Origin: Peptostreptococcaceae bacterium
GTDB lineage: Bacteria > Bacillota > Clostridia > Peptostreptococcales > Filifactoraceae
Direction: 5' to 3'
Assembly (NCBI GenBank): GCA_030528605.1
Contig: JAUMYO010000009.1
Coordinates: 1-46,315 of the forward strand
Length of the DNA stretch: 46,315 nt
The notes under the pieces were generated by a model. That model was given only the letters and a program-made list of their open reading frames with translations. It was not told where the DNA came from and made no database searches. Made by a program: the position numbers and the translations under genes. Of the stretch, positions 1-46,315 are shown piece by piece. Every line of letters begins with the position of its first letter. Position 1 is the stretch's first letter.

Positions 1-372
1 TCAAGTTTCGGTGATTACCTACTCTTTTTTTGTTTCGCAAGGCATCTATACCGCACTCTGTATAGCCTTTTATCCACAGAATAACTGCTCTTAGACTCGC
101 TTGTGTAATGCTCGCAATTTCTTCATTGCTATGCCCTAAGATCCGTAATTCGATTACCTGCAATCTTCGATCTTCTCTTTTATCTTTGGTTTGTTTCCTT
201 GCAGAGCCGCTACGAGCAAGCCACAGTATGGCATTGAACATGATCTTGTTATCCTATTTTGCAGGACATCCTGTTTTAGCGATGGGAAACAGATGTTTGA
301 TTCGATTCCATTGTTCCTCTTCTATTTCGTATCTTTTTGGGATGTGTTTGGCTCCTTCGTCTTTTGCTTCAT
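1..372 (-). pseudogene. Decayed chimeric transposase remnant (IS5-type N-terminus joined to IS630-type helix-turn-helix)
   Basis: Read on the minus strand, about 203-372 encodes the start of an IS5-family transposase: EEEQWNRIKHLFP, then a TAG stop at 254-256, then IMFNAILWLARSG. In that family the text would normally continue APWRDLPERYG. Instead, from about position 205, the same frame changes into an IS630-type N-terminal helix-turn-helix region (EDRRLQVIELRILGHSNEEI, ending VGNHRNL) that runs off the left window edge. The second half is clearly related to the first ORF of the IS630 element at 457-1493: both contain a GNHRNL block after a recognition-helix segment. The internal stop, the abrupt family switch and the lack of a convincing start codon argue for a non-functional relic of two nested insertions. 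It may continue leftwards outside the window. Confidence 0.6.
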
Positions 373-456
373 TATATCATAGAAATATAGTTTTCAGATA
401 CGCCCTAGTATAATATCCTGCGAAACGATCCACAAGTTGTCTAATACTAAAATTCA

Positions 457-966
457 TTAGAACGATTGATAAATCCATCGTCGATGAGTAATTTGTTTTA
501 CCATCTCTTTTGTTAGGGAGTTGATGGTTTCACACAATCGATCTACCACATCATTTAATGTCTTAAATACTTCGTTTTTGAACCCCATCCTACGAAGTTG
601 TTTCCAAATTTGTTCGATTAGGTTCATCTCCGGAGTATAGGGAGGAATATGTGTGATTTGAATGTTCTTCGGTATATTTAATCCCTTCGATTTATGCCAT
701 GCAGCACCGTCACAAATCAATAGGATCGCATCTTTTTCATATTCTTTCGACAGTTCATCCAAAAATACGTTCATACACTCCGTGTTACAATAGGGCATCA
801 CTAGAAAATAGTGCTCTCCTGTAAGAGGTTCTACCGTTCCATACACGTATCGATACTCTCTGATGTGATGACAAGGAACCAAAGGGCGCACTCCTTTCGT
901 GCACCAACAATACTTGGGTTTGTTGATCCTTCCAAAGCCTGCTTCATCTTGAAACATGATACGCAA
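457..966 (-). CDS. IS630-family transposase, C-terminal DDE half (OrfB)
   Basis: This is the catalytic half of an IS630-type transposase with an RNase H-like DDE fold. Visible motifs are FQDEAGF (first Asp, about residue 7), LLICDGAAWH (second Asp, about residue 86) and PEMNLIEQIWK (the Glu). They are spaced as in the DDE_3 domain, so the catalytic triad is present. The first ATG is at 966, but the frame is open and protein-like upstream to 1014, reading KKINTLAKELESVYPNKRLR. This means the natural product is probably a frameshift fusion with the upstream ORF (990-1493) rather than a protein starting at 966. No ribosome-binding site is evident at 966. The C-terminus ends inside the presumed left terminal repeat. 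Confidence 0.85.
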   Translation of the reverse strand: MRIMFQDEAGFGRINKPKYCWCTKGVRPLVPCHHIREYRYVYGTVEPLTGEHYFLVMPYCNTECMNVFLDELSKEYEKDAILLICDGAAWHKSKGLNIPKNIQITHIPPYTPEMNLIEQIWKQLRRMGFKNEVFKTLNDVVDRLCETINSLTKEMVKQITHRRWIYQSF

Positions 967-989
967 TCTCTTATTAGGGTAAACGCTTT

Positions 990-1493
990 CTAATTCTTTT
1001 GCCAGTGTGTTGATTTTTTTGAGGCTTTCATTGCCTCTTCGCTTGCTTTCTTAGGATGTTTACTTCTTGGCATTACTTTCCTCCAGTTATGCCTCTTTAG
1101 TACACGATAGATCTGTGCGTTGCTTATACTATGACCAACTTTGTCTCTATAAGCTTCTTCGATTTCTCGTACGCAAATAAGTTGTCCCTTTTTTGCTTCT
1201 TCTTCAAAGCTTTGTAGTAACTGTGCTTCTTCTTCAAAGGTTAGGTTTCTGTGATTTCCTTTTTGCCCTTTTTTGAGCAAACCTTCCAGCCCTTCTTTGA
1301 CGTATTTACTGATCCAGTTGCTTATCACTTGTCTTGAGGTATCGAGTTTTGTTGCGATGTCCCGATGGGTAGTTCCTTCTGCCCGTAGTTGAATAGCGTA
1401 TAATCTCTTGTCTTCTTGTTTATCTCGGATCTGTTTTCGAAGTTGTTTTATTTTTTCCGCATCTTGTGGATCGATATGGTGTGTTTTTGGCAT
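990..1493 (-). CDS. IS630-family transposase, N-terminal DNA-binding half (OrfA)
   Basis: The 167-residue product is the N-terminal part of an IS630-type transposase. A helix-turn-helix spans roughly residues 35-65 (THRDIATKLDTSRQVISNWI). A second winged-helix-like segment follows at about 100-140 (REIEEAYRDKVGHSISNAQIYR). These domains bind the terminal repeats. In frame 0 the ORF runs through TCA-AAA-AAA-TCA at 1011-1022 and stops at 990, 24 nucleotides past the slippery site. A -1 slip there joins it to the DDE half. The start ATG at 1491-1493 is consistent with the usual length of this half. It is homologous to the relic at 1-205 but clearly diverged from it, so the two are different IS630 members. 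Confidence 0.85.
   Translation of the reverse strand: MPKTHHIDPQDAEKIKQLRKQIRDKQEDKRLYAIQLRAEGTTHRDIATKLDTSRQVISNWISKYVKEGLEGLLKKGQKGNHRNLTFEEEAQLLQSFEEEAKKGQLICVREIEEAYRDKVGHSISNAQIYRVLKRHNWRKVMPRSKHPKKASEEAMKASKKSTHWQKN
1014..1020 (-). other. Predicted programmed -1 ribosomal frameshift site (A AAA AAA)
   Basis: Seven consecutive A residues on the coding strand lie exactly as A-AAA-AAA in the OrfA frame (TCA AAA AAA TCA). This is the X-XXY-YYZ arrangement that lets both tRNAs slip back one base. After a -1 slip the next codon is ATC and the frame continues without a stop through the DDE domain. Frameshifting of this kind is known in several IS families. A simple inactivating indel in the A-run would look identical. 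Confidence 0.6.
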
Positions 1494-1585
1494 GATTCTT
1501 ATCCTTTTCTATCTTTATGTGTTTGTCTATTCTATTTTCTCATCCTTTCTCTATTTTATCAATACCTCTATTGAATAATAGTATA

Positions 1586-1678
1586 AATACTATTATCCAA
1601 TAAAATAAGCATATAAATACATTTCCGTTCTAATGAAACAATGTATCGGCGGGATCGTCATTTCGTACAGGCTATAAA
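1586..1678 (+). repeat. Dispersed ~93-bp repeat, copy 1 (right end of the IS630 element)
   Basis: About 93 bp, from AATACTATTATCCAATAAAA (1586) to GGCTATAAA (1678). It recurs in inverted orientation at 8170-8262. The first ~40 bp are nearly identical in the two copies; the middle is more diverged, and the end (TACA-GCTATAAA) matches again. Copy 1 includes the presumed terminal repeat of the IS630 element, so copy 2 is probably an orphan IS end. The remainder of the 1494-1796 interval holds only the rplS terminator. Confidence 0.6.
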
Positions 1679-1739
1679 GATCATTGCCAAGTGGTAGTTC
1701 TAAACGATATCGGTATAAATTTTTTTCTGCAAAATAAAA

Positions 1740-1784
1740 ACCCCTAAAAAGAATCGTCATTTATTATCGATCCTTTTTAGGGGT
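1740..1784 (-). terminator. Rho-independent terminator after rplS
   Basis: The arms ACCCCTAAAAA (1740-1750) and TTTTTAGGGGT (1774-1784) form an 11-bp stem. On the minus strand they are followed by a T-rich tract (complement of 1729-1739). It lies 13 nt after the rplS stop and ends the trmD-rplS transcript. Confidence 0.85.
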
Positions 1785-1796
1785 ATTCGCTATAGC

Positions 1797-2147
1797 TTAA
1801 CGTATAACTTTTTTCTCTTTAACTTTTGCTGCTTTACCTACACGATCTCTTAGATAGTTCAATTTTGCTCTTCGAACTTTACCTTTTCTTGTAACTTCGA
1901 TCTTAGCGATCACCGGTGAATTTACAGGGAAAGTTTTTTCAACACCTACACCGAAAGAAATCTTTCTAACTGTGAAAGTCTCTCTGATACCTCCACCTTG
2001 TCTTTTAATTACTACACCTTCAAAAATCTGGATCCTTTCTCTTTTACCCTCAGTAACTTTGATGTGGACTTTTACAGAGTCTCCAGGACCAAATTCCGGC
2101 AGATCTTTTTTGATCTGTGCAGCTTCAATTGATTTGATGATTTCCAT
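1797..2147 (-). CDS. rplS: 50S ribosomal protein L19
   Basis: Ribosomal protein L19 (116 aa, the usual length) sits at the interface between the two ribosomal subunits. The family pattern is clear: [28 protein letters not shown], the [17 protein letters not shown] block, and a basic C-terminus with [13 protein letters not shown]. It is the last gene of the ffh-rpsP-khpA-recX-rimM-trmD-rplS series. A start ATG at 2147 follows an AGGAGG site (GTAGGAGGAAAAA), and a strong terminator follows the stop. The 83-nt gap to trmD has no visible promoter, so it is probably co-transcribed. Beyond the terminator the conserved neighbourhood is broken by mobile elements. Confidence 0.98.
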
Positions 2148-2230
2148 TTTTTCCTCCTACTTTTTTCGAATGTTCTTAACAGATATGCCAGCGGAACACT
2201 CAGATTCTTTAACTTATACATTATATCACT

Positions 2231-2968
2231 TTACTCGTTCTCCTTCAATACTTTATTGTATATTTTCATTTGATTTTTATCAAAATGATCGACAGATATC
2301 AAATCTTTTCTGCGATCAAGGGTAAGACGAAGCGATTGCTCGAACCTCCAGTCTTCGATCTCCTTATGATTTCCGCTCAACAATACACCTGGAACCTCAT
2401 TTCCTTCAAATTCTCTCGGCCGGGTATACTGAGGATACTCTAAAAAATCGTTGGAAAAGCTTTCATCTTCATACGACTCAGCTTTACCGAGAACATCTTC
2501 TAACAATCTTGCCGTTGCTTCGATCAAAACGATCGCCGGGATCTCTCCACCTGTAAGAATGTAGTCTCCGATAGAAACTTCTTCATCAACAACTTCGTCG
2601 ATCGCACGTTGGTCGATACCTTCGTAATGTCCGCAAATCAATATCAGATGATCGTATTGGCTAAATTCTCGAGCCATTTTTTGAGTAAATGTTTTTCCTT
2701 TCGGTGATAGATAGATCGTTTTGATCTTTCCATCGATTTGGGAAAGAATACTTCGATGACAATCTACGATCGGTTGGGGCATCATTACCATTCCGGACCC
2801 ACCTCCAAATGGATAATCATCCACCTTCTTGTGTTTATTTTTTGCATGATCTCGAATATTATAGCTTTTTATATTGATCTTATCAGCTTCCTTAGCTCGC
2901 TTTATAATACTGTGAGCAGTCGCTGACTCTATCACTTCCGGAAATAGTGTCATTACATGGTAATTCAT
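2231..2968 (-). CDS. trmD: tRNA (guanine-37-N1)-methyltransferase TrmD
   Basis: TrmD uses S-adenosylmethionine to methylate G37 next to the anticodon, which prevents +1 frameshifting. The 245-aa protein shows the SPOUT trefoil-knot signatures: PFGGGSGMVMMPQP (about residues 53-66), LICGHYEGIDQR (about 111-122) and EVSIGDYILTGGE (about 130-142), plus the C-terminal basic helical domain with YPQYTRP. The length is normal for the family. Its ATG overlaps the rimM stop by one base (TAATG), which suggests translational coupling. The pairing with rimM and rplS is the standard bacterial arrangement. Confidence 0.98.
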   Translation of the reverse strand: MNYHVMTLFPEVIESATAHSIIKRAKEADKINIKSYNIRDHAKNKHKKVDDYPFGGGSGMVMMPQPIVDCHRSILSQIDGKIKTIYLSPKGKTFTQKMAREFSQYDHLILICGHYEGIDQRAIDEVVDEEVSIGDYILTGGEIPAIVLIEATARLLEDVLGKAESYEDESFSNDFLEYPQYTRPREFEGNEVPGVLLSGNHKEIEDWRFEQSLRLTLDRRKDLISVDHFDKNQMKIYNKVLKENE

Positions 2969-3468
2969 TATTCTAATAATCCTTCTATCGGTTTTATGAT
3001 CATTTTCTTGTTTTCGATATCTATCGTAGGGATGAATTCTTTGATGGCAGGAACCAAAAACTCTTTTCCTGAATCTGATCGAATGACATAGATATCGTTT
3101 GCAGAATATTGCAAGACATTGACTACCGTACCTAAAATACTTCCGTTATTCAAAAAAGCTTCCAGACCGATAAGATCGGAGATCATATACTCATCTTCGT
3201 CCAATTCTCTAAGATTCTGCTCATCAATATACAAAGTTTTGCCACGATACTTTTCTGCTTCTTCAATAATATCGATCCCCTTGAGTTTGATGATCGGCAT
3301 AGATTTATGAAATTTTACTTTTTCAATGTAGTATTTCTGATCTTCTCTTTCAAAGTAAATATATTCTATCTCTTTAAAGCGTTCCGGATAATCAGTATAT
3401 GAATAGATCTTCATTTCTCCTTTTAGTCCATGTGTATTGACCATTTGTCCGATTCGGTATTTTTTCAT
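2968..3468 (-). CDS. rimM: 16S rRNA processing protein RimM
   Basis: RimM is a 30S-subunit assembly factor that binds ribosomal protein S19 and helps maturation of the 16S rRNA head domain. The 166-aa protein begins with the family motif IGQMVNTHGLKGEMKIYSYT, has the YRGKTLYID segment (about 83-91), and ends with a PRC-barrel domain containing FLVPAIKEFIPTID. The start ATG directly abuts the recX stop codon (TAAATG), with GGAGG just upstream inside recX. Its stop overlaps the trmD start. It is unusual only in having recX rather than ylqD/khpA immediately upstream. Confidence 0.97.
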   Translation of the reverse strand: MKKYRIGQMVNTHGLKGEMKIYSYTDYPERFKEIEYIYFEREDQKYYIEKVKFHKSMPIIKLKGIDIIEEAEKYRGKTLYIDEQNLRELDEDEYMISDLIGLEAFLNNGSILGTVVNVLQYSANDIYVIRSDSGKEFLVPAIKEFIPTIDIENKKMIIKPIEGLLE

Positions 3469-4107
3469 TTATTCCTCCGCTTCATCGGTATCGTTTATAA
3501 TTTCTGTGATCTTGTTTATCGCAAATCTTATCGCTTCATACGAAAAACCTTTGTAAGATAATGCATAACGAATTTTTTTTAGCTGCTCTTCTTTTGTTTT
3601 TCCTTGTACCCTCAGATATTTTTTGAGCGCGATCTCAAAAGCTTTGCCTTCTTCATCAAGATCAAATTCGGATAATATAGATTCCGCATTTTCTTTGTCT
3701 ATACCTTTTTCAAAAAGTTTCTGTTGGATCTGACGCGTTGAGTTCTTTTTGCTGTTTCCGGATCGTATGATCGATCGAGCAAGTTCTTCGTCATCAACAA
3801 AAGAGTATTCTTCCATAAAAAGGAGTGTTTTTTCGATTGCTTGATCAGAAAAACCTTCGGAGCTTAATTTTTTTCGTATCATGTTGACAGATTTAGGCGT
3901 TGCCGAGATGATCCACAGTGCCCTATTTTTACAACGGTTGACTTCATCTTCCGCTAAGATCTCGTTGATCGTTTCATTTGGATGAAACTCCATACCGACT
4001 GATAATTGGGCTCGATATAAGCCCTCATCAGTTAGCGTAAAAGCAAACTCGTTATCCAAATAGATTTCGTAATTTTTTTTACGTTTATAAATCCCCGTGA
4101 CGATCAT
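3469..4107 (-). CDS. recX: Regulatory protein RecX
   Basis: RecX binds RecA filaments and modulates recombination and the SOS response. The protein (212 aa from the chosen start) is built of tandem three-helix repeats. Recognisable parts are IISATPKSVNMIRKKLSSEG, FVDDEELARSII (the characteristic repeat-1 end) and IQQKLFEKGIDKENAESIL, with a third repeat at the C-terminus (LSYKGFSYEAIRFAI). I chose ATG 4107 because GGAG lies 5 nt upstream; a TTG at 4125 would add six residues without a better site. The gene lies between khpA and rimM, where Firmicutes usually carry ylqD or nothing. It directly abuts rimM, so it should be expressed with ribosome-maturation genes. No recA is in the window. Confidence 0.92.
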   Translation of the reverse strand: MIVTGIYKRKKNYEIYLDNEFAFTLTDEGLYRAQLSVGMEFHPNETINEILAEDEVNRCKNRALWIISATPKSVNMIRKKLSSEGFSDQAIEKTLLFMEEYSFVDDEELARSIIRSGNSKKNSTRQIQQKLFEKGIDKENAESILSEFDLDEEGKAFEIALKKYLRVQGKTKEEQLKKIRYALSYKGFSYEAIRFAINKITEIINDTDEAEE

Positions 4108-4159
4108 ATTTCTCCATATACACAAAACCTAGAGTGGATACTCTAGGTTTTAATGATTA

Positions 4160-4387
4160 TTAAACAATTTCCACAATATATTTATTGCTTTCTTTGCTTG
4201 AAGCAGCTTTTACAACGCTTCGAATAGCTTTTGCGATCTTTCCTTGTTTGCCGATCACCTTGCCCATATCTTCTTCAGCGACTCTTAATTCTATTACGAC
4301 CGAATCATTTCCTGCAATTTCAGAGATCGTAACTTGTTCCGGATGATCCACAAGTGATTTTGCAATTACTGCGACTAGTTCTCCCAT
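4160..4387 (-). CDS. khpA: KH-domain RNA-binding protein KhpA (YlqC family)
   Basis: A 75-aa single KH-domain protein with the diagnostic GxxG loop (VIGKQGKIAKAI, residues 44-55). In Gram-positive bacteria KhpA pairs with KhpB (Jag/EloR) to bind RNA and influence cell elongation and division; KhpB is not in the window. Length and position immediately after rpsP are those of the family (formerly YlqC). The ATG at 4387 follows AAGGAGG. A 52-nt gap separates it from recX; within it a short inverted repeat (ACTCTAGGTTT against AAACCTAGAGT, 4117-4151) could form a hairpin and tune downstream expression. Confidence 0.95.
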   Translation of the reverse strand: MGELVAVIAKSLVDHPEQVTISEIAGNDSVVIELRVAEEDMGKVIGKQGKIAKAIRSVVKAASSKESNKYIVEIV

Positions 4388-4428
4388 CTTATTCCTCCTT
4401 AAAAAGAGAAATGGTGATTATGGTATAA

Positions 4429-4692
4429 TTATTTTTTAGAAGCATCAAACTTCTCCATCACACCATTGTTTTTGAACAGATTTTTTACAGTTTCTGTTGG
4501 CTGAGCGCCTATTCCTAGCCATTTAAGAGCCTTTTCTTCGTTGATTTTGATCATTTTAGGCTCAGAAACCGGATTGTAATATCCGATCTCCTCGATAAAT
4601 CTACCGTCTCTTGGTGAGCGAGAGTCAGCAACAACTATTCTGTAGAAAGGTTTTTTGTTTGCTCCCATCCTTTTCAATCTGATTTTTACCAT
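4429..4692 (-). CDS. rpsP: 30S ribosomal protein S16
   Basis: S16 binds 16S rRNA early in small-subunit assembly. The sequence [20 protein letters not shown] and [16 protein letters not shown] is unmistakable. The length is 87 aa. The open frame extends upstream to 4734, but the ATG at 4692 is the start because AGAGGAGGTGAAAAA precedes it immediately and because family members begin MVKIRLKR. It lies 43 nt after ffh and 41 nt before khpA, in the conserved ffh-rpsP order. Confidence 0.98.
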
Positions 4693-4735
4693 TTTTTCAC
4701 CTCCTCTTACATATTTTTTTATTGTAACCTTCAAT

Positions 4736-6103
4736 TTAGAAAGGAAACTTCATATTGTTCATGTTAAATGGCATCTTCCTGCCTTTTTTTCCTTTCTTGG
4801 AACCCCCGTACTGCATTTTAGTCATTTGTTTCATCATTTTTTTGCTTTCGTTGAACTGTTTGATCAAACGATTCACTTCGCGAACATCCTGTCCGCATCC
4901 TTGAGCGATCCGCTTTCGGCGACTGGCATTAAGGATATCGGGGTTTTCTCTTTCTTTCAGGGTCATAGAGTATATGATCGCTTGCACTCTATCCATTTGC
5001 TTGTCATCGATATCGATATCTTTGATCTCTTTTGGTATCCCGGGCATCATTTGTAGTAAACTTTTTAATGAACCCATTTTTTTGATCTGCTGCATCTGAT
5101 CCAAGAAATCATTAAAATCAAATTCTTGCTTTCGAATCTTCTGTTCAAGCTCTTTCGCTTTTGTCTGATCAAAATTCTCTTGTGCTTTTTCTATTAAGGT
5201 AAGAACATCTCCCATACCCAGGATCCTGGAAGCCATTCGGTCCGGATAAAAAGGTTCAAGAGCATCTAATTTTTCTCCGACGGCAGCATACTTTATCGGT
5301 TTTTGGGTTATTGCTTTGATCGAAAGAGCTGCTCCTCCTCTGGTATCTCCGTCGAGTTTAGTGAGTATGACACCATCGATACCCAGAGTCTCATTAAAGC
5401 TTTGGGCTACATTTACGGCATCTTGACCTGTCATCGCATCAACAACAAGCAAGATCTCTTGTATAGGAACAGATAACTGTATATTTTTCAGTTCCTGCAT
5501 CAGCGTTTCGTCGATATGGAGTCGACCGGCTGTATCCACCAGGACAACATCATTTCCCAAAACCTTCGCTTTTTCAACAGCTCGTTTTACTATCCCTACA
5601 GGGTCTTGAACGCCTTCTTCGGAATATACCGTAATGCCGGCCTGTTCTCCGACAACTTGAAGTTGCTTGATCGCCGCAGGACGATATACATCGGCTGCAA
5701 CAGCCATCGGCATATGCCCTTCTTTCTTTATCTGTTTACCCAGTTTTGCGATCGTGGTAGTTTTACCTGCACCTTGAAGGCCTACCAACATAATGATCGT
5801 AGGGTAATTACTTGCATAAGAGATCTTACTCTGTGTCCCGCCCATCAAAGTGGTAAGTTCATCATTTACGATCTTGATGACCTGTTGACCCGGGGTCAGG
5901 CTATCCATCACCTCGGATCCGATCGAGCGCTCTTTAACTTGTTTTACAAAGTCTTTGACAACTTTAAAGTTAACATCGGCATCCAACAAAGCCAATTTGA
6001 TCTCACGCATTGCTGCGTCAATATCTTTTTCGGTAAGCTTTCCTCTTCCTCTTAAGCTCTTAAACGCATTCTGGAGCTTATCGGATAGATTTTCAAATAT
6101 CAT
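4736..6103 (-). CDS. ffh: Signal recognition particle protein Ffh (SRP54)
   Basis: Ffh is the GTPase of the signal recognition particle, which binds signal sequences on the ribosome with 4.5S/6S RNA and delivers them to FtsY. The 455-aa protein has an N domain (1-90), a G domain with GLQGAGKTT (108-116), DTAGR (190-194) and TKLDG (248-252), and a methionine-rich M domain from about 300 to the end, closing with [20 protein letters not shown]. The length is typical. Its ATG directly abuts the ylxM stop (TAAATG), with AAGGAG 9-10 nt upstream inside ylxM. The SRP RNA gene is not in the window. Confidence 0.98.
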
Positions 6104-6442
6104 TTATATCAGCTCCTTACATATCCTGAGTATATTTTCTCGTTTTACTGGATCGATATCGTCTATTGGATCCATGATTTGTATGATCTCATTCATCTTT
6201 TCGGATACAAACTCTTCTCTGCTCACGACTCCTAATTTAGACTCGTAATTAAGCAGGATCTGTTCACTGCGTTTGATCGCATCATGAACCGCTTGACGAG
6301 AGATCCCCATTTCTTCACTGATCTCTCCTAATGAAAGATCCTCATCCAAATAGAAATCTAAAACTTCTCTTTGTTTGGGAGTAAGAATCTCTCGATATGT
6401 TGAATACAGTCTGCTTAGATAGACGAATTTTTCAATTTCCAC
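6104..6442 (-). CDS. ylxM: YlxM-family putative DNA-binding protein (SRP-associated)
   Basis: A 112-aa helix-turn-helix protein of the UPF0122/YlxM family, with a sigma-70 region 4-like pattern: LTPKQREVLDFYLDEDLSLGEI followed by EEMGISRQAVHDAIKR (about residues 20-60). YlxM is almost always encoded directly before ffh, and the streptococcal homologue has been reported to interact with SRP components. The start is a GTG at 6442 with GGGAGG 5 nt upstream; there is no better ATG. It is the first gene after a strong promoter at 6481-6509, so it opens a transcript that continues into ffh and rpsP. Confidence 0.93.
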   Translation of the reverse strand: MEIEKFVYLSRLYSTYREILTPKQREVLDFYLDEDLSLGEISEEMGISRQAVHDAIKRSEQILLNYESKLGVVSREEFVSEKMNEIIQIMDPIDDIDPVKRENILRICKELI

Positions 6443-6480
6443 AAGATCCTCCCGTAAAGTCGATGAACTTTACATACTGT

Positions 6481-6509
6481 ATAATAATATATATTTGCTT
6501 CGCTGTCAA
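6481..6509 (-). promoter_or_regulatory. Sigma-A-type promoter for ylxM-ffh
   Basis: On the minus strand TTGACA (6504-6509) and TATTAT (6481-6486) are separated by 17 nt. The -35 box is consensus. It overlaps a small inverted repeat, GTCAAG-N8-CTTGAC, which could be an operator. The start would fall about 30 nt upstream of the ylxM GTG. Confidence 0.75.
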
Positions 6510-6650
6510 GCTTTTTTACTTGACTTCGTTTCAACTCCATAGTTTTGGAAATAATGCCCAGCCCGATCCCCTACATCGTGAAATATGATGCAGAGTTAAG
6601 AGCAATAACACGATGCTTTAGGCAATGTTTCCAAGTATTTTTTAGGAGCT

Positions 6651-8087
6651 TTAATTTTTGCTAAAAAGAGCTCTTGCGAAGTCTCCGGCATTAAATTTTT
6701 GGAGATCATTGATCTTTTCGCCGATCCCGACATATTTGATCGGTATCTGAAGCTCTTTGGAAAGACCGATGACCACTCCTCCTTTTGCGGTTCCGTCAAG
6801 TTTTGTCAGGATCATACCTGTTAATGGAGCAACTTCCAAGAAGGTTTTAGCTTGGTTCACGGCATTTTGTCCCGTTGTAGCATCGATCACCAACAATACT
6901 TCTTTGTGAGCCTCCGGATATTCACGATCAATGATCCTAAAGATCTTATCCAATTCTTGCATCAGGTTTTTCTTATTATGCAGTCTTCCGGCGGTATCAC
7001 AGATCAATACATCGATATTCTTTGCCTGAGCAGATCTTATCGCATCAAATATAACTGAAGAAGGATCAGCCCCTTCATTGCTTCTAACGATAGGAACATC
7101 CGCTCTCTCAGCCCAGATACTCAATTGATCTGCAGCTGCTGCCCTGAATGTATCGCCCGCAGCAAGCATAACGCTTTTGCCCTCACGCTTCAGCTGTGAA
7201 GAGATCTTTCCGATGCTCGTCGTCTTTCCTACTCCGTTAACACCTACGATTACCATAATTTGAGGATACTTCTCTTCCTCTTGTTTTACGGAAGAAAGAA
7301 GGATCTTTTCAATAATACTCTCCAGCTCCTTTTCCAGTTCAGGCAATTCTTCGATCTTCTTTTCGTGAGATCTTTTTCTTAGTTCTTCCGAGATAGATGT
7401 TGCCGTTTCAAACCCGAGATCACCAAGTATCAACAATTCCTCGAGTTCCTCAAAGATCTCATCATCTATTTTGGCATAGCCGGAAAATAATTCATCCAGC
7501 TTCTTTGAAAAGTTTTGTTTTGTTTTGAAAAGTCCCTGCTTTATCTTTGCGAAAAAACCGATCTCCTCTTGAGTATCTTGTACGTCCTCAAAACTATCGG
7601 ACTCAATATTTTCGTTCTGTTCTGATAAAGTAGTTTCACCAAGAGCCTCTTCTGACAGGTCTGTATCTTCTTTTGCAGAGTCTAAAATTTCTTCTTCCTG
7701 CGATATTGAATTTACTTCAAGCGCAAGATCCTCGTCGGACGATATGTCTAAAAGATCAGACCCACTTACCGGCGACGATATCCCATCTATATGTGGAGCT
7801 TGTCTCGATCCGATCACGTGCTCCGCCTCGTGATCTTGCTGAGGTGACGACGCATGATGATCGTCTTCTTCGATCTTATCGATCGATCCTGAAAGATCGG
7901 TCGCAGAAGAGGTATCCAATACTTGCCGATCTGATTCATTTTCTGAAGCCGGTACCGCTGTATCGGGCACCTCTTTTTCAAACGGACCTTCATCAGTCGG
8001 TTGAACACTTTCTTCTTGATATTTTTCATTTACATCGATCTCATCGACATTTTTCTTTTTTCCAAAACCGAATAGTTTTCTAAACAT
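6651..8087 (-). CDS. ftsY: Signal recognition particle receptor FtsY
   Basis: FtsY is the membrane-associated GTPase that receives the SRP-ribosome complex and passes it to SecYEG. The 478-aa protein starts with a basic patch (MFRKLFGFGKKK) and a long acidic, low-complexity A region (about 14-175). It then has the NG domain: N helices from about 176, GVNGVGKTT (282-290), DTAGR (364-368) and a C-terminal TKLDGTAKGG. An A region of about 160 residues is longer than in Bacillus (which has almost none) and resembles proteobacterial FtsY. The ATG follows AAGGAG. The conserved smc-ftsY order is kept, but a 248-nt gap with an IS-derived repeat separates them. Confidence 0.97.
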   Translation of the reverse strand: MFRKLFGFGKKKNVDEIDVNEKYQEESVQPTDEGPFEKEVPDTAVPASENESDRQVLDTSSATDLSGSIDKIEEDDHHASSPQQDHEAEHVIGSRQAPHIDGISSPVSGSDLLDISSDEDLALEVNSISQEEEILDSAKEDTDLSEEALGETTLSEQNENIESDSFEDVQDTQEEIGFFAKIKQGLFKTKQNFSKKLDELFSGYAKIDDEIFEELEELLILGDLGFETATSISEELRKRSHEKKIEELPELEKELESIIEKILLSSVKQEEEKYPQIMVIVGVNGVGKTTSIGKISSQLKREGKSVMLAAGDTFRAAAADQLSIWAERADVPIVRSNEGADPSSVIFDAIRSAQAKNIDVLICDTAGRLHNKKNLMQELDKIFRIIDREYPEAHKEVLLVIDATTGQNAVNQAKTFLEVAPLTGMILTKLDGTAKGGVVIGLSKELQIPIKYVGIGEKINDLQKFNAGDFARALFSKN

Positions 8088-8169
8088 AATTCTCCTTAAT
8101 TACAATATAAATAATATCAGCATTTGATTCTTATAATAATATCCTTTCAAAGCGGTATTGAACAATATT

Positions 8170-8262
8170 TTTATAGCTTGTAGTGACTATAACTCTACCT
8201 CTGCATCGTTTCATCGGAACAGAAAATGTATTTATATGTTCATTTTATTGGATAATAGTATT
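8170..8262 (-). repeat. Dispersed ~93-bp repeat, copy 2 (orphan IS630 end) in the smc-ftsY gap
   Basis: Reading on the minus strand from 8262, this matches copy 1 (1586-1678) from AATACTATTATCCAATAAAA through ACATATAAATACATTT to GCTATAAA, with a handful of substitutions and small gaps. No transposase or second terminal repeat is recognisable beside it. It therefore looks like a solo end or a decayed miniature element of the same IS630 family. It lies in the leader region of ftsY and could carry or disturb ftsY promoter signals; I see no convincing ftsY promoter here. Confidence 0.6.
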
Positions 8263-8335
8263 AGCACTCCGTGTATCAAAACATAGATCACTCGAACATG
8301 AGAAAGTGCATAAAAGATGATTCGGTGGTATAAGC

Positions 8336-11300
8336 TTATTGCTCAATGTATTCTTGTGCGTCTTCAAATTTAAGGCTCACTAATTTCGATACTCCTTTAT
8401 CTTGCATCGTGACTCCGTAAATATAATCCGAATTCTCCATAGTTCCTCGACGATGCGTGATCGTTACAAATTGAATGTTATCGGACATTTGCTTTAAAAA
8501 TACATTAAAACGACTGATATTAGTATCATCCAAAGCTGCGTCGATCTCATCCAGTATGCAAAATGGAGCCGGTTTTGTCATCTGAATAGAAAAAAGAAGC
8601 GCGATCCCCATCAAAGCCTTTTCTCCCCCTGACATTACAGAAATACTTTTCAGTTTTTTCCCCGGAGGTTGAGCATAGATCTCAATTTCTGAGTTTAGCA
8701 CATCTGAATTATTGCTGAGTTCCAATTTTCCCTCTCCGCCACCAAACATTTTTGAAAAAACCGTTCCAAATGTTTTGCTGATATTTTGAAAGCTGGATGT
8801 AAAATCTCTCGCCATATCTTTCTCTAATGATGTGATTATATTTTCCAGCTCAGAAATAGAATCGGTCAAGTCGGAAATTTGCACTCGATAAGTCTCATAT
8901 CTCTCAAACAAGACTTCATGATCTTTTATCGCATCGATATTCACATTTCCAAGGTCAGTGATCTTTTTTCTTAGTTGCGATACGGAATCTTTACTCGCAG
9001 AATCATCCAATTCAAGAGTTTTCGCTTCCGATAAAGTCAATTGATATTCATCCATCAAACGCTCTACGATCTTTTCGCTGACCAAATTGACTTTGTCCAG
9101 TTTTCCTTCGATCTTAAATTTTTGTTCCATCAGTTGAAGCTTCTCTTGTTCCATTTGATCCTTCAGGATCGAAACCGACTCGAATTTTTTACTGTCCTTT
9201 TTTAATTGCTCTTGGATCCCTTCAAACTCCATCAGGGTTTCATCATATTCAACCTCTGAAAGCTGTAAGTTCATCATCGTTTCTGCGATCTTTTGTTCCG
9301 AAACGGATATCTCTTCGTTTATATTTCTTATTTCCTGCTTATCATCTTCCATTTGCTCCTGAAGATCTTTTATTTGAAGAAAAAGCCTTTGGATATCCTT
9401 TTTATGATTCTCTAAACAGTTATCCAATCGGATCGACTCGATCGTGATCTGATTTTTATCTTCCGTTTTTTTAGCAAGATCATCCATCAAAATTTTTCTT
9501 TCACTCTGAAGATCCTCCAGGATATAGCGATTCTCAATCATCGTTTCTTCAAGGTCTTTTTGGGCCTGTTTCAGTTCGGATATCATCTTATGATTTTCCA
9601 GCTGTTGCTCTTCGCTTCCTTTATTTTCTCCCAAAAGGTTTTCCAGCGTATTGTTAAGATAGTTGATCCGATTTTTTATATCGCCAAAGGTCAGTCTTGA
9701 AGATTGGATCATTTTTTGGTTTTCTTCTGCCTTTTTCCTGTTCTCGGAGATCTTACCCGTTATTTGAAATTCTTCCAATTTGAAACTTTCCGTACGAGCT
9801 TTCAATGAATCGACTTCTTTCTGAAGAGAATCCATTTGATTTTTATATTCGAGGATCGATCTCTTTCTGCTCAAAAAATTATTGCTTTTATAGTAATGAC
9901 CTCCGGTTATAGATCCTCCCACATTGAAGATCTCTCCTTCTAAAGTTACGATACGGTATTTATTCTCATATTGCCTTGTTTTACGGAGAGCCTCATCCAT
10001 ATCGTCTACGATCAAAGTTCTGCCAAGCAATTGATAAATGATCGATCGAAATCTCCCGTCAAAGGAAACGACATCACATGCCAATGTAGCATCTGCAATA
10101 TTCAGACGAGAACCTTTGATAAGATCGATCGGAAGAAAAGTCGCTCTTCCGGCAGAATTCTTTTTCAAATATTCGATCGCTTTTTTGGCTGAGAGACTGT
10201 CTTCAGTAATGATGTGCTGTAAAGAAGAGCCCAGTGCCGTTTCAATAGCCCTCTCATACTTCTTGTCAGTGGATATGATATTAGAAACGATGTCGATGAT
10301 CCCGTTAGATCCCTTTTGCTCCAAAATAGTTTTAACGCTTTTATTGATCCCTTCCAGATCTCTTTCCATTGAGGAATACATGTTGTGCTTCAAGAAAATT
10401 TCCCGAAGATGCTGATTTTTGTTATCCAATTCTTTTCGAACTTTTTCTTTATCGCTTATGATCCGTTCCCGCTCTTTAGTCAATCGATCGGATTCTTTCG
10501 TCAGAGTGTCTTGATCTGCCCCCAATCTGTCAAGTGCATCTTCCTGCTCTTTTTTTTGAGCAAAAAGTTCATCAAGCTTCGCTCTTGTCCTATGGATATT
10601 ATTGCTGCTTTCGTCTTTTCGGATCGCTTCCCGTTGAATATTTTCCGTTAAAAACTGTATTCGCAGCTCATTTTTTGAGATGCTTTCGATCATTTTCTTA
10701 TTATCGTTTGCCACCTCATCGATCTTGACATCCAGCGCTTTGATCTTTCCGGATAAAGAGTCGGTTTGTGCAATGATGATCTCTTGTTTTCGAGACTGTT
10801 CTTTATGTTTTTTTTCAAAAACTTCTTGTTCAGCTTCGATCTTAGATTTTTCCAAGTCCAATTGTTCAAGATGGAGCTGTTTTTTCTCCTTTGCCAGATC
10901 GATCTTGTCCAATTGACTTCTCTTGAGAGAAATGATCTCTTGGAAGCGTTGGACTTCATTATGAAGATCGTTTTTTTGGAGATCAAGGCGATTTTTTTCA
11001 GATTCCAAAGCCTGTATCGACTCACGGATCTTTTTATTATTCTCCTCAAAACGCTCAATATCATCTTTATTGGCTTCGATCTTGGCTTCAACTTGGTCGA
11101 GCTTTGTCAGGATCTCCTGAAATGTTTTTTCATCTTTTTCGTAGTTAAGATGGATCGAATCATATTCTCGGATCATCAAACTGATATCGGACCTTTTAAG
11201 ATCTTCGCTCAAACGAAGATATTCAAGAGCCTTTTCTTTTTGGATCTCAAGAGGCACGATTTGTCTTTCGATCTCTTTATAAATATCCTCCAGTCGTTCT

Positions 11301-11863
11301 AAATTGACCTTGGAATTCTCAATTTTTTTTTCACTTTCCTCTTTTTTAAATCGAAATCTTGCGATACCGCTTGCTTCTTCGAGAAGTTTTCGCCGTTGTA
11401 TGGAGGTCGCATTTACGATCTCATCAATTTTACCTTGAGAGATGATGGAATAGCCTTCCTTGCCGATCCCCGAATCCAAAAACAACTCACGGATCTCCTT
11501 TAATCGAGCCTGCTTTCCGTTGATATAATAACCGCTCTCTCCGTTTCGGAATGCTTTTCTTTTGATGCTGATCTCTGAGAAATCAATGTCCAGAGCACTG
11601 TCTTCATTCTCAAACACAACTTCAACTTCACAGGAATTTGATTGATTATGGCGTGCCGTTCCGGAAAAAATAACATCTTCCATTTTTTCCCCACGCAGTG
11701 TCTTTGCGCTTTGTTCGCCCAAAACCCATCGAAAAGCATCCAAAATATTACTCTTCCCACTACCATTTGGTCCTACGATACTAACGATCCCTTCCGGAAA
11801 TTCTATTTTTGTTCTTTGATAAAATGATTTAAATCCTTTTATTTCGATAGATCTTAACTTCAC
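8336..11863 (-). CDS. smc: Chromosome segregation protein SMC
   Basis: SMC is the ATPase core of bacterial condensin, working with ScpA and ScpB to organise and segregate the chromosome. At 1175 aa it has the full architecture. The head N-lobe carries Walker A GPNGSGKS (31-38). Coiled coil runs over about 165-500, then the hinge at about 500-670 (IITEDSLSAKKAIEYLK, FLPIDLI), then the second coil. The C-terminal head has MSGGEKALMGIALLF and the Walker B CILDEIDAALDD (about 1075-1120). It starts at a GTG with GAGAGG just upstream, two bases after the radical SAM stop codon. scpAB are not in the window. The order rnc-smc-ftsY is the usual one, with one gene inserted. Confidence 0.98.
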   Translation of the reverse strand: MKLRSIEIKGFKSFYQRTKIEFPEGIVSIVGPNGSGKSNILDAFRWVLGEQSAKTLRGEKMEDVIFSGTARHNQSNSCEVEVVFENEDSALDIDFSEISIKRKAFRNGESGYYINGKQARLKEIRELFLDSGIGKEGYSIISQGKIDEIVNATSIQRRKLLEEASGIARFRFKKEESEKKIENSKVNLERLEDIYKEIERQIVPLEIQKEKALEYLRLSEDLKRSDISLMIREYDSIHLNYEKDEKTFQEILTKLDQVEAKIEANKDDIERFEENNKKIRESIQALESEKNRLDLQKNDLHNEVQRFQEIISLKRSQLDKIDLAKEKKQLHLEQLDLEKSKIEAEQEVFEKKHKEQSRKQEIIIAQTDSLSGKIKALDVKIDEVANDNKKMIESISKNELRIQFLTENIQREAIRKDESSNNIHRTRAKLDELFAQKKEQEDALDRLGADQDTLTKESDRLTKERERIISDKEKVRKELDNKNQHLREIFLKHNMYSSMERDLEGINKSVKTILEQKGSNGIIDIVSNIISTDKKYERAIETALGSSLQHIITEDSLSAKKAIEYLKKNSAGRATFLPIDLIKGSRLNIADATLACDVVSFDGRFRSIIYQLLGRTLIVDDMDEALRKTRQYENKYRIVTLEGEIFNVGGSITGGHYYKSNNFLSRKRSILEYKNQMDSLQKEVDSLKARTESFKLEEFQITGKISENRKKAEENQKMIQSSRLTFGDIKNRINYLNNTLENLLGENKGSEEQQLENHKMISELKQAQKDLEETMIENRYILEDLQSERKILMDDLAKKTEDKNQITIESIRLDNCLENHKKDIQRLFLQIKDLQEQMEDDKQEIRNINEEISVSEQKIAETMMNLQLSEVEYDETLMEFEGIQEQLKKDSKKFESVSILKDQMEQEKLQLMEQKFKIEGKLDKVNLVSEKIVERLMDEYQLTLSEAKTLELDDSASKDSVSQLRKKITDLGNVNIDAIKDHEVLFERYETYRVQISDLTDSISELENIITSLEKDMARDFTSSFQNISKTFGTVFSKMFGGGEGKLELSNNSDVLNSEIEIYAQPPGKKLKSISVMSGGEKALMGIALLFSIQMTKPAPFCILDEIDAALDDTNISRFNVFLKQMSDNIQFVTITHRRGTMENSDYIYGVTMQDKGVSKLVSLKFEDAQEYIEQ

Positions 11864-11865
11864 GA

Positions 11866-12909
11866 TTACCTCTCAGCGTTAAAATATTTTTTCAGCGGGA
11901 TCTCCAGATCTTGGATCCAAAAAGAATCTTGTGTTTCGGACTCCGATACTTTAATATGGATCCGATACTTATCCTTGAAATATTTATAGTTACTTTTTTG
12001 ATTGCCGACTAATTGAGAAATTTTTGCTCTGGGTGCACGGATATTTATATGATCCCCAAAATGGATCTTAGAAAGATTCTCTTCAATGATATCTCTAAAT
12101 ATCAGAGAGTAGACAAGCTCCCCGAAAGCAGGATGCCATGGACCTGCAACGATATCCTTTCCCATGGCGATCGTATCGGAAGATTGAAGCCCGATACGAA
12201 CAACTTCTATATTATTTTTTTGGAATATACTATATAAGTTTTTCGCAACTCGAACAGCCGTTTCGAGTTCCCATGGAGTAAATTTCTTATTCTTAAAAAG
12301 TGACTCAAGCTCGGTTTCGTGAATTACCAGAACAGGATAGATCCTAACAAAATGAGGCATTATTTTTACAAATTCATTTGCGGTAAAATAGATTTTTTCC
12401 TCCGTATCAAGAGGTAATCCGATCATCATTTGTAGTCCCAATTTAAATCCTTTTTTTAGAATAAGCTCAGAAGAACTGTAAACACAACTCGAATCATGTC
12501 CACGACTTGAAGCTTGAAGCACCTCATCGTCCATAGATTGCACCCCGAGTTCGATCACCCGGACATTGTGATCCCACAAGCGATCCAAAATCACTTCATC
12601 GACCGCATCCGGACGGGTAGAGATACGAATATGACTAGCCTTGCCCAGATCGACATAGGATCCGGCGATCTTTAAGAGTTCAAGTTGTTTTTTATCTTCA
12701 ATTGCAGTAAATGAGCCTCCGAAAAAAGCAATCTCGACATCATTATGATCGATCGTAGACAAACATTTTTCGATCTCATCAATGACCCTATCACTGTTCA
12801 GTTCTCCGTTTACTCCTGTGATCTTTCTCTGGTTGCAAAACACACAATCATTCGGACAACCTTGATGAGAAACAAATATAGAGATCGTCTTCTGATTTAT
12901 TTTTCCCAA
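11866..12909 (-). CDS. Radical SAM protein, Elp3/YhcC-like, unknown substrate
   Basis: A 347-aa radical SAM enzyme. The cluster motif is CPNDCVFC (Cys18, Cys22, Cys25, CX3CX2C), followed by the glycine-rich SAM motif EIAFFGGSFTAI and a TIM-barrel continuing through LGVQSMDDEVL and GLQMMIGLP. The pattern matches the Elp3-like subgroup that includes YhcC, not the HemN type. No acetyltransferase domain is attached, so it is not a full Elp3. Clostridia often carry this gene between rnc and smc; its reaction is, to my knowledge, unassigned. The start is TTG 12909, 13 nt inside rnc, with GGGAGG about 9 nt upstream; no ATG in frame fits better. The overlap suggests coupling to rnc. Confidence 0.85.
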   Translation of the reverse strand: MGKINQKTISIFVSHQGCPNDCVFCNQRKITGVNGELNSDRVIDEIEKCLSTIDHNDVEIAFFGGSFTAIEDKKQLELLKIAGSYVDLGKASHIRISTRPDAVDEVILDRLWDHNVRVIELGVQSMDDEVLQASSRGHDSSCVYSSSELILKKGFKLGLQMMIGLPLDTEEKIYFTANEFVKIMPHFVRIYPVLVIHETELESLFKNKKFTPWELETAVRVAKNLYSIFQKNNIEVVRIGLQSSDTIAMGKDIVAGPWHPAFGELVYSLIFRDIIEENLSKIHFGDHINIRAPRAKISQLVGNQKSNYKYFKDKYRIHIKVSESETQDSFWIQDLEIPLKKYFNAER

Positions 12910-13586
12910 ATTATCATAGCCTCCCTTGCAGCATTCTGCTCGGCTTCTTTTTTGTTTTTCCCTTCACCTGTAGATACGGATCTCCCATCCAGAAAGAGCT
13001 CTACCGTAAAAGTTTTTTTGTGATCCGGTCCTTTTTCATTCACTACAAGATATTCGATCCGGGCATCTTTATTTTTTTGTACCAGCTCCTGATACTGGGT
13101 CTTATAGTCTTTAAACAACTTTCCCTGAATACCGGAGTCGATGAGCTCGGTCATATACTTTATCACAAATCGGGTAGCTTCTTGTATTCCTGAATCACAA
13201 TATATAGCACCGATCAATGCTTCCATAGCATCAGCGATGATCGAATCTCTGGCTCTCCCCCCGTTCTGTTCCTCCCCTCTGCCAAGGAGGATGAATCGAT
13301 GTAGTTCAAAAAGATCGGCAGCGATCCGAAGCGATTTTTCACAAACGATCGTAGATCGAATGCGAGACATCTCACCTTCTGAAATATTCTTTAGGCGTGC
13401 GAATAAATGAGTAGTTATGATCAGGTTCAACACAGAGTCTCCTAAAAACTCCAACCTTTCATTGTTCTTGACTTTATATCCTCGATGTTCGTTTGCATAA
13501 GAGGTATGGGTCAAAGCTTCCCTCAGCAGGAGAGGATCCTTAAATGTATATTCGATCTTAGATTCCAATTTTTTCAATATGGTCAT
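12897..13586 (-). CDS. rnc: Ribonuclease III
   Basis: RNase III cleaves double-stranded RNA in rRNA precursors and regulatory duplexes. The 229-aa protein has the signature NNERLEFLGDSVL (residues 41-53) and the second acidic pair in DAMEALIGAIYCD (119-131), giving the metal-binding Glu43, Asp50, Asp119 and Glu122. A C-terminal double-stranded-RNA-binding domain spans about 155-229, ending GEGKNKKEAEQNAAREAM. The length is normal. ATG 13586 follows GAGG. A hairpin sits 18 nt upstream of the start, and no promoter is visible between it and the start. Confidence 0.97.
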   Translation of the reverse strand: MTILKKLESKIEYTFKDPLLLREALTHTSYANEHRGYKVKNNERLEFLGDSVLNLIITTHLFARLKNISEGEMSRIRSTIVCEKSLRIAADLFELHRFILLGRGEEQNGGRARDSIIADAMEALIGAIYCDSGIQEATRFVIKYMTELIDSGIQGKLFKDYKTQYQELVQKNKDARIEYLVVNEKGPDHKKTFTVELFLDGRSVSTGEGKNKKEAEQNAAREAMIIWEK

Positions 13587-13604
13587 AATATCCTCATTAC
13601 TATA

Positions 13605-13626
13605 AAAGGCTGCTTTCGCAGCCTTT
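13605..13626 (-). terminator. Hairpin between the CD1247-type gene and rnc (terminator or attenuator)
   Basis: The arms AAAGGCTGC (13605-13613) and GCAGCCTTT (13618-13626) with loop TTTC form a stable 9-bp stem, 5 nt after the upstream stop codon. The following minus-strand tract (complement of 13597-13604) is only weakly T-rich. rnc has no evident promoter of its own, so this may be a leaky terminator. Confidence 0.6.
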
Positions 13627-13630
13627 ATAC

Positions 13631-14056
13631 TTACTCTTGGTCCTCATAGTTATCCAAAAGATCAAAGTCATTTTCAACAAAGTCTTCATCAACAGCTGAT
13701 ATCACCACTTCATCGCATGCCGGACAAATAATATCCGACTCTTCATCATACAATAGATCTTCATCGATCTCGATCTCTTCTCCGCAAGAAGGGCAGCTCA
13801 GTTCGATGTAATCGACCTCGCCATCGTCCTCTTCTTCATAAAAATCGTCTTCCAATTCTACAAGGTCGTCATCGATAGCTTCAACGTATTCTTCGATCTC
13901 ATCCTGTCTATCCGATAACTCTACGATGGCATCCGCAAATTCTCCCAGAACATCAACGATCTCCAGAAGAACTTTTCCTTCTTTTGTTTCTTCGGAAAAT
14001 CCGATCCCTTCACACAGTCCTCTAAGGTAAGCCACTCTTTCAAATAAATACTCCAT
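13631..14056 (-). CDS. CD1247 N-terminal-domain-like protein with C-terminal zinc ribbon
   Basis: A 141-aa, very acidic protein. The first ~55 residues (MEYLFERVAYLRGLCEGIGF...) resemble the clostridial CD1247 N-terminal domain, a helical module of unknown function. An acidic linker follows. The C-terminal half has two CxxC pairs, CPSC (Cys88, Cys91) and CPAC (Cys111, Cys114), consistent with a zinc ribbon. Such genes are commonly next to efp in Clostridia, as here (25-nt gap). ATG 14056 follows GGAGGCGA. The run of Glu/Asp (about one third of residues) suggests nucleic-acid mimicry or protein binding, but no function is established. It is probably soluble, with no signal or membrane segment. 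Confidence 0.75.
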   Translation of the reverse strand: MEYLFERVAYLRGLCEGIGFSEETKEGKVLLEIVDVLGEFADAIVELSDRQDEIEEYVEAIDDDLVELEDDFYEEEDDGEVDYIELSCPSCGEEIEIDEDLLYDEESDIICPACDEVVISAVDEDFVENDFDLLDNYEDQE

Positions 14057-14081
14057 ATTCGCCTCCTTGATCTTAAAAAAA

Positions 14082-14639
14082 TTATACTCTCGACATATAT
14101 TCGCCTGTACGAGTATCGATCCTGATCTTCTCTCCCTGGTTTATGAACAGCGGTACCTGCACTACCGTTCCTGTTTCCATTGTAGCTGACTTCGTAACAT
14201 TTGTAGCGGTATCACCTTTTACTCCGGGCTCTGTTTCAATGACTTCCAGTTCTACAAAATTCGGAGCTTCCACTTGAAAAGCGGTACCTTGATAGAAACG
14301 GATCGTAACGACTTCGTTCTCTTTGACCCACTTCACCGCATCTTCGACTTGCTCATAATTGAGAGGAACTTGTTCAAATGTTTCGTTATCCATGAAATAA
14401 TACAATTCACCATCATTATACAGGTATTGCATTTCTTTTGTTTCGATAGTAGCCTTTGGAAACTTGTCACTTGGGTTAAAAGCCTCCTCACGGATAACCC
14501 CTGTCTTAAGATTTCTATATTTGGTACGAACAAATGCCGCGCCTTTCCCCGGCTTTACATGTTGAAAATCAACGATAAGATAGGGTTGCCCATCTATCTC
14601 AAAAGTAACACCTTTTCTAAAATCTCCTGCAGTAACCAT
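14082..14639 (-). CDS. efp: Elongation factor P
   Basis: EF-P binds between the P and E sites of stalled ribosomes and helps form bonds at consecutive prolines. The 185-aa protein has the three-domain family sequence: [34 protein letters not shown], the central [24 protein letters not shown]-like block, and the C-terminal [17 protein letters not shown]. The tip residue is Lys32 in PGKG, which in other bacteria is either modified or left unmodified; no modification gene (epmA or ymfI type) is in the window. ATG 14639 follows GGAGG. It lies 21 nt after the prepilin gene. Confidence 0.98.
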
Positions 14640-14660
14640 TCATAACCTCCAATTTTTATT

Positions 14661-15224
14661 TCAATCTTGCAGTTTTACAAGAAAGCTCTTCCTGTGATCA
14701 ATATCTGTGTCATAATATTTGAGAACAAGCTCCAGTAAAAAGATATTTCCTTCTACTCTTTTGATCTTTAAAGAATCGACCTGCGTCCCGATCTCATACG
14801 ATCGATAAGAAGCGAAGGCTTTAATATTTGTTTTCCAAGAGTTCGAATTTTTGTGTGCCCATAAAGAGCCTCGTCCATCCGCTTCATGATCTTTTAGGTA
14901 AATGAGTTCTTCTTTGTAAGGGCTGTTATAACTGATCCTTTTGCTTCTGATAAGCTTTACACATCGAATGTCGATAAAACGATCTCCGATATGGGTATGG
15001 ACAACATTATCTTTATCCAGAACAGATTCGATCTCTGCCGATCTTGAAAATTCTTTTGTCAAACTATTATGTAAGAACTCTCCGATCTCGATCAATTCTT
15101 TTTCAGCAATAATATTTCTATTCATCAGCAGAGCAGAAGATAAGATCGAAAAAGCAGCTCCTAATATAGCTAACGACATAGCGATCGAAATGATCAATTC
15201 TAAAAGTGTAGATCCTTTTTTCAT
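14661..15224 (-). CDS. Type IV prepilin-like protein (PulG/PilW type), orphan
   Basis: The product (187 aa from ATG 15224) starts MKKGSTLLELIISIAMSLAI. This is a class III prepilin leader: the peptidase would cut after Gly4, leave Ser+1, and keep the conserved Glu+5 in STLLE. A single hydrophobic helix follows (about 6-30). The remainder is a predicted extracytoplasmic pilin head with no family I recognise. The open frame continues to 15278, but the leader motif fixes the start near 15224. No pilus ATPase, inner-membrane protein or prepilin peptidase is in the window. It could be a minor pseudopilin expressed with efp, or a relic of a com/pil locus. Confidence 0.75.
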   Translation of the reverse strand: MKKGSTLLELIISIAMSLAILGAAFSILSSALLMNRNIIAEKELIEIGEFLHNSLTKEFSRSAEIESVLDKDNVVHTHIGDRFIDIRCVKLIRSKRISYNSPYKEELIYLKDHEADGRGSLWAHKNSNSWKTNIKAFASYRSYEIGTQVDSLKIKRVEGNIFLLELVLKYYDTDIDHRKSFLVKLQD

Positions 15225-15282
15225 CCTGTGCCTGTTTCCTTGCATAGTACGCAGATCCAAATAAACAAAATGAACCACTTAG

Positions 15283-15311
15283 ATTTTACCATATAACTAT
15301 ACTCATTACAA
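15283..15311 (-). promoter_or_regulatory. Sigma-A-type promoter for the prepilin-efp unit
   Basis: On the minus strand TTGTAA (15306-15311) and TAAAAT (15283-15288) are separated by 17 nt, upstream of the prepilin start. It lies just past the groEL terminator, so it is well placed to start the next transcript. Confidence 0.6.
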
Positions 15312-15329
15312 GTGCGACGATAAACAAAA

Positions 15330-15360
15330 TTCTCCCTCTTTATGAAATAAAGAGGGAGAA
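15330..15360 (-). terminator. Rho-independent terminator after groEL
   Basis: The arms TTCTCCCTCTTT (15330-15341) and AAAGAGGGAGAA (15349-15360) give a perfect 12-bp stem with a 7-nt loop. It starts 5 nt after the groEL stop, and the downstream minus strand begins TTTTG. Confidence 0.85.
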
Positions 15361-15365
15361 TAAAA

Positions 15366-17278
<1,913 letters not shown>

Positions 17279-17314
17279 GATTAACCTCCTCCATACTATT
17301 TTGCTCTATCTGTC

Positions 17315-17341
17315 TTAGCACTCTCTGAGCTGGAGTGCTAA
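17315..17341 (-). promoter_or_regulatory. CIRCE operator (HrcA binding site) of groESL
   Basis: TTAGCACTC (17315-17323), 9-nt spacer, GAGTGCTAA (17333-17341): an exact match to the CIRCE consensus inverted repeat. HrcA binds it and represses chaperone genes until heat stress. hrcA itself is not in the window. The site lies just downstream of the -10 box, so repression by promoter occlusion is expected. Confidence 0.97.
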
Positions 17342-17349
17342 CAAGTAAT

Positions 17350-17378
17350 ATCATACTCTTTTTTGGGAATAATTTCAA
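17350..17378 (-). promoter_or_regulatory. Sigma-A promoter of groESL
   Basis: On the minus strand TTGAAA (17373-17378), 17-nt spacer, TATGAT (17350-17355). It sits directly before CIRCE and only 8 nt past the 3' end of the flavoprotein gene at 17387; no terminator separates them. Confidence 0.85.
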
Positions 17379-17386
17379 TAGATATT

Positions 17387-18466
17387 TTAGATATTTTCTG
17401 CCAAGATATTTTTTGCAAATTCCTCAGAGCGTGTTTCAATATCCTCCACCGCAAAGATCGATCCCTTATCATTTGCAATAGCCGAGATCGAAAAATAAGG
17501 TGGCAACTGAAAAGTTTTGTTCATATTCAAGGCTCGTATAAGCTGTGTTGCAATACTTTCAGTCCCCGAACTTCCGGATACGATCGCAGCATAAAGCTTT
17601 TTATCATAAAACTTATACTTCCGAAATAATGCGGTAAGACGATTGATCATCGCAGTCATATTCGCTGAAAGTGCATCATTATAATTCGGACAAACCAAAA
17701 AAATGATATCGGAATTTGAAATTGCCGGATAAACCTCAGATGTCATAATATCTCTGTAATAACAACGATCATTTAGTCCGAAAGATTTACATGCGTTGTA
17801 TCCGCAGGCGTTGCAATCAAGTAAAGCAAAGTTCTTCAAAGAGATCTCTTTAATGGAAAAATGGTCATCCAATTTATCCCGCACCATGTTCCATAAAGCC
17901 AGTGTATTGGAAGAACTATCGCTGGAATGCAGAACAACGATTTGTTTTTGTCTCTCCGATCGAAGATCTTGTTCTATATTTTTTTGCAAAAACAAACGCT
18001 CCATCCGCTCAAGCATTGCAAAACATTCCAATTCCAAGATCTCTGTAAGTGCCTTTCCTGTTCTTCGACTATGTCCTAAATAATTTTGCAATCCCACAGG
18101 AGCTTCAACGATCGGTCTGCCGACAAAGCGGAGTCCCATTTTATTTAATCGATACACTAAAGTCGATGCAGTTTGCTTTGTGTACTCCTCTTCTTCTGCC
18201 GAGATCAGTATGCCCCCTACAGATCCCCGAAAAACTCCAGGATCCGTACGATAAAGATCGGATAAACTTTCGACAAGTAATTCTATTTTTTTATTAACGC
18301 CAAAAGCCCTCAGATGTATAGCAAAAACAAGTTTCGACCCGTAAAACCGATCACCGGATGTCTGGATCTCTTCCATTTCAATGCGAGCCGGATCGTATTT
18401 GGATGAGATTTTATCGATCAGCTGCGTTAATTTTTCGGACAGCTCTCCAACTTCTATTATAAACAT
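17387..18466 (-). CDS. Flavodoxin-fold iron-sulfur flavoprotein-like protein with a second, degenerate flavodoxin-like half
   Basis: A 359-aa protein. The C-terminal part (about 172-359) is an NADPH-dependent FMN reductase / iron-sulfur flavoprotein fold: a phosphate-loop-like HSSDSSSNT (180-188), a cysteine cluster Cys218, Cys221, Cys226, Cys235 in the place where ISF proteins bind [4Fe-4S], then IIFLVCPNYNDALSANM. The N-terminal 40-135 region reads like the second half of another flavodoxin fold (GSVGGILISAEEEE, GLRFVGRPIVEAP) without the FMN loop, so it may be a degenerate tandem copy. The cysteine spacing CX2CX4CX8C is longer than the classic ISF motif. It follows the dehydrogenase-like gene by 6 nt, with AGGAG before ATG 18466. 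I infer electron transfer for the neighbouring enzymes. Confidence 0.7.
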   Translation of the reverse strand: MFIIEVGELSEKLTQLIDKISSKYDPARIEMEEIQTSGDRFYGSKLVFAIHLRAFGVNKKIELLVESLSDLYRTDPGVFRGSVGGILISAEEEEYTKQTASTLVYRLNKMGLRFVGRPIVEAPVGLQNYLGHSRRTGKALTEILELECFAMLERMERLFLQKNIEQDLRSERQKQIVVLHSSDSSSNTLALWNMVRDKLDDHFSIKEISLKNFALLDCNACGYNACKSFGLNDRCYYRDIMTSEVYPAISNSDIIFLVCPNYNDALSANMTAMINRLTALFRKYKFYDKKLYAAIVSGSSGTESIATQLIRALNMNKTFQLPPYFSISAIANDKGSIFAVEDIETRSEEFAKNILAENI

Positions 18467-18472
18467 GATCTC

Positions 18473-19750
18473 CTACTTAATATTCTTTAATAGGTCGTGC
18501 GTATTTCTTATTTTTTCAAACAGGTCATCATTCATAGGGATCCTCTCGACCTCGATCCCTGAATCGGACACCTTATTCTTGATCCCCAGATAAGCATTAT
18601 CTATAAATATGCTGCTGTAATTGTATTTACCGGCAATACGGGATATGATCGAGATCGCTCCTGAAGAGAGTGCCGGTGCGATATAAGGCTTAAATCCAAG
18701 CTCTCGGACCATCAAGTTTGCATTGACCGTTTTATTGGTAAGCTCAACCGATTTTTTTGCATTATAATCATGTATATCATCACAGATCACCAATCCGCTT
18801 CCGTGCATTCCGAACACTCTACCGTTTCGTTTGAAGTCTTTTACATCGGGATCCATATTGGCATAATATAAAGCGCGAGAGTACATTACCCCTAATCCGA
18901 AACCTTGAATTTGTTCAGGAAGCATCCCTTTATGATCCCAATTCCCGTCAGCATCTGTATTGCTGATCTCATATGCAGCTTTGCACAGCATTTCGACCGG
19001 ATCGGATACGATGGCGAAAATACCCTTAAATTTAGCATCCCTGGTTTTTCTGACATATTTGGTCAAGATCTCACGATTCGCATCATATTGTACTGCTCGA
19101 ACATCTCCGGTTTCCGAACCGACCGGAGGAACTTTTGATGAAGCACAAAATATAAACATATCGCAATCCATTATATTTTCTTTTTCAACCGTTTTAACAA
19201 CAGGTTTGCCTGTGTGCATCGGAGAATCTTCATCGATCGAATAAACTTGGTTCAGCTCCATCTCATATCGTTTCATCACATTTTGTTTGACAGAGTACAC
19301 TCCGATCTCGGAAATATGATCTCCCCCCAGAAGCTTTAAGCCAACCAAAAGATTTGAACCGATATCGCCCAATCCGACGATATTCACCCTCCATTTCCCT
19401 TTTTGAGGGATGTTTAGTATATTTAGAAAAGATCTATGCGCTATGTTGATATACCGAACACGACGCTGATCGATCTTTTCAATGATCCATGTAGGGATCG
19501 ACGAAGTATCCGCACGTTGTCCTTGGTTGCTCCTAATGATCTCCAAATCATCCGGATTCTCAAAGATCATCGCAGGATCGGTAATAGCAAAGCTTACTCT
19601 TTTATTGACATCTGTTTTTTTTATAAAAAACAGAATGTTGCCCTGATCCGTTTCCATCAGATTACGACATTGATGTTCTGATATTTCTTGACATTCTTTG
19701 AGTTTTTCAGTAGAAAAGCCGGGTCTCCCATCCACTTGATAATAATACAT
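18473..19750 (-). CDS. Lactate/malate dehydrogenase-like NAD-binding protein with an extra N-terminal domain
   Basis: A 425-aa protein. Residues about 120-420 follow the LDH/MDH pattern: Rossmann NIVGLGDIGSN (GxGxxG at 126-131), SDPVEML (249-255, where LDH has NPVD), GMHGS (314-318, with His316 at the catalytic histidine position) and a C-terminal SSGAISIISRIAG block. The usual GEHGDS is altered, and the substrate-loop arginines cannot be placed, so the substrate is unlikely to be plain lactate or malate. The first ~115 residues are an extra domain I do not recognise. ATG 19750 follows AGGAGGAG. It lies 16 nt after the giant gene and 6 nt before the flavoprotein gene. I infer a redox step on a product of the giant enzyme. 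Confidence 0.65.
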   Translation of the reverse strand: MYYYQVDGRPGFSTEKLKECQEISEHQCRNLMETDQGNILFFIKKTDVNKRVSFAITDPAMIFENPDDLEIIRSNQGQRADTSSIPTWIIEKIDQRRVRYINIAHRSFLNILNIPQKGKWRVNIVGLGDIGSNLLVGLKLLGGDHISEIGVYSVKQNVMKRYEMELNQVYSIDEDSPMHTGKPVVKTVEKENIMDCDMFIFCASSKVPPVGSETGDVRAVQYDANREILTKYVRKTRDAKFKGIFAIVSDPVEMLCKAAYEISNTDADGNWDHKGMLPEQIQGFGLGVMYSRALYYANMDPDVKDFKRNGRVFGMHGSGLVICDDIHDYNAKKSVELTNKTVNANLMVRELGFKPYIAPALSSGAISIISRIAGKYNYSSIFIDNAYLGIKNKVSDSGIEVERIPMNDDLFEKIRNTHDLLKNIK

Positions 19751-19766
19751 TGACTCCTCCTAAAAC

Positions 19767-22700
19767 TTAATTTTTTGTGTTAACAAACATATTTTTTAAT
19801 CTTCTTAAATTCTCCAGATCATTTTTTAAATATACAGAGGGCTTGGTATTCAGATCCAACTCTACGTTTTTCCCATAATCCGGTCTTCTTGTTTTTTCAA
19901 AAACTTCACGGAGTTGAAACAAACTGAAAGTTTTCTCATTGATCTTTTGGTATTCTCTCTCTATTGCTTCAAAAAACAGGATCGCATTTTCGATACATAC
20001 TTCCGATAAGTTATAGATATCTTCCGTGCGAGCACCTTTTATAAAATGAGGGTAAGCATAGGGCAAGATGTAATTTAAGGACGGAAGCAAAAAGTGTTCT
20101 TTTTGGCCTTCTCTTTTAACATAGTCTCCTCCAATAAAGGGATACATGGCATTTTCATTAAACCAGTTCCTCAGATTTTTGAGATAATAAATATACTCCA
20201 CCTCGCGACCGTGCTGTTGCAAGATCTCTTGCCCTCGACCCGATAAGATCGCAACTACCAAATGATCGATCTCGACCTTTTTTTCTTTGAATAAAGGCCA
20301 CATCTTCTGAATACGATAACCTTTATGGAGGATATCATCGATCAGGATCACCGGACGATCAAAAGATTTGATGGTCTCGATCTGAATGGAAAGATCCATA
20401 TAATTCGGATATTGCTCAATGTCAAATGATCCAAGATCTGAGCGAAAAACTTTCTCGGTATGCAGTGATTTGGTTACTGTGTTCGGTACGATCGTTTCGT
20501 TTAATATCGTGCCATATGAAACACATATTTTATCCCCCAGTTTTCGAGGCTTTACAGGAATAATTGAAACGGAATTGATCTCACAGACTTTCTTCACCAA
20601 TTTGGAATATGTCATCTTTCGATCAAATGCCAACACCAATTCTCCCGGGTATAGCTTTGTTAGAGCTCTTTGTAAGCGTTCCCTTGTGTGATAGATCACT
20701 TTCCTTATATTCTCATTGTTACGGAAAGGGTCTTTAACGATACTTCGAAGATCCGGATTCAAAACGATCGGATTCGACATATTGACACCATAGACCTTTG
20801 GTTTTCCATCACTTTGTTCTATTTCAACGAAACCTTGATTTTTAAGGACCTCGCTGATCTGATCATCATTTAATGGATCGTGATAGACACAAAAAGAATA
20901 ATCTTTCTCGATCGCCATCGCCAGTATCTCAGTCAACATGATCTGACCCAGATGAGAGATAGGATAATGCTTTTTGACCCATAATGAATTTATAACAAAT
21001 ATTCTTCCCATCGCTTTGTTTCTAAGATACTCACTGATATCCGGATTTTTAAATTCATGGTAATAATTTGGACTTTTTAACCAAAACCCGGTTGCGAAAG
21101 CGATGATATTCTCGTCCTCTTCATTTTTTAGAGCAACAAGCTTCAGCTCCTTTTTATGATCATCATTAAAAAGGTCGTTTAGATCATAATATTTCTGACC
21201 AGGGATCCTATCTATAAAGATCTTTGCTTCTTCCGCGGAGATCGGATCATAGATCTCGGTTTTTATCCCTGATTTTGGAGCAAAAAACTTGTCTCTGGGT
21301 GCTTTTTTATACAAACTGAATCGATAGATATAGGATTGTGCTTGATGATCGATCAACTCACTGATGTCACGGTTTTCATCGATAGATTCTCGGATGCGTG
21401 TTGAACTGATCGATTCATATTGTGGCGGAAGATTCAATATTTCGATCCGACCTTTGATATTATTGATCTTATCGACCGGGAGATCATCCTCTGATCCATT
21501 CTTTTCATCATCCATCTTTCGGTGAAAAATAATATGATCCAGATCCAGGATCTCTCCGTTTTTTCCTTCAAGATAGCTGCTTGCATTTTTGACCACATCC
21601 GAGCCTACGACGATCGAAAGTTCTTTATCCGGGAATAATGCCTTTAGCTTTATAATATCTTTATCATTTGCTATATTGATCGGATATTTGTTAGGGAAAA
21701 CATATATATTCATCTCATCTGCAATAGAGCATTTTATGATATTTTTTCTTATCTCATTCGGCTGAGTTTTTTTTGACCACGAAAATTCATCGATCGCCAG
21801 AAAAACATCATAGCCTTGTTTTCGTATTTCTTTGACGATCGCTTTATGCCCTAATGAAAACGGATCGAAACTTCCCGGGAAGAAAGCGATCTTATGATTG
21901 TTTTTCCCTACCAATTTACCCTCAAAAAATTCATAGTCTGAAATAAACCGATAGATCTTATTGAGCGAAGCGGAATTATTGATAAAGATGTTTTCCTCGG
22001 AGATCTTTTCTCCGATGATATTGAGCAATCTTTTATCGATGATCTCGAATATCAGTCTCTTGTCATCAAGGGACAACCTTTTTGAGCTAAAAAGTCTTGC
22101 AATGATCTTTAGACTGTCATTACTGATCGACAGATCAAAGCTGTACAATCCGATCATCAATATACCGAGCATTTTTTGCATGCGATCGATATAGTGGGTC
22201 TCCACTTGATCTTTTGTGTATCCGCAAGAAAGATACTCCTCAACACAATACCCTACAGCCATAAGGACCAACCAGGTGAGTTGTGGTGGAGAAGTTTTGA
22301 CTTTCACATAAAAATCATCCAATATTTCATCCAGCTCGTTTGGTTCAAGATGAACGATCACTTGACCGGCATACTTGGGAATATACTTTGTAAACTGAAT
22401 ATCCTGCATCTCAAGTGCTCGGATCAATTCGATAGCAACTTCATTTTTCTCTTGCTCTTGCAAGTTTCCAATGATCTTTACGATCGATTTCCCTGAGTGA
22501 TTGCGTACACTTTCTGTGGAGCTGACTTTCAACAGATTGCAAAAATGAAGAGCGGTTTGTAGATCGTTTTGAGTTTTACCTTGCAATAAGAAATCGACCA
22601 TAATGTCAATGTTAGCTTTTTTTTCGATCCATCCGGTAGCGCTCTTCAGATTTTTCAGGTAGATCTCGACCACATCCTGCTTATTAATAAAATCTTTATT

Positions 22701-24680
22701 CAGCAGAGAGATCACCTCATCGACTTGTAGTTCAAAATGCTTGCCGAGTTCCCGGATCATTTTTATTCGGAGATGGTTCAAAACCTTATTTTCATCTTGT
22801 TTTGTTTGTTCGATCATCTTCCTGGCGAAATAAATATCTTGCTCTTCTGCAATGGAGTATTTAGCCATGATATAGATCAGTTTAGAGATCGCAAAGCGGA
22901 TCTCCACATTGGAATGATCGTAGAAATGATCTAAAAAGGCATGGATCCCATCCTTGATATTCAATCGATCATATCGAATGTGTTTTAAGATCTGAGTGAG
23001 AGCCAGAACGACCCCCGGGTCGGGAGCACCGATCGCTTTTTGCAAATGTCGTAAGATCACTTCATGATAGATCTCCGGTTTTGTTGTCGTTAAAAAAAGC
23101 GATTGGACCATATTTTTAGAGTTGATCCGAAGCCACTCGATATTCTTATCCGTTTGTTTATGATCCTTGTATAACAGATAGTTCAAAAAGCGGTCAAAAA
23201 CATCGACACTTGTTTGTTCGTCGTGTATCCTCGAAACGCTATCAGGGATCTCTTTACGATACTCCTCATCAAAGTTTGCGATCATGATCCCTATTACTTC
23301 CGCCACTTGATTACGCACATCTTCTTCTCTGAACAACAGTAGATCCTGCAGAACGTTAAATAATAAGATCTTCTGCTCCTTTCCGAGGTATTTGTCGTAT
23401 TCTTGGAAAAGAACGATATAGTTCCTTAACTCTCTTCCATTTTTTTCACTACTTAATTTCAAGAGCAGATCATTAAAACTTTCGAATGAGCTGAAGTTCT
23501 TCAATATATTGATATTATAGTTTATCGACTGAAATTTTATATTATCGACGATTTGATCTCCATACATAAAAGGAAAATCTTTTTGCTCTCTATCGTTAGA
23601 CATAGATATAGCTTTTAACGGATCCGTCTCAATGCCCATGTCTATCATATAATTTTCAAAATCTTTCAGTTTGGCATAGACTCTTTTGTATCTTCGTTCT
23701 TTCGCTTCGTCCACATTGTCTAATTTATCTAAAATCACTTGAAACGAATCCGATAGATCATAAATATGCATGCTTGACCCTAATGCTTTGACTCTAAAAT
23801 CCGCATAGATCAAAACAAGGGATTCGATCTGTAAATTTTCTAATTCAAGATCCCAAGTGGAATGATTGGCAGCAACTTTACCGGAAAAAGGCATCGATCT
23901 CTTTTTGAACCAAAGATCTGTATAGTAATAATGAAGATAGGGTATCCGTTTTTCTTCACTTTTTTTTGCACCATATTTCCCCAGATCATGACCCATCGAA
24001 GCTGAAACAACGATCCCAAGGTCGATCGGGACACCTCTGGACTTTAGCTGTCGAGCAATAAAAAGTGCTATATAGCAGACTCCGGATATATGATCCAAGG
24101 TAGTATAACCTTTGACTTCTTGGCTTAGTTTGAGCATCTCAAAGATATAGTCTTCCTTAAAGTGCTTTTTAAAGGTGAAGTATTCATTGTGAGGAAGGAG
24201 TTCCTTTTCTTCCGATCCATCCAAAAAACACATCGGAAATCGATTATAAAATCGGTCTCCTCCTAAGGTCGTTTCATGGTAGCTGATCTCCTGAAAGAAG
24301 ATCAGGAATAATTTTGCAAAAAAATCATTCCACTTGATCGGATCAAATTGAACGGACTCCGGAAAACAACGATGTCTTATATGATCATAAGTATATTCCA
24401 AAAATGATTTCTTATCGGGACAGTGATCTTTCTCAAAGATCTTTTTAGATCGCTCATCTTCCAAATGATCCTTTGAAAGATCACAGGAGCTGCATATGTC
24501 GATAAAGTAGTTTTCCAAGATAGACAATAGAGAATAAGCACTCCAATCTCTTTTTTCCATCAGATCTTGTATCTTCCGGATCATCGTTTCGTCCGGAAGC
24601 GGGATCTGCATAGAGTAAGAGATTCCAAGCCCATTCAGTTGCTCAAATATTCTTTTGAAAGATGTCTCGTTTTTCATCAT
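19767..24680 (-). CDS. Giant multidomain protein: HD domain, helical repeats, NadD-like nucleotidyltransferase, GNAT-like and phosphoribosyltransferase-like domains
   Basis: A 1637-aa cytoplasmic protein with no signal or membrane segment. From the N-terminus it has an unknown helical region (1-185); an HD-type phosphohydrolase-like domain (about 190-300; His197, His231-Asp232 in GHDLGK, His273, Asp294); a long region of HEAT-like helical repeats (about 390-900); a nicotinate-nucleotide-adenylyltransferase-like domain (930-1126) with GSFDPFSLGH (936-945) and ISSTRIR (1091-1097); a GNAT-like segment (about 1146-1306); and a phosphoribosyltransferase-like domain with VILIDDILHKGYR (1444-1456). 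The first of the two histidines of the usual HxGH is Ser here. I start at ATG 24680 because GGAGGGG lies just upstream; ATG 24692 is inside that site. It heads a unit with the two redox genes downstream. Domain calls are by motif; the combined function is unknown. Confidence 0.7.
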   Translation of the reverse strand: MMKNETSFKRIFEQLNGLGISYSMQIPLPDETMIRKIQDLMEKRDWSAYSLLSILENYFIDICSSCDLSKDHLEDERSKKIFEKDHCPDKKSFLEYTYDHIRHRCFPESVQFDPIKWNDFFAKLFLIFFQEISYHETTLGGDRFYNRFPMCFLDGSEEKELLPHNEYFTFKKHFKEDYIFEMLKLSQEVKGYTTLDHISGVCYIALFIARQLKSRGVPIDLGIVVSASMGHDLGKYGAKKSEEKRIPYLHYYYTDLWFKKRSMPFSGKVAANHSTWDLELENLQIESLVLIYADFRVKALGSSMHIYDLSDSFQVILDKLDNVDEAKERRYKRVYAKLKDFENYMIDMGIETDPLKAISMSNDREQKDFPFMYGDQIVDNIKFQSINYNINILKNFSSFESFNDLLLKLSSEKNGRELRNYIVLFQEYDKYLGKEQKILLFNVLQDLLLFREEDVRNQVAEVIGIMIANFDEEYRKEIPDSVSRIHDEQTSVDVFDRFLNYLLYKDHKQTDKNIEWLRINSKNMVQSLFLTTTKPEIYHEVILRHLQKAIGAPDPGVVLALTQILKHIRYDRLNIKDGIHAFLDHFYDHSNVEIRFAISKLIYIMAKYSIAEEQDIYFARKMIEQTKQDENKVLNHLRIKMIRELGKHFELQVDEVISLLNKDFINKQDVVEIYLKNLKSATGWIEKKANIDIMVDFLLQGKTQNDLQTALHFCNLLKVSSTESVRNHSGKSIVKIIGNLQEQEKNEVAIELIRALEMQDIQFTKYIPKYAGQVIVHLEPNELDEILDDFYVKVKTSPPQLTWLVLMAVGYCVEEYLSCGYTKDQVETHYIDRMQKMLGILMIGLYSFDLSISNDSLKIIARLFSSKRLSLDDKRLIFEIIDKRLLNIIGEKISEENIFINNSASLNKIYRFISDYEFFEGKLVGKNNHKIAFFPGSFDPFSLGHKAIVKEIRKQGYDVFLAIDEFSWSKKTQPNEIRKNIIKCSIADEMNIYVFPNKYPINIANDKDIIKLKALFPDKELSIVVGSDVVKNASSYLEGKNGEILDLDHIIFHRKMDDEKNGSEDDLPVDKINNIKGRIEILNLPPQYESISSTRIRESIDENRDISELIDHQAQSYIYRFSLYKKAPRDKFFAPKSGIKTEIYDPISAEEAKIFIDRIPGQKYYDLNDLFNDDHKKELKLVALKNEEDENIIAFATGFWLKSPNYYHEFKNPDISEYLRNKAMGRIFVINSLWVKKHYPISHLGQIMLTEILAMAIEKDYSFCVYHDPLNDDQISEVLKNQGFVEIEQSDGKPKVYGVNMSNPIVLNPDLRSIVKDPFRNNENIRKVIYHTRERLQRALTKLYPGELVLAFDRKMTYSKLVKKVCEINSVSIIPVKPRKLGDKICVSYGTILNETIVPNTVTKSLHTEKVFRSDLGSFDIEQYPNYMDLSIQIETIKSFDRPVILIDDILHKGYRIQKMWPLFKEKKVEIDHLVVAILSGRGQEILQQHGREVEYIYYLKNLRNWFNENAMYPFIGGDYVKREGQKEHFLLPSLNYILPYAYPHFIKGARTEDIYNLSEVCIENAILFFEAIEREYQKINEKTFSLFQLREVFEKTRRPDYGKNVELDLNTKPSVYLKNDLENLRRLKNMFVNTKN

Positions 24681-24718
24681 GCTCCCCTCCATTGGATCTT
24701 TTTATTCTGACTCTAATT

Positions 24719-24747
24719 ATTTTAACATATAATTGGCTTCCAAGCAA
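24719..24747 (-). promoter_or_regulatory. Possible sigma-A promoter of the giant-protein unit
   Basis: On the minus strand TTGCTT (24742-24747), 17-nt spacer, TAAAAT (24719-24724). The -35 box is weak. It lies in the T-tract of the iorB terminator, which would make the promoter and terminator share bases. Confidence 0.45.
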
Positions 24748-24752
24748 AAAGA

Positions 24753-24795
24753 AAGGCTTGCTTCGCTTTATATGATGAAGAAGCAAGCAAGCCTT
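24753..24795 (-). terminator. Rho-independent terminator after iorB
   Basis: The arms AAGGCTTGCTT (24753-24763) and AAGCAAGCCTT (24785-24795) make an 11-bp stem. The minus strand then reads TCTTTTTGC. It starts 6 nt after the iorB stop and ends the ptb-iorA-iorB transcript. Confidence 0.8.
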
Positions 24796-24801
24796 AGCAA
24801 A

Positions 24802-25374
24802 TTATTTTATCAAACTTTTTCCTAATTCGATCGCCTTTAAGTTGATCTCTACCAAGTTAGGTTTTATATTCTCTGATAAGATCTTATTCCAATCAATATC
24901 TTCTAACTGCATAGACTTTATTATCGTTCCAAAAAGGATCATATTAGTCACTCGAGAATTGCCCAGTTCTTTAGCAAGCTTTGATGCTTCGACCACTATC
25001 GTCTTTGCCTTACTTTGCAACTCTTCGATCACATCGGACGGATAATCGAATTTGCCGGTCAAAATAGGCATGGATTCGATCTCCAGATCATTTACAACGA
25101 TCGTACCATCCGGTTTTAGATAGTCAAGTGCTCTTAACGCTTCCATTTTTTCAAAGGCTATGATGATATCTGCGCTTCCTTTTTCAATAACGGTAGACTC
25201 CACTTTTTCTCCATAACGTACCTGAGAAGAGACGGATCCCCCACGTTGGCTCATTCCATGGATCTCACTCATTTTCACATCATATCCGCGCTCCATCAGA
25301 CCGGTAGTTAATAATTTTGCTGCGAGGATCGTTCCTTGTCCTCCGACTCCAACTAAAAGAATATTCTTTGTCAT
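24802..25374 (-). CDS. iorB: Indolepyruvate ferredoxin oxidoreductase, beta subunit
   Basis: IorB is the small subunit of indolepyruvate:ferredoxin oxidoreductase, which with IorA oxidatively decarboxylates aryl-2-oxo acids from aromatic amino acids to aryl-acetyl-CoA, reducing ferredoxin. The 190-aa protein begins MTKNILLVGVGGQGTILAAKLL and has EIHGMSQRGGSVSSQVRYG, the marks of the gamma-type subunit of the 2-oxo acid oxidoreductase superfamily. The open frame extends to 25422, but ATG 25374 overlaps the iorA stop by one base (TAATG), with AAAGGTGG upstream, so that is the start. Length is normal. It is translationally coupled to iorA. Confidence 0.95.
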   Translation of the reverse strand: MTKNILLVGVGGQGTILAAKLLTTGLMERGYDVKMSEIHGMSQRGGSVSSQVRYGEKVESTVIEKGSADIIIAFEKMEALRALDYLKPDGTIVVNDLEIESMPILTGKFDYPSDVIEELQSKAKTIVVEASKLAKELGNSRVTNMILFGTIIKSMQLEDIDWNKILSENIKPNLVEINLKAIELGKSLIK

Positions 25375-27155
25375 TATTCGACCACCTTTCCGATCGCTCC
25401 TGTAGGGCAAACTTGTAAACAAACTTCACAACCAACACATTGTTCCGGATTGATCGAAGACTTCTTAGCCTCTTTATCAAATGATAGAGCCGGACATCCT
25501 GTTCGAATACATTTTTTACACCCGATACATACTGCCTGATCTACCCTACATTTTGTTGTAAATGCAGCCGAAAATTCCTTTTTATCTACATCTGTGAATT
25601 TTTTCAAAACACATGGCCATCTGGTGATTATTACAGAAGGCTCATCAAGCTCGTAAGCCCAATCCAACGCGGCTTTCACTTCATCCAACCGATTCGGATT
25701 TACGGTTTTCACATTTTTTATACCACAAGCTTTTACAAGCGGTTCGATCTCAACGATATCGGTCGGCATCCCTTGCAAAGTATATCCCGATCCCGGGTTT
25801 TCCTGATGCCCGGTCATACCCGTGATCCGGTTGTCCAAAATAATATTGATCGAGTTGGATCTGTTATACACCACATTTAGCAGACCGTTGATCGCGGTAT
25901 GGAAAAATGTAGAGTCTCCAACAACGGATACTACTCTTTTTGGAGCTTCCGTTTTATTCGTAACTTGTTGGAATCCGTGTCCCGAACCAAAAGCTCCACC
26001 CATACAAACATTAAAATCCATGGCATTATATGGTGGCGCGAAACCTAAAGTATAGCATCCGATGTCGCCCGCGATCACTGTATTTTTTCGCTTTCCGATC
26101 TCGTAGAAGAAACCTCTGTGAGGACATCCTGCACAAAGAGTCGGAGGTCTCGGTACGACTTTTTCCGCATCCGGGATCAAGTTTTCAAGAGACTTTCCAT
26201 ATACCGCTCTACGGATCACATCCGGTGTTTTTTCTCCGCAGAATGGGAAGAAGTTGTTTCCTAAGCAATCGAAGCCGAGTTCTCTGACTTTTTCCTCGAT
26301 ATAAGAATCATTTTCCTCAATTACATAGATCGTTTCTTTTCCTGTACAAAAATCTACGATCTTCTTGTCAGGTAAAGGGTTAGTAAATCCAAGCTTAAGA
26401 TAAGACACGGAATCAGCAAAAACTTCTTTTGCATATCCATAACATGCACCTGATGCGATCACTCCGATCTTGCTGTTGTTATCTACAATAAAATTCAGGT
26501 CGGTATTATTTGAGAAGTCTCTGAGTTTATTGAGTCTTTCTTCCACTACCAATCTCATTTTTTGGGAATTCGCAGGAACGGTGATATTTTTAGGAATATT
26601 TTTTTCATAAGGCTTGATGCCGACTTCTATTCGATCTTGAAGCTCTACGATACCTTTGGAATGACAGATCCTTGTTGTCATTCTGAATAGTACGGGAGTA
26701 TCAAATTCTTCGCTGATCTCAAATGCTTTTTTGAACATATCTTTTGACTCTTGACTGTCCGAAGGTTCCATCAAAGCGATCTTTGCCATTTTGGCAATAT
26801 TTCTGTTATCCTGTTCATTCTGAGATGAATGTTGTCCCGGCTCATCGGCAGAGATCAAAACAAATCCTCCGTTCACTCCCATATAAGCATATGTAAGTAG
26901 TGGGTCTGCAGCAACATTCACACCTACATGTTTCATCGCAGCAAAACTTCTTGCACCTGCAATAGAGGCTCCGATAGCTGATTCCGCAGCGACCTTTTCG
27001 TTTACAGCCCATTCCGCTAAAATGGAATCTTTGTATAGTGCTGTGTTTTCCAAAATCTCGGTACTCGGTGTTCCGGGATATGCGGACGCATAAACCACAC
27101 CGGCTTCATAGGCGCCGCGTGCCACCGCTTCATTTCCAGTCATTAGTTTTTTCAT
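25374..27155 (-). CDS. iorA: Indolepyruvate ferredoxin oxidoreductase, alpha subunit
   Basis: The large, thiamine-diphosphate-dependent subunit of IOR (593 aa). The N-terminal domain has SAYPGTPSTEILE. The TPP domain has GDIGCYTLG (about 364-372) and GDSTFFHTAINGLLNVVYN (about 414-432). The C-terminus carries a ferredoxin domain with two clusters of cysteines: CIGCKKC plus the Cys in RTGCP, and CVGCEVCLQVCP. The enzyme works in the cytoplasm of anaerobes and yields acyl-CoA, CO2 and reduced ferredoxin. I chose ATG 27155, six nt after AAGGAG; a GTG one codon earlier is too close. It lies 17 nt after a phosphate acyltransferase gene, which suggests the acyl-CoA is turned into an acyl phosphate. 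Confidence 0.96.
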   Translation of the reverse strand: MKKLMTGNEAVARGAYEAGVVYASAYPGTPSTEILENTALYKDSILAEWAVNEKVAAESAIGASIAGARSFAAMKHVGVNVAADPLLTYAYMGVNGGFVLISADEPGQHSSQNEQDNRNIAKMAKIALMEPSDSQESKDMFKKAFEISEEFDTPVLFRMTTRICHSKGIVELQDRIEVGIKPYEKNIPKNITVPANSQKMRLVVEERLNKLRDFSNNTDLNFIVDNNSKIGVIASGACYGYAKEVFADSVSYLKLGFTNPLPDKKIVDFCTGKETIYVIEENDSYIEEKVRELGFDCLGNNFFPFCGEKTPDVIRRAVYGKSLENLIPDAEKVVPRPPTLCAGCPHRGFFYEIGKRKNTVIAGDIGCYTLGFAPPYNAMDFNVCMGGAFGSGHGFQQVTNKTEAPKRVVSVVGDSTFFHTAINGLLNVVYNRSNSINIILDNRITGMTGHQENPGSGYTLQGMPTDIVEIEPLVKACGIKNVKTVNPNRLDEVKAALDWAYELDEPSVIITRWPCVLKKFTDVDKKEFSAAFTTKCRVDQAVCIGCKKCIRTGCPALSFDKEAKKSSINPEQCVGCEVCLQVCPTGAIGKVVE

Positions 27156-27172
27156 CACATTCTCCTTTTTTC

Positions 27173-28075
27173 TTAAACAGCTGAAGCTGAAATTGCCAAT
27201 GATAAATATTTTTCTTCGGTCGAAGCTCCGCGAGAAGTCAATACGATAGGAACTTTGGCTCCGACTATAAAACCTGCCATCTTAGCACCGGCAGAATAGA
27301 TCAAACTCTTGCCCAAAATATTGCCTGCAGTTATATTAGGTACGACAAGTATATCCGCATCCCCCGCAACAGGACTTCGGTAACCTTTTATTTCCGAGCT
27401 TTCTTTGTTCATAGCCAGATCATAAGAGATCGGACCTTCAATGATACAGTTCCTGATCGTTCCGTCTTGGTTCATTTTTTTGAGTGCATCTGCATCGACC
27501 GCTTCCGGCATCTTAGGATTGACGACTTCTACCGCTGCAAGGACCGCAACTTTTGGATTTTCGTATCCCATTTTGTTGAAAATACTTACCGCGTTTTCAA
27601 TGATGCTCTTTTTGCCTTCCAGATCGGGATATGTCATCATCCCGCCATCCGTAACGGCGATCAACTTCGGATAATTCGGAACTTCCTGCATAGCAACATG
27701 GCTCATAGGTTTTCCCAAAGAAAGTCCGGTCTCTTTGTTCACAACCTCTCGTAAAAGATCTGCTGTTTGAAGTTTTCCTTTCATCAGAAAATCTCCTGTA
27801 CCGTTTCGTATGAGCTCTACAGACTTTTTAGCTGCACTGACATCATCTTCCGTGTGATAGATCTCATATTTATCCTGCTCGACACGAAGCTCTCCAAGCA
27901 TTTTGACAATACTTGGCTTGTCGCCTACCAAGATCGGTTCAGCTATGTTGTTTTTATCTGCATAAACCACTGCTTCAAGAGCATGCTCATCATGGGCTGC
28001 CGCTAAAACGACTTTTTTCTTTTTTCCTGCACTTTGAACATGGAAAACCAGCTCATCGAAGGTTTTAAATGCCAT
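27173..28075 (-). CDS. Phosphate acyltransferase (phosphate butyryltransferase, Ptb-like)
   Basis: A 300-aa member of the phosphotransacetylase/phosphotransbutyrylase family, which converts acyl-CoA plus phosphate to acyl phosphate. The family order is visible: AAHDEHALEAVVYADKNNIAEPILVGD near the N-terminus, FLMKGKLQTADLLREVVNK (about 98-116), GKPMSHVAM, LAVTDGGM-like AVTDGGMMTYPDLEGK, and the C-terminal ILVVPNITAGNILGKSLIY and VLTSRGAS. No butyrate/acyl kinase gene is adjacent, so the second step must be encoded elsewhere. It is the first gene of the transcript with iorA and iorB, under a consensus promoter. The natural substrate may be branched or aryl acyl-CoA rather than butyryl-CoA; this is inferred from context only. 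Confidence 0.9.
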   Translation of the reverse strand: MAFKTFDELVFHVQSAGKKKKVVLAAAHDEHALEAVVYADKNNIAEPILVGDKPSIVKMLGELRVEQDKYEIYHTEDDVSAAKKSVELIRNGTGDFLMKGKLQTADLLREVVNKETGLSLGKPMSHVAMQEVPNYPKLIAVTDGGMMTYPDLEGKKSIIENAVSIFNKMGYENPKVAVLAAVEVVNPKMPEAVDADALKKMNQDGTIRNCIIEGPISYDLAMNKESSEIKGYRSPVAGDADILVVPNITAGNILGKSLIYSAGAKMAGFIVGAKVPIVLTSRGASTEEKYLSLAISASAV

Positions 28076-28108
28076 AAATATTCATCCTCCTCTCATTTTA
28101 ACGTAACC

Positions 28109-28137
28109 ATTATATCACCAAGCATTTGTTTTTTCAA
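28109..28137 (-). promoter_or_regulatory. Sigma-A promoter of the ptb-iorA-iorB operon
   Basis: On the minus strand TTGAAA (28132-28137), 17-nt spacer, TATAAT (28109-28114): near-perfect consensus, about 35 nt before the start codon of the acyltransferase. The rest of the 28138-28327 gap is AT-rich and I see no gene in it. Confidence 0.9.
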
Positions 28138-28327
28138 GGGTTTGGAGTTTTTGAACAATTAGGGTCTCAGTATTTCAGTCCTGTTAAATTCAAAAAAACA
28201 TTTCAAATGATTCTTCATAATTTCTTAAAGTTAGTCTAAAAATATCTTTTGATTTTATATCTTGCTTCAAAACAATTTTTAGAATGAGAAAATTTTTAAG
28301 CAATGTCTTCGATTTATGAATAAAAAA

Positions 28328-28375
28328 ATTACTGTTTTTCGATAGATATTTTCATCACTATCAAAAAACAGTAAT
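28328..28375 (-). terminator. Rho-independent terminator after pgsA
   Basis: Two 18-nt arms, 28328-28345 and 28358-28375, pair with one mismatch (ATTACTGTTTTT core), 12-nt loop. The minus strand then continues TTTTTTT (complement of 28322-28328). It lies 45 nt after the pgsA stop and ends the ftsK-mnmH-rimO-pgsA transcript. Confidence 0.85.
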
Positions 28376-28419
28376 AGATAGATCCGATCCACATTCCGTA
28401 AAAAGCGCAAAGATCATGG

Positions 28420-28938
28420 TTATTTTTCACGGATCAACGAACGGTTTTTCCATATATATTCTATTCCCGAGTACATCGTCATCACAACAGAGCCGTAGAA
28501 CACCATAGATGCAAAAGGTAATGAAAGTAAAAGCATCAGGATAGAACTCATTTGAAGTACAGTCTTTACTTTGCCTCCGCCGGATGCAGCGATCACTTTT
28601 CCGTTTGTAGCTGCGATCGCTCGAATAATAGATATCGCATACTCTCTGGTGATGATTATCACTACGGACCAAGCTTCGACTCTTCCTATTTGGATCAAAA
28701 ACAACAACGCGGCAGCAACTAACACTTTGTCCGCCAGAGGATCCATGAATTTTCCAAAATCGGTGATCAGATCATTTTTTCGAGCCAAATATCCATCCAA
28801 AAAGTCCGTTGCCGATGCGACCGCAAAGAGAAGTGTACTGAAGATCATTGCCGATCGATCCCGTTCATAATAAGCAACTGCCAAGAAAAATGGTACTAAT
28901 AAAAAACGAAATACTGTGAGTTTATTCGGTGTGTTCAT
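28420..28938 (-). CDS. pgsA: CDP-diacylglycerol--glycerol-3-phosphate 3-phosphatidyltransferase
   Basis: PgsA makes phosphatidylglycerophosphate, the precursor of phosphatidylglycerol, in the membrane. The protein (172 aa) has the CDP-alcohol phosphotransferase motif DGYLAR-X8-G-X3-D-X3-D (DFLDGYLARKNDLITDFGK then FMDPLAD), and about five hydrophobic helices. It begins MNTPNKLTVFRF. ATG 28938 follows AGGAGAG; a TTG one codon upstream is less likely. It overlaps the rimO 3' end by 17 nt, a common clostridial pairing. The last residues (RSLIREK) are basic and cytoplasmic. Confidence 0.94.
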   Translation of the reverse strand: MNTPNKLTVFRFLLVPFFLAVAYYERDRSAMIFSTLLFAVASATDFLDGYLARKNDLITDFGKFMDPLADKVLVAAALLFLIQIGRVEAWSVVIIITREYAISIIRAIAATNGKVIAASGGGKVKTVLQMSSILMLLLSLPFASMVFYGSVVMTMYSGIEYIWKNRSLIREK

Positions 28939-30247
28939 CAATCTCTCCTATCAGATCATATTCCAACGCATCTGTTATCCTAACATCAACAAATTCTCCC
29001 CGAGAACAGTTTTTATTTGTATTAACGAATACTATTCCATCGATCTCGATCATATCACGGGAGGTCCTTCCTACATAGACTCCTTCTTCCTGATCTTCAA
29101 GCAATACTTTCAGCGTTTTTCCTATAAAGCCTTTATTTTTTCTATAAGAGATCTCTTGTTGCAAAGCCATCAATCGATCTTTCCTTTGCGATTTCGTTTC
29201 CGGATCGATCTGACCGGACATTTTTGCAGCCGGAGTCCCTTCCTCTTCCGAGTATTCAAAGACACCCAGTCGATCAAATTGCATTTCTTCAACGAAGCGA
29301 CAAAGAAATTCAAAATCCTTTTCGCTTTCTTGCGGGAATCCCACGATGATCGTTGTTCGTATCGTAGCATCCGGAATATGTCTTCGTATCATCTGCACTT
29401 TATCTTTTATTTGAGCCGCCGAAGTCTTGCGATTCATCTTTTTTAATACGACATCACTGGCATGTTGTATCGGCATATCAAAATAAGGCAATATCTTTTC
29501 AGAACTTTTGATCGCTAAAACCATTTCCTCATCGATATCTTCCGGGTATGAATACAGCACCCTGACCCAGACAAGCTCCTCTATCTTGTCTAATTCTCGC
29601 AATAATTCAGGAAGCATTTTTCTTCCATAATTATCTATGCCATACTTCGTAGTATCCTGAGCGATCACGATCAGTTCACGGACACCGTTTTTAACAAGTC
29701 CCCTTGCCTCTTTCAAAATCTCTTGCAGATCACGACTTCTGTATTTTCCTCTGAGCTTCGGAATAATGCAATAAGTGCAGAAATTATCACAGCCTTCAGC
29801 AATTTTCAAATATGCCGTATGAGATTCGGTAAGCAGAAAACGCTCCAAAGATGGGATCTCTTTATCGATACTCTCGATCACCGATTTAGCGGATGGGGTC
29901 TCCTTTTCCAATTGAGAAGCGATGTTTATAAAGCTTGTAGTTCCTAAGATCAGATCGATCTCCGGGATCTCTTGCTCGAGTTCTTTTGAATATCGCTGAG
30001 CCAGGCATCCCGTAACGATCAATTTCTTTAGATCTCCATTCGTTTTATGCTTTGCGAACTGTAAGATCTCGTTGATCGATTCTTCTTTTGCCGCTTCAAT
30101 AAAACCGCAGGTATTTATGATCGCTATGTCCGCATCCGAGATCTTATTCGTATTTTCATAACCATTGTGTAGTAAACTTCCTAACATCATCTCGGAGTCT
30201 ACCATATTTTTGGCACAGCCCAAGGTTGATATAAATACTTTTTTCAT
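28922..30247 (-). CDS. rimO: Ribosomal protein S12 methylthiotransferase RimO
   Basis: RimO is a radical SAM enzyme that adds a methylthio group to a conserved aspartate of ribosomal protein S12. The 441-aa protein has the N-terminal UPF0004 domain with three cluster-binding cysteines (Cys11 in LGCAKNMVDSE, Cys47, Cys81), the radical SAM motif EGCDNFCTYC (Cys153, Cys157, Cys160) and a C-terminal TRAM domain. The LGCAKN start distinguishes it from MiaB. Its ATG overlaps the mnmH stop by one base (TAATG). Length is normal for the family. Confidence 0.96.
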   Translation of the reverse strand: MKKVFISTLGCAKNMVDSEMMLGSLLHNGYENTNKISDADIAIINTCGFIEAAKEESINEILQFAKHKTNGDLKKLIVTGCLAQRYSKELEQEIPEIDLILGTTSFINIASQLEKETPSAKSVIESIDKEIPSLERFLLTESHTAYLKIAEGCDNFCTYCIIPKLRGKYRSRDLQEILKEARGLVKNGVRELIVIAQDTTKYGIDNYGRKMLPELLRELDKIEELVWVRVLYSYPEDIDEEMVLAIKSSEKILPYFDMPIQHASDVVLKKMNRKTSAAQIKDKVQMIRRHIPDATIRTTIIVGFPQESEKDFEFLCRFVEEMQFDRLGVFEYSEEEGTPAAKMSGQIDPETKSQRKDRLMALQQEISYRKNKGFIGKTLKVLLEDQEEGVYVGRTSRDMIEIDGIVFVNTNKNCSRGEFVDVRITDALEYDLIGEIDEHTE

Positions 30248-31290
30248 TATTGCTCCTTACGCCAACTTATTATTTTATCGACCGCCTCTTTCATTCGATC
30301 CGAGTTTACTGTCAGATCATAGTGATATTTGTTTTGAGAATGTAGATAAAGTTTGTCATAATAATTCTCCATAAGATATCTTGCAACATACTCATATTGA
30401 TGGTCTTCGGCTTTTATAATAAGATCCATAACATTTTTTGTACCCAACTTATCTTTCAATTTTTGGATCGAGCGGATCAGGAGTTCATCATTGGATCCTC
30501 CTTTTTGGGTGTAGTCATTTACGCATCTTTCAACGCGTCGGTCCAAAGATGCTTCTACAAGAATGTGATCCCCGTTTTGCATCATTTCCCAAAAATCTTT
30601 GGATAATACACAGCGACCGATCTTCTTGCTCTCGCTTTCCAGAAAAACACATCGGTCTTTCTGCTCAAATTCCATGAATTTAGAGAAAAGCTGTGTCTCA
30701 AAAAACTTCTGGCTCGGACCTTTTCCCTTGTAATAAATATCGCCAAATACCGAACCGGAATTTTTAGCAAGAAACTCAAGGTCAAGTATACTAAAACCTT
30801 TTTTTTCAAGCTCTAAAAGCATTTCTGTCTTGCCGATACCGGTGTGTCCGTGCAAAACGATAAAACGAAACTTTGAGTTCAGGTCTTGCAGATAAGTCAT
30901 CACATGACGGCGATAACTCTTGTAACCACCTTCAAGCTTTAGAACCTCTAAACCGCAGCTTCTTGCAAGATCTACGACCGAACCGCTCCGCATCCCTCCA
31001 CGAAAACAATAAATGATGACTTTTTCATATTTTTGGGTCAATGCTTCCAATTCTTGATATAGATTTTTTAATTTTGGGGATACGAGATCAAGTCCTCTTT
31101 TCACGGCTTTTGCTTTACCCTCTTGTTTGTAGATCGTCCCGATGATCGCCCGTTCTTCATTATCTAAGATCGGAATATTCAATGCTCCCGGGATATGATC
31201 CTCCTCAAACTCAAGGGGGCTTCGAACATCTACCCATATCTTGCTTTCTAAACTTATCCCTTCAGATATGCTTATACTATAACTGTCCAT
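30247..31290 (-). CDS. mnmH: tRNA 2-selenouridine synthase MnmH (SelU)
   Basis: MnmH replaces sulfur by selenium at the wobble 2-thiouridine of tRNAs for Lys, Glu and Gln, using selenophosphate; geranyl-thiouridine is an intermediate in E. coli. The 347-aa protein has an N-terminal rhodanese domain with the catalytic cysteine Cys95 in IIYCFRGGMRSGS, followed by a P-loop domain with GHTGIGKT (148-155). This combination is diagnostic. It implies that the organism makes selenophosphate (selD elsewhere). The gene lies 2 nt after ftsK, with AAGGAG about 11 nt before ATG 31290, and overlaps rimO by one base. Selenium genes are not otherwise visible nearby. Confidence 0.95.
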   Translation of the reverse strand: MDSYSISISEGISLESKIWVDVRSPLEFEEDHIPGALNIPILDNEERAIIGTIYKQEGKAKAVKRGLDLVSPKLKNLYQELEALTQKYEKVIIYCFRGGMRSGSVVDLARSCGLEVLKLEGGYKSYRRHVMTYLQDLNSKFRFIVLHGHTGIGKTEMLLELEKKGFSILDLEFLAKNSGSVFGDIYYKGKGPSQKFFETQLFSKFMEFEQKDRCVFLESESKKIGRCVLSKDFWEMMQNGDHILVEASLDRRVERCVNDYTQKGGSNDELLIRSIQKLKDKLGTKNVMDLIIKAEDHQYEYVARYLMENYYDKLYLHSQNKYHYDLTVNSDRMKEAVDKIISWRKEQ

Positions 31291-31292
31291 TC

Positions 31293-33950
31293 CTATTCCG
31301 CTCCTTCAAGATCTTCTGATGAAATAAGGACTTTTCTTGGCTTCGCACCGTCACTCTCCGAAACGATACCCATTTCTTCTAATTGATCAATGATCCTTGA
31401 GGCGCGGTTATATCCGATACGAAATCTTCTTTGGATCAAAGAAGTCGATATTTGCTTATTCTCCATCACAAAACCCTTGATCTCTTCCATTAAAGGATCC
31501 TGCTCTTCCTCTTTTTGGTCAGCCTCGGCTTTCTTTATACTTTCTTCAATAATATCTTCTTTTTCTTCCGCTCGATGTCCTTGATCCAATATATGATCAA
31601 CAACATTGTTCACTTCATCGTCAGAAATAAATGGTCCTTGGATCCGCTGCGGCTTTGCGATGCTCGGATGAGAAAATAACATATCCCCTTTTCCGATCAG
31701 TTTCTCCGCTCCTACTTGATCCAATATCGTTCTTGAGTCGATCTGGGATGATACGGCAAAAGCAATACGAGTCGGAATATTGGCTTTGATCAGTCCCGTG
31801 ATGACATCGACCGACGGTCTCTGGGTAGCAATGACAAGATGCATTCCACATGCTCTCGCCTTTTGTGCCAATCTAATGATCGAATCTTCTACCTCATGAG
31901 GACTTACCATCATCAGATCCGCAAGCTCATCGACAATGATGACGATGCGAGGAAGTTTTTCGACTCCTGCGATCGAATTGTATCCTTCGAGATCTCGAAC
32001 TCGATTTTCAGCAAAAAGCTTGTATCTCTTGTTCATCTCGGTGACTGCCCAACTCAATGCATAAGGTGCTTTTTTCATATCGGTAACGACAGGGACCAAT
32101 AAATGAGGAATGTCATTATAGACGGATAGCTCCACCATCTTAGGATCGATCATGATCATCTTGACTTCTTCCGGCTTGGATCTAAACAAGATGCTGCAGA
32201 TCAACGTATTGATACATACCGACTTCCCGGACCCTGTAGCTCCCGCGACCAAAACATGAGGCATTTTGGTAATATCGGCAATGATCGGTTTGCCCGAAAC
32301 ATCCTGCCCAAGTGCGACCGGGATCTTCCCGTTTGATTTGATAAATTCTTTTGTTTCGAGCATCTCCCTGAAACTGACGATATCCGTCTCCGCATTAGGT
32401 AGTTCGATCCCGATAAGTGATGTTCCCGGGATCGGGGCTTCGATCCGGATCGGCGCCACCGCTGCCATTGCCAGAGCCAGATCATCCGAAAGATTCAATA
32501 TTTTAGAAACCTTTACTCCGATCTTTAATTGTAATTCATAGCGGGTGATGGTCGGTCCGACGGAGATATTGACGACTTTTGCTTCAATGCCATAAATTTT
32601 CAATGTGGATTCAAGTTTGTGGATCTCTTTCAGCTGTTGAGATATTTCCCTTGGTTTTAGATTATAGCTCTTAAGCAATGAGGTCACTGGAAGTACATAA
32701 GACTTATTATTTTTAGCAATAATGACCGGCTTATCATTAGAAGCATATTTTTCCAGATTTTCTTTTTCTATTCGATCTTTTTGATGCAAACTTCTATTGT
32801 CAACTATTTCCTCTTTAGAGACTTCACTTTCTGTAGCTTGAGCTAATGATCTACTCAATCCAACATATCGTTTTGTAGCTCCTACATCAGCATTTTCCGC
32901 CTCCGGATAAACCTCGGAGATCTCGTATCGACATTCTTCCGGCTGCAGGATCTTATCTTTTGCCATCTCTGACTGCGTCATCTCGGATAAGGAGTCTTCA
33001 ACTTCTATCTCATCAACAGTCGATGCTTCTGAAGAAAGATCGGATCTCTCCTCAGCAAACAACAACTCTTCTTCAGCACTGTTTTCTAATTTTTTATTCT
33101 CCGCTTGAACGAAAGAGCTTAAGAGCTCTTCTTTATCCGATCCGTCAAATTCCGTAAACTCAGCTACTTCCTTTTTGTATCTTTCCAGGAAACCGAATTT
33201 ATCTTCGATCATGGTCTCATCCAGCTTTGCTCTTGATCTTTGCTCATTATCTTCATTGACCGAGATATAATCGATCGTTTTTTTCTTAAGTTCTTTAACA
33301 GCTTCTTTGCTTCCGCTTGCTAAAGCAATGCTTACATCTCCGATCTTTGAAAAAGACACCTTGAAATAATAAATGATAACAAATAAAAATATCGAGCAGG
33401 AGCTAAGGTACATTCCTGTTTTCCCGATCGATCTAGATAAAAAAGCCGAAGTCAAATAAGGCAAGAGCCCAATATTTTTTTTAACAACGGATTGGATAAA
33501 AACGGTCCTTAATAATTCAAAGCTTATTTTTTCGTTTGTTAGAAGATGTAAGTTAAACGCTCCGTAAAAGATCGTAGATCCTGAAAAAACTAAAAGTACC
33601 ATGATCGGGCTTATGATCGAAAGATCGAATCTGGTACTGTATACCAGTCTGCCAACTCCGATGATGATCATTATAAGAGCGGCAAATACAGCTATCGACC
33701 CAAACTGCCCAAGCAAAACAGCCCTTATCATACTACCTACAGCCCCTAAGGCATTTGTCGTTATCGAAAGCAAAAAAAACATGCCGATCATCAGAAGAAA
33801 CAGCGCGATAACATTTTGTTTTCTAAAAGCGTCGATGGTCTTTTGCGATTTTTTACCTCTTCCATTGCCCTTATTTTGGGATGAAGCCTTTGATCTTCCG
33901 TTATTCTTTTTGTTATTTCCTTTTTTTGTATTTTTATTCGCTTGTGCCAC
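31293..33950 (-). CDS. ftsK: DNA translocase FtsK/SpoIIIE
   Basis: A septal DNA pump that moves chromosomes through the closing division septum. The 885-aa protein begins with a basic low-complexity tail (1-40), has about four membrane helices (45-200), a variable acidic linker (about 215-400), and the RecA-like motor with Walker A GATGSGKS (570-577) and Walker B IVIIVDELADLM (about 667-678). The C-terminal gamma domain (about 815-880, IQRRFRIGYNRASRIIDQLEEMGIV) is the winged helix that reads orienting DNA motifs. The start is GTG 33950 with AAGGAAG 7 nt upstream. In a spore former the orthologue would be SpoIIIE; the sequence cannot decide. It leads the mnmH-rimO-pgsA unit. Confidence 0.96.
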   Translation of the reverse strand: MAQANKNTKKGNNKKNNGRSKASSQNKGNGRGKKSQKTIDAFRKQNVIALFLLMIGMFFLLSITTNALGAVGSMIRAVLLGQFGSIAVFAALIMIIIGVGRLVYSTRFDLSIISPIMVLLVFSGSTIFYGAFNLHLLTNEKISFELLRTVFIQSVVKKNIGLLPYLTSAFLSRSIGKTGMYLSSCSIFLFVIIYYFKVSFSKIGDVSIALASGSKEAVKELKKKTIDYISVNEDNEQRSRAKLDETMIEDKFGFLERYKKEVAEFTEFDGSDKEELLSSFVQAENKKLENSAEEELLFAEERSDLSSEASTVDEIEVEDSLSEMTQSEMAKDKILQPEECRYEISEVYPEAENADVGATKRYVGLSRSLAQATESEVSKEEIVDNRSLHQKDRIEKENLEKYASNDKPVIIAKNNKSYVLPVTSLLKSYNLKPREISQQLKEIHKLESTLKIYGIEAKVVNISVGPTITRYELQLKIGVKVSKILNLSDDLALAMAAVAPIRIEAPIPGTSLIGIELPNAETDIVSFREMLETKEFIKSNGKIPVALGQDVSGKPIIADITKMPHVLVAGATGSGKSVCINTLICSILFRSKPEEVKMIMIDPKMVELSVYNDIPHLLVPVVTDMKKAPYALSWAVTEMNKRYKLFAENRVRDLEGYNSIAGVEKLPRIVIIVDELADLMMVSPHEVEDSIIRLAQKARACGMHLVIATQRPSVDVITGLIKANIPTRIAFAVSSQIDSRTILDQVGAEKLIGKGDMLFSHPSIAKPQRIQGPFISDDEVNNVVDHILDQGHRAEEKEDIIEESIKKAEADQKEEEQDPLMEEIKGFVMENKQISTSLIQRRFRIGYNRASRIIDQLEEMGIVSESDGAKPRKVLISSEDLEGAE

Positions 33951-34001
33951 GAGAATACTTCCTTTTGAACATATATTTCCTGTATATTTCCAGCAATCCT
34001 T

Positions 34002-34007
34002 ATTATA
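34002..34007 (-). promoter_or_regulatory. Extended -10 promoter upstream of ftsK
   Basis: On the minus strand TGA-TATAAT, an extended -10 box (TG-N-TATAAT) with no good -35, 52 nt upstream of the GTG start. It is the only plausible promoter in the ftsK leader. Confidence 0.5.
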
Positions 34008-34169
34008 TCATAAGTTTGTTTTTTTATCATCCTTTTATACACATTGCTTTTCTTAGTTTTCTATGTTCAAACTATTGTTTTTGCAAACTTATTTTACTAA
34101 ACGGACCGACCTTGACAAACATCTCTCATAACTAAGATCATAACTCTTTGATTTTAAGCCAAATAGTAT

Positions 34170-34198
34170 TTGAATTGCTTATGCTAATGTGTTATGAT
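34170..34198 (+). promoter_or_regulatory. Sigma-A promoter of the EamA transporter gene
   Basis: TTGAAT (34170-34175), 17-nt spacer, TATGAT (34193-34198), about 38 nt before the ATG at 34237. It is divergent from the ftsK promoter. Confidence 0.75.
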
Positions 34199-34236
34199 AA
34201 AGTCAATGATTTTAAGCAGGAGTGAAAAAGGAAGAG

Positions 34237-35163
34237 ATGGATAAGAAAGTAAAAGGAAATTTGATGTTGCTGCTGACCTCGATCATATGGGGCTCGGCAT
34301 TTGTTGCTCAGGTAAAAGGAATGGATCATGTCAGTCCTTTTACATTCAATTCGGTCCGTAATTTTGTTGCGGGTCTTGCTTTACTGATCGTGATCGCTTT
34401 ATTCGGAAAAAAACTATCCCCTGATAATACTGCTGAGCATCCCCAAACTGCAGTTCATAATGATCGAAGTACTTTGATCAAAGGTGGGATCTACTGCGGT
34501 ATGATCCTTTTTGTCGCAAGTTTTTTTCAACAATCCGGAGTTCAATATACTACAGCAGGAAAAGCAGGATTTATAACGACTCTCTATATCGTCATCGTTC
34601 CGATCCTTGGACTTTTTATCGGTAAAAAAGTAGATAAGAAGATCTGGATATGCGTTTTGATAGCCGCAAGCGGACTATACCTTTTATCCATCAAAGGGGA
34701 CTTTGACATCAGTAAAGGTGATGCGCTTATCTTTGTATGTGCGATCTTTTTTTCATTCCATATCCTGGTCATCGATCATTTTTCTCCAAAAGTGGATGGG
34801 ATCAAGATGTCCTGTATCCAATTTTTTGTTTGCGGATCATTGAATACGATCTCGATGGTATTTTTTGAGTCGCCTACCGTGTCAAATATCATGATGGCAT
34901 CGGTTCCTATTCTTTACGCCGGCTTATTGTCAAGTGGTGTAGGTTACACTCTACAGATCATCGGTCAGAAAGATACCGATCCTACGATAGCTTCTCTTAT
35001 TTTGAGTTTAGAGTCCGTTTTCGCTGTTCTTGCCGGAGCAGTCATATTGGGAGAAGTTCTCACCTCTCGAGAGAAGATCGGCTGTATTCTGATCTTCGTT
35101 GCGATAATCATTGCACAAATTCCCGGCAAGATGCTTCAAAAAGAACCGGATAGCTCTTTCTAA
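34237..35163 (+). CDS. DMT superfamily transporter (EamA family)
   Basis: A 308-aa inner-membrane protein with about ten hydrophobic helices in two EamA halves. Half 1 starts LMLLLTSIIWGSAFVAQ and half 2 follows at about residue 150 (DALIFVCAIFFSFHILVIDHF). The family exports metabolites or amino acids, and the substrate cannot be predicted. ATG 34237 is preferred (AAAGGAAGAG upstream); the GTG at 34222 lies immediately after its own possible site. It is the only clear plus-strand gene and is flanked by divergent ftsK and convergent eno, so it is a single-gene unit. It may share the bidirectional terminator at 35377-35413. Confidence 0.9.
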   Translation: MDKKVKGNLMLLLTSIIWGSAFVAQVKGMDHVSPFTFNSVRNFVAGLALLIVIALFGKKLSPDNTAEHPQTAVHNDRSTLIKGGIYCGMILFVASFFQQSGVQYTTAGKAGFITTLYIVIVPILGLFIGKKVDKKIWICVLIAASGLYLLSIKGDFDISKGDALIFVCAIFFSFHILVIDHFSPKVDGIKMSCIQFFVCGSLNTISMVFFESPTVSNIMMASVPILYAGLLSSGVGYTLQIIGQKDTDPTIASLILSLESVFAVLAGAVILGEVLTSREKIGCILIFVAIIIAQIPGKMLQKEPDSSF

Positions 35164-35196
35164 TACTATTTCCGTTAGAGCCGGTATTTAATACTA

Positions 35197-35376
35197 CTAT
35201 TCTTTTGGATCATGGATATCAACGATCGGTGCTCCGTAAAAGATCCAACGAATTTTCGTGGTCGCAAAACAGATAGGACCAAATAGTATAACAACGATCA
35301 TTATATAGCTTGTAGGTTTTCTATGCGATCTATCAGACTTCAGTATAAATCTCAAAAAAATACTGTAAATAACCAT
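35197..35376 (-). CDS. Possible small membrane protein, 59 aa (uncertain)
   Basis: This short frame reads MVIYSIFLRFILKSD, then YIMIVVILFGPICFATTKIRW, and ends in VDIHDPKE. It has two hydrophobic segments separated by a basic stretch (SDRSHRK) and codon use like its neighbours. Against it, the ATG sits at the foot of the eno terminator, no ribosome-binding site is present, and transcription would need read-through. I do not recognise the sequence. It could also be the 3' remnant of a longer, lost gene. Confidence 0.3.
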   Translation of the reverse strand: MVIYSIFLRFILKSDRSHRKPTSYIMIVVILFGPICFATTKIRWIFYGAPIVDIHDPKE

Positions 35377-35413
35377 AAAAATAGCGTAGCAGAAGAGTGG
35401 CTACGCTATTTTT
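35377..35413 (-). terminator. Bidirectional rho-independent terminator between eno and the EamA gene
   Basis: The arms AAAAATAGCGTAGC (35377-35390) and GCTACGCTATTTTT (35400-35413) give a perfect 14-bp stem with a 9-nt loop, 38 nt after the eno stop. T-runs are present on both strands, so it can serve both convergent units. Confidence 0.9.
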
Positions 35414-35451
35414 GTATTTGGACTGGATATTATATGCCCATTTTTTGAAAC

Positions 35452-36795
<1,344 letters not shown>

Positions 36796-36829
36796 TCAAA
36801 AACATATTTTTGCAGTCTTAACATCACTA

Positions 36830-38353
36830 TTATTTTATGATCAAACTCCTGCCGAGCATTTCTTCCGGCTTTTCCAGATCCAACAATTCAAGCATAGTCG
36901 GCGCCAGATCGCTCAGGATACCGTCCTCTCGAAGCTTAACATTTTTATTTTGATCATCAATATAAAGCAGAGGCACTCGATTGGTGGTATGGGCTGTAAA
37001 CGGCGAGCCGTCCTGAGCAAACATCTGTTCAGCGTTTCCATGATCTGCTGTCAGCAAAACAACGCCCCCCATGCCTAATATCTTCGGAATGACCGTTCCA
37101 ATACATGTATCTACTGCTTCAACTGCACGAACCGCTGCCGAATAAACTCCTGTATGCCCTACCATATCACAATTCGCATAGTTTAAAACGATAACATCCT
37201 TTGGATCATTTTCCAGATCGTTCATCAGCTGTTTCGTTACTTCATAGGCTGACATCTCCGGTTGAAGATCATAAGTCGCCACTTTCGGAGAAGCAACCAG
37301 GATCCTGCTTTCTCCTTTGTATTCCGTCTCTCTTCCTCCGTTAAAAAAGAAAGTTACATGCGGATATTTTTCAGTTTCGGCGATCCGAAGCTGGGTCAGA
37401 TCATTCTTTGCAATATATTCTCCGAAAGTATTTGTCAAAGTTTGCGGTTTGTATGCAACCAACACATTTTTGATCGTCGGATCATATTGTGTCATCGTTA
37501 CATAACAAGTATCTACTTTCATTCTTTCAAAACCGTTAAATCCATCATCAACGATCGCCCTCGTAAGCTCTCTTCCCCTATCTGGTCTGAAATTGAAGAA
37601 GATCACGGAATCATTTTCTTGTATCCCTTCATATCCTTCCATCACCACACGAGGCACGATAAATTCATCGGTAACTTCTTGCTCGTAAGAATTTTGTACC
37701 GCTGTTTGAGCATCTGGCTCAAGAATTCCTGCTCCCAAAGCAACAGCTCGATATGCCTGCTCAACTCTTTCCCAGCGGTTATCGCGATCCATCGCATAAT
37801 ATCTGCCGGAGACCGTAGCGATCACACCGATCGAATGGACCTTCATATGATCTTCAATTTCTTTGATATAGTTTATTCCGGATCTTGGCGGTGTATCCCT
37901 TCCATCCATAAAAGCATGAACATAGACTTTTTTAACACCTTTTCTTTTAGCAAGATCCAGTAAACCTTTCAAGTGATCGATATGAGAATGCACCCCACCA
38001 TCCGAAAGAAGCCCCATCAGGTGTAATGCTCTATCATTATTCTTGGCATTGTCCATCGCCGCTAGCAGTTCCTCATTTTCAAAGAAATCGCCATCTTTGA
38101 TCGATCTTGTGATCCTCGTCAATTCCTGGTATACGATCCGTCCTGCACCAATATTTAGATGCCCGACCTCAGAGTTTCCCATTTGACCATCAGGCAAGCC
38201 GACATCTTCACCACTTGCACCCAATGTTGTGCGAGGATGATTCAAAAAGTATTTATCAAAATTCGGTTTTTTAGCTTCTGCAACGGCATTGCCTCTTTTT
38301 TCGTCAATGATCGCAAAACCGTCCAGTATGATCAACGCAACCGGTTTTCTCAT
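36830..38353 (-). CDS. gpmI: 2,3-bisphosphoglycerate-independent phosphoglycerate mutase
   Basis: GpmI interconverts 3- and 2-phosphoglycerate through a phosphoserine enzyme and needs two manganese ions. At 507 aa it is full length. The first metal ligand is in LIILDGF (Asp11), and the nucleophile is Ser61 in MGNSEVGHLNIGAGR. Further blocks are MDGRDTPPRSG, SGRYYAMDRDNRWERV, NCDMVGHTG and LLTADHGNAEQM. ATG 38353 follows AAGGAGACATT. It lies 9 nt after tpiA in the glycolytic operon, as in Bacillus. Confidence 0.98.
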   Translation of the reverse strand: MRKPVALIILDGFAIIDEKRGNAVAEAKKPNFDKYFLNHPRTTLGASGEDVGLPDGQMGNSEVGHLNIGAGRIVYQELTRITRSIKDGDFFENEELLAAMDNAKNNDRALHLMGLLSDGGVHSHIDHLKGLLDLAKRKGVKKVYVHAFMDGRDTPPRSGINYIKEIEDHMKVHSIGVIATVSGRYYAMDRDNRWERVEQAYRAVALGAGILEPDAQTAVQNSYEQEVTDEFIVPRVVMEGYEGIQENDSVIFFNFRPDRGRELTRAIVDDGFNGFERMKVDTCYVTMTQYDPTIKNVLVAYKPQTLTNTFGEYIAKNDLTQLRIAETEKYPHVTFFFNGGRETEYKGESRILVASPKVATYDLQPEMSAYEVTKQLMNDLENDPKDVIVLNYANCDMVGHTGVYSAAVRAVEAVDTCIGTVIPKILGMGGVVLLTADHGNAEQMFAQDGSPFTAHTTNRVPLLYIDDQNKNVKLREDGILSDLAPTMLELLDLEKPEEMLGRSLIIK

Positions 38354-38362
38354 AATGTCTCC

Positions 38363-39109
38363 TTAATAATTTACTAGCTGTACGAAGTCTTCAGCTACCA
38401 GTGCAGCACCACCTATCAACGCTCCATCGATATCAGGTTGTGCCATGATCTCTTTGATATTCGATGTTTTGACCGAGCCTCCATACTGTATTCTGATTTT
38501 TTCACTCTGCTCTTTCCCGAAAAGATCTGCGATCGTCGTTCGTATAGATCGACAAACCTCATTTGCCTGTTCAGAGGTTGCCGTTTTTCCTGTTCCGATC
38601 GCCCAGATCGGCTCATAGGCGATAACCACTTTTGAAATATCTTCTTTGGAAATGTCTTTCAATGCCTTTTCAACTTGAACTTTGATAACCGATTCGGTTT
38701 CATCATGTTCTCTTTGCGCAAGACTTTCCCCAACACAAACGATCGGGACAAGCCCCGCTTCCAAAGCTTTTTTCGTTTTCAGATTTACCGTTTCATCCGT
38801 TTCATTAAAATATTGTCTGCGTTCCGAATGACCGATGATCACATATCGTGCACCGATCTCTAAGAGCATGGATGCGGAGATCTCGCCGGTAAAAGCGCCC
38901 TTATCTTCGTAATGAAAATTTTGAGCTCCAACGCCTACCGAGGTACTATCGAGCGAAGTTACCAATTCTCTGATCGCCGTATAAGGAGCGCAGATGATCG
39001 CTTCTACCTGCGGATCCAAGTTTGCAGCTGTGATCTTTTCTGCAAATTCTTTCGCCTCTCGGATCGTTTTATACATTTTCCAATTTCCGGCAATGATCGG
39101 TTTTCTCAT
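38363..39109 (-). CDS. tpiA: Triose-phosphate isomerase
   Basis: TpiA interconverts dihydroxyacetone phosphate and glyceraldehyde 3-phosphate. The 248-aa TIM barrel shows GNWKMYKT with Asn9 and Lys11, the electrophile His94 in [10 protein letters not shown], and the base Glu166 in [12 protein letters not shown], followed by the phosphate-gripping IQYGGSVK. All catalytic residues are present. ATG 39109 follows GGAGGGATC. It lies 8 nt after pgk. Confidence 0.99.
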
Positions 39110-39117
39110 GATCCCTC

Positions 39118-40317
39118 CTATTTATCATCCAAAGTTGCAATGCCCGGCAATACTTTACCTTCCAAGAATTCAAGGGATGCGCCGCCCCCTGTGGATACAT
39201 GGGTCATTTTATCACCAAAACCAAGTTGATTTACTGCAGCTGCAGAATCTCCACCGCCGATTACAGTCACTGCATCACTTTTTTCAGCCATTGCCTGTGC
39301 GATCGCAAAAGTTCCCTTCGCAAATGCAGGGAACTCAAAGACTCCCATTGGACCGTTCCATACTATCGTATGAGATCCTTTGATCACATCAGAAAAAAGC
39401 TTTCTTGTTTTTTCTCCGATATCCAGTCCCATATAACCGTCTTTGATATTTTGATCTTCCGTTGCGACAGGTTCAGCATCAGCACCAAAATGATCTGCTA
39501 CGACCAGATCTTGTGGCAGTAAAAGTTTTACCCCTTTCTTCTCTGCCTTTTCGATCATTTCCTTCGCGTAAGAAAGTTTTTCTTCTTCCAGCAACGAATT
39601 CCCGATCTCAAATCCTTGAGCTTTCAAAAAGGTAAACGCCATTCCTCCGCCTATGATCAAATTATCCACCTTGTCCAAAAGGTTTTCGATCACATCCAAC
39701 TTATCAGAAACTTTTGCACCACCCAAGATCGCAGTAAAAGGTCTTTTTGGATCTTCAACTGCATTACCCAGGAATTTCAATTCTTTTTCGATCAGGAAGC
39801 CGCAAACTCTAGCATCCAAATACTCTCCCGCACCAACTGTTGAACAATGTGCGCGATGTGCCGATCCAAATGCATCGGATACGAAGATATCTGCAAGAGA
39901 TGCCAATTCTTTTGAGAATGCTTCCTCATTTTTCGTTTCTTCTTTTCTGAATCGAGTATTTTCCAAGAGGATGATATCCCCATTTTTCATATTATCAGCA
40001 GCAGCTTTTGCATTTTCTCCGACCACCTCATCATCAGCTGCAAACTGAACCTCTTTCTTCAGCAACTCCGATAATTTTTTTGCAACCGGACGAAGAGAAA
40101 ACTTTTCCTCAGGTCCGTTTTTAGGTTTACCAAGATGCGAACATAGAATTACCTTTGCGCCTTGTTCGGATAGATACTCGATCGTCGGCATCGCTCCGAT
40201 GATCCGATTCAGATCGGTGATCTCTCCGTCACTGATCGGCACATTAAAATCCACTCTTACAAGAACTTTTTTGCCTTTTACATCAATATCTTTTATCGAC
40301 TTTTTGTTATACGACAT
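39118..40317 (-). CDS. pgk: Phosphoglycerate kinase
   Basis: Pgk makes ATP from 1,3-bisphosphoglycerate in the first substrate-level phosphorylation of glycolysis. The 399-aa protein has [11 protein letters not shown] (N-terminal substrate site), CSHLGKPK, the hinge region with [12 protein letters not shown], and the nucleotide-binding [13 protein letters not shown] near the C-terminus. Length and motifs are complete. ATG 40317 follows GGAGG. It is 64 nt downstream of gap, the longest gap between the enzyme genes of the operon apart from the one before eno. Confidence 0.99.
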
Positions 40318-40381
40318 ATTTCCTCCATATTGTAAAGGACAAGTAGCCTATACGATCGCATAGGCCCCTGTCCATCGTGTT

Positions 40382-41410
40382 CTACTTTATAAACTGAGCA
40401 ACATGATCCAAAGTTCTTAGCAATTGATAAGTGTAAGACATTTCGTTATCATACCAAGCTGCCGTTTTTACAAGCTGCTCTCCATTTACTTCAATGATTT
40501 TTGTAAGTGTCGCATCAAACAAAGATCCTTCTTTTAGGCCTATCACATCAGTGGACACGATCTCATCCTCAGTATATCCGAAAGATTCGTTAACTGCTGC
40601 CTTCATAGCCGCGTTGATCTCGTCCACAGTAACTTTTTTCTCCAAAGTTACAACAAGTTCTGTAATGGATCCTGTAATAACAGGAACTCTCTGTGCAGAA
40701 CCGTCCAATTTCCCTTTTAGCTCAGGAATGACCAATCCGATCGCTTTTGCTGCTCCTGTCGTATTTGGAATAATGTTGGCAGCAGCTGCTCTTGCTCTTC
40801 TCATATCACCTTTTTTATGAGGAGCATCCAAAGTGTTTTGGTCATTAGTATAAGCATGGATCGTTGTCATGAAACCTTTTGTGATCCCGAAATTGTCATG
40901 AAGAACTTTTGCCATCGGAGCAAGGCAATTCGTTGTACAAGATGCTCCGGAAATAACTTTTTCCGATCCATCCAATATATCATGGTTTACATTGTATACG
41001 ATCGTTTTGATATCGTCTCCCTTTCCGGGTGCAGAGATCAATACTTTCTTCGCTCCAGCTTGAATGTGTGCTCCGGCTTTTTCCGAGTCTGTAAAAACAC
41101 CTGTACATTCAAGAACAACATCAACGCCCAACTCGTTCCAAGGAAGTTTAGCAGGATCCGCTTCAGCGATAACGTGGATCTTATGACCATTGATGATAAA
41201 TCCGTCTTCGACCACTTCCACCGTACCATTAAATCTTCCATGGGCCGAATCATACTTAAAGAGATGAGCAAGCATCACTTTATCCGTTCTACTGTTGATC
41301 GCCACTATATCACAAGGTGCAGACGAACCCTTTGTGTCTTTTTGCTCGATGAGTAACCGAAGAGCCAATCTTCCAATTCTGCCGAAACCATTGATTGCTA
41401 CTTTTACCAT
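40382..41410 (-). CDS. gap: Glyceraldehyde-3-phosphate dehydrogenase (type I)
   Basis: GAPDH oxidises glyceraldehyde 3-phosphate with NAD(P)+ and phosphate. The 342-aa protein has the Rossmann start INGFGRIGR (6-14), the catalytic cysteine Cys158 in [12 protein letters not shown], and [11 protein letters not shown] near the C-terminus. At the position where NAD-specific enzymes carry Asp (INDLTD), this protein has Ser40 in INSRTD, which could relax specificity towards NADP+; this is inference from alignment memory. A slightly longer early loop ([13 protein letters not shown]) is also present. ATG 41410 follows AGGAGG. It follows cggR by 24 nt and is the first enzyme gene of the operon. Confidence 0.98.
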
Positions 41411-41434
41411 AATATCCTCCTAAAGATTTCTTTA

Positions 41435-42460
41435 TTATTTATTAAGCCGATCCAATATACTGTATGCTGCACTTTCGTCTGTAACAAGAACCAGATTCGG
41501 ATTGATCTTTGAGATGGATAAAATCGCCTCCGCTTTATTTTTTCCACCTGCAATTCCGATAATATGCTGCATTTTTTTATACTGCTCCAGCTTTATACCC
41601 ACTGTACCTGTTTCAAATACGATCTCTCCGTTGATATCAAAATAATGACCGAACGACTCCGACACTGCACCCGCTTTTTCCAGATCGTCCCAATGTTCCG
41701 AAGAGATATTTCGACGGATGGACATATCTTGAGCATTACCTATTCCAAAAACCAAGAAATCCAATCGTTCGATATATTCATATACAGATCGGATCTGCGG
41801 GTCATTGCAAAAATGCTCGATGATCTCCTTGTTGATGCTGTCAGGTATCTGCAATAATTTATATTTTGCATTCAATCGCGATGCAAGATGTGCAACGATC
41901 GTATTCGCTTGGATCTCCAAAACTTCACCGAGTCCGCCTCTTGCGGGAACGATATACATATTCGGAAGATCTTTTCTCGGCATCTGTTGAGAAAACTCAT
42001 ACATCGTATAGCCGCCTGTCAGTCCGACGATCGAATCGGGCTCGATATGCTTCAAAAAATATTTTCCCGCCTCTTTCCCCAGATCCCTCAGTGCATTTTT
42101 GTTGATCTCGAGCGAAGTAGGTGCAATGATCACTTCTTTGATAGAAAGTTTCTCTCTAAGAAGCTCCTGCATTACCGAAAGTCCTCGTATCTGAGAGATA
42201 TAAGAAGACAATCTCTCGACGATCTCCATTCCCAAAGGTGTGATGTCCATGCCTGCCGAATGGATGGAAAGCAATCCTTCTTCCTTCAAAAAATCGACCT
42301 CACTGCGCACGATCCTTTCAGATAAATTCATTTTTTGAGCCAACATACGTCGTCCTACCGTGCCCGAAAAAGATATCTCTTTTAGAATAGAATATCTTTT
42401 TTCCAAAAGCAGCAGTGCTTCAGGAATCACTTTTCGCTGTATATCCAAAAGATTTTTCAT
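41435..42460 (-). CDS. cggR: Central glycolytic genes regulator CggR (SorC/DeoR family)
   Basis: CggR represses the glycolytic operon until fructose 1,6-bisphosphate binds its sugar-binding domain. The 341-aa protein has an N-terminal helix-turn-helix (about 30-65: GRRMLAQKMNLSERIVRSEVDFL) and a SorC-type C-terminal domain with VGLTGGYTMYEFSQQMP, IVPARGGLGE and LVFGIGNAQDM. I start at ATG 42460, as AGGAGAG lies just upstream and other CggR proteins begin at the equivalent point; the open frame reaches 42502. The gene follows a CggR operator and precedes gap, as in Bacillus. Autoregulation is expected. Confidence 0.95.
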   Translation of the reverse strand: MKNLLDIQRKVIPEALLLLEKRYSILKEISFSGTVGRRMLAQKMNLSERIVRSEVDFLKEEGLLSIHSAGMDITPLGMEIVERLSSYISQIRGLSVMQELLREKLSIKEVIIAPTSLEINKNALRDLGKEAGKYFLKHIEPDSIVGLTGGYTMYEFSQQMPRKDLPNMYIVPARGGLGEVLEIQANTIVAHLASRLNAKYKLLQIPDSINKEIIEHFCNDPQIRSVYEYIERLDFLVFGIGNAQDMSIRRNISSEHWDDLEKAGAVSESFGHYFDINGEIVFETGTVGIKLEQYKKMQHIIGIAGGKNKAEAILSISKINPNLVLVTDESAAYSILDRLNK

Positions 42461-42497
42461 GTGCTCTCCTAACGAACAAGTTATCAAAAACGACATG

Positions 42498-42532
42498 GAC
42501 AAAATCTATCCCGCCAGACTTTCTGCGTCCCA
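42498..42532 (-). promoter_or_regulatory. CggR operator (two direct half-sites)
   Basis: On the minus strand TGGGAC-N6-AGTC, a 3-nt gap, then CGGGAT-N6-TGTC. This mirrors the CggR target CGGGAC-N6-TGTC repeated twice; in Bacillus the gap is 4 nt as I recall. It sits just downstream of the -10 box and upstream of cggR, where repression would be by roadblock or occlusion. Confidence 0.8.
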
Positions 42533-42538
42533 CTTGAT

Positions 42539-42567
42539 ATAATAACCCATTTTAGATTTTTTTTCAA
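42539..42567 (-). promoter_or_regulatory. Sigma-A promoter of the cggR-gap operon
   Basis: On the minus strand TTGAAA (42562-42567), 17-nt spacer, TATTAT (42539-42544). It is immediately followed by the CggR operator. Confidence 0.8.
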
Positions 42568-42654
42568 CCATAATTTCTGTATACGATCTGTAATTTGATC
42601 GTTCTTGAGATCCGATCTCTGATCATGTGCTATCGGAAAGATCATACTCGCTCA

Positions 42655-43995
42655 TTATATTTCTTTTCTTTGGGAAGATGATAATATGCCTAATTCTTCT
42701 CGATACTTTGCGATCGTTCTGCGAGAAATGACTATTCCGATATCATTTAATAATTCTTTTATCTTTTGATCACTGAGCGGTCTCTTCTTGTTTTCATCTT
42801 TGACCATCCTTAAGATCCGTAGTTTTATATCTTTATTGGAAAGCTCTCCCCCTTCTCTATTATTTATCGACGAAGAAAGAAAATATTTGAATTCAAAAAG
42901 ACCTTTTGGCGTCAACATATATTTGCCATTCACCGTTCTTGAAATAGTCGATTCATGAAATCCTGTCCCTATGGAAATATCTTTTAGTTTCATCGGGACC
43001 AATGGAGCTTTTTCTTTACTAAAAAAATCCTTTTGAAACAAAATGATCTGCTCCGCTACCTTATGGATCGTATTTTTTCGATGCTCAATATTGCGGATAA
43101 GACTCAGTGCACTATTGAGACGAGATCTTAGGAATTCTCGTGTCTTCGTATCCTCGGATTCGTTCAGTAATCTTTGATAAAGGTCGCTGATATAAAGTCT
43201 TGGTAAAGTTCTGTTGTCCAAAACTTCTACTTGAAGTCCGTTTTTTTCAACGATAACATCCGGGAGTATATATTGTGGGCTGAAATCCGAAAACCTTTTT
43301 CCCGGTTTGGGATCCAAAGATTTGATTTTTTGGATGATCCTCCCTAAATGTTCCTTCGATATTTTATATTTTCGCATCAATAACGGATATCGTTTATTCG
43401 CAATATCCTCCAGATCTTCTTTGATCATACGGACCAATATATCATTTTGCTGTTCTTTCGACTCTAACTGCAATAGCAGACATTCCTTCAGATCTCTCGC
43501 TAAAAGCCCGGAAGGTTCTATATTTTGAATTTTCTTTAATACAGACAAAAACTCATCCGGAGCGATCGACAATTCGTTTGAACAGCATTCTATATCCATG
43601 GACAAATATCCGTTTTCATTCACCTGTTGAATAATATATAAAGCGATCTCCCTTTCTCCCGTGTCAAGATCGATAGCCGAGATCTCTTTTAAGAGATGAT
43701 CATATAAAGTCACTTCTTCTTTTAGAAAATTATTCGGGTCGATCTCGTTCTCATGATACTCATTTTCTTCATAAAATTTGCTGCTCATATAGTCTTTTAT
43801 ACTTAAAGCAAATTTCCCCCAATCAATATCATCCCCCCATTCCGCTTCCAGAACGGGATTTTCATTCAATTCCTCAGAGATCAACAGCTCCAGGTCTTGG
43901 CTGTTCATCTGAAGGATATCGATCGCTTGTTTCAGCTCCTTTGTCATATGGAGCTTTTGAGTTTGTTTTATCTCCATTGAAAAATCGAGTTTCAT
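42655..43995 (-). CDS. rpoN: RNA polymerase sigma-54 factor RpoN
   Basis: RpoN directs polymerase to -24/-12 promoters that need an ATP-driven enhancer-binding activator. The 446-aa protein starts MKLDFSMEIKQTQKLHMT with the glutamine-rich activator-interacting region I (1-50), then the core-binding region, and ends with the RpoN box, SRRTIAKYREELGI. I chose ATG 43995 with GGAG 8 nt upstream; ATG 44010 overlaps that site. An extended -10 (TGATACAAT, about 44036-44044) may be its promoter. No sigma-54 activator is in the window. Its position upstream of cggR is often seen in Clostridia. Confidence 0.96.
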   Translation of the reverse strand: MKLDFSMEIKQTQKLHMTKELKQAIDILQMNSQDLELLISEELNENPVLEAEWGDDIDWGKFALSIKDYMSSKFYEENEYHENEIDPNNFLKEEVTLYDHLLKEISAIDLDTGEREIALYIIQQVNENGYLSMDIECCSNELSIAPDEFLSVLKKIQNIEPSGLLARDLKECLLLQLESKEQQNDILVRMIKEDLEDIANKRYPLLMRKYKISKEHLGRIIQKIKSLDPKPGKRFSDFSPQYILPDVIVEKNGLQVEVLDNRTLPRLYISDLYQRLLNESEDTKTREFLRSRLNSALSLIRNIEHRKNTIHKVAEQIILFQKDFFSKEKAPLVPMKLKDISIGTGFHESTISRTVNGKYMLTPKGLFEFKYFLSSSINNREGGELSNKDIKLRILRMVKDENKKRPLSDQKIKELLNDIGIVISRRTIAKYREELGILSSSQRKEI

Positions 43996-44296
43996 TTTTT
44001 CACGCTCCATTTCTTTTCTTATTCTATTGTATCACTTTATAAGAATAAAATCATCTTGAATTTGAGCATCCTTTGATCCATATTTCTATAATAGCAGGGG
44101 GTCTACATATTCCCTTGCATCATACCCGGTAGGATATCAGAAGATCTTCGCTCATTCAGGATCGCTGTAAAAAAAAGAAAATACAGTTCTTGATCTTTGC
44201 ACTTTCTTCAGATATTTTGAATAAAGCAAAAAGCGGAAAGATATCTGCACGATCTTAAGCAACAGGATCATTTGTATCTATCTTGTCCATAAAAAA
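43996..44296. other. Gene-free gap between rpoN and the LCP gene
   Basis: I see the rpoN leader with a possible extended -10 box near 44036, and otherwise no open frame with a start and ribosome site. The sequence from 44100 to 44296 has no recognisable RNA gene or repeat. The LCP terminator follows at 44297. Confidence 0.4.
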
Positions 44297-44331
44297 AGAA
44301 TTAAGAAAAACAATATGCCTTTCTTAATTCT
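44297..44331 (-). terminator. Rho-independent terminator after the LCP gene
   Basis: The arms AGAATTAAGAAA (44297-44308) and TTTCTTAATTCT (44320-44331) form a perfect 12-bp stem. The minus strand continues with a run of seven T (complement of 44291-44297). It lies about 135 nt after the LCP stop. Confidence 0.75.
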
Positions 44332-44465
44332 ATATTGGGATCGTACTATTATTTTACTCCTTAGGATCCGATCCTATCATCAAGTTCGATCGTCACTAAA
44401 GATCGATCGGTTTTATTTTATTCCAAGATCCGAAAATTTTATCCGAGATCGAGTTACTCAGTGCT

Positions 44466-45446
44466 CTATTCCTGTTTTTTAGACCCTTCATCCGGAGATG
44501 GATCGCTTGGAGCAGGTTCGATCGCATCCGATAATAGATCGATCAATAGCTGATTTTTACCTTCCTCATTAACGATCCAATAATCGACCCCTTTGATGCG
44601 TTGTCCGCCTCCCGGAATATGAGCTTTTTCGATAGCGGAGGGATCAAAATTCAGAAGAAGTGATCTTGATAAGTCCAGCATCTGTTTTTTGCTCATATCC
44701 GTTTCCACATTCCGAGAAAGGATATCGATATATGTCGGAACATTGACCGCCAAAGAAGGCGATACGATCTTCTCCATCATCAATTTTACAAACTCTTGTT
44801 GTGCTCCGATCCTTCCGATATCCGGTATCACATATCCGCTCCTAAAGCGAAGATACTTCACCGCCTCTTCTCCATTCAAAGTCTGCAGACCTTTTTTGAA
44901 ATGTATTTTAAGAGCTGCATAGTGCATATCTTGGGGCACATCGATCTCAAGACCTCCAACAGCATCCACCAATTCGATCACGGCATTGTAGTCCACTTTG
45001 ACATAGTGATGGATCGGTATATCTAAAAATCGTGAGATCGTTTTTATTGCCAGATCGGTGCCTCCATAAGAGTGGGCGTGGTTGATCTTATCCAGACCAT
45101 ACCCTTCGATCGGAACTCTTGAATCTCGAGGGATGGATAGCAGAAAGGATCTGTTATTTTTGGGATTATAGCTGAATATCATTATCGTATCCGTTCTGGT
45201 ACCGCGCTGCCCTTTATCGGTTCCCAGTTTCAGGCAATCGACTCCCATAACGAGAATGTTGATACGCCCTTGCAACTCAGGGATAGGCTCCTCTTCTAAA
45301 CTTTCGATCTGTTTTTCTTCATTTTCTTTCATTTTGGCTTGATGATCTCTTTCTAAATAAAAGCTGATCCCTCCACCGATCATGACCGAGAATATAAAAA
45401 ACAATGTAAAAAATAATAACAGACCTGCTCTTAGTCTTTTTTTCAT
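44466..45446 (-). CDS. LytR-CpsA-Psr (LCP) family cell-wall glycopolymer ligase
   Basis: LCP enzymes transfer undecaprenyl-linked glycopolymers (teichoic acids or capsule) to peptidoglycan outside the membrane. The 326-aa protein has a short basic cytoplasmic start and a single membrane helix (about 7-30), and then the LCP domain. That domain has INILVMGVD (62-70), the conserved RTDTIM (84-89), LLSIPRDSR (102-110) that binds the pyrophosphate, and INHAHSYGG (121-129). The C-terminus is a Pro/Ser-rich tail (EPAPSDPSPDEGSKKQE). ATG 45446 follows GAGTGAGG. It is a single-gene unit with its own promoter and terminator. Confidence 0.94.
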   Translation of the reverse strand: MKKRLRAGLLLFFTLFFIFSVMIGGGISFYLERDHQAKMKENEEKQIESLEEEPIPELQGRINILVMGVDCLKLGTDKGQRGTRTDTIMIFSYNPKNNRSFLLSIPRDSRVPIEGYGLDKINHAHSYGGTDLAIKTISRFLDIPIHHYVKVDYNAVIELVDAVGGLEIDVPQDMHYAALKIHFKKGLQTLNGEEAVKYLRFRSGYVIPDIGRIGAQQEFVKLMMEKIVSPSLAVNVPTYIDILSRNVETDMSKKQMLDLSRSLLLNFDPSAIEKAHIPGGGQRIKGVDYWIVNEEGKNQLLIDLLSDAIEPAPSDPSPDEGSKKQE

Positions 45447-45479
45447 AAAAACCTCACTCCATTTTGGCTTAGCCCGATC

Positions 45480-45508
45480 ATTCTAACATATTTTCGGCAA
45501 ATTGTAAA
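45480..45508 (-). promoter_or_regulatory. Sigma-A-type promoter of the LCP gene
   Basis: On the minus strand TTTACA (45503-45508), 17-nt spacer, TAGAAT (45480-45485), about 30 nt before the ATG. Confidence 0.65.
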
Positions 45509-45617
45509 TAATACTAAGTCGGGAGGATAGGTCAAGTTGTTGTGGGATTTTGCTATATGGCAAGCTCCAATGGGTAGAAGATCGTATCTTTTCCGGCTAT
45601 GATCTCCCACGATCATC

Positions 45618-45737
45618 CTACACTGTCAGGTCTAGGAAAGTCATCAAAAAGTGCCTCCTATACTGATCAAAGGCAATATAGACCTTGTGATCCGTCACCT
45701 CTTGTAGATCGAAATAGTGATCATTCTCTTTGTGCAT
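45618..45737 (-). other. Unexplained open frame in the 45.5-45.8 kb gap
   Basis: In the gene-free stretch 45510-45786 one minus-strand frame is open from about 45822 down to the stop at 45618. Its only ATG is at 45737, giving 39 codons that start MHKENDHYFDLQEVTDHK. No ribosome-binding site precedes it and I recognise no family. The composition looks coding-like, so it may be the remains of a gene. The rest of the gap shows nothing else. Confidence 0.2.
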
Positions 45738-45786
45738 AGCATATCTATGTATGTTATTTCGATCGTGAGATCTCCTGATAAGACAA

Positions 45787-45809
45787 AGAGCTGTACTGAC
45801 TACAGCCCT
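45787..45809 (-). terminator. Rho-independent terminator after the XRE-cupin gene
   Basis: The arms AGAGCTGTA (45787-45795) and TACAGCCCT (45801-45809) form a 9-bp stem with one G-U pair and a 5-nt loop. A T-rich stretch follows on the minus strand. It lies 8 nt after the stop codon. Confidence 0.65.
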
Positions 45810-45817
45810 AAAGTGAT

Positions 45818-46315
45818 CTATTTCCCGTGTTCATCGATGCGCGTATTCGCATTATGCTGAATAAACGGATTCGGATAATTGATAACAAGTATTCGTACTT
45901 TCTTGTTGGTGCTATTCTCCCAGTTGTGAGGAACTTTGGAATCCAAATAGGCAGAGTCTTCCGGATACATTTCATACACTTTGTTTTTGTAATGCAAAGT
46001 TAAGATCCCTTCAAGAACATAAATAAATTCTACACCCTCATGAACATAGGTTTTTACATGATCGTTATCCGATGAGGGCCATAATTCGTAGATCCGAGGC
46101 AAAAATCTTGCTTCTTCAAGATTTCTTGCCAAATAAAATTGGACGTATTTTGTGTTGACGGATCCTATTTGGCGGTCGTAGCTTCGTATGACCGGTTCTT
46201 CATCACGGCTCGATTTTTTGGGTACATTAAAAAAACTGTTCATATCCATGTCTAAGATCTTTGTGATCTTTTGAAGCGAATCGATCGCAATGGATGTCAT
46301 GCCTCGCTCAAATTG
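45818..46315 (-). CDS. XRE-family regulator with C-terminal cupin domain (partial, 5' end outside window)
   Basis: The visible 165 residues are the end of a helix-turn-helix domain (QFERGMTSIAIDSLQKITKILDMDMNSFF) joined to a cupin. The cupin has its first motif at THVHEGVEF-like YVHEGVEFIYVLEGILTLHY and its second at VPHNWENS with a conserved His. Proteins of this layout are transcriptional regulators that often sense small molecules such as polyamines or amino acids. The frame is open to the window edge, so the start is outside; the ATG at 46300 is inside the DNA-binding domain and is not the start. It is separated from the LCP gene by a terminator. The target genes cannot be seen. Confidence 0.9.
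   Translation of the reverse strand, partial: QFERGMTSIAIDSLQKITKILDMDMNSFFNVPKKSSRDEEPVIRSYDRQIGSVNTKYVQFYLARNLEEARFLPRIYELWPSSDNDHVKTYVHEGVEFIYVLEGILTLHYKNKVYEMYPEDSAYLDSKVPHNWENSTNKKVRILVINYPNPFIQHNANTRIDEHGK

Follow-up and report, generated by a model that had tools for sequence, protein, structure and literature searches.

A giant multidomain protein encoded with two redox-type partners in Clostridia points to an undescribed nucleotide pathway

In a 46,315-nucleotide stretch of contig JAUMYO010000009.1 of a Peptostreptococcaceae bacterium (the window, by which we mean the whole stretch of DNA that was analysed), a gene for a 1637-aa multidomain protein lies beside two genes for redox-type proteins. 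Together, these genes point to an undescribed pathway in which a nucleotide-type molecule is made, checked and used, and it is reasonable to regard the giant protein and its two partners as one metabolic module, and thus as a system. All the domains of the giant belong to known families, and it is the architecture, the three-gene unit and the presumed product that are undescribed in the open-access literature that was searched. Our literature search, which covered open-access papers only, found no description of the giant architecture or of the three-gene unit. The protein is not the singular fusion that a preliminary description of this DNA took it for. It belongs to an old family that many anaerobic bacteria retain, with homologues of ~1600 aa across many Clostridia, and the oddity lies in the undescribed pathway, not in the fusion itself.

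The genes and adjacent signals are the following:

19767..24680, minus strand: giant protein gene, 1637 aa (sequence, Pfam, homologues, two AF2 models)
18473..19750, minus strand: partner 1, LDH/MDH-superfamily protein, 425 aa, with an N-terminal extension (Ldh_1_N, LDH-structure alignment, co-occurrence)
17387..18466, minus strand: partner 2, FMN-reductase/flavodoxin-like protein, 359 aa (FMN_red, alignment)
24684..24690, minus strand (read 24690-24684): Shine-Dalgarno sequence GGAGGGG, shortly ahead of the ATG at 24680 (read from the sequence)
24753..24795, minus strand: 11-bp perfect inverted repeat followed by TCTTTTT, 3′ of the stop codon of the upstream iorB (read from the sequence)

The frame at 19767-24680 on the minus strand is single and intact, with no interruption. 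The mechanical ORF begins at 24692, 12 bases ahead of the ATG at 24680, and an alternative ATG at 24677 is also possible. The giant is confirmed as a real gene with its own ribosome-binding site. It is followed on the same strand by the LDH-like gene (after 16 bp), the FMN-reductase-like gene (after a further 6 bp) and then groES and groEL. The inverted repeat at 24753..24795 is likely a terminator dividing the giant operon from iorAB; its loop is too long for the automated scan that was run. An Rfam search of 14-29 kb gave no regulatory RNA matches. Upstream of the giant (24802-28075) are iorB, iorA and a phosphate butyryltransferase-like gene, which neighbour it only in close relatives.

The giant was found in 33 of the 59 genomes of the window's order, a count from which three further matches at the level of ordinary NadD were excluded. 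Each of these 33 genomes, and no other of the 59, carries the LDH-like gene; 31 carry the FMN-like gene (the exceptions are G032, where the contig ends, and G040, where the gene is missing), while the 26 genomes that lack the giant have neither partner; the surveyed genomes are mutually related and this co-occurrence is stated without a p-value. At class level 32 of 391 genomes matched and at phylum level 8 of 398, the survey being confined to the window's phylum. A contig scan starting from the single giant protein returned one relative, and the genome-set search recovered more.

The preliminary description had proposed looking for the same two partners beside homologues, and they are there. 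In about 59 of 71 loci, neighbour clustering showed the order giant, LDH-like, FMN-like, with flanks that vary by lineage. The partner genes are always on the strand of the giant, the first gap is usually <25 bp and the partners most often overlap by 4 bp. Acetoanaerobium noterae, the nearest named genome, has the same giant operon. The A. noterae replicon at locus L098 (NZ_CP154629.1, 2.63 Mb) is filed as plasmid pTPELB2 with four annotated features and is presumably the chromosome. At L111 and L114, the partner pair is ~5.4-5.6 kb downstream of the giant with other genes between, and in genomes G749, G825 and G824 the giant is located elsewhere, with the LDH-like gene still in the genome. 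The giant tree mostly tracks taxonomic families and flanks are shared inside families, as expected for a long-held metabolic gene set. Four giants (L036, L113, L116 and L137) are without the redox pair and adjoin a gene for a 307-312 aa APH/fructosamine-kinase-like protein. The kinase-like genes share 41-52% mutual identity and their position suggests an alternative partner; the four giants themselves fall on two distinct branches of the tree.

The order of domains in the giant is N-terminal region, HD, alpha-solenoid, NMNAT-type, GNAT-like, PRTase-like and C-terminal helical part, with these boundaries:

24219..24680, minus strand: helical N-terminal region, residues 1-154, without known relatives and poorly conserved (AF2 model, conservation)
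23601..24218, minus strand: HD domain, residues 155-360, H197...H231-D232...H250...H273...D294 (ligands, Pfam HD, hhalign)
21921..23600, minus strand: linker and HEAT/armadillo-type alpha-solenoid, residues 361-920 (AF2 model, structural matches, conservation)
21297..21920, minus strand: NadD/NMNAT-type nucleotidyltransferase, residues 921-1128, GSFDPFSLGH and ISSTRIR (Pfam, NCBIfam, structure, alignment)
20766..21296, minus strand: GNAT-like domain, residues 1129-1305 (Foldseek, Pfam, alignment)
20121..20765, minus strand: type I PRTase-like domain, residues 1306-1520, VILIDDILHKGYR (Pfam, alignment)

The motifs quoted in the preliminary description (H197, H231-D232, GSFDPFSLGH at 936-945, ISSTRIR at 1092-1098 and VILIDDILHKGYR at 1444-1456) all lie at the residues claimed. 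They are not chance, because same-length homologues retain them, and the NMNAT and PRTase motifs are present in nearly all of the ~65 homologue sequences. Mean majority identity is 0.65-0.68 in the HD, NMNAT and PRTase domains, 0.45 in the GNAT-like part and 0.40 in the N-terminal region. Two AF2 models were built from family alignments, both confident, one of residues 1-929 (pLDDT 89.6, pTM 0.87) and one of residues 690-1637 (pLDDT 89.2, pTM 0.88). Their structure match lists are dominated by NadD and generic HEAT proteins and gave no separate confirmation of the PRTase, GNAT and HD folds.

The identity of the NadD/NMNAT-type domain is certain. Residues 921-1128 match the structure of NadD 4rpi (VIA Z 19.6, rmsd 2.5, 184 residues), and Pfam CTP_transf_like matches the giant at 6e-9. 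The NCBIfam matches, to NadD and CoaD, are weak, and the giant scores 49.8 bits against the NadD equivalog TIGR00482, below its cut-off of 112.45. Aligned with NadDs from the same genomes, the domain retains GxFDPFxxxH, the conserved Arg and Asp, and ISSTxIR, but nicotinate-side elements are missing: the SYTxxT segment is deleted and GxD...W has become GSD...Y. With the deletion of SYTxxT and the replacement of the W, the acceptor is probably not NaMN, and the retained fold and motifs would then serve adenylyl transfer to a different acceptor.

A separate NadD gene above the cut-off was present in 29 of the 30 genomes checked, including that of the window, where it overlaps yqeK. Replacement of the housekeeping NadD by the giant was therefore rejected. 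Quinolinate synthase (nadA) occurs in 16 of the 33 genomes with the module and in 11 of the 26 without it, so the module shows no tie to de novo NAD synthesis, and that link was rejected too. Given the separate NadD, the missing nicotinate-site motif and the lack of co-variation with nadA, it is unlikely that the giant is an ordinary NAD enzyme.

For the HD domain, identity is near certain. H197, H231, D232, H250 and D294 occur in every homologue that has the domain, and a single one lacks H273. Of 33 members, 28 have a Pfam HD match, the best at 2e-6, and hhalign aligned the domain with YqeK at E 1.3e-4, covering its first half. The extended H...HD...H...H...D ligand set is diagnostic of a dinuclear YqeK-type site (PMC8177086), and the giant has all of it (H197, H231, D232, H250, H273, D294), so that its six-ligand dinuclear motif is complete. 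At the position of the HD-phosphatase Arg, three residues before the first His, the window protein has T194 (family consensus NTLDH). In an NCBIfam search up to E 1, the YqeK family was not among the matches to the giant. The general statement that HD enzymes remove phosphates, from which the preliminary description had argued, is better taken to mean a dinuclear diphosphatase site of the YqeK type, even though the Arg that HD phosphatases conserve is missing.

The long helical repeat region claimed earlier is an alpha-solenoid, as judged from the AF2 model and matches to HEAT proteins. It spans ~391-920, with conserved blocks at ~391-530 and 671-920 and very conserved residues that include H712, N715, K718, E751 and E785. 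Its structural matches (Z ~14 to HEAT proteins; CAND1, importins, SF3b) are generic.

The acetyltransferase and phosphoribosyltransferase assignments stand with qualifications. Foldseek matches of the GNAT-like part to KKT23 acetyltransferase, NatD and GCN5 are weak (E 3e-4 to 2e-3, TMt ~0.5-0.6), and Acetyltransf_1 matches 3 of 30 members. The fold is thus weakly supported, but the Q/RxxGxG/A acetyl-CoA loop is not conserved in the family alignment and the family can spare this domain more readily than any other, L055, L059 and L060 having a shortened form of it; it is probably degenerate. In the PRTase-like domain, the window protein barely passes PRTase-CE (PF24390; 27.4 bits against a gathering score of 27), which matches 2 of 34 homologues. 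Pribosyltran (PF00156) matches 21 of the 34, whereas the window protein, at 14.7 to 17.2 bits, falls under its gathering score of 26.3. Of the two segments whose significance the preliminary description had made its test, the NMNAT one is significant and the evidence for the PRTase is modest. Moreover, the PRPP loop DDxxxTGxT is altered, with DD kept and TGxT replaced by KGYR in most members.

The "two redox partners" of the preliminary description are, by Pfam, an LDH-like and an FMN-reductase-like protein. Partner 1 scores 34.5 bits against Ldh_1_N (cut-off 27). Alignment to LDH structures revealed that R218, R292 and H316, the equivalents of LDH R109, R171 and H195, are kept, and that D250 stands at N140 and M289 at D168 in all 27 sequences. 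Because the change is uniform, it suggests a remodelled LDH-like active site, not decay. Partner 2 matches FMN_red at 2.4e-16 (60.1 bits, cut-off 24). Cys 218, 221, 226 and 235 and PNYND at 260-264 are invariant in all 25 sequences, and the four-Cys motif may possibly carry an Fe-S cluster. A search of the partner 2 profile against solved-structure sequences gave nothing at E 0.001.

Genome G033 encodes two short paralogous giants. L060, which has both partners, is without the N-terminal region and HD domain and keeps the NMNAT and PRTase motifs, whereas L059, which stands alone without partners, keeps the HD domain and has lost the NMNAT motifs. In L055 (G043), sister to L059, the NMNAT motifs are damaged and the HD domain is intact. 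Seen in a single lineage whose branches are long, this complementary loss suggests a need for both the HD and the NMNAT activity, which two separate chains could meet. A further cytidylyltransferase-like gene of the Citrate_ly_lig/CoaD type lies upstream of the short L060 giant (L060:11914-12390) and is likely part of a recG-rsmD-coaD cluster.

Our best explanation, held tentatively, is that the giant makes and edits an X-pp-A dinucleotide and that the redox partners use the product. In minimal mycoplasmas, YqeK fused to NadD (JCVISYN3A_0380) proofreads NAD synthesis by hydrolysing wrong NaAD analogues (PMC9426524), and by analogy with that adenylyltransferase and its HD diphosphatase we infer that making and editing X-pp-A is the most likely role of the giant. 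In this scheme the dinucleotide contains ADP, and the solenoid would serve as the scaffold of the enzyme. The C-terminal PRTase-like domain would make or capture a 5′-mononucleotide, onto which the NMNAT domain would transfer the AMP of ATP; the resulting X-pp-A would probably not be NaAD. Wrong or surplus dinucleotide might then be hydrolysed by the YqeK-like HD domain, in the manner of the known NadD-YqeK fusion, and the LDH-like protein and flavoprotein would use, reduce or oxidise the product, which may be a NAD-like redox cofactor or a redox-linked signal. The domains, the NMNAT and HD catalytic motifs, the operon, the co-occurrence and the separate NadD are what we observed; each reaction, its substrates and the order of steps are our proposal. 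Against it stand the KGYR loop without TGxT, so that PRPP chemistry may be absent, T194 in place of the HD-phosphatase Arg, a weakly conserved GNAT part that has no role in the scheme, and the giants that lie beside an APH-type kinase with no redox pair. The earlier suggestion that the protein builds or recycles a nucleotide-type cofactor or signal is reasonable, as the NMNAT and HD motifs are intact and the partners linked, with the PRTase and GNAT parts qualified. In its most specific form, the proposal is that the module makes, proofreads and uses an as yet unreported redox cofactor, an X-pp-A dinucleotide whose base is not nicotinamide, by means of a single-chain synthase-editor and two dedicated partners, which we regard as doubtful.

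An alternative that we consider unlikely, if worth keeping in view, is NAD(P) quality control, the repair or disposal of damaged or wrong pyridine dinucleotides, with the NMNAT and HD domains synthesising and hydrolysing NaAD analogues and the redox proteins handling abnormal reduced forms. The NadD-YqeK proofreading precedent (PMC9426524) and the pairing of a NAD-binding LDH fold with a flavoprotein fit this account, as does the housekeeping NadD-YqeK already present. Yet the giant is missing the nicotinate-site elements of NadD, a repair duty would be expected in the relatives too, of which 26 of 59 are without the module, and presence of the module does not track nadA (16 of 33 with, 11 of 26 without).

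The altered PRPP loop, the absent CoA-loop signature, the GNAT part shortened in L055 and L060 and the very conserved solenoid residues would also suit a ligand-sensing scaffold, whose domains bind PRPP, ATP and dinucleotides while the solenoid relays to the redox partners and the PRTase and GNAT parts are non-catalytic. We give this account the same low standing as quality control, since almost all members have full HD and NMNAT catalytic motifs.

A role in stress response or phage defence, with the PRTase as effector, is improbable. The PRTase part matches PRTase-CE, a family reportedly derived from work on prokaryotic conflict systems, and one solo giant (L130) adjoins a TerD/TelA cluster. 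However, PADLOC had no match for the three proteins, PHROGs had none either, the giant is absent from the phage records searched, and the tree largely tracks families, with flanks shared inside them. A phage or mobile origin was rejected on the same null results; the viral contigs searched gave short NadD-type matches only. The L130 cluster (L130:382-6801) comprises three TerD genes, TelA, YceG and a PF15617 C-C bond lyase; this neighbourhood was seen once and is not kept in sister genomes, and a Ter/tellurite association was rejected.

That the giant is a large NadD or CoaD isozyme of ordinary NAD or CoA synthesis, as the closest fold (NadD) and the weak NCBIfam matches to NadD and CoaD might suggest, is highly improbable given a score of 49.8 bits where the equivalog cut-off is 112.45, a normal NadD elsewhere in the genome and the lost acceptor-site motif.

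A ~1640-residue protein with two near-obligate partners across many Clostridia must repay its cost, yet Pfam annotates it in fragments. Should the X-pp-A dinucleotide reading hold, the module would bring to light a nucleotide cofactor or signal not seen before, and would be a clear example of one chain that both synthesises and proofreads. The idea can be tested directly on the three-gene unit, the split pair of G033 and the residues listed here.

Among known systems, the NadD-YqeK fusion of mycoplasmas resembles the giant in that a single chain carries both an adenylyltransferase of the NMNAT type and an HD hydrolase whose metal ligands are YqeK-like. In the giant, however, the HD domain is N-terminal with ~560 residues of solenoid between, GNAT-like and PRTase-like domains and two near-obligate redox partners are added, the nicotinate-site motif is absent, and a separate NadD-YqeK pair is encoded in the same genome. 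The YqeK Ap4A hydrolase (COG1713) has the same order of six metal ligands, but the spacing from HD to the next H is ~32 residues in YqeK and 18 in the giant, and the conserved Arg of YqeK is replaced by T194. Bacterial NadD (TIGR00482) shares the fold (Z 19.6), GxFDPxxxxH, ISSTxIR and the C-terminal YI..LY, whereas the giant is far under the equivalog cut-off, with SYTxxT gone and GxD...W now GSD...Y. With PRTase-CE (PF24390) and type I phosphoribosyltransferases (PF00156), the giant shares an acidic DD and then a G at the end of a beta-strand, in the position of the PRPP motif, but has KGYR where these enzymes have TGxT. Lastly, partner 1 resembles the L-lactate/malate dehydrogenase superfamily in a Rossmann domain above the Pfam cut-off and in the kept equivalents of R109, R171 and H195, and differs from it by its N-terminal extension and by having, throughout the family, D at N140 and M at D168.
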